60,319 nucleotides of DNA, from contig NZ_JAQGEI010000037.1 of assembly GCF_029017505.1 (NCBI RefSeq), positions 1-60,319 on the forward strand, given 5' to 3'. Source of the stretch: Sedimenticola hydrogenitrophicus. GTDB lineage: Bacteria; Pseudomonadota; Gammaproteobacteria; Chromatiales; Chromatiaceae. The translations under genes were made by a program, and so were the position numbers. Shown in pieces: positions 1-60,319 of this stretch; position 1 is the stretch's first letter; each line of letters begins with the position of its first letter. Under the pieces are notes generated by a model. It was not told the origin of the DNA. It saw only the letters and a list, made by a program, of their open reading frames with translations, and did not search any database.

Positions 1-118
1 AACTAGACAGGCGCACCGTCACCTGCAATGTGGCGGGTAAAAATCGGTGTGTTACGCGGCGCCCGGGCGTTATCGCGGACTGGAAGCGAAGTGCCTGTGC
101 GCCGCTAACCCACCCTAC
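1..118. repeat. fragment of a dispersed 'aacccaccctac' intergenic repeat
   Basis: The stretch ends in gccgctaacccaccctac, the same end as the repeats at 4375-4452 and 21671-21741. Only one arm is clear because the window begins inside it. No gene is seen here. Confidence 0.35.
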
Positions 119-183
119 AAAGCCAATCCTTAGGGATGCGGCAAACAAAGCAGATCCACCGATTGTTACCGAACGAGGCCATT

Positions 184-969
184 ATGGAATTTGAAAACAT
201 TATCCTGGAGCAGGTCGAACCGGGCATCTACAAGCTGACCGTGAACCGCCCGCGCAGCTTCAATGCCCTGAACAGCGCCACCCTGGACGAGATATACGCC
301 GCCGGTGAACAGTTGGCCAACACCCCGGATGCCCGGGTGCTGCTGGTCACCGGTGCCGGTGACAAGGCCTTTGTGGCCGGTGCCGATATCTCGGAGATGA
401 AGGAGAAGAGCGCCATCGAGGGGCAGCGCTTTTCGCAGAAAGGGATGCGTACCTTCCGCCGTCTGGAGACCCTGGACATCCCGGTCATCGCCGTGGTCAA
501 CGGCTACTGCCTGGGTGGCGGCTGCGAACTGGCCATGAGCTGTGACTGGATTCTCGCCTCGGAGCGGGCCCAGTTCGGCCAGCCGGAGGTGAACCTGGGC
601 GTCACCCCCGGTTTCGGCGGCAGCCAGCGCCTGCCGCGGCTGATCGGCCGCGCCAGGGCGATGGAACTGCTGGTCAGCGGACGCCAGGTCAAGGCCGACG
701 AGGCACTGGCCTGGGGCCTGGTCAACCATGTCCATGCCGCCGATGAGCTGCTGGACAAGGCGCTGGAGATGGCGCGCCTGATCAGCCAGAAGGGCCCCGT
801 GGCGGTGCGCCTGGCCAAGCAGGCGGTGCAGCGCGGCCAGGATATCGACCTGGACAACGCCTGCCTGCTGGAGAGCGAGGTGTTCGGCCTCTGCTTCTCC
901 ACCGAGGACCAGAAGGAGGGCATGGGGGCCTTCCTGGAGAAGCGCGCGGCGGAGTTCAAGGGGCGCTGA
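184..969 (+). CDS. enoyl-CoA hydratase (crotonase family)
   Basis: A 261-residue crotonase-fold protein, predicted to add water across trans-2-enoyl-CoA in the cytoplasm during fatty or branched acyl-CoA oxidation. The oxyanion-hole segments are AFVAGADIS (about residues 62-70) and GYCLGGGCE. The two catalytic glutamates of hydratases are present, E115 in GGGCELAMSCD and E135 in FGQPE, with the 20-residue spacing of rat crotonase, so the enzyme is probably active. The ATG at 184 is preferred because GAGG lies 5 nt upstream; an upstream ATG at 136 would add 16 unconserved residues. It stands alone, upstream of a sensor cyclase, but shares a theme with the acyl-CoA operon 4 kb downstream. The exact substrate chain length cannot be told from sequence. 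Confidence 0.9.
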   Translation: MEFENIILEQVEPGIYKLTVNRPRSFNALNSATLDEIYAAGEQLANTPDARVLLVTGAGDKAFVAGADISEMKEKSAIEGQRFSQKGMRTFRRLETLDIPVIAVVNGYCLGGGCELAMSCDWILASERAQFGQPEVNLGVTPGFGGSQRLPRLIGRARAMELLVSGRQVKADEALAWGLVNHVHAADELLDKALEMARLISQKGPVAVRLAKQAVQRGQDIDLDNACLLESEVFGLCFSTEDQKEGMGAFLEKRAAEFKGR

Positions 970-982
970 GGCATTAACCGAA

Positions 983-1259
983 GGGGTCGGAGTCAAACCG
1001 GAGCAAGTACGATCGCCCTGCCCACCACTCCGTTTCAAATTGACTCCGACCCCAGCGCTCTGTGTTCCGCTCTCGTTCCCATGCTCTGAGACTGTGAAAG
1101 AATTGCCAAATGACGCAAAAAGGGGGGTACCCAAACCCTTCCCGAGATGGCGATCGCCTCTCTACGGGCTTCTCAGGCGGTCAATTTTTTTGCCGCGTTG
1201 ATCAGCCTGAATACTTTCACTGTCTCGGAGCGAGGGAACGAGGAATTGACTCCGACCCC
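983..1259. repeat. REP-like repeats, ggggtcggagtcaa family
   Basis: Three copies of a 14-mer occur between genes: ggggtcggagtcaa at 983-996, and its complement ttgactccgacccc at 1040-1053 and 1246-1259. The first two form an inverted pair. From memory, such sequences are associated with REP-associated tyrosine transposases; no such gene is in the window. The rest of 970-1354 shows no gene. Confidence 0.6.
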
Positions 1260-1354
1260 AGCGTTCTGCAACCCCCGCCCTTGCCACCTCCGGTCGACTC
1301 CTGTCTAATCTGACGTTCAACCTCCCACAATAAGAACGCCGTGCCTTTTTAACC

Positions 1355-2794
1355 ATGCCTCGAACCACTTCACGCTGGAAACTGGTCTCCATACTGGGTG
1401 TTATCCTGGTGTCAGGATTCGTGGTAGTGAATCTCGCCAGCTATCTGGTATCCAGCAACTCCATCCGCTCGGCGTTGATCAACAATGAACTGCCGCTGAC
1501 CAGCAACAATATCTACTCGGAGATCCAGACCAGCCTGTTGCGACCGATCTACATCTCCTCGCTGATGGCCAACGACACCTTCCTCAAGGACTGGGTGATA
1601 GAGGGTGAGGCCGACCTGGACAAGATCACCCGCTACCTGACCGAGATACAGCAAAAATACCAGGTTGCCTCCACCTTCCTGGTTTCGGCCAAGACCCGGC
1701 ACTACTACCACGCCAAGGGTATCCTGAAGACCGTTTCCCCCAACGTGCCGAAGGACGGCTGGTTCTTCAGCATGGAGTCCCATCCGAGCAATTACCGCGT
1801 GGACGTGGATGCCAACGAAGCCAACCGCAATCACCTGACCATCTTCGTCAACCACAAACTGCATGACTTCGAGGGCAATTTTATCGGCGTGACCGGGCTG
1901 GGCCTGGACGTGGTGAACGTGGCCGAGATGATCAACCGGTATACCGAGAGCTATCAACGCGACATCTATTTTGTCGACCGCAAGGGGTTCATCAAAAGCC
2001 ATCACGATGAGTCGATGATCGACACCGTCAATATCCTGAAGACGCCGGGTATCGCCTCCGTGGCGCAGGAACTGCTGGACGGAGAGGACGGTTTCCTGAT
2101 CTACGAGCGGGCGAACGACACGATCCTGCTCTCCTACCGCTATATCCCGGAACTGGACTGGTTTCTGCTGGTGGAGCAGCCGGAGGACGTGGCCCTGGAA
2201 CCGTTACGCCGTGCCCTCTACTTCAACCTGCTGTTCAGCGCGATCATCACCCTGGTGGTGCTGCTGATCAGCGGCTTCACCGTGCACCGTTTCCAGGGGC
2301 GCCTGGAGACCCTGGCCCGGACCGACAAGCTCACCGGCCTGTTCAACCGCCAGTACTTCGATGCCCTGTTTGCCCATGTGCTGAACAATGTCGGCCGCCA
2401 CACCACTCGCCTCTCCCTGGCGCTGTTTGATGTGGATAACCTGAAAGCGGTCAATGATCGGGAGGGTCACCTGGCCGGTGATCAGTACCTGCAATCGGTG
2501 TCGCTGCTGGCCCGGGAACACATACGCAAAAATGATGTGATTGCCCGCTGGGGCGGCGATGAATTCGTCATCCTGCTGCAGGAGTGCGATGGCGAAAGCG
2601 CCATGCGCCTGATGAACAATATTCGCCAGATTGTCGAGTCCACCCTGAACCAGGAGGGGGATGAGATCCAGTTGTCGATCAGTGTCGGCGTGGCGGAATT
2701 CGAGGCCAACGACACCTGTGAAACCCTGCTCACCCGGGCCGATGCCCAGTTATATGAAGCCAAGCGCAAGGGCCGTAACCGGGTCGAGGGTTGA
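1355..2794 (+). CDS. membrane diguanylate cyclase with periplasmic Cache-type sensor
   Basis: A 479-residue inner-membrane protein that should make cyclic di-GMP from two GTP. Residues about 10-31 form a first membrane helix, followed by a roughly 250-residue periplasmic region resembling Cache sensor domains. A second helix lies at about 288-310, then a cytoplasmic GGDEF domain from about 320. The active-site loop is intact (RWGGDEF, GGDEF at 400-404). An RxxD inhibitory site (RKND) lies five residues before it, so product feedback is expected. The ligand is unknown. It is a single gene flanked by repeat-filled gaps. ATG 1355 follows no strong ribosome site, but the membrane helix begins right after it. 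Confidence 0.9.
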   Translation: MPRTTSRWKLVSILGVILVSGFVVVNLASYLVSSNSIRSALINNELPLTSNNIYSEIQTSLLRPIYISSLMANDTFLKDWVIEGEADLDKITRYLTEIQQKYQVASTFLVSAKTRHYYHAKGILKTVSPNVPKDGWFFSMESHPSNYRVDVDANEANRNHLTIFVNHKLHDFEGNFIGVTGLGLDVVNVAEMINRYTESYQRDIYFVDRKGFIKSHHDESMIDTVNILKTPGIASVAQELLDGEDGFLIYERANDTILLSYRYIPELDWFLLVEQPEDVALEPLRRALYFNLLFSAIITLVVLLISGFTVHRFQGRLETLARTDKLTGLFNRQYFDALFAHVLNNVGRHTTRLSLALFDVDNLKAVNDREGHLAGDQYLQSVSLLAREHIRKNDVIARWGGDEFVILLQECDGESAMRLMNNIRQIVESTLNQEGDEIQLSISVGVAEFEANDTCETLLTRADAQLYEAKRKGRNRVEG

Positions 2795-2881
2795 CCGCGG
2801 CAGTTCGACCAGAGGATCGGTGTCAAATTGGTTCCTGCTTCCCCACCAGACTCCGCCAAGGTCGGATACCGTTTAAAAAGC

Positions 2882-2960
2882 CGCGAGGAGTGGTACAAGG
2901 ATGTACCTATAACGGAGCCGAGGATGCAATGCACCGTTTACGGACCTAAGGATGGAATGC
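2882..2960 (+). repeat. dispersed repeat family B, copy 1
   Basis: It contains gaggagtggtacaaggatgt and accgtttacggacctaagga, found again at 35758-35803 (reverse), 42961-43011, 43211-43260 and 49797-49873 (reverse). The core ggtac-n-gtacc can fold into a short hairpin. Confidence 0.7.
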
Positions 2961-2980
2961 ACACGAAGAAGCACCGTAAC

Positions 2981-3069
2981 CCGTAGGTTGGGGTGAGCTT
3001 GCGAACCCCAACGGAGTTTCATGCATGTGCGCCCTGATGTTGGGGTTCGTTCCTCACCCCAACCTACGG
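2981..3069. repeat. inverted repeat with 17-bp perfect arms
   Basis: Arms ccgtaggttggggtgag (2981-2997) and ctcaccccaacctacgg (3053-3069) are perfectly complementary. A partial relative lies at 32190-32222. Its function is unknown. Confidence 0.75.
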
Positions 3070-3103
3070 CCTGGCCATCAAGTCCACCTGTGCATTCCAG
3101 CTT

Positions 3104-3185
3104 GGTAGGGTGGGCACGCTTTTTGTGCCCACGCGGAAGGTGCGGCACGGGGCAAAAAGGTGGGCACAGACTACGTGCCCTACGC
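3104..3185. repeat. gtgggcac-rich inverted repeat
   Basis: The segment alternates gtagggtgggcac and gtgcccac/gtgccctac arms and can form hairpins. With the two preceding repeats it fills most of the gap 2795-3485; no gene is seen there. Confidence 0.55.
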
Positions 3186-3366
3186 GACTAAGCACCGAGA
3201 TAGTTTCACGACCCCGATAACGCATTCACCATCACCCTGCCCAGTCTACACTCTCTATACTTCACGGCAGCACCGGAGAAAAAACAGAAAATCCGGCGGC
3301 GAAGATGATTCCGGGCGATTCACTTGTTGACCACCCGTGATTTTTTAATTAGTGTTCGCTACAGAG

Positions 3367-3386
3367 TTACGTTTACGTAAACGTAA
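3367..3386. promoter_or_regulatory. 20-bp palindromic operator (LiuR-like) upstream of the stress protein gene
   Basis: ttacgtttacgtaaacgtaa is a perfect palindrome 100 bp upstream of the usp start codon. It differs at one base from the site at 4541-4560. It contains TTTACGTAAACGTAA, which resembles the LiuR (MerR-family) operator as recalled for proteobacterial branched-chain catabolism genes. The regulator assignment is inference. Confidence 0.65.
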
Positions 3387-3485
3387 TTCTCTTTTCAGAT
3401 TATTTTCGTTACCGCGAATATATTTACAATCAATCGCGGTGACCGGCGACCGGCCTGGCCATCCGCATGAGGGGGAGAGAGCTCC

Positions 3486-4319
3486 ATGGCACTGAGAGAC
3501 ATACTGGTTCATATCGACAATACGCCCTACTGCGACAAGCGGGTCAAGATTGCCATCCAGCTTGCCAGGCAGAGCGAGGCGGGGCTGACCGCACTGTTCG
3601 CCCAGGTCGATCCCGCCCTGAAGGGTTTTGAGCCGAACATGGCCAAGCGCCACCAGGGCCACGAGGCGCTGAGTGAACAGCTCCAGGGCAAATACGCCAA
3701 GCTGGCCGAGAAGGCCGGTGTCGAGCTGACCTGGTTGACGGCAAAGCTGCCGAGCAACCTGGATCAGCTGCTCAATCAGGTGATCCAGCAGGCCCAGCAG
3801 GCCGACATGATCATCGTCGGCCAGTATGATGAAAAGGGCGCCCCAGGCACAGTACCGGGCGATATGCCGGAGCATCTGGTGCTGGAGACCGGGCGCCCGG
3901 TGCTGATCATCCCCTACGCCGGTGATTTCAAGACCGTGGGTAAGAAGGTGGTCGTGGCCTGGACCCCCGGACGTGAATCCGTGCGTGCGCTCAATGACGC
4001 TATCCCATTGATGCGGGAGGCAAAAAAGGTCAAGGTCGTGGCCATCAATCCAAACAAAAAAAACAAGCAACCGTCCAGCGTCTCGGTGGAACAGGCGGCC
4101 GCCCACCTGGCCCGCCACGGCATCAAGGTGGAGAGCGATCAGTTCACCACCCGGGGCGTGGATGAGGGCAATCTGATCCTCAACTGCCTCTCCGACGAGC
4201 GTGCCGACCTCCTGGTGATGGGCGCCTACGGTCATCACCGTTTTCGGGAGCTGATCCTGGGCGGCGTCACCCAGAAGATATTCGACCACATGACCACACC
4301 GGTACTGATGTCGCACTAA
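3486..4319 (+). CDS. tandem-domain universal stress protein (UspA family)
   Basis: A 277-residue cytoplasmic protein with two UspA domains, roughly residues 1-145 and 150-277. The second ends with GAYGHHRFRELILGGVTQ, an approximation of the G-2x-G-9x-G(S/T) nucleotide-binding motif in which the last Ser/Thr is Gly-Val. ATP binding is therefore uncertain. The start is supported by gggggagag just upstream. A palindromic operator 100 bp upstream is shared with the following acyl-CoA synthetase/ABC operon, suggesting a common regulator. The molecular role of such proteins is usually regulatory or protective, and no specific function is claimed here. Confidence 0.88.
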   Translation: MALRDILVHIDNTPYCDKRVKIAIQLARQSEAGLTALFAQVDPALKGFEPNMAKRHQGHEALSEQLQGKYAKLAEKAGVELTWLTAKLPSNLDQLLNQVIQQAQQADMIIVGQYDEKGAPGTVPGDMPEHLVLETGRPVLIIPYAGDFKTVGKKVVVAWTPGRESVRALNDAIPLMREAKKVKVVAINPNKKNKQPSSVSVEQAAAHLARHGIKVESDQFTTRGVDEGNLILNCLSDERADLLVMGAYGHHRFRELILGGVTQKIFDHMTTPVLMSH

Positions 4320-4374
4320 ACTGATGCCTAGGCTTGGCAATGACAGCTGAAGGTTTGGCACCTGCCCGGCTCCC

Positions 4375-4452
4375 GTAGGGTGGGTTAGGCGCGCCCCGCA
4401 CAGGGGGCGGCCGTTTGCATTGCACCGTATGCGCGCCGTAACCCACCCTACG
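4375..4452. repeat. inverted repeat, aacccaccctac family
   Basis: Perfect 14-bp arms cgtagggtgggtta and taacccaccctacg enclose ggcgcgcc...gcgcgccg. A homologous copy is at 21671-21741. It lies just after the usp gene and could end its transcript, but no U-run follows. Confidence 0.75.
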
Positions 4453-4540
4453 ATTACGGGCAATGCGGCCAGCTGCGGCGATAAAAAACAGCGGAACCGT
4501 ATTGACCATTCAAACGTTTTTATTTAGGGTGGGATAACGT

Positions 4541-4560
4541 TTACGTTTACGTAAACGGAA
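4541..4560. promoter_or_regulatory. second LiuR-like palindromic operator
   Basis: ttacgtttacgtaaacggaa is identical to the site at 3367-3386 except for one base. It sits 13 bp upstream of the predicted -35 element of the acyl-CoA synthetase operon. Confidence 0.65.
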
Positions 4561-4572
4561 AATAATTATAAA

Positions 4573-4600
4573 TTGACGTCCACGTAAACTGTGTTAAATA
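4573..4600 (+). promoter_or_regulatory. predicted sigma-70 promoter overlapped by a third operator half-match
   Basis: TTGACG (4573-4578) and TAAATA (4595-4600) are spaced by 16 bp in a locally AT-rich stretch. ttgacgtccacgtaaa (4573-4588) overlaps the -35 and spacer and again resembles a LiuR box (TTGACGTnnACGTAAA). A bound protein here would block RNA polymerase, so repression is the simplest reading. Confidence 0.6.
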
Positions 4601-4636
4601 AAAATAACGAATTACAGCAAGATCCGATGCCCATTT

Positions 4637-4690
4637 AACGCCCGAGTTGGGCGTTGCAGATAACGAATCTACCGGCGCGAGAGTCGCCGG
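4637..4690 (+). other. two stem-loops in the operon leader
   Basis: aacgccc/gggcgtt (4637-4655) and ccggcg/cgccgg (4672-4690) are perfect small hairpins between the predicted promoter and the ATG at 4719. No riboswitch class is recognised. Confidence 0.4.
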
Positions 4691-4718
4691 ACTATTGACC
4701 GTGAGAGGAGTTGAGGGA

Positions 4719-6695
4719 ATGTTATTACCCCCAAACCAAGCGGAAGGGCAACAGAGCGTAGCGCTCGATACCTTTCCGAAGCTGCTGCTGAACCACGCCC
4801 GGGTTCGCGGCAACAAGGTGGCAATGCGTGAAAAGGATCTCGGCATCTGGCAGTCATGGAGCTGGTCGCAAGTGGCCGAGGAAGTCCGGGCGCTGGCCTG
4901 CGGACTGGCCGCCCTGGGTTTCCAGCCCGGCGATAAGCTGGCGATCGTGGGCGACAACCGCCCCCGCCTCTACTGGTCGATGGCGGCGGCCCAGTGCCTG
5001 GGCGGCATCCCGATTCCGCTGTATCAGGATGCGGTTGCCGAGGAGATGGTCTTCGTGCTGGACAACGCCGATGTCCGTTTCGCCGTGGTCGAGGACCAGG
5101 AGCAGGTGGACAAGCTGCTGGAGGCCCGGGAGCAGTCCCCGAAGATCGAGCATATCCTGTTTGACGACCCGCGCGGCCTGCGCCACTACGACTACCCCTT
5201 CCTCACCAGCATCGACAAGGCCCAGGAGATGGGACGCGCCTATGACCGGGAGCACCCCGGCTTCTTTGAGAAGATGGCCGGCTCCACCAGCGGCAGCGAC
5301 ATCTGCATCATGCTCTACACCTCCGGCACCACCGGCAATCCCAAGGGCGTGGTGCTGACCAACGACAATGTCATCATCACCGCGCGCAACGGCATCATCC
5401 GCGAGGGGTTGACCGAGAATGAAGAGGTGCTGGCCTATCTGCCGATGGCCTGGGTGGGTGACAACCTGTTCTCCTACGCCCAGTCCTACGTGGCCGGCTT
5501 CACCATCAACTGTCCCGAAAGCGGCGCCACGGTGATGACCGACCTGCGCGAGATCGGCCCCACCTACTATTTCGCCCCGCCGCGCGTCTACGAGAACATG
5601 CTGACCCAGGTGATGATCCGCATGGAGGACGCCAGCAAGATCAAACAGCGCCTGTTCCACTATTTCATGGAGCATGCGAAGGACACCGGCACCCGCATCC
5701 TGGACGGCAAGCCGGTCAGCTTCATGGACCGGCTGCTCTACAAGCTGGGCAACTTCTTCGTCTACGGCCCGTTGCGCGACGTGCTCGGGCTGGGCCGGAT
5801 CAAGCTGGCCTACACCGCCGGCGAGGCGATCGGCCCGGAAATTTTCGACTTCTATCGCTCACTGGGCATCAACATCAAGCAGCTCTACGGCCAGACCGAG
5901 GGCATGGTGTTCATCTGCGTACAGCCGGATGGCGAGGTCTACGCCGATACGGTCGGCACCCCGGCCATCGATGTGGAGATCAGGATCGATGACAGCGGCG
6001 AGGTGCTCTACCGCAGCCCCGGGGTGTTCCACTCCTATTACAAGAATCCCGAGTCGACCGCCAAGACCAAGACCGAGGATGGCTGGGTCTACACCGGCGA
6101 CGCCGGCTACTTCGCCGAGAACGGCCACCTGAAGATCATCGACCGCGCCAAGGATGTCGGCAAGCTCAACGACGGCACCCTGTTCGCGCCCAAGTATATC
6201 GAGAACAAACTGAAGTTCTTCTCCTTCATCAAGGAGGTGGTGGCCTTCGGCAATGCGCGTGACTACGCGGCGGTTTTCATCAATATCGACCTGGAGGCGG
6301 TGGGCAACTGGGCCGAGCGGCGCAACCTCGCCTACTCCGGTTATACCGACCTGGCCAATCAGGATGTGATCTACGACATGATCCAGGAGTGCGTGGAACA
6401 GGTGAACATGGATCTCTCCAAGGACCCGCTGCTGGCCAATTCCCAGATCAAACGTTTCCTCATCCTGCACAAGGAGCTGGACCCCGATGACGGCGAGCTG
6501 ACCCGTACCCGCAAGGTACGCCGCAACTTCATCGCCGAGCGTTATGGCCCCCTGATGGACGCCCTCTACTCGGATGTTGACGTAAAGCATGTGGAGACCC
6601 AGGTGAAGTTCGAGGACGGGCGCAGCGGCATTCTGACCGCCGACGTCAAGGTCCGTAACACCAAAACCTTCACCCCAGTCAAAGCGGTCAGCTGA
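4719..6695 (+). CDS. long-chain-type acyl-CoA synthetase (AMP-binding)
   Basis: A 658-residue ATP-dependent acyl-CoA ligase: carboxylate + ATP + CoA gives acyl-CoA + AMP + PPi. The P-loop-like motif YTSGTTGNPKG lies near residue 203, followed by YGQTEG, YTGDAGYF and the C-terminal hinge region DRAKDVGKLNDG. Length and C-terminal half match the Faa1/FadD-like long-chain group rather than acetyl-CoA synthetase. ATG 4719 is chosen because gagaggag lies about 10 nt upstream; an in-frame ATG at 4647 would add 24 residues without a ribosome site. It is the first gene of a run with an ABC importer (17 bp to the next gene), so it probably activates the imported compound. The substrate may be long-chain, branched or aromatic; sequence alone does not decide. 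Confidence 0.9.
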   Translation: MLLPPNQAEGQQSVALDTFPKLLLNHARVRGNKVAMREKDLGIWQSWSWSQVAEEVRALACGLAALGFQPGDKLAIVGDNRPRLYWSMAAAQCLGGIPIPLYQDAVAEEMVFVLDNADVRFAVVEDQEQVDKLLEAREQSPKIEHILFDDPRGLRHYDYPFLTSIDKAQEMGRAYDREHPGFFEKMAGSTSGSDICIMLYTSGTTGNPKGVVLTNDNVIITARNGIIREGLTENEEVLAYLPMAWVGDNLFSYAQSYVAGFTINCPESGATVMTDLREIGPTYYFAPPRVYENMLTQVMIRMEDASKIKQRLFHYFMEHAKDTGTRILDGKPVSFMDRLLYKLGNFFVYGPLRDVLGLGRIKLAYTAGEAIGPEIFDFYRSLGINIKQLYGQTEGMVFICVQPDGEVYADTVGTPAIDVEIRIDDSGEVLYRSPGVFHSYYKNPESTAKTKTEDGWVYTGDAGYFAENGHLKIIDRAKDVGKLNDGTLFAPKYIENKLKFFSFIKEVVAFGNARDYAAVFINIDLEAVGNWAERRNLAYSGYTDLANQDVIYDMIQECVEQVNMDLSKDPLLANSQIKRFLILHKELDPDDGELTRTRKVRRNFIAERYGPLMDALYSDVDVKHVETQVKFEDGRSGILTADVKVRNTKTFTPVKAVS

Positions 6696-6711
6696 GGATC
6701 AGGAGTCTATT

Positions 6712-7497
6712 ATGTATGAACGCAAGTTTGGGGAAGTGATCCTCGACCTCAAGGGCATCTCGCTCTCGTTCGGCGCCATGCGGGTACTGAACAATATCAG
6801 TTTCAATGTCCGCAAGGGCGAGATCCGCTCCATCATCGGGCCCAACGGCGCCGGCAAGAGCTCCATGCTCAATGTAATCAACGGCGTCTATCATCCGCAG
6901 GAGGGTGAAATCACCTTCCGGGGCGAGGTGCGCAAGGAGATGAAGGTACATGAGGCGGCGGGGTTCGGCATCGCCCGCACGTTCCAGAACATCGCCCTGT
7001 TCAAGGGCATGAGCACCCTGGACAACATCATGACCGGGCGCAACCTGAAGATGAAGTCCAACATGTTTTGGCAGGCCCTTTACTGGGGCAAGGCGCAAAA
7101 GGAAGAGATCGAACATCGCAAGAAGGTGGAAGAGATCATCGACTTCCTGGAGATTCAGGCGATCCGCAAGACCCCGGTCGGCCGCCTCCCCTACGGCATG
7201 CAGAAACGGGTGGAACTGGGGCGGGCGCTGGCGGCGGAACCGGAGATTCTGCTGCTGGACGAACCGATGGCCGGGATGAACGTGGAAGAGAAGGAGGACA
7301 TGTCGCGTTTTGTTCTCGACATCAATGACGAGTTCGGCACCACCATCGTATTGATCGAACATGATATGGGCGTGGTGATGGATATCTCCGATCGCGTGGT
7401 GGTGCTCGACTATGGTCGCCAGCTTGCCGATGGCACACCCGATGTGGTGCGCAACAACCAGGACGTGATCGATGCCTATCTTGGCGTTCCACACTAA
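6712..7497 (+). CDS. livG: ABC transporter ATPase, LivG type
   Basis: A 261-residue nucleotide-binding subunit of a branched-chain-amino-acid-type (HAAT) importer. Walker A GPNGAGKSS is at 43-51, the signature region LPYGMQKRVELG at about 160-170, and Walker B ILLLDEP ends near D183. ATG 6712 follows aggatcaggag. It sits between the acyl-CoA synthetase and two permeases in one transcription unit. The symbol is given at family level; the transported compound need not be leucine, since operons pairing this importer with an acyl-CoA ligase are thought to handle organic acids as well. Confidence 0.92.
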   Translation: MYERKFGEVILDLKGISLSFGAMRVLNNISFNVRKGEIRSIIGPNGAGKSSMLNVINGVYHPQEGEITFRGEVRKEMKVHEAAGFGIARTFQNIALFKGMSTLDNIMTGRNLKMKSNMFWQALYWGKAQKEEIEHRKKVEEIIDFLEIQAIRKTPVGRLPYGMQKRVELGRALAAEPEILLLDEPMAGMNVEEKEDMSRFVLDINDEFGTTIVLIEHDMGVVMDISDRVVVLDYGRQLADGTPDVVRNNQDVIDAYLGVPH

Positions 7498-7512
7498 CTC
7501 GGGAGAGAAATA

Positions 7513-8505
7513 ATGCGCCTCGAACGTGATGTCTTCTACATCATCCTTGCTTCACTCCTGCTGATGGTGGCCATCCCCTGGACGGCCGGCTTGCTGTCGG
7601 AGGAGATTTTCTTTGAGTGGCCCTTCTTCTTTGAAGTTGCCATCGGCGGTCTGTTGTCCGGTGTCATGTATTCACTGGTTGCGCTGGGCTTCGTACTGAT
7701 TTTCAAGGCCTCCGGCGTGTTCAACTTCGCCCAGGGCGCCATGGTGCTGTTCGCCGCCCTGACCCTGGTTGGCCTGAACGAGATGGGGCTACCGATGTGG
7801 CTGGCCATCATCGCCACCCTCATCGTGATGCTGGTACTGGCCATGGCCATCGAGCGGGTTGTGCTGCGTTCCCTGGTCAATCAGGAACACATCATCCTGT
7901 TCATGGCCACCATCGGTATCGCCTACTTCCTCGACGGCTTCGGCCAGACCATCTGGGGCTCCGAGGTGAAAAACCTGGACCTCGGCTTTTCCCAAGCCCC
8001 GGATTTCTACTTCGGCGGCCTGATTCTGATCAATGATTTCGATCTGATCGCCGCCGTCATCGCCGGCATACTGGTGATAGTGCTGGCCCTGTTCTTTCAG
8101 TACACCCGCATCGGCCGCGCCCTGCGTGCCGTCGCCGATGACCACCAGGCGGCCCTCAGCGTCGGCATCCCGCTGAAACATATCTGGGTCATCGTCTGGG
8201 CCGTGGCAGGCATTGTGGCGCTGGTCGCCGGCATCATGTGGGGCAGCAAACTGGGGGTGCAGTTCTCCCTCGCACTGATCGCCCTGAAGGCCCTGCCGGT
8301 GCTGATCCTGGGCGGATTCACCTCGATCCCGGGTGCCATTATCGGCGGCCTGCTGATCGGCGCGGGTGAGAAGCTGGCGGAGGTATTCATCGCGCCGATG
8401 ATAGGCGGCGGCATCGAGGACTGGTTTGCCTACATGCTGGCGCTGGCCTTCCTGGTATTCCGTCCGCAAGGGCTGTTCGGCGAAAAGATCATCGAGAGGG
8501 TGTAA
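7513..8505 (+). CDS. livH: ABC transporter permease, LivH type
   Basis: A 330-residue inner-membrane permease with about eight to nine hydrophobic segments. The conserved stretch GVMYSLVALGFVLIFKASG near residue 50 and the EAA-loop-like region ending with GALLIGAGE-type residues (here GGLLIGAGEKLAEVF) mark the LivH family. The N-terminus carries one extra helix before the core. A ribosome site, cgggagagaa, precedes ATG 7513. It pairs with the LivM-type permease that starts 3 bp after its stop codon. Confidence 0.92.
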   Translation: MRLERDVFYIILASLLLMVAIPWTAGLLSEEIFFEWPFFFEVAIGGLLSGVMYSLVALGFVLIFKASGVFNFAQGAMVLFAALTLVGLNEMGLPMWLAIIATLIVMLVLAMAIERVVLRSLVNQEHIILFMATIGIAYFLDGFGQTIWGSEVKNLDLGFSQAPDFYFGGLILINDFDLIAAVIAGILVIVLALFFQYTRIGRALRAVADDHQAALSVGIPLKHIWVIVWAVAGIVALVAGIMWGSKLGVQFSLALIALKALPVLILGGFTSIPGAIIGGLLIGAGEKLAEVFIAPMIGGGIEDWFAYMLALAFLVFRPQGLFGEKIIERV

Positions 8506-8508
8506 CGC

Positions 8509-9588
8509 ATGTTTTACCGTGAAGCTGGAGAATTCAAGGCATCCTACAAGGCGGATCAGGCGATCCTGCCCATCCGTCAGGATCGCTGGTTCATATGGGC
8601 CATATTGGCCGTCGCCTTCCTGGTAATCCCTGCCGTTTCGAGCGATTACTGGCTGGGCACCATCATGTTGCCGTTCCTGATCCTGGCGCTGGCCGCGATC
8701 GGCCTCAACGTACTGACCGGTTATGCCGGACAGCTTAGTCTGGGTACCGGCGGCTTCATGGCCACCGGCGCCTTTGCCGCCTACAAACTGGCTACCATGT
8801 TCCCGGGCATGCACATCCTGTTGGTGCTGCTGTTCTCCGGCACCATCACCGCCGGCGTCGGCATCCTGTTCGGCATCCCGTCGCTGCGCATCAAGGGCTT
8901 CTATCTGGCGGTGGCCACCCTGGCGTCCCAGTTCTTCCTGATCTGGATGTTCAACAAGTTCGGCTGGTTCACCAACTACAGCTCCTCCGGCGTGATCAGC
9001 GCGCCGCCCATGACCGCCATCGGCGACGTGCTGGTGACCGGGGCGCATGCCACTGTGACGGCCAAGTACCTGTTTGCCCTGAGCATCGTCACCCTGCTCG
9101 CCCTGATCACCAAGAATCTGGTGCGTTCCAACATCGGTCGCGAATGGATGGCGGTGCGCGACATGGATATCGCCGCGGAGATCATCGGCATCAAGATGCT
9201 GCCCACCAAGCTGAAGGCCTTCGCCTATAGTTCCTTCCTGTGCGGGATTGCCGGCGCACTCTGGGCCTTTGTCCATACCGGATCGGTGGAACCGCTGGCG
9301 TTCGATGTGAACCGCTCGTTCCAGATCCTGTTCATGATCATCATTGGTGGTCTCGGCTCCATCATGGGCGCCTTTCTGGGTTCGGCCTTTATCGTGCTGT
9401 TGCCGATCTTCCTCTCCAATGCACCCCACTGGTTCGGGCTCGATATCCCGGTGGATCTCATTTCACACATCGAAGCGATGGTATTCGGTGCGTTGATTAT
9501 CTTTTTCCTGATTGTCGAGCCGCATGGTCTCGCCCGGCTCTGGCAGATTACCAAGGAAAAACTGCGGCTCTGGCCGTTCCCTTACTAG
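8509..9588 (+). CDS. livM: ABC transporter permease, LivM type
   Basis: A 359-residue inner-membrane permease with about nine hydrophobic helices. LNVLTGYAGQLSLGTGGF near residue 68 and GREWMAVRDMDIAAEIIGI near 207 are family hallmarks. The C-terminus ends in the usual EPHGLARLW segment. It is translationally linked to the LivH-type gene by a 3-bp gap. Confidence 0.92.
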   Translation: MFYREAGEFKASYKADQAILPIRQDRWFIWAILAVAFLVIPAVSSDYWLGTIMLPFLILALAAIGLNVLTGYAGQLSLGTGGFMATGAFAAYKLATMFPGMHILLVLLFSGTITAGVGILFGIPSLRIKGFYLAVATLASQFFLIWMFNKFGWFTNYSSSGVISAPPMTAIGDVLVTGAHATVTAKYLFALSIVTLLALITKNLVRSNIGREWMAVRDMDIAAEIIGIKMLPTKLKAFAYSSFLCGIAGALWAFVHTGSVEPLAFDVNRSFQILFMIIIGGLGSIMGAFLGSAFIVLLPIFLSNAPHWFGLDIPVDLISHIEAMVFGALIIFFLIVEPHGLARLWQITKEKLRLWPFPY

Positions 9589-9657
9589 GCTTTAGACATG
9601 CAAGTTCAACAGTCCGGTCAGGATAACTTGTGATTGTTCAGATGGAGGAAACAACGA

Positions 9658-10986
9658 GTGAATATTAAAAAAGTTAAAACCGGTATTATCGCCGCCGCCG
9701 TAGGCATGGCCTGCCTGGTATCCACGCCGGCTGTCATGGCCGCGGAGAGCCAGTACATCGGCTCTCTGGTCTACCGCACCGGCCCCTACGCGCCGGGTGG
9801 TATCCCCTGGGCCGATGGCTTTGCCGATTACATCAACCTGCTCAACGAGCGTGATGGTGGTATCAACGGCGTCAAGCTCAATCTGGAAGAGTGCGACACC
9901 GCCTACAACACCGACAAGGGCGTGGAGTGTTATGAACGGCTGAAGGGCAACGGACCCACCGGGATGCCGGCGGTGATGCCCCTCTCCACCGGTATCACCT
10001 ATGCCCTGCTGGACCGCGTGGTGGCCGACAAGATCCCGCTCATCACTTCCGGTTACGGCCGTGCTGACGGTTCCGATGGGACCATCTTCCCTTACGTCTT
10101 CGTACCGCCGGCAACCTACTGGGGTGGCGCCGATATCGCCATCAACTACATCTCCCAGCAGGAAGGCGGGTACGGCAACCTGAAGGGCAAGAAGATCGCC
10201 CTGGTCTACCATGACTCCGCCTATGGCAAGGAGCCGATCAAGACCCTCGAAGCGTTGGCTGCCCAGCACGGCTTTAACCTCACCCTGTTCCCGGTGCCGC
10301 ACCCCGGACTGGAACAGAAATCGACCTGGCTGAAGATCGGTCGGCAGCTGCGTCCGGACTATGTCCTGATGTGGGGCTGGGGCGTGATGAACGCCACGGC
10401 TATCAAGGAGGCTGCGGCGGTCAACTTTCCGCGTGAGAAATTCATCGGTGTCTGGTGGTCAGGCAACGATGCCGACATGGTGCCGGCCGGCGACGCGGCG
10501 GTGGGTTACAAATCCCTGCAGTTCAACGGTGTAGGCGCAGACTTCGAAGTGCACAAGATGATCAAGCAGGTGCTCTACGCCAACGGCAAGGGTTCCGCCA
10601 AGTCCGAGGCGGGTATCGGCGAGGTGGCCTACAACCGGGGCGTACAGAGCGCGGTCATCCTGACCGAGGCCCTGCAGGGCGCCATGAACGAGTTTGGCAA
10701 CAAACCGGTCACCGGTGAACAGGTACAGTGGGCCCTGGATCGTCTCGACATCGACGAGGCACGCCTGAAAGCGATCGGTGCCGAGGGTCTGTTCGACCCG
10801 ATCAAGCTGAGCTGTGCCGACCATCTCGGCAAGGGACGCGCCAAGATGACCCAGTGGGATGGTAGCCAGTGGAAGTCGATCAGCGACTGGATCGAGCCCA
10901 ACAACGAGATGCTTGGCGCCATGTACAAGGAATCCGCGGCGGCCTACGCCAAGGAGAAAGGCATCACCCCGCGTGCGTGTAACTGA
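9658..10986 (+). CDS. periplasmic substrate-binding protein of the HAAT importer
   Basis: A 442-residue exported solute-binding protein. GTG 9658 is chosen because ggagg lies 10 nt upstream and because it gives a clean Sec signal peptide: two lysines, a hydrophobic core, and cleavage after PAVMA near residue 26. The mature part shows the type I periplasmic-binding fold (IGSLVYRTGPYAPGG, ...GKKIALVYHDSAYGKE...). It is longer than Escherichia coli LivK (about 370), which suggests a ligand other than leucine. Two stem-loops follow the stop codon, a common way to raise the amount of binding-protein mRNA over permease mRNA. Confidence 0.9.
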   Translation: MNIKKVKTGIIAAAVGMACLVSTPAVMAAESQYIGSLVYRTGPYAPGGIPWADGFADYINLLNERDGGINGVKLNLEECDTAYNTDKGVECYERLKGNGPTGMPAVMPLSTGITYALLDRVVADKIPLITSGYGRADGSDGTIFPYVFVPPATYWGGADIAINYISQQEGGYGNLKGKKIALVYHDSAYGKEPIKTLEALAAQHGFNLTLFPVPHPGLEQKSTWLKIGRQLRPDYVLMWGWGVMNATAIKEAAAVNFPREKFIGVWWSGNDADMVPAGDAAVGYKSLQFNGVGADFEVHKMIKQVLYANGKGSAKSEAGIGEVAYNRGVQSAVILTEALQGAMNEFGNKPVTGEQVQWALDRLDIDEARLKAIGAEGLFDPIKLSCADHLGKGRAKMTQWDGSQWKSISDWIEPNNEMLGAMYKESAAAYAKEKGITPRACN

Positions 10987-10995
10987 TCGCGGTTA

Positions 10996-11050
10996 GCGGT
11001 GGAGCGCATCCACCGCACGAGGTCCCCGCGGCCGTCACGGCTGCGGGGAC
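10996..11050 (+). other. paired stem-loops between binding-protein and second ATPase genes
   Basis: gcggtgga/tccaccgc (10996-11016) and gtccccgc/gcggggac (11022-11050) are perfect hairpins with no U-tract. They are likely mRNA-stabilising or attenuating structures and not full terminators, because the operon's last ATPase lies downstream. Confidence 0.5.
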
Positions 11051-11084
11051 ATCTCCCCACACACAGAGATTGAACAGGCACAGC

Positions 11085-11900
11085 ATGACTGACAACGCAC
11101 ATGCCTTTTTAGAGGTCAACAACATCGAGGTGATCTACGATCACGTCATCCTGGTGCTGAAGGGGGTCTCCCTGGAGGTGCCGAAAGGCGGCATCGTCGC
11201 CCTGCTCGGTGCCAACGGTGCGGGCAAGTCCACCACCCTCAAGGCGATCTCCAACCTGCTTGGCGCGGAACGCGGAGATGTCACCAAGGGCAACATCCTC
11301 TACAAGGGTGAGGCGGTCGAGAGCCTGAATCCATCGGACCTGGTAAAACGCGGCGTCATTCAGGTGATGGAGGGGCGTCACTGCTTCGAACACCTGACCA
11401 TCGAAGAGAATCTGCTCACCGGCGCCTATACCCGCCGCGACGGGCGCAAGGCGATCGCCCAGAGCCTGGAACTGATCTACGACTATTTTCCCCGACTGCG
11501 CGAACGCCGCAGCAGTCAGGCCGGTTACACCTCCGGCGGCGAGCAACAGATGTGCGCCATCGGCCGCGCCATGCTGGCGCAACCGGAGATGATTCTGCTG
11601 GACGAACCCTCCATGGGGCTGGCGCCCCAGCTGGTGGAAGAGATCTTCGAGATCGTCAAGAAACTGAATCAGAACGAAGGGGTCAGCTTCCTGCTGGCCG
11701 AACAGAATACCAATGTCGCCCTGCGCTATTCCGACTATGGCTACATCATGGAAAACGGGCGCGTGGTCATGGAAGGCAACGCCAAAGAGCTCGGCGAGAA
11801 TGAGGATGTCAAGGAGTTCTATCTGGGCCTCTCCACCGAGGGTCGCAAGAGCTTCCGCGACGTCAAGAACTACCGCCGCCGCAAGCGCTGGCTGGCATAG
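11085..11900 (+). CDS. livF: ABC transporter ATPase, LivF type
   Basis: A 271-residue second ATPase of the same importer. Walker A GANGAGKST is at 42-50, the signature YTSGGEQQMCAIGRA lies near 148, and Walker B ILLLDEPSMGLAP follows. ATG 11085 is preferred over TTG 11070, although the ribosome site (aggcacagc) is weak. The C-terminal tail after GLSTEGRKSF is rich in Arg/Lys and longer than in E. coli LivF. This gene closes the transporter block; a family A repeat element follows 54 bp later. Confidence 0.9.
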   Translation: MTDNAHAFLEVNNIEVIYDHVILVLKGVSLEVPKGGIVALLGANGAGKSTTLKAISNLLGAERGDVTKGNILYKGEAVESLNPSDLVKRGVIQVMEGRHCFEHLTIEENLLTGAYTRRDGRKAIAQSLELIYDYFPRLRERRSSQAGYTSGGEQQMCAIGRAMLAQPEMILLDEPSMGLAPQLVEEIFEIVKKLNQNEGVSFLLAEQNTNVALRYSDYGYIMENGRVVMEGNAKELGENEDVKEFYLGLSTEGRKSFRDVKNYRRRKRWLA

Positions 11901-11954
11901 CGATATCAGCGTGGCGGCGCGTGATCGCCACGGATTCCATCGGAGACAATTGTA

Positions 11955-12113
11955 GGGTTCGCGCAAGAATAATTCCGTAGTACCGAGGGCGTTCCTGGAC
12001 CCCGCTGGCAAGGCACGCTTTGCAGGCAATGGCTGTTCCCTTGGCAAAAAGCGTAACGCCGCCAGCGGGGTCCAGGGGCGATCGAATACAGGAACTTATT
12101 CTTGCGCGAGCCC
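11955..12113. repeat. family A MITE-like element, copy 1 (159 bp)
   Basis: Terminal inverted repeats begin gggttcgcgcaagaataa and end ttattcttgcgcgagccc. An inner stem pairs cctggaccccgctggc with gccagcggggtccagg. Copy 2 (22411-22569) has the same 159-bp length and nearly the same sequence, and an interrupted copy 3 is at 49696-49960. TTA follows the right end in all three copies. No coding capacity. Confidence 0.85.
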
Positions 12114-12218
12114 TTAGCGGTATGTGGCATGGATACCCGCCACAGCGCCCAAGGCATCCCGAGGCAAATGCAACGGTCGTTTGCCCTGATCGGTAAATCA
12201 CACCAGGCAGGCAGTACC

Positions 12219-13454
12219 ATGACAAACTATTACGATGAACTGGAAACCCGGGATCCCCGGACACGGCAGCAGGCACTGATCAAGTCGGTCGCCGCGCAGG
12301 TCGGCCATGCCAAGGCCGAGGCCCCGGCCTATGGCCGGATCCTGGCCGAATTTGATCCAACCGAGATTACCTCCGCGGAAGCGGTGGCCCGGTTGCCGCT
12401 TACCCGCAAGTCATCGCTGATTGAGCTGCAGCAGGACGCAAGGCCTTTTGGCGGCATGGCGGCGATCAAGTCACCCAACCTGGCCTATCTGTTCGCCTCT
12501 CCGGGTCCGATTTACGAACCGGGCTCGAAACGGCACGACGCCTGGCGTTTTGCGCGGGCCCTGTTTGCCGCCGGTTTCCGCACCGGCGAGTTGGTGCATA
12601 ACTGTTTCTCCTACCATTTCGTTCCGGCTGGCGCCATGCTCGACAGTGGCGCCCACGCCCTGGGTTGCACGGTAATCCCCGCCGGGGTCGGCCAGACCGA
12701 GCTGCAGGTGCAGACCATTGCCGACCTGCGGCCGGACGGCTACGTGGGTACCCCCTCGTTTCTCAAGATCATCCTGGAAAAAGCGGATGAGATGGGAGTG
12801 GACGTCAGCAGCCTGAAGAAGGCGCTGGTCTCGGGCGAGGCGCTGCCGGCGCCGCTACGCGAGGGCTTCAACAAGCGGGGCATCCAGGTCCTGCAGTGCT
12901 ACGCTACCGCCGATCTCGGCGTCATCGCCTATGAGACCGAGTCCATGGAGGGGCTGGTGATCGATGAGGGGGTCTATGTGGAGATCGTCCGCCCCGGCAC
13001 CGGTGAACCGGTGGCCGATGGCGATGTGGGCGAGGTGGTGGTCACCAGCCTCAACCCGGACTATCCACTGATCCGCTTCGCCACCGGCGATCTCTCGGCC
13101 ATCCTGCCCGGAATCAGCCCCTGTGGCCGCACCAACCGGCGCATCAAGGGCTGGCTGGGGCGCGCAGACCAGACCGCCAAGGTGCGGGGCATGTTCATCC
13201 ATCCGGAGCAGGTGGATCGGGTGATCAAGCGCCACCCGCAGATCCGCAAGGCGTGCCTGCTGGTCGACTGGGTCAATGAGAGCGACCAGATCACCCTGCA
13301 GTACGAAGCGGAGAGCCCATCACCGGAACTCGACCAGGCGATCGCCGAGAGCATCCGGGATATTTGCAAAGTCCGCGGCGAAACCCGCTGCATGCCCCTC
13401 AACACCCTGCCGAACGACGGCAAGGTGATAGACGACATCCGGAAATACGACTGA
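12219..13454 (+). CDS. PaaK-like phenylacetate-CoA ligase family protein with altered P-loop
   Basis: A 411-residue member of the adenylate-forming phenylacetate-CoA ligase family: VLQCYATADLGVIAYE near 225-240, the TGDLSAIL segment, and a C-terminal domain with KVRGMFIHPEQVD. The usual SSGTTG phosphate-binding loop is absent. The corresponding place reads FASPGPIYEPG (92-102). ATP use is therefore uncertain: it may be a divergent ligase, or it may bind CoA esters without adenylation. ATG 12219 follows aggcaggcag; longer in-frame starts run into the family A repeat. It lies 318 bp after the LivF gene and probably belongs to the same catabolic set. Confidence 0.75.
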   Translation: MTNYYDELETRDPRTRQQALIKSVAAQVGHAKAEAPAYGRILAEFDPTEITSAEAVARLPLTRKSSLIELQQDARPFGGMAAIKSPNLAYLFASPGPIYEPGSKRHDAWRFARALFAAGFRTGELVHNCFSYHFVPAGAMLDSGAHALGCTVIPAGVGQTELQVQTIADLRPDGYVGTPSFLKIILEKADEMGVDVSSLKKALVSGEALPAPLREGFNKRGIQVLQCYATADLGVIAYETESMEGLVIDEGVYVEIVRPGTGEPVADGDVGEVVVTSLNPDYPLIRFATGDLSAILPGISPCGRTNRRIKGWLGRADQTAKVRGMFIHPEQVDRVIKRHPQIRKACLLVDWVNESDQITLQYEAESPSPELDQAIAESIRDICKVRGETRCMPLNTLPNDGKVIDDIRKYD

Positions 13455-13457
13455 GCG

Positions 13458-13677
13458 GAATGGTTCTCGCGGAGACATCCAGTAATATTTGTAGCCTGGA
13501 TGGAGCCCACTCCCTGGACGCTTAACAAGCGCACAGTCCCCGACGGGCGAAATCCGGGACGGCGTTGTGCCGAACCCCCCCGGATTCCGCCGCCATGATC
13601 GCATGCGGTTTAGCCTGTTGGGGAATAGCGGCTTCATCCAGGCTACGCTGCTGGAATGGTTCTCGCGGGACAGCGAC
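13458..13677. repeat. inverted repeat bracketed by 16-bp direct repeats
   Basis: gtagcctggatg... (from 13491) pairs with catccaggctac (13635-13646). The block is bracketed by ggaatggttctcgcgg at about 13457 and again at about 13654. This looks like a small inserted element or a duplication. The rest of 13455-13810 shows no gene. Confidence 0.6.
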
Positions 13678-13810
13678 GGGATGCCATGGCTCCCCATGGG
13701 GATTGATGCGGTTCGTGCCTCGCCGGAATCCTGCGCTGAATCCAGGGTTGATGAACGCATTGCACTGCAATAAAAGTACAGGCTGACTATTTTTCTGGCA
13801 AAATGGCGCA

Positions 13811-14914
13811 ATGAAAAACCAAAGCTTTCTCGCCGGCTATCGGGTGCTGGATCTGTCCCAGTATATCCCCGGCCCGTTCGCCACCAGGATGCTCTCCGAC
13901 CTGGGTGCCGACGTGATCAAGGTGGAACCGCCACGCGGCGATCCGATGCGCAACTTCATGCTCTCGGACAACGCCACCCCTTCGGCGCTCTATCGACATC
14001 TGAATCGCGGCAAGCGGGTGGTCCGGCTGGATCTGAAATCGGATCAGGGCAAGGCCGAACTGAGCCGGTTACTGAAACAGGCCGATGTATTGCTGGAGTC
14101 GTTCCGTCCCGGGGTAATGGAGCGTCTCGGTTTTGACCGCAACCGGCTGGAACTGCTCAATCCGCAGCTGATCCATTGCGCCCTCTCCGGGTTCGGACAG
14201 AACGGTCCCTACCGCGACCACGCCGGGCACGATCTGACTTACTGCGCGGCCAGCGGTGCGCTGAGCGCCACCGGCACCCTCGACCAGCCGATGATCATCT
14301 TCCCGCCGCTGGCGGACCATGCCGGGGCCATGCAGGCGGTGACGGCGATCCAGTCGGCCCTGTTGGGGCGGGCAAAGAGCGGCAAGGGGGCGTTTATCGA
14401 CATCAGCCTGTTCGATTCGGCCATGGCCTGGCAGTACCTGGGATTGAGCGAAGCGGAAGAGAAGGCCGGCACGCAACGGGAACGGCTGCTGCTGAACGGC
14501 GGTGCCGCCTGTTACAACATCTACCGGACAGCGGACAACCAGTTCCTCGCCCTGGCGCCGTTGGAGGCCAAGTTCTGGCGCGCCTTCTGCGAGGCGGTGG
14601 ATCGTTCGGCCTGGATCCCCCGGCAGTTGGAGACCATGCCCCAGACCGCGCTGATCGGCGAACTGAGCGAGCTGTTCCTCTCCCAGCCGCTGGAACACTG
14701 GCAACATCTGCTGGGTGACGTCGACTGCTGCTTTGAGACCATTCCCACCCTGGATCAGGCAAAGAACCACCCGCAGGTGGAGGCCCGGGGGCTGCTGAAC
14801 GATTGGGAACCGGCCTATCCGGCCTGGATCAACGGCGCCCCCTGCCGCCTGCCCCATCGGCTGCTGGAGATCGGGGATGGGGAGAGTGTGGAGTGGTTGC
14901 CTGACGCGCCATGA
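13811..14914 (+). CDS. CaiB/BaiF family III CoA transferase, alpha-methylacyl-CoA racemase-like
   Basis: A 367-residue protein of the family III CoA-transferase/AMACR fold. The N-terminal signature VLDLSQYIPGPFATRMLSDLGADVIKVEPP is followed by RVVRLDLKS. H140 in GHDLTY and D169 in LADHAGA lie where methylacyl-CoA racemases carry their catalytic His/Asp pair, and the length is that of racemases, shorter than formyl-CoA transferase. The likely reaction is inversion of a 2-methylacyl-CoA, with CoA transfer as the alternative. That fits an island with an acyl-CoA synthetase, an importer and LiuR-like operators. ATG 13811 is the first start after a repeat. Confidence 0.85.
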   Translation: MKNQSFLAGYRVLDLSQYIPGPFATRMLSDLGADVIKVEPPRGDPMRNFMLSDNATPSALYRHLNRGKRVVRLDLKSDQGKAELSRLLKQADVLLESFRPGVMERLGFDRNRLELLNPQLIHCALSGFGQNGPYRDHAGHDLTYCAASGALSATGTLDQPMIIFPPLADHAGAMQAVTAIQSALLGRAKSGKGAFIDISLFDSAMAWQYLGLSEAEEKAGTQRERLLLNGGAACYNIYRTADNQFLALAPLEAKFWRAFCEAVDRSAWIPRQLETMPQTALIGELSELFLSQPLEHWQHLLGDVDCCFETIPTLDQAKNHPQVEARGLLNDWEPAYPAWINGAPCRLPHRLLEIGDGESVEWLPDAP

Positions 14915-14979
14915 CGGAACCCCAACGGGCCTGAAATTCGTTATTGAACCGCGAAAGACACGAAAAACACGAAAGTTAC

Positions 14980-16353
14980 CTATAGCCGATGCCCCAGCTT
15001 GCGCAGATGCTGTCGCACATTCTGCTCGGCCAAGGGTATCAGTTTCCGGTTGATGCCATGGTAGAGAGTCTTGACGATCCGATCCAGGTCATCTCCCTGC
15101 TCCACCAGCGCCTGGATCTGCGCCTCCCGCTCCCGGCGATGCTGCAGGGTCTTCTCCAGCAGATGGGTACCGCCGATCGGGATGCCGTGGGATGAGACGA
15201 TCGCCCGGGGCTGCAGATCGATTATCCGCTGCAGGGTATCGAAGTAGTCCTGCATATTGCCTTCCGGTTCGGGGATCACCACCGTGGCCAGCGGTTGCAC
15301 CAGGTCCGCCACGAAGAACCAGGACATGTCCACCGGGGCCAGCCCGATCATGCCGTCATCGTGTCCGGGCAGTTCATAACAGTGCACGTCGCGCCCCAGC
15401 CAGCGGGTCAGCCGGGTCCCCTCCTCCACGGGCACGAACTCGATGCCGTCCAGGTAGTCGGCACCGTTATGCTGCAGCAGGTACTCGCGGGTTTTGACCG
15501 AGCTAAGCATCGGCAGCCCCAACCGCCGGGCAATCTCCGGGGAGCGTTCATGATGATCCCGGTGGTGGTGGGTGATCAGGATGCCATCCACCGGATAGCG
15601 CTCCAGGGTATTGAACAGCAGTCCCAGCACCTCGTCCGAGGCCGGGGCCGGGTCCACCAGATAGCGCGGCGCCCCGCCGTCACCGACGATCAGGGCATAG
15701 GTATACTCGGCCGGCGGCAGGGTGTTGGAGCGGGTGGGGATATACCCGAGCCCGCGAATCATCTCCAGATAGGCGAGCTCGCGCTGTTCATCGTAGTCGA
15801 GGCTGAACGGCTCGATCACGCTGGTGGTGATGTCCTCGGCCAGCGCCCGGGCGGTGCGCATGATCGGCACCACCATCATCCCCTGGCCGGACTCGTAGCG
15901 CTCCAGGAACGCCTCCCGGTGCAGCCAGTCCGACCAGGCGATCTCGTCGCTGGCCGGGGTAAACGTCGGCTTGGAGCGGAGCACAATCTTGTAGTAGTGG
16001 GCGTGGAAGCGTACCGGCTCGAAAGTTGGAGTGGCGGCGACCCCAATCAACTCGATCCGCTCCACTTGATCCTGTTCGAGAGCCTGTTCCAAGTCGAAAG
16101 CCAATTCCTCGTCCAGTTCCCGTATCAGGGCGCGGATCCGTTCCGGTCGAAACCCGGCAAGGTGCGGGTGACTGTAACTGAAACCGGCATCCTCCTCGTC
16201 CACCTTGCCGCCGGGAAAGGCGTAATAGCCGGGAAAGGCGCGCAGATAGTCCTGGCGTCTGATTACAAACACCTCATCCCCATGTACAAGTACGGCAGTT
16301 ACGGCATCACGCATGACAACATCCCAATCCAGGTTTGTTGCAGATGATACCAT
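14980..16353 (-). CDS. Nudix hydrolase fused to a metallo-beta-lactamase-fold hydrolase
   Basis: A 457-residue fusion. Residues about 12-160 form a Nudix domain whose box is split: PGGKVDEED, then about 23 residues, then RELDEEL. Such an insertion recalls NUDT19/RP2-type CoA diphosphatases. Residues about 215-440 form an MBL domain with HHHRDHHE (the zinc-binding HxHxDH motif), LPGHDDG and SSHGIPIGG, close to the LACTB2 group. ATG 16353 is chosen over GTG 16359 because caggtg lies just upstream. It is convergent with the racemase-like gene. A role in hydrolysing CoA derivatives would fit the neighbourhood but is inference. Confidence 0.82.
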   Translation of the reverse strand: MVSSATNLDWDVVMRDAVTAVLVHGDEVFVIRRQDYLRAFPGYYAFPGGKVDEEDAGFSYSHPHLAGFRPERIRALIRELDEELAFDLEQALEQDQVERIELIGVAATPTFEPVRFHAHYYKIVLRSKPTFTPASDEIAWSDWLHREAFLERYESGQGMMVVPIMRTARALAEDITTSVIEPFSLDYDEQRELAYLEMIRGLGYIPTRSNTLPPAEYTYALIVGDGGAPRYLVDPAPASDEVLGLLFNTLERYPVDGILITHHHRDHHERSPEIARRLGLPMLSSVKTREYLLQHNGADYLDGIEFVPVEEGTRLTRWLGRDVHCYELPGHDDGMIGLAPVDMSWFFVADLVQPLATVVIPEPEGNMQDYFDTLQRIIDLQPRAIVSSHGIPIGGTHLLEKTLQHRREREAQIQALVEQGDDLDRIVKTLYHGINRKLIPLAEQNVRQHLRKLGHRL

Positions 16354-16409
16354 AGGCACCTGCCGGCGGGCTCAATCACCCACTAACCCGATGGTTTATG
16401 CAAGTACTT

Positions 16410-16477
16410 GTAGGGTGGATAAGCTTGCGCATCCACCGCCCCCGGGCCGATATCGCGGCGAGGCGCCGCTCCTACAG
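16410..16477. repeat. intergenic repeat with gtaggagcggcgcc-type arm
   Basis: tgtagggtggataagcttgc is followed by tcgcggcgaggcgccgctcctac. The last part is shared with the repeat at 53181-53272. No gene is seen between 16354 and 16620. Confidence 0.5.
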
Positions 16478-16620
16478 GTCGATTTTTACCATGACCGGGG
16501 TAATAACAAACCAACCGATAGTTTCTGTGGACCCAGGACGGTCGGGCAGCGTTGTCGGCCGCGAATGAACGGGAATACTCTCCTGCCCGAATGCCCCCTC
16601 CCCTGGCGTGGCATGGTCTC

Positions 16621-17451
16621 CTACCGCCCCGGGCTCTTCGGCAGCCAGCCACCGGCGGCCTGGATCGGGCGTTGGCTGTCCGGTTCGCTGACCCAGGCCA
16701 CCAGGGCATGGCGGGTGGCCCCGGTCGGCCGGATCTCCGGCAGTTGCGCCTGCCAGTTGAGTTCCGTGGCGTCGCTCGCATTCAGCCCGACCACGACAAA
16801 CTCATGGGCCAGTTCACGGCCCCGGTTCTCACCGGCCGCCACCTCGCTGGTCAGGCCGAAGGCCAGGACCGCCAGGTGCAGGCGCAAGGTCCCGGGCGGT
16901 TGTCCCACCGCTTCGAAGCGGGCCCTGATCTGATCCCCGTCGAGTTCCAGTGACAGCGAGCCCACCCGCTCATCCGCCTCCGCCGGCCGTTGGTTCAGCC
17001 AACGCCGCCACTCCTTGCCGTTCAGCAGCATCCCCGGTGTATAGACGGTGCGGATGCCGCCCTCCCGCTGGTAGCGGTACTGGCGATCGGAAAAACGCGC
17101 CTGGGCGAAACGATCCTTCCAGCCGATGTAGTCCCAGTAGTCCACATGAAAGGCCAGCGGGATCACCCGACTCCACAGCCCCTCCTCCTGGAGAAACCCG
17201 TTCAGCCAAGCCTCCGCCGGCGGACAACTGCTGCAGCCTTCGGAGGTGTAGAGCTCCACCAAGTTGACCCGTCGCTCACCACTGGCGATCCGCAGGGTGT
17301 CGGCCGCCAGTGCCGTACCCGCGAGCGCCGTACCCGCGAGCGCCGTACCCGCGAGCGCCGTACCCGCGAGCGCCGTACCCGCGAGCGCCGTACCCGCGAA
17401 CAGGATCGCCACCAGCAGCCAGGCTCCGGTCCACGCCTTTATCTTCATCAT
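16621..17451 (-). CDS. secreted DUF1223 (thioredoxin-like) protein with repeat-expanded signal peptide
   Basis: A 276-residue exported protein. VELYTSEGCSSCPPAEAWL (about 65-83) with its CSSCP motif, and the HVDYWDYIGWKDRFAQ segment, identify the DUF1223 family, whose fold resembles thioredoxin but whose function is not established. The signal peptide has a normal start (MMKIKAW) and core, but its C-region is a run of six AGTAL repeats encoded by a 15-bp minisatellite. Each unit could restore an Ala-x-Ala cleavage site. The gene follows msrP-msrQ on the same strand, separated only by a family C repeat element, so it may be cotranscribed with this periplasmic redox repair pair. The second ATG (17448) is an equally possible start. 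Confidence 0.88.
   Translation of the reverse strand: MMKIKAWTGAWLLVAILFAGTALAGTALAGTALAGTALAGTALAGTALAADTLRIASGERRVNLVELYTSEGCSSCPPAEAWLNGFLQEEGLWSRVIPLAFHVDYWDYIGWKDRFAQARFSDRQYRYQREGGIRTVYTPGMLLNGKEWRRWLNQRPAEADERVGSLSLELDGDQIRARFEAVGQPPGTLRLHLAVLAFGLTSEVAAGENRGRELAHEFVVVGLNASDATELNWQAQLPEIRPTGATRHALVAWVSEPDSQRPIQAAGGWLPKSPGR
17311..17400. repeat. 15-bp minisatellite, six units, inside a signal peptide
   Basis: Six units of cgccgtacccgcgag (first and last with one change) run head to tail without interruption. The unit is a multiple of three, so gain or loss of units would change signal-peptide length without shifting frame. Confidence 0.95.
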
Positions 17452-17453
17452 CG

Positions 17454-17561
17454 GTAACTACTCCCCCGGTCTGTAAGTGATTGGCCTGCCTTGTTGGCCG
17501 ATCTTGACCCAGCCATCACGTGAGGCCGGCAAGGTAGGCCAATCACCCCGTGAGTAGTTAC
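17454..17561. repeat. family C inverted-repeat element, short form, copy 1
   Basis: It begins gtaactactc and ends gagtagttac. Inner arms gattggcctgccttg and caaggtaggccaatc are nearly complementary. Other copies: 40463-40669, 43586-43793 and 51978-52184 (long form, about 207 bp) and 48310-48416 (short form). It fills the whole gap between msrQ and the DUF1223 gene. Confidence 0.85.
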
Positions 17562-17563
17562 CA

Positions 17564-18226
17564 TCAGCGCTCCTCCTTCAGCAGCCGCTGCGCGCGCTCG
17601 TTCGGCCCGAGTCGCCGCAGCAGGTCTCCCAGTTTCGCCCGGGTCCGGGGCGGAATCCTGAACAACATCAGGCCCAGGAACAGCGCCAGATAGAGCAGCG
17701 GCGACAGGGTGTCCGCCTTCACCAGCCAGAGATAGTGCAACACCCCGCCCAGGGCGCAGAGGTAGACCAGCCGGTGCAGGCGTTTCCAGCGCTTGCCGCC
17801 GAGCAGCCGGATGATCCGGTTGTGCGAGGTGACCGCCAGGGGAATCAGCAGCACGAAGGCGCTGAAGCCGACCGTCACATAGGGGCGCTTGACCACGTCC
17901 GCCAGGATCGCGGCCAAATCAAGACCATGGTCCAGCACGGCATAGGTGGAGAAATGCAGCAGCGCATAGAAAAAGCTGTAGAGGCCGGTCATGCGCCGCA
18001 GACGCACCAACTCGTTGATCCCGGTCAGCCGGCAGAGCGGCGTGATGGCCAGGGTCAGCAGCAGCAGGCGCAACGCCCAGAGGCCGGTCTGGTAGGTGAT
18101 GGTCTCCACCGGGTTGGCCCCCAGCGTATCGGTAACGCCCCGCCCTACCAGCAGTGCCAGGGGCACCAGCAGCAGGACGAACAGGGCTGGTTTGAGCAGC
18201 CGGGTGATGATCTGGGCGCGGGTCAT
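17564..18226 (-). CDS. msrQ: MsrQ, haem-binding membrane subunit of the methionine sulfoxide reductase MsrPQ
   Basis: A 220-residue inner-membrane b-type cytochrome with six hydrophobic helices (about 13-29, 46-63, 80-98, 114-133, 152-169, 177-191). Conserved histidines lie in ALLHFSTYAVL and GGVLHYLW, which are expected haem ligands. It passes electrons from the respiratory chain to periplasmic MsrP to repair oxidised methionines. It starts 16 bp after the msrP stop codon, so the two are one operon. Confidence 0.92.
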   Translation of the reverse strand: MTRAQIITRLLKPALFVLLLVPLALLVGRGVTDTLGANPVETITYQTGLWALRLLLLTLAITPLCRLTGINELVRLRRMTGLYSFFYALLHFSTYAVLDHGLDLAAILADVVKRPYVTVGFSAFVLLIPLAVTSHNRIIRLLGGKRWKRLHRLVYLCALGGVLHYLWLVKADTLSPLLYLALFLGLMLFRIPPRTRAKLGDLLRRLGPNERAQRLLKEER

Positions 18227-18242
18227 GGGCTCGGGTCTCCGG

Positions 18243-19208
18243 TCAAAAGTACTTTTTCAGATCCATGCCATTGTAGAGCGACGCCACCTGATCGGCGTAG
18301 CCGTTGAACATCAGGGTCTCCTGCTTCAGCCAGTTGCCGATGCGCCGCTCCTTCTTCTGGCTCCAGCGCAGGTGATCCACGTTGGGATTCACATTGGAGT
18401 AGAAACCGTACTCGTTCGGCTGCACCTGGTTCCAGGTACAGACCGGCTGCTCCTCGGTGAAGCTGATACGCACGATCGACTTGATGCTCTTGAAGCCGTA
18501 CTTCCAGGGTACCACCAGGCGCAGCGGCGCACCGTTTTGATTTGGCAGTTCGGCGCCGTACATGCCGACCGCCAGCATCGCCAGTGGATGCATCGCCTCG
18601 TCCATGCGCAGCCCCTCGCGATAGGGCCACTGCAGTACCCGGCGCTTCTGTCCGGGCATCCGCTCAGGATCGTGCAGGGTATAAAAGGCCACGTACTTCG
18701 CCCTGGAGGTGGGCTGGAGGCGCTTCAGGGCGTCGCCCAGGGAAAATCCCACCCAGGGGATCACCATCGACCAGGCCTCGACACAGCGCAGCCGGTAGAT
18801 GCGCTCCTCCAGGGGATGGGGGCGCAGAAAGTCCTCCAGGTCATAGCGGCCGGGCTTTTCACAGGCCCCGTCCACCACCACCGACCAGGGCCGGGGCACG
18901 AAGTCCCGGGAATTCGCCTTCGGATCGCTCTTGTCGGTGCCGAACTCGTAAAAGTTGTTGTAGCTGGTGGCGTCCTCGTATTCGGTCAGTTTCTCATCGC
19001 TGCTGAAGGGGCTCTGGCGCAGGTCGGTATACGACGGCAGGCCCGGCGCCTCGGCCCAGGAGTTTTTCGCCCAGGGCAGACCGGCCAGTGCCGAGGCCAC
19101 CCCCACCCCCAGTAACCCGCTGTCACGGATGAACTGGCGGCGGTTCAGGTAAGTGGCCTGGTCGGTGATCTCGGAGGGTTTGATGGCCTCGGGTCTTTTG
19201 ATCAGCAT
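18243..19208 (-). CDS. msrP: MsrP, periplasmic molybdopterin methionine sulfoxide reductase catalytic subunit
   Basis: A 321-residue sulfite-oxidase-fold protein. A twin-arginine signal ([12 protein letters not shown] at 23-24) exports it folded, cleaving near residue 52. C142 in [15 protein letters not shown] matches the cysteine ligand of molybdenum. It reduces methionine sulfoxide in periplasmic proteins, with MsrQ as electron donor. ATG 19208 is preceded by atggga. Length and motifs are normal for the family. Confidence 0.93.
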
Positions 19209-19420
19209 ATTATCGTTCCCATATCGGTTAGCCGGTGTTTAATCAAGTATGGGGGAGACTATGCGGAAAACGAATGACGCGGGCATCACCCAATGATCAC
19301 AATTTGATAACATCGACGTTTGGCGGGCCGTGCCCGCCGACGGTACCCATGGGGCCTGCTGTGCAGGATGGCCCCGGGGGCTATACTGATTTCATCATAA
19401 AACTCGATCCCGGGATGTAC

Positions 19421-20458
19421 ATGAACACGATGAAGGCACTGGTCAAGGCAGAGGCAAAACCTGGCCTCTGGCTGCAGGAGGTCCCCCGGCCCACGCTCGG
19501 TATCAACGACGTGCTGATCAGGATCAAACGCACCGCCATCTGCGGCACCGATATCCACATCTACAATTGGGACAGCTGGGCACAAAAAACCATCCCGGTG
19601 CCGATGGTGGTGGGGCATGAGTTTGTCGGCGAGATCGTCGAGGTGGGGAGCAATGTCAATGACTTCAAGCCGGGCCAGATCGTCTCCGGCGAGGGCCATG
19701 TGGTGTGCGGACGCTGCCGCAACTGCATGGCCGGCCGCCGGCATCTGTGCGCCCACACCAGCGGCGTGGGGGTCAACCGCACCGGCGCCTTCGCCGAGTA
19801 CCTGGCACTGCCCATGTCCAACGTCTGGGAACACCGCCCCGGCATAGATCTGGATGTGGCGGCCATCTTCGACCCCTTCGGCAACGCGGTGCATACCGCC
19901 CTGCAGTTCGATTTGCTGGGCGAGGATGTGTTGATCACCGGCGCCGGCCCGATCGGTGCCATGGCCGCCGCCGTCTGCAAACATGCCGGCGCCCGCCACG
20001 TGGTGATCACCGACGTCAATCCCTGGCGCCTGGAGCTGGCGAAACGGCTGGGGGCGGACCGCACGATGGATGTACGCCACGAGAGCCTGGAGCAGGTGAA
20101 GCAGGAACTCAACATGAGCGAGGGCTTCGACGTGGGGCTGGAGATGTCCGGCAATGCCGACGCCTTCAACCAGATGATCGGGCACATGTGCCACGGCGGC
20201 AAGATCGCCCTGCTGGGGATCGTCGGCGAGGAGACCAGGATCGACTGGAACACGGTGATCTTCAACATGCTCACCATCAAGGGGGTGTATGGCCGGGAGA
20301 TGTACGAGACCTGGTACAAGATGTCTGTTTTCATCGAGGCGGGGCTGGATATCTCTCCGGTGATCACCCACCACTACCCCTACACGGATTTCCAGGCCGG
20401 CTTCGACGCCATGCTGTCGGGCCAGTCGGGCAAGGTGATACTGAACTGGGAAGACTAG
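19421..20458 (+). CDS. tdh: L-threonine 3-dehydrogenase
   Basis: A 345-residue zinc-dependent dehydrogenase converting L-threonine + NAD+ to 2-amino-3-oxobutanoate. Catalytic zinc ligands C41 (TAICGTD) and GHE are present, as are the structural-zinc cysteines [15 protein letters not shown] and the NAD fold [14 protein letters not shown]. The protein is nearly collinear with the E. coli enzyme. E. coli begins at MKAL, equivalent to ATG 19430. ATG 19421 is preferred here because CGGGA lies 5 nt upstream. The product passes to Kbl, encoded 8 bp downstream. Confidence 0.95.
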
Positions 20459-20466
20459 GAAACACC

Positions 20467-21657
20467 ATGTACGGAAAATTTCAGCAACATCTGCAGCAGC
20501 AGCTCGACGCGATCCGCACCGCCGGACTCTACAAGGACGAACGGATCATCTCCTCGCCCCAGGGGGCCCATGTCTCGGTCAACCGGGGCGCCGAGATACT
20601 CAATCTGTGCGCCAACAACTACCTGGGCCTGGCCCAACACCCGGCTATCCGCGAGGCCGCCGTCCAGGGTCTGGAGACCTGGGGCTACGGGCTCGCCTCG
20701 GTGCGCTTTATCTGCGGCACCCAGACCATCCACAAGACCCTGGAGGCACGCCTGAGCCGCTTCCTCGGCATGCAGGAGACCATTCTCTACCCCTCCTGCT
20801 TCGATGCCAACGGCGGCCTGTTCGAGACCCTGCTGGGCGAGGAGGACGCGGTGATCTCCGACGAACTGAACCACGCCTCCATTATCGACGGCATCCGACT
20901 CTGCCGCGCCCGGCGCTACCGTTACAAGAACAACGACATGGAAGAGCTGGAACGACAGTTGCGGCAGGCGGATGCCGACGGTGCCCGCTTCAAACTGATC
21001 ACCACCGACGGCGTCTTCTCCATGGACGGCTATTACGCCCAGCTGGACAAAATCTGCGACCTGGCGGAGCGCCATGACGCCCTGGTCCATTTCGATGACA
21101 GCCACGCGGTCGGCTTCGTCGGCGCGCGCGGGCGCGGCAGCCACGAGCATTGCCGCTGCATGGAGCGGGTGGATATCACCACCGGCACCCTGGGCAAGGC
21201 CCTGGGGGGTGCCAGCGGCGGCTACACCAGCGGCCGCCGCGAGATCGTGGAACTGCTGCGCCAGCGTTCCCGCCCCTACCTCTTCTCCAACACCGTGGCC
21301 CCACCGGTGGTGGCAGGGGCCATCGCCGCCCTGGACCTGCTGGAGGGGTCCAGTGAACTGCGAGACCGCTTGGAACAGAACACCCGGCTGTTCCGCGGTG
21401 GTCTGGAAAACGCCGGATTTGACCTGTTGCCAGGCAGCCACCCGATCGTCCCGATCATGCTCTACGACGCTCCGAAGGCGGTGGAGTTTGCCCACCGCAT
21501 GCTGGACCAGGGGATCTATGTGGTGGCCTTCTCCTACCCGGTGGTCCCGCAAGGCCGGGCGCGCATCCGCACCCAGATCTCGGCGGCCCATACCACGGAA
21601 GACCTGGAGTTCGCCATCGCGGCGTTCAGCCGGGTCAAGGTGGAGATGGGGATATAG
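20467..21657 (+). CDS. kbl: glycine C-acetyltransferase (2-amino-3-ketobutyrate CoA ligase)
   Basis: A 396-residue PLP enzyme of the alpha-oxoamine synthase group: 2-amino-3-oxobutanoate + CoA gives glycine + acetyl-CoA. The PLP lysine is K244 in [12 protein letters not shown], the same number as in E. coli. [12 protein letters not shown] supplies the usual cofactor contacts. AGGA precedes ATG 20467, 8 bp after tdh. The reading frame stays open far upstream of this ATG across tdh, but that part is not conserved. Confidence 0.95.
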
Positions 21658-21670
21658 GAAAAAGTACGTC

Positions 21671-21741
21671 CGGGTGGGTTAGGCGCGCCCTGCTCAGGGG
21701 TGGCCGGTTGCATTGCACTGTGTGCGCGCTGTAACCCACCG
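21671..21741. repeat. inverted repeat, aacccaccctac family, second full copy
   Basis: cgggtgggttaggcgcgccc...gcgcgctgtaacccaccg is homologous to 4375-4452. It lies between the convergent kbl and dnaJ-related genes. Confidence 0.7.
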
Positions 21742-21786
21742 TTTGGCGGTTGCGGAGTCGGTGGGGTTGGCGCTTCGGCGAGTCTA

Positions 21787-22398
21787 CTAATCGCGCGCAT
21801 GAAGTCGCCTGAGCAGTTCATAGGCCTCGCGGATCTCGATGAAGCGCCCCGGCTCGCCCCCCTTGTCGGGGTGGTGCCGGGTAATCAGTTGCCGGTAACG
21901 GCGCTGGATGCTCGCCCAGGTGATCGCCTCGCACCCGGCCAGTCCGAGCAGGGCCAACGCCTCGGCCTGGCGGTCGACGGCGTGGTAGCGATCCCAGAAC
22001 CCCTGTAGCAATGCCGCCACATCGGACGCCGAGGTCTGATGCAGATTGTCCCAGTCCAGGTAATAACGGCGTAGCGCCTCGCCGCCGGCGAGCTCCCCTC
22101 CACCGGGGCCGTTACACTCCTCACCGGAGACCAGCACAATCAACAGCGGATCGATCCGCAGGGCCAGGCCCTCTTCCCGCAGCAGCCCCTGCAGCTGGTA
22201 GAGGGCATTCATCACCAGGAAGTGCTTGCGGAACAGCGCCAGATCAGCCCCCGGTGCCGTCCCCTTCCCGGCAAAGGCCGCATCCCGCTGCTGCAGCCGT
22301 TTGATTAGTTCAAGCTCGCTCAAACCCGCAGGCGAGGCCCGCAGCAGTGACAGGATGGGGCAAATCAGCGGGTTGTTATGCATGGTGCTATTATCCAT
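21787..22398 (-). CDS. DnaJ-related protein with C-terminal J domain
   Basis: A 203-residue protein with an N-terminal DNAJ-related region (CPILSLLRASPAGLSELELIKRL) and a C-terminal J domain carrying the invariant HPD at 176-178 (RHHPDKGG). The HPD motif predicts that it stimulates a DnaK-type ATPase; the client is unknown. The reversed order, with the J domain last, is typical of this subfamily. Its ATG lies 12 bp from a family A repeat, so the element forms its upstream region. Met6 (22383) is an alternative start. Confidence 0.82.
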   Translation of the reverse strand: MDNSTMHNNPLICPILSLLRASPAGLSELELIKRLQQRDAAFAGKGTAPGADLALFRKHFLVMNALYQLQGLLREEGLALRIDPLLIVLVSGEECNGPGGGELAGGEALRRYYLDWDNLHQTSASDVAALLQGFWDRYHAVDRQAEALALLGLAGCEAITWASIQRRYRQLITRHHPDKGGEPGRFIEIREAYELLRRLHARD

Positions 22399-22410
22399 AC
22401 TTTCAACTTA

Positions 22411-22569
22411 GGGCTCGCGCAAGAATAATTCCGTAGTACCGAGGACGTTCCTGGACCCCGCTGGCAAGGCACGCTTTGCAGGCAATGGCCGCTCCCTTGC
22501 CAAAAAGCGTAACGCCGCCAGCGGGGTCCAGGGGCGACCGAATACCGGAACTTATTCTTGCGCGGGTCC
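22411..22569. repeat. family A MITE-like element, copy 2 (159 bp)
   Basis: Same length and layout as copy 1, with ends gggctcgcgcaagaataa and ttattcttgcgcgggtcc, flanked on both sides by TTA. It lies between the divergent dnaJ-related and NRDE genes, 12 and 29 bp from their start codons, so it must contain or displace their promoters. Confidence 0.88.
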
Positions 22570-22598
22570 TTAGTTCCATACCCGATGGGAATGACCAC

Positions 22599-23360
22599 AT
22601 GTGCACCCTGGTGATCCTGTTTCGCCCCGAACAGCGCTGGCCGCTGCTGCTCGCCGGCAATCGCGACGAGATGCGCGATCGCCCCTCTGCCCCGCCCGGC
22701 CGTCACTGGCCGGCACAGCCGGGGGTGGTAGCCGGCCTGGACCATCTGGGCGGCGGCACCTGGTTGGGGATCAACCGGGAGGGGGTGGTGGCCACGGTGA
22801 TGAACCGGGAGGGCACCCTCGGGCCGGCAGACGGCAAGCGGAGCCGTGGCGACTTGGTACTGCAGGCACTGCGGCATGCCACGGCGAAAAAGGCGTTTCG
22901 GGCGCTGCAGTCGATCGACCCCGGGGAGTATCGCGCCTTCAACCTGTTTGTTGGCGACCGGCGGCGCTGTTACTGGCTGCGTAATCGGGACGCCGCGGAG
23001 AGCGATCGGCTGGAGGCCTTCCCCATCGAACCGGGACTGCACATGCTCTGCTCCAGGGAGCTGGATGACACCAGCCATCCGCGCATCCAGTTCTGGTTGC
23101 CCCTGTTCCGCTCGGCCACGCCGCCGGTGCCGGAACAGCAGGCGTGGGGCGAATGGATAAAGCTGCTCGCCGGCCGCCTGAATACCCCGCTGGCCCATCC
23201 CCATGCTGCCATGAACATGGACCTACCCACCGGTTTCGCCACCGTCTCCTGCTCTCTGTTGGCCCTGCCCCGGTCGGCGGGTCGGAAGCGCCCGATCTGG
23301 CTCTATGCCGATGGCGCGCCGGATCGGGCGGAGTTTTCGCCGGTGCGGATGACGGAGTGA
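22599..23360 (+). CDS. NRDE-family protein (TANGO2-like)
   Basis: A 253-residue protein beginning MCTLVILFRP with the family motif AGNRDEM near residue 20. GGGTWLGINREGVVATVMNRE follows as usual. Cys2 at the N-terminus is conserved in the family and suggests an Ntn-hydrolase-like fold. The biochemical role is not established (the human homologue affects lipid and haem handling). ATG 22599 is supported by gatggga and by the MC start. Confidence 0.85.
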   Translation: MCTLVILFRPEQRWPLLLAGNRDEMRDRPSAPPGRHWPAQPGVVAGLDHLGGGTWLGINREGVVATVMNREGTLGPADGKRSRGDLVLQALRHATAKKAFRALQSIDPGEYRAFNLFVGDRRRCYWLRNRDAAESDRLEAFPIEPGLHMLCSRELDDTSHPRIQFWLPLFRSATPPVPEQQAWGEWIKLLAGRLNTPLAHPHAAMNMDLPTGFATVSCSLLALPRSAGRKRPIWLYADGAPDRAEFSPVRMTE

Positions 23361-23541
23361 GCGTGCCGGCCAGCTCGCCCCGGCGACATCCAGAGCAGTT
23401 TCATGCTTCCGGAACCCGATGGACGCTTTGCTGTTGATCTAGAGCAACCACCTGTCGATCGATCACCATCCGCGCCCAACCCGGATAAATCGCAACTATA
23501 GTTAAAAAAAGAGACGAAGATCGATCCCCGAGGACGTGGAT

Positions 23542-23907
23542 GTGGACCCGACAGACAGCTCGCTGATACAGGTTATCGCCCGATACTATTCGCCCTTTGC
23601 GCTGCCGCGCCAGGTTCCCGGAAGGCACGCCAGCCGGGTGGAGCGGGTGCGCATTCGTCACGTCAACCTGCTGCAGGTCCGCCCCTTTATGCGGCGTTAT
23701 ATCTTCCGATCCGGCCAACTGGTCGTGGGCTGCTTCGTCGCCTCGCTGCTGTTCGCCAGCCTGCTACCGTTCCCACCCCTGGCCATCGCCGCCAGCATCG
23801 GTGTCATTGTCGCGGTCCTGCACACGGTCCTGCTGATCTTCCTGCAGCAATGGGCCAATGATATCGCCGCCCGGGAGGGGCAGAAAACCGACAAGACCGA
23901 GCATTAG
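23542..23907 (+). CDS. small predicted membrane protein of unknown function
   Basis: About 121 residues with two hydrophobic helices (about 56-78 and 82-106), preceded by a basic, Arg-rich segment and followed by a charged tail (EGQKTDKTEH). No family is recognised. GTG 23542 is chosen because gagga lies 7 nt upstream; GTG 23536 would add two residues. It stands alone between the NRDE gene and convergent asnS. No gene is seen in 23361-23535. Confidence 0.6.
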   Translation: MDPTDSSLIQVIARYYSPFALPRQVPGRHASRVERVRIRHVNLLQVRPFMRRYIFRSGQLVVGCFVASLLFASLLPFPPLAIAASIGVIVAVLHTVLLIFLQQWANDIAAREGQKTDKTEH

Positions 23908-23961
23908 GAGACATTCCTCACATCATCCTCGTGTCCGACATCGGGTTCAGGCCGCCAGCGG

Positions 23962-25359
23962 TTAGAACGGCGCGTGTTTGGGTGTCCGGGGAAACGGGAT
24001 GGCATCGCGGATGTTCTCCATGCCGGTCACATAGTTGACCACCCGTTCAAAGCCCATGCCGAAACCGGCATGGGGCACCGTGCCGTAGCGGCGCAGATCC
24101 CGGTACCACTCCATATCCCCCTGGATACCGAGCTGGGCAATCCGCCGGTCCAGCACCTCCAGGCGCTCCTCGCGCTGACTGCCGCCGATGATCTCGCCGA
24201 TGCCCGGGACCAGCACATCCATGGCCGCCACCGTCTTCTCGTCGTCATTGAGGCGCATGTAGAACGCCTTGATGGCAACCGGGTAGTTCATCAGGATCAC
24301 CGGCCGGCCGACATGCCGCTCCGCCAGGTACTGCTCATGTTCCGACTGCAGATCCAGTCCCCATTCGAGGGGGAACTCGAATGCCTGTCCGCTGTTGCAC
24401 AGGATGTCGATGGCGTCGCTATACTCCATGTACTCAAAATCGCTCTGCACCACCGACTCAAGCCGTTCTATGGCCTGCGGATCGATGCGTTGGGCGAAGA
24501 AGGTCATGTCATCCTGGCGCTCATCCAGCACCGACTGGAAGATGTATTTGAGGAAATCCTCAGCCAGTCGGGCGTTGTCGTGCAGATCGGCGAAGGCGAC
24601 CTCCGGCTCCACCATCCAGAACTCCGCCAGGTGCCGGCTGGTATTGGAATTCTCCGCGCGGAAGGTGGGGCCGAAGGTGTAGACCTTGCTCAGCGCCAGG
24701 GCATAGGCCTCGGCATTGAGCTGACCGGAGACGGTCAGAAACGCCTCGCGGCCGAAGAAATCCCGCTCGAAATCGACCGCACCGCCCGCGCCTCTCGGCA
24801 GATTGTTCAGATCCAGGGTGCTGACCCGAAACAGCTCGCCCGCCCCCTCACAGTCACTGGCGGTGATAATGGGGGTGTTGACCCAGTGGTATCCCCGTTC
24901 ATGGAAGTAGCGATGGATGGCGTTGGCCAGCGTCGTGCGCACCCGGGAGATGGCGCCGAAGGCGTTGGTGCGGGGCCGCAGATGGGCCACCTGGCGCAGG
25001 TATTCGAAGGTGTGGCGCTTCTTGGCCACGGGGTAGGTATCGGGGTCGTCCACCCAACCGACGACGGACAGGGCGGTGGCCTGGATCTCCAGGGCCTGTC
25101 CCTTGCCGGCCGACTCGCTGAGCACGCCGCTGATCTCGACGGCGCAGCCGGTGGTGATCTTCAGGACCTCGCCGGTGTAATTCGGCAAGCTGCTGGGCAC
25201 CACCGCCTGGATGGCATCGAAACAGGAGCCGTCGTAGACATTGACGAAGGAGATGCCGGCCTTGGAGTCACGCCGCGAGCGCACCCAGCCGCGCACGGTC
25301 ACGTCGCTGCCGATGGCTGTGCTACCGGCAAGCAGGGATTTGATATTGCGATTATCCAT
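23962..25359 (-). CDS. asnS: asparaginyl-tRNA synthetase
   Basis: A 465-residue class IIb aminoacyl-tRNA synthetase charging tRNA-Asn in the cytoplasm. An OB-fold anticodon domain ([17 protein letters not shown]) is followed by the catalytic core with motif 2 [18 protein letters not shown] and motif 3 [10 protein letters not shown] near the C-terminus. It is collinear with the E. coli protein (466). Several in-frame ATGs cluster at 25374-25359; the last is used because it gives the family length and has GGA about 10 nt upstream. Its presence implies direct Asn-tRNA charging. Confidence 0.95.
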
Positions 25360-25509
25360 TGTCATCATCCGCATGATCTGGGTGAAGTCGTGTTGAGTTT
25401 TTACGCATCCCGCAGATGGGGATTTCAGGATTATACACGGAGGGTTGGCGAGGGTCAGCGAGGGGCGTCCATGGAACATCCGGGGCGTCGCGGGGCGGCG
25501 CAGCGGCGC

Positions 25510-26238
25510 TCAGGCATCCTGCCGCGCAGCCGAAGCTGCCGGTTGCCCGCCCGGCAGACGCTGCTCGTCGATCGCCAGAAGCAGCGCCTTGGACTCATTG
25601 CGCAACTGCGTGGCCAACGGGGTACCTCTTGGTCGGGTGACAAGAAAGGAGTCCAACGCACGCGCCGCCCGGGTGGCATTCGGCCACTCCCCCTTGCGGG
25701 CATATTCCAACGCCACCCCGGTGAAATAACGACTGGCGGCCGAGAGCTGAAAATCTATGATTTTCTGTTGCAATGCGGTTCGCTCCGCGGCCGATACGCG
25801 CCCCAGGGTCCGGCCATTGAGCAGGCCGTAAATCTCGTTCAGGCCTACCACATAGCGGTTAAACGAATCAACCGAGGTGATGGCGGCGCTATTGACCGAG
25901 GTGGCGCCCTCCGGCTCGCTCCGGGCCCGCTCTTCCGCCTGCATGACCTGCCGGCTGATTCCGGGTTGGCGGGGAAAAATCTGCCGAATCGTGATGTAGC
26001 GGGCGAGCAGTTCGTTACGCAGCAGCTTCCCCAGGCCGCTGGGCAGACCACCGCCCCGGGCCTTGTCCAGTGCCTCCTCGATCTGTTGTATACCGATCAT
26101 CAGGCGTTGTACCGCAAGACGCTTGGCGGCCATATACTGTTCATACTTCTGTGCCAGACTGCCGACCAGTAACAGCACAAACAGCAGTCCACCAATCGCT
26201 ATGAACAGGCGCAGATGATCGGGAAGCAAATCCAACAT
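25510..26238 (-). CDS. single-pass membrane protein of unknown function
   Basis: About 242 residues. A membrane helix at about 10-29 (LFIAIGGLLFVLLLVGSL) is followed by a mostly helical cytoplasmic or periplasmic region rich in Ala, Arg and Gln. No domain is recognised. It sits just downstream of cheV on the same strand, 62 bp or more apart, and may share its transcript. ATG 26238 is used; GTG 26253 would add five residues. Codon use is like that of its neighbours, so the gene looks real. Confidence 0.65.
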   Translation of the reverse strand: MLDLLPDHLRLFIAIGGLLFVLLLVGSLAQKYEQYMAAKRLAVQRLMIGIQQIEEALDKARGGGLPSGLGKLLRNELLARYITIRQIFPRQPGISRQVMQAEERARSEPEGATSVNSAAITSVDSFNRYVVGLNEIYGLLNGRTLGRVSAAERTALQQKIIDFQLSAASRYFTGVALEYARKGEWPNATRAARALDSFLVTRPRGTPLATQLRNESKALLLAIDEQRLPGGQPAASAARQDA

Positions 26239-26315
26239 CGGCGTAACGCCCACTGAGTCGTATCGATCAAAAACAGTAACGATGCGCGGGCGGATATCCG
26301 GCCGTCATCATCCTG

Positions 26316-27266
26316 TTAAGACTTGTTGAGAATTTCCTGCAGCTTGGCCGCCAGCTCGGCCGGCTCGAATTTCGGCACATAGGCGTCGGCACCCACGCCC
26401 CGCCCCAACTCCTGATTGGCATCGGCGGAAAGCGAGGAGTGCATGATGACCGGTATGTCCGCCATTCGAGGATCCTGCTTGATGTTCTTGGTCAGGACAT
26501 AGCCGTCCATTTCCGGCATCTCCACGTCGGTGAGAATCACCTGTATGTAGTCACTGACCTTGCGGCCCGCGGCCTCGGCCCGGTCGGCCAGGTCTTTGAT
26601 CTTCTCCCACGCCTCGGCGCCGTTGGATGCGCTCAGGTGCTTGACACCGATATGGTTCAGGGTCCTGACGATCTGATCCCGGGCCACCGCGGAATCATCC
26701 GCAAACAGCACCGTCACGTCATCCCGGGCGATCTTCTCGATGCCTTCAAACAGCTCCTCGCCCTCGCCGAAGCCCGAGGTCTTGGCCAATACCATCTCCA
26801 CATCCATGATCATGACGATGCGCTTGTCGGCCAGCTCGGTCACCGCCGTGACCAGTCCGCCATGCCGCTGGGCCATCATATTGGGCGGGACCTTCACGTC
26901 CTCCCAGGCGAGCCGCACGATATTGTCCACCGAGTGCACCAGAAAGCCCTGCACGTTCTTGTTGTATTCGGTCACGATCAGGATACTGGGTTTCTCCTCG
27001 GAATTGACACCGCAGAATTTCGGCAGGTTGATAATCGGGATCATGTTGCCGCGCAGGCTCACCATGCCCTCCACCGAGGCTGGCATATCCGGTGCCCGGG
27101 TGATCTCCGGGATGTGCATCACTTCCCGCACCTTGAAGACATTGACTCCGAAAGTCTCCTCTCTTCCAGTGACCGTGTCGCGCCCCAGGCTGAACAACAG
27201 CACCTCCAGCCGATTGGTGCCTGCCAGTTGTGTGCGACTGTCTACAGAATCAATGAAATTTGCCAT
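26316..27266 (-). CDS. cheV: chemotaxis coupling protein CheV
   Basis: A 316-residue protein with an N-terminal CheW domain (about 15-165) and a C-terminal receiver domain (about 185-310). The receiver has the acidic pocket FADDS at 189-193 and phosphoacceptor D247 in LTDVEMPEMDG. It links chemoreceptors to CheA, and its phosphorylation is thought to tune adaptation. No other chemotaxis gene is in the window. Confidence 0.93.
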   Translation of the reverse strand: MANFIDSVDSRTQLAGTNRLEVLLFSLGRDTVTGREETFGVNVFKVREVMHIPEITRAPDMPASVEGMVSLRGNMIPIINLPKFCGVNSEEKPSILIVTEYNKNVQGFLVHSVDNIVRLAWEDVKVPPNMMAQRHGGLVTAVTELADKRIVMIMDVEMVLAKTSGFGEGEELFEGIEKIARDDVTVLFADDSAVARDQIVRTLNHIGVKHLSASNGAEAWEKIKDLADRAEAAGRKVSDYIQVILTDVEMPEMDGYVLTKNIKQDPRMADIPVIMHSSLSADANQELGRGVGADAYVPKFEPAELAAKLQEILNKS

Positions 27267-27630
27267 TACTTACCGCCGATCAATGGGTTGAAGTGCTTTG
27301 CTTAGTCGTGCCTAAAAGGCCCCTGGTTTTAAATCCAGATGGTTAACATAGCGGCCGCACGGCGGATTGCTTTAGTTGAATCTATTTCACCCCAACTGTA
27401 TTGCTTAACTCGTTGTTTTTACTCATAAATAACCAAGGTAATCCCCCGATTTTGCAGCTGACCCACCGGGCCGGCCGTGCCCGCCAGCGGCGCCCACGAG
27501 GCGCCCGATAACTGACACGGCAGGGGGATTTTGCGAACCAATGCGTTAAATTTTAACCTTGAATTGCCGCTATCTGGTTATCCTATGTATAAAGGAGACC
27601 ACCGTAGGCGATTAGCCGGTCAGGACAACC
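27267..27630. other. divergent intergenic region, promoters expected
   Basis: The region separates cheV from the large unknown gene and is AT-rich in its middle. It must hold both promoters. ttgaat followed by tatcct near 27553-27586 is a weak candidate for the plus strand. A ggccgtgcccgcc patch near 27475 resembles one near 19325. No gene, RNA or inverted repeat is convincing. Confidence 0.35.
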
Positions 27631-29427
27631 ATGGAACTATCTGCGCAGCAAGCAGCACTGCTGGAGAAATACGACCGTCAGGACGTGTTGGGGCTGATCC
27701 GTCTGGTCGATCAGCTCAAGAGCGCCCCTGACTATATGGCGACCTATCGGCGGCTGCTCGCGAAGGGCAAATTGTCATCCTCCTCGGTCAAGCAGGAGCA
27801 GCTGGCGGCCGCTCTGATCAGCGAACTGGAGGGTATCCTCAGGTCTAGCCCCGAGCGATCCATCCAGGCCAACTATTTCGAGATCGGCGAACAGCTCAAG
27901 AAAAAATTTGGCGAAGAGACCGCCAATATCTACCTGGCGTCGAAAATGCCGGACGATTTCCTCACCGCCATCCGCCAGAATCCGGAACATGGCGACAGCA
28001 AGAAACTCTCCGACGATCTGGTGGATGAGTACAAGAACGCCCTCATCCGCATCGAGAAAGGTCGTCGAACCATCTCTGAACTGCTACAACCCTACAGCAA
28101 TTTTCCGCTGAAAAACGCTACTATCCTCAATACCCAGTTCAACACCCTGCACAACCAGCTGCGGTCGAATTACAAGTATCTTTCGGTCAAACCCTACCTG
28201 ATGAAGGTCGTCCAGCTGATGCTGGGGGAAGTGCATAGCCCGGAGAACAGCCCGGCGGTGGAACCGGAACCGACGGAATTCAACCTGTTCCGGCACTACA
28301 AGTCGAGCGGCATCGAACCCACGCTGGCCACCCAGGTCTCGCTGCATCTGGCGTTCATGAACCTGATGAAGTACATCAAAAAGCACCAACTGCTGGCGGA
28401 TGAGGAGTACACGAAAATCGCCAGCCAGGTCACTTATGTGCTGCAATACAAGGGTTCCGAGAGCCTGTCGCCAAAGGCCCGCAAGGTATTCGACGAGCTG
28501 CTGGAACAGATCAACAGGGATGAACCGGCCATTCTCCGGAAACTGGCCGCCACCTTTGTCGATGAATACCTCTGCGCCGAGGAGCAGATGCGCATCCGCC
28601 ATCGGATGATCGAATCCGAACTGGCCTTCACCAACGAATTCCTGAAACAGGTTGCCCCCACCGCCGACAAGCTCTCGGAGGAGCATGGGGCCAAGGTCAA
28701 GATCGCCCTGGAGAAGCTGGTCTGCCTGAAGGAGGTGTTCGAACTCTCCACCCGGCAGATGCAGAATGCGGCCACCAAGCCGTTCGCCGAACTGGAGCGT
28801 GCCGCCCTCAGCATCTCCACCGCCCTGAGCCCGACCCAGCTGGCCAGCTGGATCAAGATCTATTCCATCCTCTTTTCCAATGCCACCCTGTTGTCACACA
28901 GCCGGGCCATCATGACCAAGGAGCGTGAAATCGAACTGGAAAAGATGCGCGGCCTGATTTCCGATCTCACCACCTACCACCTGATCCAGAATATCGCCCA
29001 ACTGAAGGTGGTGGTGGATCGCTCCATCCTGGTTCCCGATGACGAGAAAGTCTCCCAATTCAAACAGTTCAGTGACGTCCTGAAAATAAAACTGCAGGGT
29101 CTGATGGACCATGACAAACAGAAGGAGAAGTCGCTGCGGGAGATGATCGATGAACTGGTGTTCCTGAAGAACGAGTCGACCCAGTTCGTCATTGCCGAGA
29201 CCTTTGCCGGATTCCAGGATATCGTCGACGCCTTCAACTCCGGCGTCAGCGACTACTTCGTACGCGACAAAGAGGCGCTGCTGAAGGAGTCGCGCGCCCT
29301 GTATAACGAAATCTGCAATCAGTGTCTCAAGGGGGTCATCAAGCGCCCGATGCAGTTGCGACCTCATAAAGGTCACACGCCCGCGGTGGAGCGGAAACGC
29401 TCCTGGCTCGGCCGCCTCTTCTCCTAG
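27631..29427 (+). CDS. large helical cytoplasmic protein of unknown function
   Basis: 598 residues with no signal peptide or membrane helix. Composition and spacing suggest an almost wholly alpha-helical protein with heptad-like stretches (for example about 325-390 and 440-520). It ends in a basic tail (VERKRSWLGRLFS). No catalytic motif or known domain is recognised. ATG 27631 has AGGA 5 nt upstream. The next gene, a deacetylase, starts 126 bp downstream on the same strand, so the two may be cotranscribed. A role in secretion, motility or regulation cannot be inferred from sequence. Confidence 0.8.
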   Translation: MELSAQQAALLEKYDRQDVLGLIRLVDQLKSAPDYMATYRRLLAKGKLSSSSVKQEQLAAALISELEGILRSSPERSIQANYFEIGEQLKKKFGEETANIYLASKMPDDFLTAIRQNPEHGDSKKLSDDLVDEYKNALIRIEKGRRTISELLQPYSNFPLKNATILNTQFNTLHNQLRSNYKYLSVKPYLMKVVQLMLGEVHSPENSPAVEPEPTEFNLFRHYKSSGIEPTLATQVSLHLAFMNLMKYIKKHQLLADEEYTKIASQVTYVLQYKGSESLSPKARKVFDELLEQINRDEPAILRKLAATFVDEYLCAEEQMRIRHRMIESELAFTNEFLKQVAPTADKLSEEHGAKVKIALEKLVCLKEVFELSTRQMQNAATKPFAELERAALSISTALSPTQLASWIKIYSILFSNATLLSHSRAIMTKEREIELEKMRGLISDLTTYHLIQNIAQLKVVVDRSILVPDDEKVSQFKQFSDVLKIKLQGLMDHDKQKEKSLREMIDELVFLKNESTQFVIAETFAGFQDIVDAFNSGVSDYFVRDKEALLKESRALYNEICNQCLKGVIKRPMQLRPHKGHTPAVERKRSWLGRLFS

Positions 29428-29552
29428 CGATGCGCCGATGCCTGTGATCAGCGACAGCATTCCTCGCACCGGGCCGGCGACGGTTGCACGCCAGCCCGCG
29501 TGCCGCGCACTACCGGCCGCTTCTTCATCAACCGCCCTGCGAACGTGCCGCC

Positions 29553-30509
29553 ATGTATATCTATGCCGGTGAAGCACTTGCGCGCTATGGCTTCGGTGAG
29601 GGCCACCCGCTGGGGCCCGATCGCTTCAATGCCTTCTGGCAGGCCTTCCAGCGCTCGGACCTGGTCAAGCGCTCCACCATAAAGATGCCGGTGCAGGGAA
29701 CCGCCGAAGATGCACAGCTGTTCCATAGCGCCGAATATGTACGCCGCGTACGCCTGCTGTCCGAGCTGGGCGTGGGCATGCTGGACCTGGATACCCCCGT
29801 ATTCCCCGGGATATATGAAACCGCCCTGGTGGTGGTCGGCACGGTACTGGATGCGGTGAACGAAATCGTGCAGGGTCATACGACGGAGGCGTTCGTGCCC
29901 ATTGCCGGGCTGCATCATGCCAGCCGCACCGCCTCGGCCGGGTTCTGCGTATTCAACGACTGTGGGGTTGCCATCGAGGCGCTGCGCAGGCGGCACCGGA
30001 TCCACCGGATACTCTATATCGATATCGACGCCCACCATGCCGACGGTGTCTTTTATGCCTTTGAGCAGGACCCCGACCTGCTGTTCATCGATGTGCATGA
30101 GGATGGCCGCTACCTCTATCCGGGTACCGGCAGTGCGAACGAATGCGGCAGCGGCGCGGCGCGCGGCTCCAAACTGAACATCCCCCTGCCGCCCGGTGCG
30201 ACGGACGAGCTGTTTTTCAGCTACTGGCCGAAAATCGCCGGGTTCATGGAACGCCAGCGACCCGAATTCATCCTTCTGCAGTGTGGTGCCGACAGTCTGG
30301 CCGGTGATCCGATCACCCATCTGCAGTTCAGTGACCAGGTGCATTACCAGACGGCGAAACGCATCCACGACTACGCCCAAGCCACCTGCGGCGGACGGGT
30401 CCTGGCCCTGGGTGGCGGCGGCTACAACCGGGCGAATATCGCCAGCGCCTGGCTGCAGACCATTCGCGGCCTGCTACCGGGACAGGGCGCAAATTCGCCC
30501 GGCAGTTGA
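29553..30509 (+). CDS. AcuC-type histone deacetylase family protein
   Basis: A 318-residue zinc-dependent deacetylase of the arginase/HDAC fold. H121-H122 in GLHHASR, the zinc ligands D159 and H161 in DIDAHHADG, D247 in CGADSL, and GGGGY for the catalytic tyrosine are all present, so an active amidohydrolase is expected. Substrates could be acetylated proteins or small acetylamides. ATG 29553 (MYIYAGEALARYGFGEGHPLGP) matches family N-termini; an upstream ATG (29484) adds 23 unconserved residues. It follows the large unknown protein and precedes a glycogen-synthase-like gene. Confidence 0.88.
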   Translation: MYIYAGEALARYGFGEGHPLGPDRFNAFWQAFQRSDLVKRSTIKMPVQGTAEDAQLFHSAEYVRRVRLLSELGVGMLDLDTPVFPGIYETALVVVGTVLDAVNEIVQGHTTEAFVPIAGLHHASRTASAGFCVFNDCGVAIEALRRRHRIHRILYIDIDAHHADGVFYAFEQDPDLLFIDVHEDGRYLYPGTGSANECGSGAARGSKLNIPLPPGATDELFFSYWPKIAGFMERQRPEFILLQCGADSLAGDPITHLQFSDQVHYQTAKRIHDYAQATCGGRVLALGGGGYNRANIASAWLQTIRGLLPGQGANSPGS

Positions 30510-30666
30510 ATAATGTATATACTCCGGTACGTTATGATTTTGACCCGGGCACACGATCCGGTCGATAGCCATATTGATACACCATGACTCAGCGGAATGA
30601 CCATCACATGGGAACCATCCAGAGACGCCCTGCGCGGGTGAGCGGAATGCCGCCGCGTTGAATGTC

Positions 30667-32163
30667 ATGAGTAGCGACCCGTCACTTACCCCCCACCGGA
30701 TTCTCTTCGCATCGGGCGAGGCAGCAACACTGGCCGGCTGCAGTGATCTGGCCGAGTTCACCACCACCCTGACCACGACACTCGGCACCCTGGGGCATGA
30801 TATCCGTCTGGTCATGCCGGGTTATGCCGCTGTTCTTTCCCGGGCGGAAAGGCTTGTTCAGGTCTCCAGAATCCGCCTGCCGGGGAGTGGCCGGGAAGCG
30901 CGCATACTACAGGGCCGGCTGGACCGGAACGTCCCCCTCTATCTGGTGGATATCCCGGGCCAGTTCGATCAACTGCACCGCCCCGGTCGAGATGAAGCGG
31001 ACCCGGATGGCCTCGCGCCCGCCCTGAGCGGCGGGCTGTTCAGTCGCGTGGTTTCACTGATGGCGATCAATCAGGCGGGGCTCAGCTGGCAGCCGGAACT
31101 GCTGCACTGTAACGGTTGGCAGTCGGCGCTGGCCATTCCCCTGCTGGCGGGTGAATGGAGTCGCCCGGCAACCCTCTATACGCTGCATGACGCCGACCAC
31201 CAGAGCTTCCCGGGAGAACGGATCAGTGCCCTCTCGCTCCCGGTCGAACTGCTGAAATCCGGTGCCCTGGAGCTCGCGGGCCGCCTCTCGTTCGAAAAGG
31301 GGGCGGTACTGATGGCCGACGAGCTGGCACTGCCCAGCCCGGGATATGGCGCCGACCTCCTGGATGATCAATCGACCCATCCGTTGGCGGAGCCGTTGAA
31401 AAAACGCGCCGAGCGCCTGAGCGGCATCCCGTCGGGCATCGATTACCGGCGCTGGAATTCGACCACCGATCCCCATATCCAACAACACTATGACAGCTCG
31501 TCGTTCGAGCTGAAACGTTTCAACCGCCTGCACCTGCAGGCCGAACGGGAACTCCCGCTGGATGAGCACGGCCTGCTGATCGGCTATCACGCGACCAATC
31601 ACGGAGCCGCCGAGCATCAGCAGATCGCCGCGCTGCTGGCCGCCATCGATCCCGACCTGCCCCTGCACCTGCTGATTGCCGCCGGAGCAGCAGAACCGCC
31701 GCTCGAAGCGCTGCTCGAACTGGCCCGGCAGCGGCCGCATCAGCTCAGCCTGCAGCTGGCGACAGATGAGCCAGGTTGGCACCGGATCCTCGCCGCCAGC
31801 GACTGCCTGCTGTTGCCCGCCCGGCACTACCCCTCGGCATACCAGGCGCAGTGTGGCCTGGCCTACGGGACGGTGCCCATTGCCCACGCCACAGCCTCGA
31901 TGCGGGAGACCGTGACAGATGCCACGCCGGCCAATCTGCTGCATGGCGCCGCCAGCGGTTTTCTCTACCAACCGGCCACCGCCGAACAGTTGGCCGAGGT
32001 TATCGCCCGGGTCAGCGCATTCCATGCCAAGCCACCCATCTGGTGGCAGAAGCTGGCCCTGCAGGGCATGTCCCGCAGTTTTCCCGCAAGCGAAACCGCG
32101 CAGCACTATCTGCAGCGCTACCGTGCGGCAATTGATCATCCCGCCGCCAGTCTGCTCGCCTGA
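30667..32163 (+). CDS. glycogen-synthase-like protein lacking key catalytic residues
   Basis: A 498-residue protein with the GT5 glycogen synthase layout: an N-terminal Rossmann domain (HRILFASGEAATLAG), a HNL-like loop (TLYTLHDADHQSFPG), GIPSGIDYRRWN near 255, and a C-terminal domain. The N-terminal KTGGLADV motif is replaced by TLAGCSDL. The C-terminal PSRFEPCG motif with its catalytic Glu is replaced by PARHYPSAY. It is therefore probably not a working ADP-glucose glucosyltransferase, and a binding or regulatory role is possible. ATG 30667 is used; TTG 30658 is an alternative. No glgB, glgC or glgP is nearby. Confidence 0.75.
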   Translation: MSSDPSLTPHRILFASGEAATLAGCSDLAEFTTTLTTTLGTLGHDIRLVMPGYAAVLSRAERLVQVSRIRLPGSGREARILQGRLDRNVPLYLVDIPGQFDQLHRPGRDEADPDGLAPALSGGLFSRVVSLMAINQAGLSWQPELLHCNGWQSALAIPLLAGEWSRPATLYTLHDADHQSFPGERISALSLPVELLKSGALELAGRLSFEKGAVLMADELALPSPGYGADLLDDQSTHPLAEPLKKRAERLSGIPSGIDYRRWNSTTDPHIQQHYDSSSFELKRFNRLHLQAERELPLDEHGLLIGYHATNHGAAEHQQIAALLAAIDPDLPLHLLIAAGAAEPPLEALLELARQRPHQLSLQLATDEPGWHRILAASDCLLLPARHYPSAYQAQCGLAYGTVPIAHATASMRETVTDATPANLLHGAASGFLYQPATAEQLAEVIARVSAFHAKPPIWWQKLALQGMSRSFPASETAQHYLQRYRAAIDHPAASLLA

Positions 32164-32189
32164 GCAGCACGCCCCCGCCCACATCGCTG

Positions 32190-32222
32190 TAGCTTAGGTT
32201 GGGGTGAGGGACGAACCCCAAC
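32190..32222. repeat. partial copy of the taggttggggtgag repeat
   Basis: ttaggttggggtgagggacg followed by aaccccaac matches one arm of the repeat at 2981-3069. Confidence 0.55.
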
Positions 32223-32341
32223 AGACTTATCCGCGTTCATTCGCGGCGCCTATTTTTCCTGAGTACTGTTAAGTTGGATGGGTAATCAGGTAAATTTAAG
32301 TTGAACCCACTATCACAACGGAATCAGGGCGGTAATAGCAG

Positions 32342-33793
32342 ATGACAAGCTCCAATCTTCTGAAGAATCAAGCCTATATCAACGGCGAATGGGTGGCGGC
32401 CGACAACGGGCGCACCTTTGCCGTAACCAATCCCGCGGACAACAGTGAAATCACCCGGGTACCCGCGCTCGGCGGGGACGAGACCCGGCGCGCCATCGAG
32501 CTGGCGGAACATGCCTTCCGCGGCTGGCGCCAGCGCGCCGCCCAGGAGCGCAGCAACCTGCTGCGGCGCTGGTTCGAACTGATCATGGAGAATCAGGAGG
32601 CACTGGCCCAACTGCTGAGTCTGGAACAGGGCAAGCCGCTGGCGGAAAGTCGCGGCGAGATCGCCTATGGAGCCAGTTTTATCGAGTGGTTTGCCGAAGA
32701 GGCCAAACGGGTCTATGGTGATGTGATCCCCGCCCCCGCCGCCGACCGGCGCTTCGTGGTGATCAAACAGCCGATCGGCGTGGTGGCCGCGATCACCCCG
32801 TGGAATTTCCCCAACGCCATGATCACCCGCAAATGCGCCCCGGCCATGGCGGCCGGCTGCACGGTGGTGATCAAACCGGCACCGGACACGCCGCTCTCCG
32901 CCCTGGCATTGGCGGCACTGGCCGACGAGGCCGGGATACCGCCGGGGGTGTTCAACGTCCTGCCCACCGATGATGCGGCAGCCGTGGGCGCCGAGCTGAC
33001 CGGAAACCCTCTGGTACGCAAGCTCTCGTTCACCGGCTCCACCGCGGTCGGCAAGCTGCTCATGGCCCAGTGTGCCGGTACGGTTAAAAAGGTATCACTC
33101 GAATTGGGCGGCAACGCGCCCTTCCTGGTATTCGATGACGCTGATATCGATGCCGCCGTGGCCGGTGCGCTGGCCTCCAAATACCGCAATAGCGGCCAGA
33201 CCTGCGTCTGTACCAATCGCTTCCTGATCCAGGACAGCATCTATGATGAGTTCGCGGAAAAGCTGGCCAAGGCGGTCGAGGCACTGCAGGTTGGACCGGC
33301 ACTGACCAGCGATACCCAGCAGGGCCCGCTGATCAATCAGGCGGCGGTGGACAAGGTGCAGCGGCATGTGGACGACGCCATGGCCAAGGGCGCCAGACTG
33401 ATTACCGGCGGACAACCCCATGCCCTTGGCGGTACCTTCTATCAGCCGACCATCCTGGCCGACATCACCCGCAACATGCGCATCGCCAGCGAAGAGACCT
33501 TTGGACCGGTCGCCCCGCTGTTCAGATTCAAAACCGAGCAGGAGGCGATCGAACTGGCCAACGACACGCCGTTCGGACTGGCCGCCTACTTCTATGCCCG
33601 CGACATCGGCCGCGTCTGGCGGGTGGCGGAGGCCCTGGAGAGCGGCATGATCGGTATCAACGAGGGTATCATCTCCACCGCGGTGGCGCCGTTCGGCGGC
33701 GTCAAGGAGTCCGGCATCGGCCGCGAGGGCTCGCACTACGGCATGGAGGAGTTCATCGAGGTGAAGTACCTCTGCATGGGTGGCCTGGGGTAA
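32342..33793 (+). CDS. gabD: NAD(P)+-dependent succinate-semialdehyde dehydrogenase-type aldehyde dehydrogenase
   Basis: A 483-residue aldehyde dehydrogenase. Catalytic C288 (NSGQTCVC), the general-base Glu in LELGGNAPFLVFDDADI, the NAD-binding TPWNFPNAM and FTGSTAVGK segments, and the C-terminal PFGGVKESGIGREGS match GabD. Succinate semialdehyde to succinate is the likely reaction, though related aldehydes cannot be excluded. No gabT lies beside it. The ribosome site is weak (agggcgg). Transcription converges with the MscS-type gene 26 bp away. Confidence 0.9.
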   Translation: MTSSNLLKNQAYINGEWVAADNGRTFAVTNPADNSEITRVPALGGDETRRAIELAEHAFRGWRQRAAQERSNLLRRWFELIMENQEALAQLLSLEQGKPLAESRGEIAYGASFIEWFAEEAKRVYGDVIPAPAADRRFVVIKQPIGVVAAITPWNFPNAMITRKCAPAMAAGCTVVIKPAPDTPLSALALAALADEAGIPPGVFNVLPTDDAAAVGAELTGNPLVRKLSFTGSTAVGKLLMAQCAGTVKKVSLELGGNAPFLVFDDADIDAAVAGALASKYRNSGQTCVCTNRFLIQDSIYDEFAEKLAKAVEALQVGPALTSDTQQGPLINQAAVDKVQRHVDDAMAKGARLITGGQPHALGGTFYQPTILADITRNMRIASEETFGPVAPLFRFKTEQEAIELANDTPFGLAAYFYARDIGRVWRVAEALESGMIGINEGIISTAVAPFGGVKESGIGREGSHYGMEEFIEVKYLCMGGLG

Positions 33794-33818
33794 ATCCGCG
33801 AACCGATGCAGCTGGGAG

Positions 33819-35552
33819 TCAGACCGGCGGAAATGTGACTGGCGGCGGCTTGACACCGATCCCGGTGGACTCGGCAACCACGGCAACCGCCTCCTGGCGG
33901 CCCAGGTCGAAGGCGCAGGTCTGCGCCAGCGGCTGCCCGGTTTGGGGCGCGGTCTCTTCCGAACGCATATACAGTGTCTGGGTGGGAAACGCGAACTCGA
34001 CACCCAGCCGTTTCGCCAGGCGCAGGATATCCAACATAAAGCGATGGCGTTCGCGCAACTCAGTGTTCCATTCCGGGGTCTCCCAGAACACATAGAGCAG
34101 CACATTCAGCGACGAGGCGGCGAACTCGTTAAGATAGACCTGGTAGTAGTCCTTGCGCATATAGGGGTGCTGGCGAATCAGCTCACGCACCCCTTCACAG
34201 AAGGCCTCGATCCGGTCCGGCGGCGTATCGTAGGTAAGCGAGAGTTTGCAGGAGAGGCGGCGATAGCGCCGTTCCCCCATATTGTCGACATCGGCGGTGA
34301 TGAATTTTGAATTGGGCACCGTCACCAGCGAGTTGTAGAAGGTGCGGATCCGGGTACTCCTGAAACCGATGCGCTCCACCGATCCCTCCACCCCACCGAT
34401 GATAATCCAGTCCCCCACGCTGAAGGTGCGGTCCATCAGCACGGTGACGGAACCGAACAGGTTCTGCACCATGTCTTTGGCCGCCAGTGCAAAGGCCAGA
34501 CCGCCCAGTCCCAGGCCGGCCAGCAGGCTCGATACATCCACATTGACGTTGTCGGCAATGAACACGAAGCCGATCACCGTGACAAAGATCTTCAGGCTGC
34601 GCGGAATCAGCGGGACCAGGGCGTCGTCCAGTTTGCTTTCGGTGAGGGACGCCCGGCGCAGCAGATAGATCGCGACGATATCGACCAGCCGGTAGGCGGC
34701 CCAGACACCCGACAGGCTGGCGAGAAACTTGACCGCCAGCAGCAGCACCAGCAGGGACTCCTCACCCAATCCGAGCAGAGTGATACCGATCCACCAGATG
34801 ACCGCCATCAGCATCAGGCCGAGCGGGCGCAGCACCTGATCCGACAGCGCCCTGAACTCACTGCTGCCGCTGCGCCTCTTCCAATGGCGCACCAGGCTTC
34901 GCAACACCAGGGAGAGCAGTTTATCGGCGACCACACCCAGCAGGATGATGATGAAGATCCCGAGCCACTGCCAGTTTTCCAGCAGAAAATCCTTCTGCTT
35001 GAAACGCTCGGGGATCTGCTGCCGCAGGCGCAGATTCCAGGGCAGATACTCGGTATCGGTCCCGTTGATCCGCTTCGCCTGCGACAGTTCATCCAGTATC
35101 AGCGGCAGCCGTTGGATACCCTCACGTGCGAACAGCCAGCGTCCGTCTTCCATGCGGCCAATGCGGATGCTACCGTTTTCGTAGCGGGCAAACAGGTAGG
35201 GGTCACCGGTACGGGCGGCCGGGATCTTGCGGGTGTCGACCAACCGGGTCCGGTCCATCACCTCCAGCAGCATCCAGGCGAGGTCGCGGCCTCGCTCACG
35301 ACGAACCAGCGGACTGATGGCGGACAGGTCGAGGGTGGTGACCGCATCGTCGATGCGCTGCGGCTCTCCCCGCTTGATATCGTTCATGGCATGGAGAAAG
35401 GTCTCCATGGTGGCGCGTGGGGAGATGAGGGTCTCTGGCGGTGGCTCCGTCCTGGTTTCCGTGTCGCCCTGAACCGGGCCGTTTTCCTGACCCAGGACCG
35501 CAGGGGAAAGGCTCGACAACAGCAATAGCATTGGCAACAACAGACGCCACAT
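33819..35552 (-). CDS. mechanosensitive channel of the MscS family with long N-terminal extension
   Basis: A 577-residue membrane protein. A signal peptide (MWRLLLPMLLLLSSLSPAVLG) leads into a periplasmic domain of about 150 residues. Several membrane helices follow, with the pore-lining MscS helix LLAGLGLGGLAFALAAKDMVQNLFGS near 345-370, then the cytoplasmic beta domain (GDWIIIGGVEGSVERIGFRST). It should open under membrane tension to release solutes on osmotic downshock. The size resembles YnaI/YbdG-like paralogues more than MscS itself. Confidence 0.9.
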   Translation of the reverse strand: MWRLLLPMLLLLSSLSPAVLGQENGPVQGDTETRTEPPPETLISPRATMETFLHAMNDIKRGEPQRIDDAVTTLDLSAISPLVRRERGRDLAWMLLEVMDRTRLVDTRKIPAARTGDPYLFARYENGSIRIGRMEDGRWLFAREGIQRLPLILDELSQAKRINGTDTEYLPWNLRLRQQIPERFKQKDFLLENWQWLGIFIIILLGVVADKLLSLVLRSLVRHWKRRSGSSEFRALSDQVLRPLGLMLMAVIWWIGITLLGLGEESLLVLLLAVKFLASLSGVWAAYRLVDIVAIYLLRRASLTESKLDDALVPLIPRSLKIFVTVIGFVFIADNVNVDVSSLLAGLGLGGLAFALAAKDMVQNLFGSVTVLMDRTFSVGDWIIIGGVEGSVERIGFRSTRIRTFYNSLVTVPNSKFITADVDNMGERRYRRLSCKLSLTYDTPPDRIEAFCEGVRELIRQHPYMRKDYYQVYLNEFAASSLNVLLYVFWETPEWNTELRERHRFMLDILRLAKRLGVEFAFPTQTLYMRSEETAPQTGQPLAQTCAFDLGRQEAVAVVAESTGIGVKPPPVTFPPV

Positions 35553-35669
35553 GATAAACCGGCTCCTTTAATTCCGCTCACACAAACAGGGGTGAAGTCT
35601 ACCTGTCCGGACCGAGGGTGTCTAAAAAACGGCAGCGGGGTGAGTGAGGTGATCGGGCAGAACGTCTAG

Positions 35670-35939
35670 GAGCCTGTCGGATTTAACACTGACCTACTGC
35701 GGAAAAGCCGAATTTGGCCATATTTTCCGATCTTTCCCGTTAAATAGGTCCACTATTCCATCCTTAGGTCCGTAAACGGTGCATCCCTGCACCACTGCTC
35801 GCCTCGAAAGATCAAAAAATCTGGCTCATTCAATCGCCGGGAGCGATTGAAGTGCAAACCCGAAGGGGTGAAGCACAGGGATGTGCGGAACAAATCGGCT
35901 TTCCCTCGCTACGGTCGGTCAAACCCGACAAGCTCCTAG
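35670..35939. repeat. family E inverted-repeat element, long form, with a family B insert
   Basis: The left end aggagcctgtcgg pairs imperfectly with the right end cccgacaagctcct. A short form (37621-37672) shares both ends and the adjacent ctactgcgg. A reversed family B segment (35758-35803) lies inside. The right end forms the stop codon of panC. With it, the gap 35553-35935 holds no gene. Confidence 0.75.
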
Positions 35940-36787
35940 TCAAGGGTCAACTGGATGTTGTCGATCAGCCGCGCCTTGCCCAGGTGGGCGGCCGCCAGGA
36001 TCACCAGGGATTTGTCACCGGGCCCGGGTTCGGCCAGGTCGGTGGCGCGGCGAATGGCATAGTAGTCGGGCTTGAAGCCTTCCGCCTCCAACCGGCTCAG
36101 CGCCTGGCGCTCCAGCGCGGCAAAATCGAGCTTGCCCTGTTTGATGCCGGCCACGGTCTGTTGCAGTTGCCGGTAGAGCGCGGGGGCAATACTGCGCTCC
36201 GTGTCGCTCAGATAACCGTTTCGGGAGCTGCGTGCCAGGCCGTCCACCTCGCGCACCGTCGGCAGGCCATGGATGGTCACCGGGATCACCAGATCCTCGA
36301 CCATCCGGCGGATCACCAGCAGCTGCTGATAATCCTTTTCACCGAACAGTGCCAGGTCGGGCTGGACCATGTTGAACAGCTTGCAGACCACGGTGGCGAC
36401 GCCGACAAAGTGTCCCGGACGCGAAGCACCGCAGAACAGCCCGGACAAGTCGGGCACCTCGATCCGGGTCTGCTCCGACCGGGGCCGCTTGTACACCTCG
36501 TCCACCGGCGGGGTGAACAGCAGGTCCGTCGCCACCGCACTGAGCTTGTCGGAGTCATCGATCAAGGTACGCGGATAGGCGGCGAAATCCTCACCCTCGC
36601 CAAACTGCAGCGGATTGACGAAGATGGAGACCACCACCCGGTCCGCCAGCGAGCGCGCCTTCCTTACCAGATCCAGATGACCTTCATGCAGGTTGCCCAT
36701 GGTGGGCACCAACGCCACCCGTTCGCCGGCCGCCCGCCAACGGGAGATGGTGTGGCGGAGATCGGCAACCGTTTCAACGGTAATCAT
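35936..36787 (-). CDS. panC: pantothenate synthetase
   Basis: A 283-residue cytoplasmic ligase: pantoate + beta-alanine + ATP gives pantothenate + AMP + PPi. The HIGH-like motif is in PTMGNLHEGHLDL and the KMSKS-like segment is RSSRNGYLS. GEKDYQQL and VEVPDLSGLFCGASRPGHF-like regions are intact. Its ATG overlaps the panB stop by 4 bp (ATGA), giving coupled translation. The stop codon TAG is formed by the CTAG end of a family E repeat. Confidence 0.95.
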   Translation of the reverse strand: MITVETVADLRHTISRWRAAGERVALVPTMGNLHEGHLDLVRKARSLADRVVVSIFVNPLQFGEGEDFAAYPRTLIDDSDKLSAVATDLLFTPPVDEVYKRPRSEQTRIEVPDLSGLFCGASRPGHFVGVATVVCKLFNMVQPDLALFGEKDYQQLLVIRRMVEDLVIPVTIHGLPTVREVDGLARSSRNGYLSDTERSIAPALYRQLQQTVAGIKQGKLDFAALERQALSRLEAEGFKPDYYAIRRATDLAEPGPGDKSLVILAAAHLGKARLIDNIQLTLD

Positions 36788-37581
36788 TTAAAGCTGTGCT
36801 CCTCACCGGGGAAGCTACCGTCCTTGACCGCCTTGACATAACCACCGATCGCCTCGGCAATCGAGTGCGCATCCTGCAGGAAATTTTTCACGAAACGGGG
36901 CGCCTGACGCGGCGTAATACCGAGCATGTCATACAGCACCAGCACCTGACCATCGCAGTCCGGACCGGCACCAATGCCGATCACCGGGATCACCAGCGCC
37001 TCACTGATCTCCCGCGCCAGCCCGCTGGGAATACACTCCAGCACCAGCATCTGGGCACCGGCCGCCTCCAGCGCCAGGGCGTCCTCTTTCATGATGCGCG
37101 CGGACTCGTCGTCCCGTCCCTGCACCCGGTAACCGCCCAGTTTATGCACCGACTGCGGCAGCAGGCCCAGATGGGCGCAGACCGGAATACCATTGGCGGT
37201 CAACTGCCGCACCGTCTCCAGTTGAGTGGCACCGCCTTCCAGCTTGACCATGTGGGCGCCGCCATCCTTCATCAGCCGCCCGGCGGTCCCCAATGCCTGC
37301 TCGGCCGAGCTGTAGCTCATGAACGGCATATCGGCGATCAACAGCGCCTTGCGGCGGCCGCGGGCTACGCACTGGGTATGATAGACCATCTCTTCCACAT
37401 CCACCGGCAGCGTGCTCTCCTGCCCCTGAATCACCATCCCGAGCGAATCACCGACCAGGATCACCTCCACGCCCGCGTCTTCGATCAGGCTGGTGAAACT
37501 GGCATCATAACTGGTCAAAACAGCAATCTTTTCATGCTGTTGTTTCATCTGTATCAGTGTTGCGGTTGTCACATGGGACAT
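36784..37581 (-). CDS. panB: 3-methyl-2-oxobutanoate hydroxymethyltransferase
   Basis: A 265-residue enzyme adding a hydroxymethyl group from 5,10-methylene-THF to 2-oxoisovalerate, the first step of pantoate synthesis. LTSYDASFTSLIEDAGVE, VGDSLGM, GRDDESARIMKEDALALE and IGIGAGPDCDGQVLV are family blocks including metal and substrate ligands. ATG 37581 (MSHVTT) is preferred to the longer frame because gggg lies about 10 nt upstream and it gives the family length. Its substrate is also the keto acid made from IlvG/IlvM products. It is coupled to panC. Confidence 0.95.
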   Translation of the reverse strand: MSHVTTATLIQMKQQHEKIAVLTSYDASFTSLIEDAGVEVILVGDSLGMVIQGQESTLPVDVEEMVYHTQCVARGRRKALLIADMPFMSYSSAEQALGTAGRLMKDGGAHMVKLEGGATQLETVRQLTANGIPVCAHLGLLPQSVHKLGGYRVQGRDDESARIMKEDALALEAAGAQMLVLECIPSGLAREISEALVIPVIGIGAGPDCDGQVLVLYDMLGITPRQAPRFVKNFLQDAHSIAEAIGGYVKAVKDGSFPGEEHSFK

Positions 37582-37620
37582 GATTGTTTTACCCCGTTTT
37601 CTCTCTTTCCACTGTTTCCA

Positions 37621-37672
37621 GGAGTCTGTCGGACTTAACGCCAATCTACTGCGGGAATGCCCGACAGACTCC
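37621..37672. repeat. family E inverted repeat, short form
   Basis: Perfect 12-bp arms ggagtctgtcgg and ccgacagactcc surround a loop containing ctactgcgg. It lies between the kinase gene and panB within the operon and could cause pausing or RNA processing. Confidence 0.8.
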
Positions 37673-37707
37673 CAGGAATCGGATAACCCGCATTGTGCGG
37701 CGCAATA

Positions 37708-38367
37708 TTACAACAAGAGTGGTGCCGGATTGAAATAATGTTTACCGCTGCGCACGCTGCAGATCTGTTGCAGCAGCAACTGATAATCGCGCTCCCGCTC
37801 GATGGGATTGATCTCGGCCGCATTAATAATCAGCAAGGGGGACTTATCATAATGGTAGAAGAAATCGGTATAGGCGTCGCTCAGCCGCTTCAGATAAGCG
37901 GCCTCCATGCGCCGCTCCTGGGGGCGGCCGCGCTTCTGAATCCGCGCCAGCAGCACCTCGACCGGCGCCTGGAGATAGACCACCAGATCCGGCGCGGGCG
38001 CCTCCATCGAGAGTCGCTCGTAAACCTGTTCATACAGGTCCAGTTCCTGCGCATCCAGGTTGATCCCGGCAAACAGCCGGTCTTTTTCCAGCATATAGTC
38101 CGCCACCAGGGCGCGCCGGAACAGATCCTGCTGACGCAGCCCGGTCAGTTGCCGGCTGCGTTGAAACAGGAAAAACAGCTGGGTCGGAAAGGCGGCCTCC
38201 CTGCCATCATTGTAGAAACGCTCCAGAAACGGGTTCTCCTCCACCGCTTCCAGCAGGGTTTCGGCGGCAAAGCTCTGCGCCAGACGCTTCACCAGGCTGG
38301 TCTTGCCGACGCCGATGGGTCCCTCCACCACGATGTAGCCAGGCGGTGTGGCGACTGTGTCAGGCAT
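37708..38367 (-). CDS. deoxynucleoside kinase family protein
   Basis: A 219-residue P-loop kinase. The Walker A sequence GPIGVGKTS is at 16-24, and the EENPFLERFYND, QLFFLFQRSRQL and DYMLEKDRLFA segments match the deoxyadenosine/deoxyguanosine kinase group. It should phosphorylate a deoxynucleoside with ATP. The start overlaps the folK stop by 8 bp, so it is part of the pcnB-folK-panBC operon. This position is common in Gammaproteobacteria, but the substrate there is not firmly known. Confidence 0.87.
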   Translation of the reverse strand: MPDTVATPPGYIVVEGPIGVGKTSLVKRLAQSFAAETLLEAVEENPFLERFYNDGREAAFPTQLFFLFQRSRQLTGLRQQDLFRRALVADYMLEKDRLFAGINLDAQELDLYEQVYERLSMEAPAPDLVVYLQAPVEVLLARIQKRGRPQERRMEAAYLKRLSDAYTDFFYHYDKSPLLIINAAEINPIERERDYQLLLQQICSVRSGKHYFNPAPLLL

Positions 38368-38863
38368 AACGTTTCAGACCATCCTTCGGGCAATTGGCCA
38401 CCAGTATCGCCAGCGGGCCCAGCCCCGGTAACTCCAGCTCAGGCGCGATCTCCTGCAGTGGATAGAGTACGAACGCCCGTTCAGGCAAACCGGGATGGGG
38501 CACGCTCAGCGCCTCGTCGCTAATGATCCGATCACCATAAACCAGCAGATCCAGATCCAGTGTACGGGCACCCCAGCGCACCCCGCGGGTACGCCCCTGA
38601 GCCCGCTCGATGCGCTGCAGTTCGGCCAGCAGATCATGGGGTGCGAGCGTGGTATCGAGGGCCGCCACGGCATTGATATAGTCAGGCTGATCTGCCGGCC
38701 CCAGGGGGGGACTGAGATAGAGGCTGGAGCATTGCCGCAGCACGCTTTCCGGCAGCCGCTTCAGTGCGGCGCAGGCGTTGCGGATCTGCACCACCGGCTC
38801 CGCCAGGTTACTGCCCAGCCCGATATAGGCCGTGACCACGGGCTTGTCTGCATGTGCCTGCAT
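38360..38863 (-). CDS. folK: 2-amino-4-hydroxy-6-hydroxymethyldihydropteridine pyrophosphokinase
   Basis: A 167-residue HPPK transferring pyrophosphate from ATP to the pterin in folate synthesis. YIGLGSNL near the N-terminus and RWGARTLDLDLLVYGD (metal-binding aspartates) plus VPHPGLPERAFVL are diagnostic. It follows pcnB after 27 bp and overlaps the kinase gene. Confidence 0.95.
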   Translation of the reverse strand: MQAHADKPVVTAYIGLGSNLAEPVVQIRNACAALKRLPESVLRQCSSLYLSPPLGPADQPDYINAVAALDTTLAPHDLLAELQRIERAQGRTRGVRWGARTLDLDLLVYGDRIISDEALSVPHPGLPERAFVLYPLQEIAPELELPGLGPLAILVANCPKDGLKRYA

Positions 38864-38890
38864 CGTACGTAGCTCTGGATAGTCCCGGGG

Positions 38891-40201
38891 CTAGCCCTGG
38901 CCGGCCGGCTTGGAGGGGCGTCTGCGCCGGCGCCGGCGCCGCTGGGGTTTCTCACCACCGCCGTTCGCCTGGCGGACCATCTGGTTGCGCTCCTCGCCAT
39001 CCTGCTCCTGGAAACCGGTCCACCAGTCTGCCAGCTCCTGATCGACCTCGCCCGCTTCCGCGCGCAGCAGGAGAAAATCGTAGGCGGCGCGAAAACGGGG
39101 ATGGGTCAGCAGGCGATGGGGGCGCTTGCCCGCGCGTTGTTCGAAGCGGTGCTGAAGATTCCAGATTTCCCGCATCGGGATACTGAACCGTTTGGGTATC
39201 GACACCCGCTCCAGTTGGGTCATGAGGACATCATTGCCCGCCTCCTGGATCGCCGGCAGGGGTGCTTCGCCGGCCTCCTGGAGGTGTTCCGCCAGCCGCC
39301 GCACCGGTTCCCACAGCAGCACCGCAAACAGGAAGGCGGGGGTTACCGGCTTGCCCTCGCGGATCCGGCTGTCGGTATTCTGCATCCCCCGGGTGACAAA
39401 GGTGATGGGGAATTCATGGTCTTCATGCGCCAGGCACTCCTCGGTCTCCGGGAACAGTTCACCAAACAGGCCGTAGTGGCGCAGCTTTTCAAAGCTGTGC
39501 AGCGCAACGCCCGCCATGAACAGCTTCAGTACCTCCTCAAACAGGCGTGCCGCCGGCACACTCTGGAGCAGGGATCCCAGTTCAAGCAGGGGCTTTTCAC
39601 AGGCCGGATTGATGATGAAACCGAGCTTGGCGGCAAACCGCACGGCCCGCAGCATGCGCACCGGATCCTCGCGGTAACGGGTCTCGGGGTCACCCAGCAG
39701 CCGCAGCACACCCGCGCGCAAATCCTCCATGCCACCGGCATAATCCACCACCGAGAAGTCTTCTATATTGTAATAGAGGGCATTGATGGTGAAATCACGC
39801 CGCACGGCGTCCTCTTCGATGGTGCCGTAGATGTTGTCCCGCACCAGCATCCCGTTTTCGGTCTCCCGGTCTCCCGGTTCGGCGGCATCCTGCATGCTGC
39901 GGAAGGTGGCGACCTCGATGATCTCCCGGCCGAAGTGAACATGGGCCAGGCGGAACCGGCGCCCGATCAGGCGGCAGTTACGAAACACCTCCTTGACCTG
40001 TTCCGGCGTGGCATCGGTGGCGACGTCGAAATCCTTGGGCTCACGGCCCAACAGCAGATCACGCACGCCACCGCCCACCAGGTAGGATTGAAACCCGGCC
40101 GCCTTCAGGCGATAGAGCACCTTGGTGGCATGGTCGCTGATATTCGCCCTGGAGATATTGTGTTCGGGGCGGGGAATGATTTGCAGGGTAGCTATGTTAA
40201 T
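38891..40201 (-). CDS. pcnB: poly(A) polymerase I, probably starting at AUU
   Basis: About 436 residues, adding 3-prime poly(A) tails that mark RNA for decay. The nucleotidyltransferase core has LVGGGVRDLLLG with KDFDVATDATPEQV, followed by RRDFTINALYYN and a basic C-terminal tail (RRRRRRRRPSKPAG). Similarity to the E. coli protein ([20 protein letters not shown]) reaches back to IIPRPEHNISRANISDHATKV, upstream of the first GTG at 40120. An in-frame TAA lies at 40210-40208. Between them there is no ATG, GTG or TTG: the options are ATA 40204, ATT 40201, ATA 40195 and CTG 40186. ATT is chosen because E. coli pcnB is known to use AUU and AAGGA is adjacent; the exact codon is inferred. Confidence 0.9.
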   Translation of the reverse strand: MNIATLQIIPRPEHNISRANISDHATKVLYRLKAAGFQSYLVGGGVRDLLLGREPKDFDVATDATPEQVKEVFRNCRLIGRRFRLAHVHFGREIIEVATFRSMQDAAEPGDRETENGMLVRDNIYGTIEEDAVRRDFTINALYYNIEDFSVVDYAGGMEDLRAGVLRLLGDPETRYREDPVRMLRAVRFAAKLGFIINPACEKPLLELGSLLQSVPAARLFEEVLKLFMAGVALHSFEKLRHYGLFGELFPETEECLAHEDHEFPITFVTRGMQNTDSRIREGKPVTPAFLFAVLLWEPVRRLAEHLQEAGEAPLPAIQEAGNDVLMTQLERVSIPKRFSIPMREIWNLQHRFEQRAGKRPHRLLTHPRFRAAYDFLLLRAEAGEVDQELADWWTGFQEQDGEERNQMVRQANGGGEKPQRRRRRRRRPSKPAGQG

Positions 40202-40208
40202 TATTCCT
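40193..40208 (-). promoter_or_regulatory. ribosome site and non-canonical start region of pcnB
   Basis: On the minus strand AAGGA (40209-40205 region) is followed by ATA ATT AAC ATA. The gap to ATT 40201 is 3 nt and to ATA 40195 is 9 nt, so spacing alone does not settle which is used. A rare start would hold PcnB at a low level. Confidence 0.6.
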
Positions 40209-40280
40209 TATGCACTTCAAAAAGATTGCGGCGCCCAGAGTGTACAGAATCACGCAACTAAAAAAAATGGTCATTACGAC

Positions 40281-40308
40281 TTGAGCCAAAACAAACTGTG
40301 GGTATAAT
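40281..40308 (+). promoter_or_regulatory. promoter of tRNA-Glu
   Basis: TTGAGC (40281-40286) and a perfect TATAAT (40303-40308) with a 16-bp spacer end 20 bp before the tRNA. Confidence 0.8.
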
Positions 40309-40328
40309 ACGCCACGCCCGAGTGCACT

Positions 40329-40404
40329 GCTCCCTTCGTCTAGTGGCCTAGGACTCCGCCCTCTCACGGCGGCAACAGGGGTTCGAGTCCCCTAGGGAGT
40401 ACCA
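40329..40404 (+). tRNA. tRNA-Glu (anticodon CTC)
   Basis: 76 nt including encoded CCA. The acceptor gctccct pairs with agggagt, the anticodon stem ccgcc/ggcgg encloses loop ctctcac (anticodon CTC), and the T arm has ggttcgagtcc. It aligns end to end with E. coli tRNA-Glu(UUC) but decodes GAG only, so another Glu tRNA should exist elsewhere for GAA. Confidence 0.97.
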
Positions 40405-40418
40405 AATACGTGAGAAAA

Positions 40419-40454
40419 CAAAGGGTTGACAGGAAACTGCCAACCCTTTGTTTT
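40419..40454 (+). terminator. rho-independent terminator of tRNA-Glu
   Basis: caaagggttg and caaccctttg form a 10-bp stem, with an inner cag-gaaa-ctg extension, followed by tttt. Confidence 0.85.
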
Positions 40455-40462
40455 GTCCAGGG

Positions 40463-40669
40463 GTAACTACTCACGCGGTCTGTAAGTGATTGGCCTGCCT
40501 TGCCGGCCTCGCACGATGGCTTGTTTCCCCGAATCCGGCCCCCTTTTCAGCGCCTGCCCAAACTCGCTTCGCTCAAACAAGGGCAGGCTTTAATCTGAAA
40601 AAGGGGCCGGATTCGAGGCGCCATCAAGATCGGCCAACAAGGCAGGCCAATCACCCCCCGAGTAGGTAC
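40463..40669. repeat. family C element, long form (207 bp)
   Basis: The ends gtaactactc...gagtaggtac are those of the short form. The centre carries an extra module of about 100 bp with arms cgaatccggcccc and ggggccggattcg and loop text cgcttcgctcaaac. It lies between the tRNA terminator and the flavoprotein gene. Its spurious small frame reappears in other copies. Confidence 0.88.
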
Positions 40670-40703
40670 GTCCAGGGATGGCCGGTAGCGGCTTTGCCCC
40701 CAC

Positions 40704-42842
40704 TCACTCTCCGCGCCGCCAGGCGTGGAATCGTTCGACCCAACGCAGCACCCGCTCCGGGGCATGGGCCCGCTTCCAGTTGCCCGCGGCGTACTTGTTG
40801 GCCTCGGTCCAGGTGGGATAGATGTGGATGGTGCCGAGGATCTTGTTCAGTCCCAGGCGGTAGCGCATGGCGGTGACAAACTCGGCGATCAGGTCGCCGG
40901 CATGTTCACCAGCAATAGTGGCGCCCAGGATCTGGTCCTTGCCCGGCACGGTCAGCACCTTGACGAAACCGTGCGCCTCGCCGTCGGCGATGGCCCGGTC
41001 CAGGTCATCCAGGCCGTAGGTGGTCACCTCATAAGCGACCCCCTGCTCTTTCGCTTCCAGCTCATTCAGCCCCACCCGCGCCACTTCCGGATCGGTAAAG
41101 GTGGCAAAGGGGATCACCGAGTAATCCACCTTGAACTTGCGAAACAGGCCGAACAGGGCATTGACCGCGGCATACCACGCCTGATGGGCCGCAACATGGG
41201 TGAACTGATAGGGCCCGGTCACATCACCGCAGACATAGATGTTGGGGAAATTGGTTTGCAGGAACTCGTTGGCCTCCACCGTGCGGCGTTCGCTGATGCG
41301 CACCCCCAGCTCCTCCAGGCCGAAGCCGCCGGTATTGGCCAGTCGGCCCACCGCCACCAGCACCCGGTCGAAGGGGACCGGGACGGCCTCGCCCCGGTAC
41401 TCGGCCGTCAGGACCCCCTGGCCATCCACGATTTCAAACGATTTGGCGGTATGGCCTGCCAGGACATCGATCCCTTCCGCCTGGAATTGTGCCGTCACCC
41501 GCGCCGCCACATCTTCATCCTCACGGATCAACAGCCGCGGCGCCATCTCCACAATGGTCACTCGGGAACCAAAACGGGCAAAGCACTGGGCCAGTTCACA
41601 GCCGATCGGACCGCCCCCCAGCACCAGCAACCGGCCAGGCAGTTCACGCAACTCCCAGAGGTTATCCGAGGTGAGATAATCGATCCGCTCCAGACCGGGG
41701 ATCGGTGGCACAAACGGGCGTGCCCCGGTGGCGACGATAATATTCCGCGTGGTCAGGGTCTGTCCGTTCACCTCGACCTCATAAGGGGAGCGGATCATCG
41801 CCTCCCCCTCGATCACCTCCACACCCAATCCGCTGTAGCGCTCCACCGAGTCATGGGGCTCCACCGTTTCGATCACCCGCCGCACCCGCTCCATGATCTG
41901 CGAAAAATCGAACTCCGCGCTGGCCGATTTGAACCCGAACTCCGCCGCGCGTCGCGTCTGTGCCAGAAAACGGGCCGAGCGGATCAGCGCCTTGGAGGGG
42001 ACACAGCCGGTATTCAGGCAATCGCCACCCATCTTGTGCTTTTCGATCAGGGTCACCTTGGCCTTGACCGCCGCCGCGATATAGGCCGACACCAGGCCGC
42101 CGGAGCCGGCGCCGATGACCACCAGGTTGCGGTCAAACCGGGCGGGTTTCGGGTAGGCCTTGAGCGCCTTGCGCGCCTTGAGGGCGTCGAGCGTCTTGTG
42201 GGCGATGAGGGGAAACAGCCCCAGCAAGACAAAAGAGGAGATCAGGCCCGGTGACAAAATGCCGGAGAGCGACTCGAGCTGGCCCAACTGGGTGCCGGCA
42301 TTGACATAGACCAGGGTCCCCAGCAGCATGCCCAGCTGGCTGACCCAGGCGAAGGTGAGGGTCTTAAGGGTGGTGAGCCCCATCGCCAGGTTGATGACGA
42401 AAAAGGGGAACAGCGGCACCAGGCGCAGTCCGAACAGATAGAAGGCCCCGTCCTTCTCGATGCCCGCGTTGATCGCCTTCAACTTGTCGCCGAAGCGGTT
42501 CTGCACCAGGTCACGCAACAGGAAGCGCGAGATTAGGAAAGCCAGGGTGGCGCCCAGGGTGGAGGCGAAGGAGACCAACACGGTGCCCCAGAACAACCCG
42601 AAGATGGCCCCCACCCCCAGGGTCATCACCGTGGCGCCCGGCAGGGAGAGCGCCGTCACCAGCACATAGATCACGAACATGACCGCTGCGGTCTGTAAAG
42701 GATGGGCCTGGCGGTAGTCCTGCAGCGCCGCCTGCTGCGATTTCAGATAATCGAGACTGAGGTACTGCCCCAGATCAAAAATAAAAAACAGGCTGATCGC
42801 CAGCGCCAGCACGATCAGTGTCACTATCCGTTTGCGGTTCAT
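40704..42842 (-). CDS. TVP38/TMEM64 membrane domain fused to a mercuric-reductase-like flavoprotein
   Basis: 712 residues in two parts. Residues 1-225 form a TVP38/DedA-like membrane domain with about six helices (SLPGATVMTLGVGAIFG, RLVPLFPFFVINLAMG). Residues 235-712 are a class I pyridine nucleotide-disulfide oxidoreductase: the FAD motif VIGAGSGGL, redox-active C275-C280 (CLNTGC), the second GxGxxG-like VLGGGPIGCELAQ, FAD-binding YVCGDVTG, and a dimer-interface HIYPTWTE motif. It is probably a membrane-tethered thiol/disulfide or metal reductase using NAD(P)H; the substrate is unknown. ATG 42842 is chosen because ggggag lies 4 nt upstream. Confidence 0.88.
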   Translation of the reverse strand: MNRKRIVTLIVLALAISLFFIFDLGQYLSLDYLKSQQAALQDYRQAHPLQTAAVMFVIYVLVTALSLPGATVMTLGVGAIFGLFWGTVLVSFASTLGATLAFLISRFLLRDLVQNRFGDKLKAINAGIEKDGAFYLFGLRLVPLFPFFVINLAMGLTTLKTLTFAWVSQLGMLLGTLVYVNAGTQLGQLESLSGILSPGLISSFVLLGLFPLIAHKTLDALKARKALKAYPKPARFDRNLVVIGAGSGGLVSAYIAAAVKAKVTLIEKHKMGGDCLNTGCVPSKALIRSARFLAQTRRAAEFGFKSASAEFDFSQIMERVRRVIETVEPHDSVERYSGLGVEVIEGEAMIRSPYEVEVNGQTLTTRNIIVATGARPFVPPIPGLERIDYLTSDNLWELRELPGRLLVLGGGPIGCELAQCFARFGSRVTIVEMAPRLLIREDEDVAARVTAQFQAEGIDVLAGHTAKSFEIVDGQGVLTAEYRGEAVPVPFDRVLVAVGRLANTGGFGLEELGVRISERRTVEANEFLQTNFPNIYVCGDVTGPYQFTHVAAHQAWYAAVNALFGLFRKFKVDYSVIPFATFTDPEVARVGLNELEAKEQGVAYEVTTYGLDDLDRAIADGEAHGFVKVLTVPGKDQILGATIAGEHAGDLIAEFVTAMRYRLGLNKILGTIHIYPTWTEANKYAAGNWKRAHAPERVLRWVERFHAWRRGE

Positions 42843-42960
42843 CTTACTCCCCTGGGTCATTAACGTTTCTTATGGCTATTGACCGCACTACGACTCTTTT
42901 TCTTTCGGTCCGCCCAATCTTAACCGATATTCTTACGGCGCTGCCTTATGAAAATCAGCC

Positions 42961-43011
42961 GCGAGGAGTGGTACAGGGATGTACCGTTTACGGACCTAAG
43001 GATGGAATGAA
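42961..43011 (+). repeat. dispersed repeat family B, copy 2
   Basis: gaggagtggtacagggatgt accgtttacggacctaagga, then tggaatga. No gene is seen between 42843 and 43913; repeats cover much of that gap. Confidence 0.75.
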
Positions 43012-43146
43012 CGCGAATAAACCCAAATACCGATTAATCTTCATTATTTGGGGCTCTTCCGCGGAATTCGTGAGTACGGAGAGAAGACATTTTCTCTCGC
43101 CAAGAACGCCAAGAGCGCAAAGACTGCACGTATCGGGATGTAACTC

Positions 43147-43346
43147 AAGTTTCGGAGTTCTCAAGGCGTCGTCCAGGGCGGGCTACCCCCTTGCCGGGAT
43201 CGTCGGAGGCAGGAGGAGTGGTACAGGGATGTACCGTTTACGGAGCCGAGGATGCCATGCCGACGCCGAGCGTACAGGGATGTATTCACAGCGTGTCCCG
43301 GCAAGGGGGTGGTCCGCCCGGCGTCTGGGACCGAACTCCGAAACTT
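43147..43346. repeat. inverted repeat G nested in element F
   Basis: aagtttcggagtt pairs with aactccgaaactt at the ends. Farther in, ggcgggctacccccttgccg pairs imperfectly with cggcaagggggtggtccgcc. Confidence 0.8.
43211..43260 (+). repeat. dispersed repeat family B, copy 3, nested in G
   Basis: aggaggagtggtacagggat gtaccgtttacggagccgag, then gatgccatgc. It is innermost of a three-layer nest. Confidence 0.75.
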
Positions 43347-43585
43347 AAAATGTAAGCAATGAGGTCAGTTTTCCTTGACGTTCCTGGCGTCTTGGCGAGA
43401 GTCCATTTGCCATCTGCCAGCCGGAGGCGCTCGACCCGCGCATAGGTCAAACCTGACAAGTCCCGGTTGGGCCGGGGGATTGCCCCGGGGGTCCACCCTA
43501 CGCCTCGAAAATCCACTATTCGCGTTTAGTCGCATTCATTCGCGGCCAGCACACCGCCCAGCCCAAGATTGTCAGCAAGAAGAAA

Positions 43586-43793
43586 GTTAACTACTCACGG
43601 GGTGATTGGCCTGCCTTGTTGGCCGATCTTGATGGCGCCTCGAATCCGGTCCCTTTTTCAGATTCAAGCCTGCCCTTGTTTGAGCGAAGCGAGTTTGGGC
43701 AGGCGCTGAAAATGGGGCCGGATTCGAGGAGACAAGCCATCGTGTGAGGCCGGCAAGGCAGGCCAATCACTCACAGATCGTGTGAATAGTTAC
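43586..43793. repeat. family C element, long form, before valS
   Basis: The ends gttaactactc and gtgaatagttac enclose the same central module as 40463-40669, in the opposite orientation relative to the module arms. Confidence 0.85.
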
Positions 43794-43856
43794 GGAGCAA
43801 GAATAATTCTCCCGGAACGGGGGGATAAATATGCAATTCAACCGCTTCGCTTGCGT

Positions 43857-43862
43857 TATAAT
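43857..43862 (+). promoter_or_regulatory. probable -10 element of the valS promoter
   Basis: A perfect TATAAT 51 bp before the valS start in an AT-rich stretch. The -35 is weak (caattc at 17-bp spacing). Confidence 0.55.
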
Positions 43863-43913
43863 GCCCCGCTTTATCCCCGACGATTAACCCGAACCAAGAC
43901 AGCCTGACGATCC

Positions 43914-46814
43914 ATGGAAAAGACCTACGACCCCCACAGCCTGGAAAAGCGTTGGTATCAGACCTGGGAGGAGCGCGGTTATTTCGCCCCTTCCGCTGCC
44001 GCCGACAGCCAGCAACCCTACTGCATCATGATCCCACCGCCCAATGTCACCGGCAGCCTGCACATGGGTCACGCCTTCCAGGACACCATCATGGACGCCC
44101 TGACCCGTTATCACCGCATGAAGGGTGACAAGACCTTGTGGCAGGCCGGGTCCGACCATGCCGGTATCGCCACCCAGATGGTGGTGGAGCGGCTGATCAA
44201 TGCTGAGGGGAAGACGCGGCACGACTATGGTCGCGAGCGGTTCCTGGAGAAGGTGTGGGAGTGGAAGGCCCAGTCCGGCGGCACCATCACCAACCAGCTG
44301 CGGCGCATGGGCGCCTCGCTGGATTGGGAGAACGAGCGCTTCACCATGGACGAGGGCCTCTCGGATGCGGTCAAGGAGGTGTTCGTTCGGCTGTTCGAGG
44401 AGGGATTGATCTATCGCGGCAAGCGGCTGGTCAACTGGGACCCGAAGCTGCACACCGCGGTCTCCGACCTGGAGGTGCTGTCGGAGGAGGAGAACGGCTT
44501 CCTCTGGCACATGCGCTACCCGCTGAGTAACGGCCAGGGTCACCTGGTGGTGGCCACCACCCGCCCCGAGACCATGCTGGGCGACTGCGCGGTGGCGGTG
44601 CATCCGGGTGACGAGCGCTACAAGCACCTGCTGGGCGAGTTCGTGGAGCTGCCCCTGACCGGCCGGCGCATCCCCATCATCGCCGACGACTATGTCGACC
44701 CGGAGTTCGGTACCGGCTGCGTCAAGATCACCCCGGCCCACGACTTCAACGACTACCAGGTGTGGCTGAGGCACCGGGACGAGAAGGCGATTGCCGAGCA
44801 GCTCCACGGCGGCCTGATAAATATATTCACGCCTGACGCGGCAATTAAGGACAACCCCTTAGACGACTTTACCTTTGGTCACAAAGCAATAGACGAGGGT
44901 GGCTCACAGCTTGCGGATGAGGAAAAAGTAGGTCCTGCAACTGTCACAGTTATACCTAAAGATTACCAAGGGTTAGATCGCTACGAAGCCCGCAAGAAGA
45001 TCGTAGCCGATCTGGAGTCCCAGGGACTGCTGGAGAAGATTGACGACCACAAGCTGATGGTGCCGCGCGGCGACCGCTCCGGCGCGGTGATCGAACCGTT
45101 TTTGACCGACCAGTGGTACGTCAAGGTGGCGCCGCTGGCCAAGCCGGCCATCGAGGCGGTGGAGAACGGCAGCATCCGCTTTGTGCCGGACAACTGGAAG
45201 AACACCTATTTCGAGTGGATGCGCAACATCGAGGACTGGTGTATCAGCCGCCAGATCTGGTGGGGTCACCGCATCCCCGCCTGGTACGATGACGAGGGCA
45301 ATGTCTACGTCGGCCGCTCCGAGGCCGAGGTGCGCGCCAAGCACCAGTTGGCGGAGGAGTACCCCCTGACCCAGGACGAGGATGTGCTGGACACCTGGTT
45401 CAGCTCCGCCCTGTGGCCCTTCTCCACCCTGGGCTGGCCGGAGCAGACCGAGCGGGTCCAGACCTTCTACCCCACCAGCGTGCTGGTGACCGGCTTCGAC
45501 ATCATCTTCTTCTGGGTCGCCCGCATGATCATGATGGGCATCAAGTTCATGGGTGATGTGCCGTTCAAGGAGGTCTACGTGCACGGCCTGGTACGCGACA
45601 GCCACGGCGACAAGATGTCCAAGTCCAAGGGTAACGTGCTGGACCCGATCGACCTGATCGACGGCATCGACCTGGAGTCCCTGGTCGGCAAGCGCACCAG
45701 CGGCATGATGCAGCCACAGCTGGCGAGGAAGATCGAACAGGCCACGCGCAAGGAGTTCCCCGACGGAATCCCCAGCTTCGGCACCGACGCCCTGCGCTTC
45801 ACCTTCGCCTCCCAGGCCACCACCGGCCGCGATATCAAGTTCGACATGGGCCGTATCGAGGGTTACCGCAACTTCTGCAACAAGCTGTGGAACGCCGCCC
45901 GCTATGTGCTGATGAACACCGAGGGGCAGGACTGCGGCCAGTCCGGGGGCGAGCTGGAGCTGAGCATGGCGGACCGCTGGATCCTCGCCCGCCTGGACTC
46001 CACCATCGGCACGGTCATCGAGGCGACCGATGGCTACCGTTTTGATCACGCCGCCAAGGCGATCTACGAGTTCACCTGGAACGAATACTGCGACTGGTAT
46101 CTGGAGCTCTCCAAACCAGTGCTGACCGGTGACGGTAGCAGCAAGGCCGCCCGACGCGGCACCCGTCGCACCCTGGTCACCGTGTTGGAAACCCTGTTAC
46201 GCCTGGCCCATCCGATCATGCCCTACATCACCGAGGAGATCTGGCAGCGGGTCGCCCCACTGGCGGGCCGTAGCGGTGAGACGATCATGACCCAGCCGTA
46301 CCCGGTGCGCGACGATGCCCTGACAGACCCGGCGGCGGTAGCGGAGATGGAGTGGGTGATGCAGTTCATCCTCGGCATCCGCAAGATCAAGGGCGAGATG
46401 AACATCGCCCCCAGCAAGCCGCTGCCGGTGCTGCTGCAGAATGCCGGCGCGGAGGATCAGGCGCGCCTGACGCGCAACCGCCACTACCTGGACTTCCTGG
46501 CGCGGCTCGAATCGGCCACCCTGCTGGGCAGTGACGAAGAGGCCCCGGAATCGGCCATGGCCCTGGTGGGTGGCATGAAACTGCTGATCCCGATGGCCGG
46601 CCTGATCGACAAGGCGGCCGAACTGGGTCGCCTGCACAAGGAGATCGGCAAACTGAAGGAGAATATTACCCGTATCGAAGGCAAGCTGAACAATCCGAAG
46701 TTTGTTGATAAGGCACCCGACGCCGTGGTACAGAAGGAGCGCGACAAGCTGGCTGACGAGATCGCCGCGCTGGAAAAGCTGGAGCACCAACTGGCCAGGA
46801 TCCAGGCGCTGTAA
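43914..46814 (+). CDS. valS: valyl-tRNA synthetase
   Basis: A 966-residue class I synthetase charging tRNA-Val, with editing of threonine. HMGH at 50-53 ([12 protein letters not shown]) and KMSKS at 567-571 (DKMSKSKGN) are intact. An editing (CP1) domain lies between them, and a C-terminal coiled coil ([22 protein letters not shown]) ends the protein. Codons of residues about 301-358 (44815-44985) differ sharply from the rest: four ATA and two TTA in that short stretch of an otherwise GC-rich gene. This suggests a recombined patch in a part of the CP1 domain that is variable between species. The frame is unbroken. Confidence 0.96.
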
Positions 46815-46901
46815 TTAACCAGGCAGGTGTGCCGATAGAATTGCACATCAGCCGGCGACCACTACAATTTATACACCGTATGAGCCTTTAAGAAGCGGCC
46901 T

Positions 46902-47114
46902 ATGATCTCCATTGACGAGCAACACGAAGAGTTGAGAAACCGACTGTTCGAAATCCGGCAACAGCACCGGGACCTGGATGTTGCCATCGCCGCCCTGTCG
47001 GAGGGCGGTTACAAAAATGAGCTACAACTGAAACGCCTGAAAAAGCGCAAGCTGCTGTTGAAAGACGCCATTGCCAAGCTCGAGGATGAGTTGATCCCCG
47101 ATCTGGACGCCTGA
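46902..47114 (+). CDS. DUF465 (YdcH-like) small coiled-coil protein
   Basis: 70 residues, mostly charged helix. The EELRNRLFEIRQQHRDLDVAI and NELQLKRLKKRKLLLKDAIAKLE pattern is that of the YdcH/DUF465 family, whose function is unknown. ATG 46902 follows aagaagcgg. It lies between valS and the cupin gene on the same strand and may be read through from valS. Confidence 0.8.
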   Translation: MISIDEQHEELRNRLFEIRQQHRDLDVAIAALSEGGYKNELQLKRLKKRKLLLKDAIAKLEDELIPDLDA

Positions 47115-47143
47115 TTATCAAAGCCAACCGCAGGATCCGAGCC

Positions 47144-47488
47144 ATGAAAATCACCCGACTGAACGCGTGCGAAACAACCCCGGTCAACATGGAGGGCATC
47201 AAGGGGGTGGTCAAACAGGTGCCGATCGGCAAGGCGGACGGCGCCCCCAACTTCTCCATCCGCGTATTCACCCTGGAACCGGGTGGGCATACCCCGCACC
47301 ACGCCCATGAAAGCGAGCACCTGAACTACATCCTCGAGGGCAGCGGGGTGGCCCTGGAGGGGGACACCCCCCACCCGATCCGCCAGGGCGACTACCTGCT
47401 GGTCAAACCCCATGAGGTGCACCAGTATCGCAACACCGGCGATAGCCCGCTGGTATTCATGTGCATGGTGCCCAGCGCCTACGAATGA
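47144..47488 (+). CDS. single-domain cupin protein
   Basis: 114 residues forming one beta-barrel. Metal ligands are expected in PGGHTPHHAHESEHLNYILEGSG (cupin motif 1, HxH...E) and HEVHQYRNTG (motif 2 His). The ribosome site is aggatccgag. The substrate is not predictable; small cupins may be enzymes or metabolite sensors. It starts 29 bp after the DUF465 gene. Confidence 0.85.
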   Translation: MKITRLNACETTPVNMEGIKGVVKQVPIGKADGAPNFSIRVFTLEPGGHTPHHAHESEHLNYILEGSGVALEGDTPHPIRQGDYLLVKPHEVHQYRNTGDSPLVFMCMVPSAYE

Positions 47489-47556
47489 TCTCCGGACTCG
47501 GCTGCGGGGAATCCCGGTCGCCCGACACCGCCTCCCGCGACATCGCCGACCCAGAA

Positions 47557-47568
47557 TTGTTGCAACAA
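47557..47568. promoter_or_regulatory. 12-bp palindrome ttgttgcaacaa upstream of an unknown gene
   Basis: A perfect palindrome 145 bp before ATG 47713, in an AT-rich stretch after a GC-rich one. It may be an operator; no regulator is suggested. Confidence 0.35.
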
Positions 47569-47712
47569 ACTGTTAAGACAACTTTACAAATAGTTACAGC
47601 CTTCCGCCCCACACCACCGGGGCAAAATTTTATCTGACTGTTTTCATTGGTTATTTATTTTATTGGCATGAGTTATGCCTCATTTCTGGCAAGAAGGAAT
47701 GGAGCAGTGACA

Positions 47713-48099
47713 ATGAAACAGATAATCGGACGAATGACAGAACTGCCGGCCCCGGGAAAGCGGGCCCAAGAGCGGACGGGTCAACAGCAGGGCGTGCTGA
47801 ACCAACGGACACTGGCACAACAAAACCGGGTGTACGCCGAAACCACCGGGGTGAGCGTAAACTGCCGCAGCGCCGGTTTTGTCCCGGCCTTTCACGACAC
47901 CCTGTCGGGGCGTAACGAGATCTCCCGTTATGCCGACGGCAGCCCGGCCCCCCTCCACCTGCTGGATAGTCTGCCGGTTGAGTGGGTGAGCGAGTATGAT
48001 GCCAAGGGCCATGTGATCGCGGTTCGCCCCGGTGTTATCGCCGGTTTCCTGCGGGCAGGTCGCTTCTACACCCGGGAGCAGGCGGCCAAAGCAGCCTGA
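47713..48099 (+). CDS. protein of unknown function
   Basis: 128 residues, hydrophilic, no signal peptide or membrane helix. It begins MKQIIGRMTELPAPGKR and ends GRFYTREQAAKAA. The central RSAGFVPAFHDTLSGRNEISRYADGSPAP is not a domain recognised here. ggag 8 nt before ATG 47713 supports the start; a longer frame from 47647 reads through the AT-rich promoter region. Codon use matches its neighbours. Confidence 0.62.
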   Translation: MKQIIGRMTELPAPGKRAQERTGQQQGVLNQRTLAQQNRVYAETTGVSVNCRSAGFVPAFHDTLSGRNEISRYADGSPAPLHLLDSLPVEWVSEYDAKGHVIAVRPGVIAGFLRAGRFYTREQAAKAA

Positions 48100-48268
48100 T
48101 CCGTCAGCCCAACGCACCTGCAACACCGCTGGATAGCCGGGGCACAGGTTAGCTACCGGCAAACCCGGGAGCTTGTTGAGCGCCTTAAAAGCCGGACCAC
48201 CCAAGGCGGCCGAACAAATTTCCGTACCCACGGCGCCTTCCCGGTCCCGGACCGGTAAAGGATCATTA

Positions 48269-48462
48269 CTCTCGCCAGGACGCCAAGCGCGCAAAGATTA
48301 AAGCTAAGAGTAACTACTCAAGGGGTGATTGGCCTGCCTTGCCTGCCTCACACGATGGCTGGACCAAGATCGGCCAACAAGGCAGACCAATCACTTACAG
48401 ACGGGTGAGTAGTTACAGGTAGGAATTGGTTTTCCTTGGCGTGCTTGGCGTCTTGGCGAGAG
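48269..48462. repeat. family F element, copy 2, interrupted by a family C element
   Basis: Arms ctctcgccaggacgccaag and cttggcgtcttggcgagag match the copy at 43094-43401. The centre holds a short family C element (48310-48416) where the other copy holds element G. The whole gap 48100-48772 shows no gene. Confidence 0.8.
48310..48416. repeat. family C element, short form, nested in F
   Basis: gtaactactcaaggggtgat ... gtgagtagttac, lacking the central module of the long form. Confidence 0.85.
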
Positions 48463-48711
48463 CCCATTTGCCATCTCCCATCCAGAGGCGCTCGCCCCAT
48501 GCATAGGTCACGCATGACTCGCCTCCCCGGCTGAGCCGGGGGATTATCCCGGAATTTACCGTAGAGATTTATCGAGGAAACGTAACGGAGGTTGCCCCGG
48601 GAAGCTGTCGCCGACCGGCAACAGGAAAAATCGCTGCGGATCAATATGCTGGAATCCAACCAGACTCTATGTTGCCAGATGGCAACAGACTCCGCCGGCG
48701 CCTTGCCGGCG

Positions 48712-48760
48712 TGACCCGGTAACGCCCTCGGTACTGCGAGATTATTCTTGCGTGGGCCCT
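48712..48760. repeat. terminal fragment of a family A element
   Basis: acgccctcggtactgcgag, then attattcttgcgtgggccc, matches the reversed left end of family A copies. The other half is missing. It lies next to the tcdA stop codon. Confidence 0.65.
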
Positions 48761-48772
48761 TAATCAGCCCGG

Positions 48773-49606
48773 TCACTCCACCTCTTCGCTGGCTTCGGCT
48801 GCGGGGACCTCATGCCCACCACGGAGTGACCGCCGCCCCACCGACAGTTTTTTCAGCACATGGGCGGTAGCCACCATGGCGAAGGTCGCCGTCACCGTCA
48901 TGGCCGAGCCAAAGCCGCCGCAGTGCAGGCCGTGACCGGGGCTACCCGCTTCCGGCTTCACGCTGCACACCGCGCCCTGGCCGTCCGGGTAAACCTGCTG
49001 CTCATCCGAGTAGACGCAGGAGATGTCGAAACGCCGTTGTGGGTTTTTCGGAAAGCGATAGCTCTTGCGCAACAGCTTCCGGGTCTTGGCCAGCAGCGGA
49101 TCATGCTGGGTCTTGGAAAGATCGGCCAGGCGGATCTTCAACGGATCGCTCTGGCCGCCGGCACCGCCCACGGTGATGATGCGGATCTTGTGCCGGCGGC
49201 AGTGGGCAATCAGGGCCGCCTTGGTCTTGTAGGCGTCGATACAGTCCACCAGGTAATCGAACTGGCCGCCGATCAGGCGTTCCAGGTTGTCCGGCTCGAC
49301 AAACTCCTCGCGGGTAATGAGGGTACACTGCGGATTGATCTCGCGGATGCGCCCGGCCATGGCATCCACCTTGGGGCGGCCGAACTGGCTCTCCAGGGCG
49401 TGGATCTGGCGGTTGACGTTAGATTCCGCCACGTTGTCCAGGTCGATCAGGGTGAGGGTTCCGACCCCGCTACGCGCCAGCGCCTCCGCCACCCAGGAAC
49501 CGACCCCGCCGATCCCCACGACGCAGACGTGGGCCTGCGCAAACCTGTCGAGCCCCACCTCGCCGTAGAGCCGGGCAATGCCGCCAAATCGTCTTGTATA
49601 ATCCAT
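48773..49606 (-). CDS. tcdA: tRNA threonylcarbamoyladenosine dehydratase
   Basis: A 277-residue ThiF/MoeB-type E1-like enzyme that uses ATP to cyclise t6A37 to ct6A in tRNA. The nucleotide-binding GIGGVGSWVAEALARSGVG (about 31-49), IDLDNVAESNVNRQ and DYLVDCIDAYKTKAALI blocks match TcdA (CsdL). A C-terminal helix (MVATAHVLKKL) is usual. ATG 49606 gives MDYTRRFGGIARLYG, the conserved start. Confidence 0.92.
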   Translation of the reverse strand: MDYTRRFGGIARLYGEVGLDRFAQAHVCVVGIGGVGSWVAEALARSGVGTLTLIDLDNVAESNVNRQIHALESQFGRPKVDAMAGRIREINPQCTLITREEFVEPDNLERLIGGQFDYLVDCIDAYKTKAALIAHCRRHKIRIITVGGAGGQSDPLKIRLADLSKTQHDPLLAKTRKLLRKSYRFPKNPQRRFDISCVYSDEQQVYPDGQGAVCSVKPEAGSPGHGLHCGGFGSAMTVTATFAMVATAHVLKKLSVGRRSLRGGHEVPAAEASEEVE

Positions 49607-49695
49607 CGTGCCTGTTCATTTCCACAGCTGCGCCGTAAGGGGCATTCTAAGTGTCCCGGGAGAATATCCCAACAACTGATTGACCCGGTTTCTTA

Positions 49696-49960
49696 GGGCT
49701 CGCGCGAGAATAATTTCGCAGTACCGAGGGCGTCGCCGGGTTACTCTGGGCGCCACGCGCGCAAGGCACGCTTTGCAGGCAATGGCCGCTCCCGGCCATT
49801 GCATCCTCGGCTCCGTAAACGGTACATCCCTGTACCACTCCTCATGGCCTCCGCAGCATAAGTCCATCCTTGGACAAAGCCGTTCCCTTGGCAAAAAGTG
49901 TAACGCCGCCAGCGGGGTCCAGTGTCGACCGAATACCGAAATTTATTTTTGCGCGAGCCC
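49696..49960. repeat. family A MITE-like element, copy 3, split by a family B insert
   Basis: The ends gggctcgcgcgagaataat and tttttgcgcgagccc are flanked on both sides by TTA. A 94-bp segment (49794-49887) absent from copies 1 and 2 splits it. The region from 49607 to 50003 shows no gene. Confidence 0.85.
49797..49873 (-). repeat. family B repeat inserted in family A copy 3
   Basis: Reversed, it reads gaggagtggtacagggatgt followed by accgtttacggagccgagga. The insert is bracketed by ccgctccc (49786-49793) and ccgttccc (49880-49887), which may be an 8-bp target duplication. Confidence 0.75.
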
Positions 49961-49977
49961 TTACTCTGGGCTATGGT

Positions 49978-49999
49978 AAATATACCGATCGGTATATTT
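49978..49999. promoter_or_regulatory. TetR-type operator upstream of the tetR gene
   Basis: A perfect 22-bp palindrome centred on taccgatcggta ends 4 bp before the GTG/11 bp before the ATG of the regulator. Its position predicts autorepression. Confidence 0.8.
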
Positions 50000-50009
50000 T
50001 TTCGTGGAC

Positions 50010-50606
50010 ATGGAAACCAAGGGCGCACGCACACACCAGCTCATTATTGAGAAATCACTGCAGCTTTTTTCGCTAAAGGGTTATCACAGCACCTCCATCA
50101 ACAATATCCTGGAGGCGACCCGCCTGACCAAGGGGGGGCTGTATGGCCACTTCCAGAGCAAGGAGGCGGTCTGGTATGCCGTGTATGACGAGGCGGTGCG
50201 GCGCTGGCACCGGGTGGTGTTCGCCGGGGTGAGCGGCATCGCCGACCCGCTCAGGCGCATCGAGAAGGTGGTCGAAAACGACCTGATGAACTACCTGGGC
50301 GGGGATATCTTCGAGGGCGGCTGCTTCTTCCTCAACGCCCTGGTGGAGCTCTCCGGCCAGTCGCCGGAGATGAGCCGGCACATGCTGCGCGGCTTCATCC
50401 GCTTCTCCAAACTGCTTCAGCAGTGGCTGGTGGAGGCGGAGTCGGGCGGACTGATCCGGGCCGGGCTGCAGCATCGCGAGATCGCCAACTTCATCTTCAT
50501 CTCCCTGAACGGCGCCGCCGCCCTCTATGCCGTTACCCGGGACCAGAGTGTGCTCGAGCAGACCAAATCCCAGCTGCACCACTATCTACGACAGTTGCAG
50601 GCCTGA
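50010..50606 (+). CDS. TetR/AcrR family transcriptional regulator
   Basis: A 198-residue repressor. The N-terminal helix-turn-helix is KGYHSTSINNILEATRLTKGGLYGHFQSKEAVW (about 20-52), followed by a helical ligand-binding domain. ATG 50010 is used; GTG 50004 would add two residues and no clear ribosome site is seen for either. The operator immediately upstream and a second taccgatcggt site before the next gene suggest that it represses itself and the M24 peptidase gene. The ligand is unknown. Confidence 0.88.
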   Translation: METKGARTHQLIIEKSLQLFSLKGYHSTSINNILEATRLTKGGLYGHFQSKEAVWYAVYDEAVRRWHRVVFAGVSGIADPLRRIEKVVENDLMNYLGGDIFEGGCFFLNALVELSGQSPEMSRHMLRGFIRFSKLLQQWLVEAESGGLIRAGLQHREIANFIFISLNGAAALYAVTRDQSVLEQTKSQLHHYLRQLQA

Positions 50607-50645
50607 CCGATGAAAGGCACTACGGGATGGGCGACAGCCAAAAAC

Positions 50646-50657
50646 ATACCGATCGGT
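50646..50657. promoter_or_regulatory. second TetR-type operator, before the peptidase gene
   Basis: ataccgatcggt repeats the core of the site at 49978-49999. It lies 78 bp before the peptidase start codon. Confidence 0.65.
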
Positions 50658-50734
50658 CTATTCATTACCAGACCATCGGCGGCGCAGCCAGCGACGCCGC
50701 GACCTACAGAGACATTCGCCGACAGGAGATTGCC

Positions 50735-51919
50735 ATGAGCCGACATCTGGAGCGCCTCAAGATCTTCCAGCGCGAGCTGGTCAACCAGGGGCTGGGAGGC
50801 GCCCTGCTCTTCTACTCACGAGATATCTTCTACTATACCGGTATCGCCCAGCCGGCCTTTCTGGCCGTGTTTCCCGACGATTACCGGCTGTTCGTGCGCA
50901 GCGGCTACCCCTACGCCGTGCAGACCGCCGGTATCGAGGCCTCCCATATCAGCGAGGAGCGGCGTCTCGACTTCATCTACCAGGAGTACTTCTCCTACCT
51001 CTGGAACAAACGCCTGGGGATCGAACTGGACCTGCTGCCCGCCAACAACTACCTGGTCTATCAGAAGCTGTTCCAGGGCTTTGAGCTGCAGGACGTCTCG
51101 CCGCTGATCCTGCAGCAGCGGACGGTCAAGAGTGCCTACGAGATCGAGCAGATCCGCCGCGCCTGCCGGGTGGTGGAGGCGGGACAGCTGGCGATCCAGC
51201 AAGGGTTGAGGCCCGGCATCTCCGAACTGGAGCTCTCGGCCATTATCGAGAACAGCCACCGCCTGGCCGGGCACGAGGGGGGCATCTTCCTGCGCCATCC
51301 CGACCTGCCGCTGGGCATGGGCCCGATCAGCTCCGGTGCCAACCTGGGTGACTTTACCGGTATCGTCTACTCCGTGACCGGTGTGGGACTCAGCGCCGCC
51401 CTGCCCATCGGCCCCTCCAAGCGGATCATTGACGACGGCGACGCCGTGGTGGTGGACATCCCCAGCATGGTCAACGGCTACCACGCCGACCAGTCCCGCA
51501 CCTATGTGGCCGGCAAGGCGAGTCCGCGCCTGAAGGGGCTGTACGCCGATCTGCGGGAGATAGCCGATTACGTGATCGATGCGATCCGCCCGGGTATGGG
51601 CTGTGACCAGGTGTATAACCTGGCGCTGGAGAAGGCGGCCGAGATGCGGGTGCAGGAGCAGTTCCTGCGCTTCACCGGTGACAGCCGCTGCCGGCTGATC
51701 GGCCACGGCGTCGGTATCGAAGTGAACGAGCCGCCGGTGCTTATCGCCAACAACCGCGCCACCATCCCCGACAGCTCGGTACTGGCGATCGAGATGCATA
51801 TGCTGGACAAGCGCGCCGGGGTGGTCAAAATAGAGGATACCGTGCTGATCGGCAGCGCGGGCAACGAGATTTTGACCAAGGCGTCGCGGGAGCTGATCGA
51901 GACCGCCGCCAGCGGCTGA
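50735..51919 (+). CDS. M24 family Xaa-Pro dipeptidase/creatinase-fold hydrolase
   Basis: A 394-residue protein with an N-terminal creatinase-type domain and a C-terminal pita-bread metallopeptidase domain. Metal ligands are present: two Asp in VVDIPSMVNGYHADQSR, His in IGHGVGIEVNEPP, and Glu in LAIEMHML and KIEDTVL. The likely activity is cleavage of Xaa-Pro dipeptides; creatinase-like or other C-N hydrolysis is possible. ATG 50735 has AGGAG 6 nt upstream; the frame is open farther upstream into tetR but unsupported. It appears to be controlled by the adjacent TetR protein. Confidence 0.87.
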   Translation: MSRHLERLKIFQRELVNQGLGGALLFYSRDIFYYTGIAQPAFLAVFPDDYRLFVRSGYPYAVQTAGIEASHISEERRLDFIYQEYFSYLWNKRLGIELDLLPANNYLVYQKLFQGFELQDVSPLILQQRTVKSAYEIEQIRRACRVVEAGQLAIQQGLRPGISELELSAIIENSHRLAGHEGGIFLRHPDLPLGMGPISSGANLGDFTGIVYSVTGVGLSAALPIGPSKRIIDDGDAVVVDIPSMVNGYHADQSRTYVAGKASPRLKGLYADLREIADYVIDAIRPGMGCDQVYNLALEKAAEMRVQEQFLRFTGDSRCRLIGHGVGIEVNEPPVLIANNRATIPDSSVLAIEMHMLDKRAGVVKIEDTVLIGSAGNEILTKASRELIETAASG

Positions 51920-51977
51920 CTCTACTTTGTCAGATTCTGGCGCTGTTTCCGATATTGGGCGAATAGCTTCCGGGTGA

Positions 51978-52184
51978 GTAACTACTCACGGGGTGATTGG
52001 CCTGCCTTGCCGGCCTCACACGATGGCTTATCTCCTCGAATCCGGCCCCATTTTCAGCGCCTGCCCAAACTCGCTTCGCTCAAACAAGGGCAGGCTTGAA
52101 TCTGAAAACGGGGCCGGATTCGAGGCGCCATCAAGATCGGCCAACAAGGCAGGCCAATCGCTCACAGACCGGGAGAGTAGTTAC
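51978..52184. repeat. family C element, long form (207 bp)
   Basis: The ends gtaactactc and gagtagttac enclose the central module cgaatccggcccc...ggggccggattcg, in the same orientation as 40463-40669. It fills the gap between the peptidase and DUF2520 genes. Confidence 0.88.
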
Positions 52185-52238
52185 CCGGGCAGAAGCCAAT
52201 CCGGGTCAATCCGACAAAGTAGAACCAGGGGGAAATAG

Positions 52239-53141
52239 ATGACAAAAGAACGGATTGCACTGGTCGGTGCCGGTGCGGCGGGTGGCGCACTGGTGCTGGC
52301 GCTGCACCGGGCCGGTTACCCGATTGCCGGGGTGGCCAGCCGCTCCCTCGAATCGGCGCGGCGCTGCGCGGCATTGATCGACAACCCGCCCGCCACCTGC
52401 GACCCGGCGCCGGCGGTGGTCAGCGCCGACATCATCATCCTCGCCACCCCGGACGGACAGATCGAACCGGCCTGTCGCGCCATTGCCGAGCAGGGCGTGA
52501 TCCGCCCCAGCCAGCTGTTTCTCCATCTCAGCGGCGCCCTCACCTCCGACGTCCTCGCTCCGGCGCGGCGCAAGGGTGCCGAGGTACTCTCACTGCACCC
52601 GATCCAGGCCCTGGCCGATCCGGTGAAGGGGGCGGAACTGCTGCGCGGCACCTGGTTCTGCCTGGAGGGCAGCGCCGCGGCCATCGGCCGCGGAGAAGCC
52701 CTGGTCAAGGCCATGCAGGGGGAGACCCTGATTATCCCGGCCGAGCACAAGGCGCTCTACCACGCCGCCCTCTCGGTGGCCGCCAATTACCTGGTCACCA
52801 TCGAGTCCATCGCCGTCAGCCTGCTGGAGCGGATCGGCATCGAACGCCAGGATGGCCTGCAGGCGATACTGCCGCTGATCGCCGGCAGCGTGCAGAACCT
52901 GGCCCATTCCGGCCTGCCCAACGCCCTGACCGGGCCGATCAGCCGCGGCGACAGCAGCACCGTGGCACGCCATATCGACAGCCTGCGGGAGGTACCGCCC
53001 GTCCACCAGGCGATCTATCGCATGCTCGGCAAGGAGACCGTGGAGCTGGCCCTGGAGAAGGGTGGACTGGATGCGGAGCAGGCCGAGGAGATCCGCCGGC
53101 TGCTCACCCCGCAGCCGCCGGACACCTGTCTGATCAGTTGA
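52239..53141 (+). CDS. Rossmann-fold protein with DUF2520 domain
   Basis: 300 residues. The N-terminal dinucleotide-binding domain (IALVGAGAAGGALVLALHRAG, GxGxxG at 10-15) is followed by SADIIILATPDGQI, then by a helical DUF2520 domain (HKALYHAALSVAANYLVTIE...). The layout resembles beta-hydroxyacid or ketopantoate-type NAD(P)H reductases, but no substrate has been fixed for this group. gggggaa precedes ATG 52239. It is convergent with the GGDEF-EAL gene. Confidence 0.88.
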   Translation: MTKERIALVGAGAAGGALVLALHRAGYPIAGVASRSLESARRCAALIDNPPATCDPAPAVVSADIIILATPDGQIEPACRAIAEQGVIRPSQLFLHLSGALTSDVLAPARRKGAEVLSLHPIQALADPVKGAELLRGTWFCLEGSAAAIGRGEALVKAMQGETLIIPAEHKALYHAALSVAANYLVTIESIAVSLLERIGIERQDGLQAILPLIAGSVQNLAHSGLPNALTGPISRGDSSTVARHIDSLREVPPVHQAIYRMLGKETVELALEKGGLDAEQAEEIRRLLTPQPPDTCLIS

Positions 53142-53180
53142 AGTTCAGCTCCAGGCACGGCCAACATCCCAGGCCAACAA

Positions 53181-53272
53181 TCGCGGCGGGGGCGCCGCTC
53201 CTACCGGTGAACCGCCCACTGGAATGAAGCCTGTACTGTAGGAGGCCCGCCCCCGGGCCGAACGGTCGCGGC
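53181..53272. repeat. inverted repeat with gtaggag/ctcctac arms
   Basis: tcgcggcgggggcgccgctcctac pairs imperfectly with gtaggaggcccgcccccgggccg...tcgcgg. It sits between convergent genes and may act as a bidirectional stop. A relative is at 16410-16477. Confidence 0.6.
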
Positions 53273-53308
53273 ACCACCTTGGAATCGGTAAAGCCCGGGA
53301 CCAAACGG

Positions 53309-55261
53309 TCAAAACCCCTCGAACACGCTCTGGCTGCCGTTTTTCCGTGCTTCATCGATGTTGCCTTCCATGATGAATGAGAGGAACTCCGGCTCTGTCA
53401 ACGGCTGGCACAACATGTAACCCTGGAAGCAGTGACAGCCCCGTTTGCGCAGAAAATCGAATTCGCGGCTGTTCTCGACCCCCTCGGCCACCACGCTCAA
53501 ACCGAGCTTGGAGGCCATGGTGATGATCGCCTCGACAATACTCACCGTCTCCGGGTCGCTGATGATGTCGTTGACGAACGAGCGGTCGATCTTGATCTCG
53601 TCCAGCGGCAGCCGCTTCAGATAGGCCATCGAGGAGTAACCGGTACCGAAGTCATCGATCGAGAAACGCACTCCCAGACGTTTCAGGTCAACCATTTTCG
53701 CCATCACCTCATCCAGGTTGGTCACCAGCATGTTCTCGGTCAGCTCCAGGGTCAGGCGCGCCGGATTGGCGCCGCTGGTCTTCAGGAAGTGGGCCACCTG
53801 CATGGCGAAATCGGCCTGCTGGAACTGCTGGGGACTGATATTGACCGAGAGATGGATCGGCCCCGCCTCGGCATACTCATCCGCCAGCCTGCGCAACAGG
53901 TTACAGGAGATCTCCAGTACCTGATTGCCGAGCGAGGTGATGATACCGATATCCTCCGCCACCGGAATGAACTCCCCCGGCATGATCAGGCCGCGCGTCG
54001 GGTGCTCCCAGCGCAGCAGCGCCTCGGCCCCCAGGGTGTTGCCGGAAAAATCATGCTTCGGCTGCCACAGGACCTTCAGTTCATTGCGCTCCAGGGCCTG
54101 GCGCAGATCATTCTGCATCTGCAGCTGTTCCTCGGAAGACTGGTGCATGCTGGGCAGGAAGAACCGCACCGTGTTGCGCCCCGCCTCCTTGGCGCGGTAC
54201 ATGGCGGTATCCGCCTGCATCAGCACATCATCCGCGCTCTCGCCGTTGCGGGGAAACAGCGCCACGCCGATACTGGTGGTGGCGTAGAGGCGGTGACCCT
54301 GCACCTCGTAATGTTCGGAGAGTGCCGTGATCACCTTGTTGGCGATGATATCCACCTGATGGGTGAATTCGTCCAGCATGGCGCGTTCCTCCGCCAGCAG
54401 CAGGACGAATTCGTCCCCACCGAGCCGGGCGGCGGTGTCCTCGCGGCGCAGACAGGCGGAGAGACGCTGCGCCACCTGCTGCAGCAGGGCATCGCCGATG
54501 GGGTGGCCGAGGGTATCGTTGATGGTCTTGAAATTATCCAGATCCAGAAACAGCAACGCACCGATGCGGTCATGGCGGCGGCAGCGTGCCAGCATCTGGT
54601 TCAGCCGATCCAGCAGCAGACGCCGGTTGGGCAGATCGGTCAGGGGATCGTAGGTGGCCTGATACTCCACCAGCTCCTGGGCCTGGCGTTGCTTGGTCAC
54701 ATCGCGAAAGCTCCAGACCCGGCCGACGATCTCCCCCTCGATCAGCTGCGGGTGGGAATGGCTCTCGAAGATCCGCCCGTCGGTGAAGCGCAGGATGTCC
54801 CGGGTGGCCTCGTCGGTATGGGTCAGCTGTTCGCGGATACGGCGGATGAAATACTCGCCCTGCTCCATCAATGGCGCAGTAAAGGCACGCAGCCATCCCT
54901 TCTTGTCATCCCGGTCAAGCGCTGCCGGTATATTCCACAGGGTGACGAACTTGGTGTTGTAGATCACCACGCGCAGGTCGTTGTCCAGCACCAGGATACC
55001 GTCGGTGGTGGAATTGAGGGTCGCCTTCAGCAGGGAGATGGTCTCGCGTAACTGATGCTCATCGGCCTGCCCGGTGGCGGACGGTGGCCACAGCCCCTCG
55101 GCACGGCTGGCCGTTCGGGCGTTCTCCGGGCTACCCGGAGCACGGGATTCCGACCTGGCAATCAGCGCATCCAGTTCGTCCATTCTGTCGCCCAGCGTCT
55201 CCAGTTCACTGCGCAGATCCGTCTCGACACTGCCGTCATCTGTCATATCCAATTCAGACAC
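53309..55261 (-). CDS. PAS-GGDEF-EAL cyclic-di-GMP protein
   Basis: 650 residues without membrane helices. A short N-terminal coiled coil is followed by a PAS-like domain (about 75-195: TTDGILVLDNDLRVVIYNTKFVTLWNI). The GGDEF domain has an intact RLGGDEF and an RxxD inhibitory site (RRED) five residues earlier. The EAL domain has GAEALLRWEHP and DDFGTGYSSMAYLKRLP. Both synthesis and breakdown of c-di-GMP are possible. GTG 55261 is used because gaggga lies 5 nt upstream; ATG 55246 is the alternative. Confidence 0.92.
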   Translation of the reverse strand: MSELDMTDDGSVETDLRSELETLGDRMDELDALIARSESRAPGSPENARTASRAEGLWPPSATGQADEHQLRETISLLKATLNSTTDGILVLDNDLRVVIYNTKFVTLWNIPAALDRDDKKGWLRAFTAPLMEQGEYFIRRIREQLTHTDEATRDILRFTDGRIFESHSHPQLIEGEIVGRVWSFRDVTKQRQAQELVEYQATYDPLTDLPNRRLLLDRLNQMLARCRRHDRIGALLFLDLDNFKTINDTLGHPIGDALLQQVAQRLSACLRREDTAARLGGDEFVLLLAEERAMLDEFTHQVDIIANKVITALSEHYEVQGHRLYATTSIGVALFPRNGESADDVLMQADTAMYRAKEAGRNTVRFFLPSMHQSSEEQLQMQNDLRQALERNELKVLWQPKHDFSGNTLGAEALLRWEHPTRGLIMPGEFIPVAEDIGIITSLGNQVLEISCNLLRRLADEYAEAGPIHLSVNISPQQFQQADFAMQVAHFLKTSGANPARLTLELTENMLVTNLDEVMAKMVDLKRLGVRFSIDDFGTGYSSMAYLKRLPLDEIKIDRSFVNDIISDPETVSIVEAIITMASKLGLSVVAEGVENSREFDFLRKRGCHCFQGYMLCQPLTEPEFLSFIMEGNIDEARKNGSQSVFEGF

Positions 55262-55600
55262 GCGCTTCCCTCATCCGCCAGGTGCGGTCAGATTCGCTGA
55301 TCCCCGGATCTTCCGTCTTCCATAGAAACATGGAAACATGGCACACCGTTGACTTCATCCCGGGAAATCAACGGCTCACCATGCTGTCTCTGTTAAACCC
55401 CGGGGATTCGAATCGCTATTCCGCCCCTCTCTCTTGTTCGGTTATTGTTTGACCTTCATTAAAGGCCAATATTGTTGTCATGCCTGTTTTGCCGGAGCAA
55501 CAAACCACATAAACTCTATGTCCGGCCCAGCGCTACTTAAATACGGCGCCGCTTCAATACGGGCTCCGCTGAATGGCAGCATCGCCCGGACAACCCTGGT
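55262..55600. other. intergenic, nothing recognised
   Basis: A stretch between divergent genes that must hold at least the promoter of the GGDEF-EAL gene. No inverted repeat, RNA gene or convincing promoter is seen. Confidence 0.4.
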
Positions 55601-55723
55601 GCTCCGTCAATGTGATAATTGCGAGTTCAGTGAGCTTGTCAGCGTTCATGGCAAGGCGCGCACTGCGCCTTGCTGCGAAACGCCACAGGGACGCTGAATC
55701 CGTAATTATCACATTGACGGAGC
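55601..55723. repeat. family H element (123 bp) with perfect 20-bp terminal inverted repeats
   Basis: gctccgtcaatgtgataatt (55601-55620) and aattatcacattgacggagc (55704-55723) are perfectly complementary. The middle is GC-rich with an imperfect gcgcgcactgcgc hairpin. The right end carries GGAG that serves as ribosome site for the next gene. Confidence 0.9.
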
Positions 55724-55731
55724 ACTCTATT

Positions 55732-56760
55732 ATGAGTTTCCCCGAACCTCTGCAACAACTTATCGGCGACCGACTGGATCGGGAGCTGAACCGGAAGAGC
55801 CGCTGCCATCCCCTGAACGGGTATCTGCCGCAGTGCCCCTCCGCCCCGCTGTTCATCAAGCGTGAGGATGAACTCAACGCCAATGCGGTCGGCACCAAAC
55901 AGCGAAAATACCTCAGCCTGATCCCGACTCTGGAGCATAGCGGCAATTGCCGGATAATCTTGATAGGCAGTGCACATTCGAATAATGTGCTCGGCCTCGC
56001 CCAGCTGCTCAGGAGCCGCGGCCTTGATGTATCGGCACTGATAAAAACCCCGGGAAACAAGGCGTTGACAGGTAACCACCTGCTCCTCAGCATGCTGTTG
56101 CCAGGCGACAGGATGGCCTACGTCAGCCCCCGGGAGTGGCCGGAGGTGGCGCAGATTGCCCAACGGGAAGCTGATCGCCTTAGCCAGCAGGGGGTGCGGG
56201 CGGTAATCATTCCCGAGGGTGGTGACAGCGAGGCGGTGTTGCCGGGCATCCTCACCCTGGCGGCCGATGTGCAGCGCAACAGCCGCGATCTGGGCCTGGA
56301 GTTTCGGGACATCTGGACCGACAGCGGCACCGGGATCAGCGCCATCGGCCTGCTGCTGGGGATGCGCCTGCTCGGCCTGACCCGGCCGCGGGTGCATATC
56401 ACCCAGATCGCCGGTGATCCGGAAGAATTCCGCCAGCGCTACGCCCGGTTCGAGACCTGGCTGGAGCGGCTGATCGGGAGCCCGCTGCCGGATCCGCGCC
56501 CCGAGGTACGCTTTCTCAGACCAGCCAGCGCCGCCGCCTACGGCAGCATCAACAAGACCATCCTCGATGAAAGCTGGCGCATCGCCCGCGAGACCGGATT
56601 GCTGATGGACCCGGTCTACTCGGTCAAACACCTCTACACCGTGAAATGCGAAATGCGGCATCAGACCCCGGACGGTCCGCAACTGATCCTCTACAACGGC
56701 GGCACCCTGGGCCTGTGCGGATTTCAATCGGCACTTGCATCGCGCAAACTGATGGTGTAG
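55732..56760 (+). CDS. PLP-dependent ACC deaminase/D-cysteine desulfhydrase family protein
   Basis: A 342-residue fold-type II PLP enzyme. K56 in VGTKQRKYLSL is at the place of the cofactor lysine (GNK.RK in relatives), with FIKREDELN just before it. The phosphate-binding glycine loop appears as WTDSGTGISAIG, not the usual TGSGGT, so activity on D-cysteine or 1-aminocyclopropane-1-carboxylate is uncertain. ATG 55732 is supported by GGAG 10 nt upstream, inside a family H repeat; the frame is open through the repeat but not conserved there. It precedes the ilv leader by 48 bp. Confidence 0.78.
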   Translation: MSFPEPLQQLIGDRLDRELNRKSRCHPLNGYLPQCPSAPLFIKREDELNANAVGTKQRKYLSLIPTLEHSGNCRIILIGSAHSNNVLGLAQLLRSRGLDVSALIKTPGNKALTGNHLLLSMLLPGDRMAYVSPREWPEVAQIAQREADRLSQQGVRAVIIPEGGDSEAVLPGILTLAADVQRNSRDLGLEFRDIWTDSGTGISAIGLLLGMRLLGLTRPRVHITQIAGDPEEFRQRYARFETWLERLIGSPLPDPRPEVRFLRPASAAAYGSINKTILDESWRIARETGLLMDPVYSVKHLYTVKCEMRHQTPDGPQLILYNGGTLGLCGFQSALASRKLMV

Positions 56761-56808
56761 AAATGACCATCAATCAAAAACCGGAAACGGAAAAGTAACA
56801 GACAACAC

Positions 56809-56889
56809 ATGAAAATTCGTTCGCTGATGGTAGTGGTATCTCTGGTAGTAGTAGTCGTACAGCGACTGCGCGGAGAGACTATCGGCTAG
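56809..56889 (+). CDS. ilvL: branched-chain attenuator leader peptide
   Basis: A 26-residue frame: start codon, then Lys-Ile-Arg-Ser-Leu-Met, three Val, Ser-Leu, five Val, and Gln-Arg-Leu-Arg before the end. Eight of 26 codons are valine, three leucine and two isoleucine. A terminator hairpin lies 25 bp downstream and the ilvG start 86 bp downstream, which is the classic layout for ribosome-mediated attenuation. Scarce charged Val-tRNA should stall the ribosome and allow read-through into ilvGM. The ribosome site is weak. Confidence 0.88.
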
Positions 56890-56913
56890 CATTTTTCACC
56901 CAAATCCGAAAAG

Positions 56914-56947
56914 ACCTCCGCATCGAAAGATCCGGGGGTTTTTTTTT
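56914..56947 (+). terminator. attenuator terminator of ilvGM
   Basis: acctccg pairs with cgggggt (one G-U), with inner atc-gaaa-gat, followed by eight T. It stands between the leader peptide and ilvG. Confidence 0.88.
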
Positions 56948-56974
56948 GCCTTTGAAGCGGGAGCCAACAGAGCG

Positions 56975-58627
56975 ATGAATGGAGCGGAATATATTGTCAG
57001 AAAACTGATGTCCGAAGGGGTCGATACCCTGTTCGGCTATCCCGGCGGCTGTATCATGCCGCTGTATGATGCGCTGCTGGAGAGCCCGATCCGGCACATC
57101 CTCTGCCGTCATGAACAGGGCAGCGCCTTTGCCGCCAACGGCTATGCCCGTTCCAGCGGACGCACCGGCGTCTGTCTCGCCACCTCCGGGCCCGGCGCCA
57201 CCAACCTGATCACCGGCCTGGCGGACGCCTACATGGATTCCGTGCCGATGGTGGCCATCACCGGTCAGGTGCCGACACCGCTGATCGGCAGCGACGCGTT
57301 CCAGGAGATCGACGTGCTCGGCATGAGTCTGCCGGTCACCAAGCAGAGCTTCCTGGTAGAGCAGATCGAACAGCTGCCGGAGATCCTCGACCAGGCGTTC
57401 CACGTCGCCCGGGAGGGACGCCCGGGCCCGGTGCTGGTGGACCTGCCCAAGGATATCCAGCTGGCCACGCTGCCGGCGCGGACCCTACCCCAGCCCGACC
57501 CGGCGCGGACCCGGCCCCAAGCGACCCAGGAGCAGTTGCGCCAGGCGATAGAACTGATCAAGGCAAGCTGCAGACCGATCATCTTTGGCGGGGGCGGCAT
57601 CCTGCTCGGCGACGCCATCGTCCCGTTCCGCCACTTCGTCGACACCACCGGCATCCCCGCGGTATTCAGCCTGAAGGGGTTGGGGACGCTGCCGGGCGAT
57701 CATCCCCGCAACATGGGCATGCTCGGCATGCACGGTTCGGTGGCCGCCAACCAGGCGGTTCAGGAGGCCGATCTGCTGATCGCCGTGGGTGTCCGTTTCG
57801 ATGACCGGGTCACCGGCAAGCTGAGCCGCTTCGCCCCCCACGCCCGGGTCATTCACCTGGACATCGACCCGGCCGAGATCGGCAAGCTCCGCCAGGCCAG
57901 CTGTGCCCTGGCGGGTGATATCCGGCAGAATCTGAAGGCGCTGGCCATCCACCTGGAGGTGAGCGACTGGCAGGCGGCGTGCCGGGAACGGCTGGCGCGG
58001 GATGGCTTTGCCCTGCCTCGGCAGGACGGTATCACCGGGCCACACCTGTTGCGCCAGCTGTCAGCGATGACCCGGGGTCAGGCGATCATCAGCTGCGATG
58101 TCGGCCAGCACCAGATGTGGGTGGCGCAGCACTACGCCTTCGACCACCCTCGAAAACACCTCACCAGCGGCGGGCTGGGCGCCATGGGCTTCGGCCTGCC
58201 GGCGGCCATCGGCGCCCAGCTGGCCAACCCGGACACCTTGGTAATCAATGTCGCCGGCGACGGCTCCTTCATGATGAACATGCAGGAGTTGGCGACCATC
58301 GGCCGCTACCGGCTGCCGACCAAGATCCTCATCCTGGACAACCAGGCACTGGGCATGGTGCGGCAACAACAGGCCGTCTGCTACCAGGGGCGCTACAGCG
58401 AGATCGATCTCTCCGACAACCCCGACTTCTGCACCCTGGCCCAAGCCTTCGGCATTCCGGCCCGGAGCCTCACGGACCCGGATGACATGGCCTACGCCAT
58501 CAACAAACTACTGGAGACACCAGGCCCCGCCCTGCTGCATGTCGCCATCGCCACCGAACACAACGTCTGGCCCATGGTAAAGCCGGGCGAAGCCAATGAC
58601 CAAATAATGACAGGAGCCAACCCATGA
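56975..58627 (+). CDS. ilvG: acetolactate synthase II large subunit
   Basis: A 550-residue ThDP enzyme condensing two pyruvates to acetolactate, or pyruvate with 2-oxobutanoate, in Val/Leu/Ile synthesis. Catalytic E47 ([11 protein letters not shown]) has the same number as in E. coli AHAS II. The ThDP-Mg motif is [18 protein letters not shown]...LDN, and FAD-binding stretches are intact. The frame is not broken, unlike ilvG of E. coli K-12. It is controlled by the upstream attenuator and overlaps ilvM by 4 bp. ilvE, ilvD and ilvA, which follow in enterics, are absent here. Confidence 0.93.
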
Positions 58628-58920
58628 TATTCAGTCTGCACATCCAGGCCCGTTCCCACCCGGCCATGCTGGAGAAGATACTCCAGACCACCCGCGTCCG
58701 CGGCTTCGCCATCCGCTCCCTGGAGGTGAAAAACGACGCTGCGGAGCAGCTGCTCAAGGTCCACCTGACCGTCGAGAGCGAGCGTCCACAGGAGCGGCTG
58801 GTGACCCAGTTGAACAAGCTCGGCGGCATCCGGGAGCTGACCGCCCTGCACGCGGTGGCCGATCCGGTACCGCTGATTGAACGGCCACCGCGGAACGTGT
58901 CGCTGATGTATCCGGTCTAA
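58624..58920 (+). CDS. ilvM: acetolactate synthase II small (regulatory) subunit
   Basis: 98 residues with one ACT domain ([33 protein letters not shown]), binding and activating IlvG. The ATGA overlap with ilvG couples translation, and aggag lies 7 nt upstream of the ATG. The C-terminal 20 residues extend beyond E. coli IlvM. Confidence 0.9.
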
Positions 58921-58970
58921 TCAATGGCGGCCGAGGCGTCGGGGCCAGGCTAGAGTTCCGGGTGCTGGGT

Positions 58971-59053
58971 TAACCGCGAAACACGCGAAATACACGAAAA
59001 ATGTCAGTGATTGGATGACAATATTTCGCGATTTTCGTACCTTTCGCGGTTAA
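58971..59053. repeat. inverted repeat ttaaccgcgaaa...tttcgcggttaa
   Basis: Arms taaccgcgaaacacgcgaaa and cctttcgcggttaa flank a loop with ttggatgac. A half copy (gaaccgcgaaagacacgaaa) lies at about 14946 before the Nudix-MBL stop. It may also end ilvGM transcription. Confidence 0.65.
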
Positions 59054-59169
59054 TGAGGATTTGCAAGTTAATGGCTATTGGGAGAAAACCCGGAAAACCC
59101 GGGGGTTTGGACGGCTGTGAGTCGCCACCGGTTTCGGCTAACATGGGCCGTTTTCCCGCGGAGAGCAGA

Positions 59170-60012
59170 ATGAAACGTATCGGTGCCCATGTCAGCGCCA
59201 GTGGTGGCGTGGAGAACGCCCCGCTCAATGCCCAGGCGATCGGCGCAACCGCCTTCGCCCTGTTCACCAAGAACCAGCGGCAGTGGCGGGCCAGGCCGCT
59301 GACGGACCAGAGTATTGCGCGCTTCCGGGAGAACCTGGAACGCGTCGCCATCGAGGCGCGCTATGTGCTCCCCCACGACAGCTATCTGATCAACCTGGGG
59401 CATCCCGAGCCGGAGGCACTGGAAAAATCCAGGGACGCCTTCCTGGACGAGATGCGGCGCTGCGAACAGCTGGGGCTGGAGCTGCTCAACTTCCATCCCG
59501 GCAGTCACCTGAAGCAGATCCCCGAGGAGGAGAGCCTGGCCCGGGTGGCCGACTCCATCAACCGCACCCTGGAGCGTACCGCCGGCGTCACCGCGGTGAT
59601 CGAGAACACCGCCGGCCAGGGGACCAACCTGGGGCACCGCTTTGAACACCTGGCCGCCATTATCGACCGGGTCGAGGACAAGTCCCGTGTCGGGGTCTGT
59701 CTCGACACCTGCCACACCTTCACCGCCGGTTACGACCTGCGCACGGCCGAGTCCTGCGAGCAGACCTTTGGCGAGTTCGAACGGATTGTCGGCTTCGCCT
59801 ACCTGCGGGGCGTGCATCTGAACGACAGCAAACCGGACTTGGGCTCCCGGGTCGACCGGCACGAGAGTCTGGGCAAGGGCAAGCTGGGCTGGCCGGTGTT
59901 CGAATACATCATGAACGATCCCCGTTTCGAGGAGATCCCGATGGTGCTGGAGACCGTCGACGACACGCTTTGGAGCGCGGAGATCCGCCAGCTCTACGCC
60001 CTGCAGAGGTAA
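59170..60012 (+). CDS. nfo: endonuclease IV
   Basis: A 280-residue zinc AP endonuclease cutting 5-prime of abasic sites in base-excision repair. Metal ligands fall in the blocks [46 protein letters not shown] and MVLETVDD, all present. It is collinear with the E. coli enzyme from [16 protein letters not shown] 59170 has ggag 7 nt upstream; a longer open frame from 59011 runs into the repeat and is not conserved. Confidence 0.96.
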
Positions 60013-60037
60013 CCCGACAATCCAGAAAGAAAAGCGG

Positions 60038-60065
60038 TTGACCTTTCGTCAGGAATCATTAAACT
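60038..60065 (+). promoter_or_regulatory. promoter of tRNA-Asp
   Basis: TTGACC (60038-60043) and TAAACT (60060-60065) with a 16-bp spacer, about 50 bp before the tRNA. Confidence 0.55.
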
Positions 60066-60118
60066 ACCGCGCTCCAACGTTGGTTGTCTGCTTCAACGGC
60101 AACCGGTTGGCGCTCCGC

Positions 60119-60195
60119 GGAGCGGTAGTTCAGTTGGTTAGAATACCGGCCTGTCACGCCGGGGGTCGCGGGTTCGAGCCCCGTCCGCTCCGCCA
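60119..60195 (+). tRNA. tRNA-Asp (anticodon GTC)
   Basis: 77 nt with encoded CCA. The acceptor ggagcgg pairs with ccgctcc, discriminator G is as expected for Asp, anticodon stem ccggc/gccgg encloses loop ctgtcac, and the T arm is gcgggttcgagcccc. Confidence 0.97.
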
Positions 60196-60203
60196 CTATC
60201 GAC

Positions 60204-60236
60204 AAAAAACGGATACTTCGGTATCCGTTTTTTTTT
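60204..60236 (+). terminator. rho-independent terminator of tRNA-Asp
   Basis: aaaacggatac and gtatccgtttt form a strong stem with a ttcg tetraloop, followed by a run of T. Confidence 0.93.
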
Positions 60237-60239
60237 GCC

Positions 60240-60319
60240 CAGGGATGGACTTATGCCGCGGAGGCCAGGGATGGGTGTAGGGGCAACCCCCCGTGGTTGC
60301 CCTTATCGATCACCAGGCA
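60240..60319. repeat. repeat fragments at window end
   Basis: agggatggacttatgccgcg, then gaggcc, matches the reversed flank of the family B insert at 49851-49873. It is followed by a ggggcaacc...ggttgccc inverted repeat. The element may continue beyond the window. Confidence 0.5.

Follow-up and report, generated by a model that had tools for sequence, protein, structure and literature searches.

Where does translation of pcnB, the gene of poly(A) polymerase I, begin in Sedimenticola hydrogenitrophicus, if its reading frame offers none of the usual start codons ahead of the conserved protein? The window considered here is the whole stretch of 60,319 nucleotides of contig NZ_JAQGEI010000037.1, in which the gene lies on the minus strand. 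Its frame reads TAA (40210-40208) GGA ATA ATT AAC ATA GCT ACC CTG CAA ATC ATT CCC CGC and is then open as far as the TAG ending at 38891, which gives 438 residues. From this TAA down to the GTG at 40120-40118, the first standard codon in frame, ATG, GTG and TTG are absent, and the lack of a standard start claimed in the initial annotation is therefore confirmed. The mechanical list of open reading frames reports pcnB as 38891-40120, with 409 aa and a GTG start, which is the truncation that had been foreseen for a gene caller limited to ATG, GTG and TTG. Read from the ATA at 40195-40193 (minus strand), the start proposed below, which lies five codons after the in-frame TAA, the coding sequence covers 38891-40195 and encodes 434 aa.

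The identity of the product was established by profile and structure comparisons. NCBIfam TIGR01942 (PcnB) is matched with 550.7 bits against a cut-off of 305.65, and position 1 of the profile falls on residue 10 of the 438-residue frame, so that homology sets in about nine codons past the in-frame TAA, within the ten codons or so that had been estimated from the sequence. The alignment with the E. coli PAP I structures (3aqk, 3aql and 3aqm) starts at residue 9 of the same frame. Pfam hits cover the head domain (PF01743), the RNA-binding domain (PF12627) and the arginine-rich C-terminal domain (PF12626, 165.3 bits), and the translation contains LIGRRFRLAHV, which by eye agrees with the poly(A) polymerase signature given in PMC12985599, [LIV][LIV]G[RK][RK]Fx[LIV]h... 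The equivalog model for E. coli-type PcnB (NF008634, more than 702 bits) was not reached, with 520.9 bits, and it was passed by none of the 370 genomes of the class, while the E. coli control passed.

The codon usage ahead of the conserved protein was then compared within the genus. Nine genus genomes were searched, S. hydrogenitrophicus included, and pcnB was found in eight of them and not in G007 (78% complete). Among named organisms, the closest relatives belong to Sedimenticola, S. selenatireducens BK-1 and DSM 17993 included, and to other Chromatiales. Codons were numbered backwards from the I of ISRANIS, which makes ATA 40195 codon -13. When the upstream codons of relatives are aligned, the check that the initial annotation had proposed, codon -13 is ATA in all eight genomes; in a set of 14 loci that takes in other genera as well, 13 have ATA there and L014 has ATC. 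Seven of the eight genus genomes lack any standard start after the upstream stop and ahead of the conserved block. The exception is L010, whose frame is open for 79 codons and holds four standard codons, at -70, -52, -46 and -41. In S. hydrogenitrophicus the Shine-Dalgarno-like (SD) sequence TAAGGA (40205-40210, minus strand), whose TAA doubles as the in-frame stop, ends 9 nt upstream of ATA 40195. Throughout the genus this sequence is TAAGGA (GAAGGA in L008 and a weaker TATGGA in L010) and stands 8-9 nt ahead of the ATA.

Substitutions between all pairs of the eight genomes switch from a non-coding to a coding pattern at ATA 40195. The 12 codons before it carry 0 synonymous and 189 non-synonymous differences, distributed as 127/107/76 over the three codon positions, and thus behave as non-coding DNA without coding-type periodicity. 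The ATA itself shows no difference at all. Codons -12 to -9 have 32 synonymous and 31 non-synonymous differences (positions 7/12/51), and codons -8 to +11 have 154 and 59, respectively (positions 37/7/192). The invariance of the third base of the ATA, next to strongly variable third bases just downstream, fits selection on the codon itself. The same counts bear on translation from GTG 40120, which would yield a 409-aa PcnB and leave the upstream codons untranslated. Being the first standard start in the frame, this GTG is the obvious choice for a gene caller, but most of the 25 codons from the ATA to the GTG are conserved as protein: the 20 codons before the GTG look coding, given the excess of synonymous over non-synonymous differences and the third-position bias, and the codons ahead of the GTG align with E. 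coli PAP I and fall within TIGR01942 from its first position. A start at this place would also remove the conserved IIPRPEHNISRANISDHATK stretch. GTG 40120 was therefore rejected, and we regard it as a very improbable start. It does not lie inside the N-terminal helix of the catalytic domain, as had been stated, since the PolyA_pol head domain spans residues 42-169 of the frame and the GTG, at residue 30, precedes it by 12 residues.

Other codons between the stop and the conserved block compete with the ATA. The ATT at 40201-40199 (minus strand), favoured at first, and the ATA at 40204-40202 are both in-frame AUH codons (AUA, AUU or AUC) after the stop, and the latter is kept in seven of the eight genus genomes. 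The ATT is TTT in L005-L007, of which L005 is a sister with 98% identity, and GTC, AAT or GAT in L008-L011, and it stands only 3 nt past the GGA. ATA 40204 is AAC in L007 and adjoins the GGA directly, so that TAAGGA would be unable to serve it. A start at either of these two codons is accordingly improbable. CTG 40186-40184 was rejected as well, because it is present only in S. hydrogenitrophicus and L005 and is replaced by a proline codon (CCC or CCG) in L006-L011. The start of pcnB is thus most likely ATA 40195-40193 rather than ATT 40201, as judged from comparative sequence; of the earlier proposal of AUU (or AUA) initiation, the AUA part is favoured and the AUU part is rejected.

It could also be supposed that the missing start is an error of sequencing or assembly, or that pcnB is reached by frameshifting or coupling from a mini-ORF, as GTG 40215 opens a four-codon frame (GTG CAT AAG GAA TAA) just ahead of the ATA. 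Against this, the arrangement is repeated in independent isolates and metagenome-assembled genomes, S. selenatireducens BK-1 and DSM 17993 (L034 and L039) among them, which also makes unlikely a sequencing error hiding an ATG, named beforehand as an observation that could overturn the claim. The GTG of the mini-ORF is found only in L004-L006 and is GTT or GTA in L007-L011, and coupling from it was rejected for this lack of conservation within the genus. Taken together, these explanations have a very low probability. What characterizes the Sedimenticola gene is, on the one hand, that neither ATG, GTG nor TTG is able to serve as its start and, on the other hand, that an AUH codon is conserved at one place with an SD sequence at a workable spacing.

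The occurrence of such starts was surveyed over the class Gammaproteobacteria. A total of 247 pcnB loci were collected; named contigs (80) and a single E. coli record supplied part of them, and the rest came from searches of class genomes, in which 338 and 336 of 370 genomes were matched. Seven loci were skipped because they lay at a contig edge, had an open frame or lacked the motif; of the 240 usable ones, 28 were redundant and were dropped, which left 212. Since loci were taken from the best-scoring part of the matches (141 loci besides the named ones, from 87 family codes), distant families are under-sampled. In a strict test, a locus was called certain if no ATG, GTG or TTG is possible in frame upstream of the conserved block. 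This was the case in 37 of the 212 non-redundant pcnB loci, compared with one of 191 for the downstream neighbour folK (38360-38863, minus strand; TIGR01498, 141.5 bits against a cut-off of 54.1) and none of 105 for the gene that follows folK (37708-38367), which we take to be a deoxynucleoside kinase; the absence of standard starts in pcnB therefore exceeds chance. The test is conservative, as it misses E. coli, whose AUU start is known. Where an in-frame stop within 22 codons forces the start to lie near, 23 of 34 loci lack a standard start and ATG occurs in three. Besides the named loci, certain cases are spread over 14 of the 87 family codes sampled. On a FastTree tree, the certain state requires at least 23 changes, compared to 34.4 on average when the labels are shuffled, which indicates that it is clustered but not due to a single inheritance, or that it is often masked by chance upstream codons.

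An AUH codon is found at -12 to -15 in 34 of the 37 certain loci. In L236 it is an ATT at -40 with AAGGA, and two loci without a standard start, L031 and L139, show no clear AUH start either. Within the certain frames an SD run of at least 4 precedes 33 of 67 AUH codons, versus 118 of 609 other codons (p=3e-7). At column -13, over all 212 loci, ATA occurs 16 times, ATT 20, ATC 20, ATG 2, GTG 4 and TTG 0 times; such a run accompanies 41 of the 56 AUH codons compared with 27 of 150 codons that are neither AUH nor standard (p=2e-13), and two of the six standard ones. A start chosen by a blind scorer, which penalises AUH codons and accepts any aligned SD spacing from 0 to 8 with equal weight, was ATG in 73 loci, GTG in 46, TTG in 30 and AUH in 63, i.e., a standard codon in 149 of 212. 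This scorer recovers the known AUU of E. coli pcnB as a positive control; in S. hydrogenitrophicus it ties ATT 40201 (-15) with ATA 40195 and reports the ATT by order alone, a tie that is due to its disregard of spacing.

Some standard codon is present in frame upstream of the conserved block in 175 of the 212 loci, and the isoleucine at column -13 might on this ground belong to a longer N-terminus with an earlier start and be no more than a conserved residue of it. With standard starts, such an extension is impossible in S. hydrogenitrophicus and in the 36 other certain loci, where a stop precedes; within the genus, the codons upstream of the ATA are free of coding constraint, and SD sequences are enriched ahead of AUH codons. 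A residue of this kind thus has very little probability as an explanation, and AUH initiation is the reading followed here. AUH starts of gammaproteobacterial pcnB appear, from these comparisons, to be recurrent and common without being universal. The claim that rare-start control is conserved across distant Gammaproteobacteria can be upheld to the extent that such starts are found far across the class; with 37 of 212 loci certain, it does not extend to every member.

For E. coli itself, RefSeq annotates pcnB from ATT, a start reportedly described by Binns and Masters in 2002. The two genes resemble each other in that an AUH codon, accompanied by an SD-like sequence, takes the place of a standard start. 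They differ in position, since the E. coli AUU, at -38, precedes the Sedimenticola position (-13) by about 25 codons and is carried on an N-terminal extension that Sedimenticola lacks, while the Sedimenticola AUA directly precedes the conserved domain. The order of G146, the top class genome by the E. coli-type model NF008634, was sampled for comparison; it is presumably E. coli's own order, with members of up to 79% identity to E. coli PcnB. The search matched 54 of 59 genomes, of which the best 30 were made into loci; one was redundant, and with E. coli added the set again amounts to 30. At the E. coli start column these 30 genomes have ATT in 16 and ATC in five, L289 among these 21 being probably a chance alignment, and six further ones have ATT one codon after this column. 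Excluding L289, 26 of 30 thus carry ATT or ATC at the position of the E. coli AUU, or ATT one codon past it. ATG was found at this column in none of the 30, and L286, which has a gap there, begins with an ATG further down. A box of GAGGTGTAC(C/T) directly followed by ATTTT is recurrent (e.g., L251, L283, L284, L291, L299 and L303). The blind scorer chose an AUH codon in 15 of the 30 and a standard one in the other 15, and only L307 lacks any standard codon under the strict test. As the E. coli-type genes are longer at the N-terminus, the weak start is seen in both N-terminal forms.

The best explanation for the Sedimenticola locus is therefore that pcnB is, with high probability, translated from AUA 40195-40193 under the TAAGGA SD sequence. 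This reading is supported by the lack of a standard start, the genus-wide invariance of the AUA, the onset of coding constraint at this codon and the spacing of the SD sequence, as well as by the presence of AUA, AUU or AUC, mostly with an SD sequence, in this position or the homologous one of E. coli in many gammaproteobacterial lineages. The initiator fMet-tRNA would presumably read the AUA by tolerating a mismatch with the third base of the codon. The AUU start of E. coli pcnB has been reported to hold poly(A) polymerase low, and the weak codon in Sedimenticola may be kept by selection to the same effect. Initiation factor IF3, a factor that discriminates against AUH codons, would set the rate of pcnB initiation. 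By analogy, the AUA in Sedimenticola would limit PcnB synthesis and make it sensitive to IF3. The near absence of AUG at column -13 (two of 212 loci versus 56 with AUH) can be taken as a comparative sign of selected low translation of poly(A) polymerase, and suggests that evolution keeps pcnB translation deliberately weak.

The gene of IF3 itself, infC, is the closest known parallel. In E. coli it is subject to IF3 discrimination and autoregulation. It resembles pcnB in an AUH start that is kept in relatives, and differs from it in that infC autoregulates; to our knowledge, no feedback loop has been described for pcnB. In the infC of S. hydrogenitrophicus the likely start is an ATC that directly follows a TGA stop, with GGAGG upstream, an arrangement found in all six genus genomes with a full locus (L272, L259, L261, L263, L267 and L268), where the sole standard codon is an ATG eight codons further in. 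Used as a positive control, infC lacked a standard codon before the point tested in 11 of 29 usable loci, which indicates that the method detects a known AUH case. The infC start is given as ATT for E. coli in PMC5472188 and as AUA for Staphylococcus aureus in PMC13009471.

Natural AUA initiation has also been tested experimentally in S. aureus ccpN and citZ, according to PMC13009471, where AUA starts are described as giving reporters about 10% of the AUG level in poor medium and, for ccpN, up to 30% in rich medium. These genes are comparable to Sedimenticola pcnB in their start codon, but they are other genes of another phylum and have extended SD motifs. Repression of non-standard starts by IF3 is described in PMC5472188, which includes the experimentally tested, IF3-repressed GTC start of Streptomyces sigR. 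The likeness of sigR to pcnB consists of a non-standard start that keeps a regulatory protein low and is misannotated in available genomes, whereas its codon is GTC and not AUH.

The AUU starts of E. coli pcnB and infC were already known, and the AUA of pcnB and the recurrence across the class extend that knowledge, as new within the open-licence literature searched. In that literature we found no report of class-wide AUH starts of pcnB; the original study of the E. coli AUU, which lies outside this scope, may mention relatives. The weak start that was initially known from a single E. coli gene thus appears recurrent in Gammaproteobacteria, with a codon that varies between AUA, AUU and AUC, and pcnB becomes a candidate for a natural AUA-start gene outside Firmicutes. 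For genome annotation, callers limited to ATG, GTG and TTG would cut off or misplace the N-terminus of PcnB in many genomes. More tentatively, and with the odds rather against it, pcnB and infC might form a small and old gammaproteobacterial set held on AUH starts, in which the level of IF3 would set the amount of poly(A) polymerase and thereby link both the tailing and the decay of RNA to the condition of the initiation machinery. Drift of the codon between AUA, AUU and AUC could then occur, while AUG would be removed by selection.

Upstream of pcnB, the block TGTACACT (40239-40246, minus strand) is conserved in all eight genus genomes and may represent the -10 element of the gene; it was not reported by the promoter scan. 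A tRNA-Glu(CTC) gene is located divergently at 40329-40404 on the plus strand, with a promoter-like site (TTGAGC-16-TATAAT) at 40281-40308. A near-symmetric TATTATA/TATAATA box in the intergenic region (40196-40328) might serve both pcnB and the tRNA. The folding energy of the RNA around the pcnB start is ordinary (z -0.34), and the Rfam search returned the tRNA and one chance-level match. The neighbourhood of tRNA-Glu and pcnB is unexpectedly conserved, as a divergent tRNA-Glu lies beside pcnB in 143 of the 211 non-redundant loci for which 400 nt or more of upstream sequence is available (142 CTC and one TTC). In L093, L119, L123 and L125, the ATG of pcnB follows a few bases past a TATTATAC box, which is maybe also the -10 element of the divergent tRNA, and a leaderless pcnB mRNA is possible in these four, judging by this spacing. 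Leaderless transcription from the -10 box of the tRNA was dropped as a general explanation, because a crude pattern test was satisfied by only two of 143 loci, some single loci nevertheless resembling it.

Three further observations concern the neighbouring genes and repeats. The one folK locus of 191 without a standard start (L061) reads TGA ACC CTG GAC GCC TGG before IGLGSN, and perhaps uses the CTG as its start. A palindromic element of about 170 bp with nested inverted repeats, presumably REP/MITE-like, has three copies in the window (40490-40660, 43599-43766 and 51997-52159) and at least 40 in the genome, with 93-100% identity (40 of 124 first-look candidates scored). Finally, the gene at 40704-42860, upstream of pcnB, appears to be a fusion of a membrane N-terminal part, which we assume to be DedA/TVP38-like, with an oxidoreductase that resembles MerA and dihydrolipoyl dehydrogenase from about residue 237.
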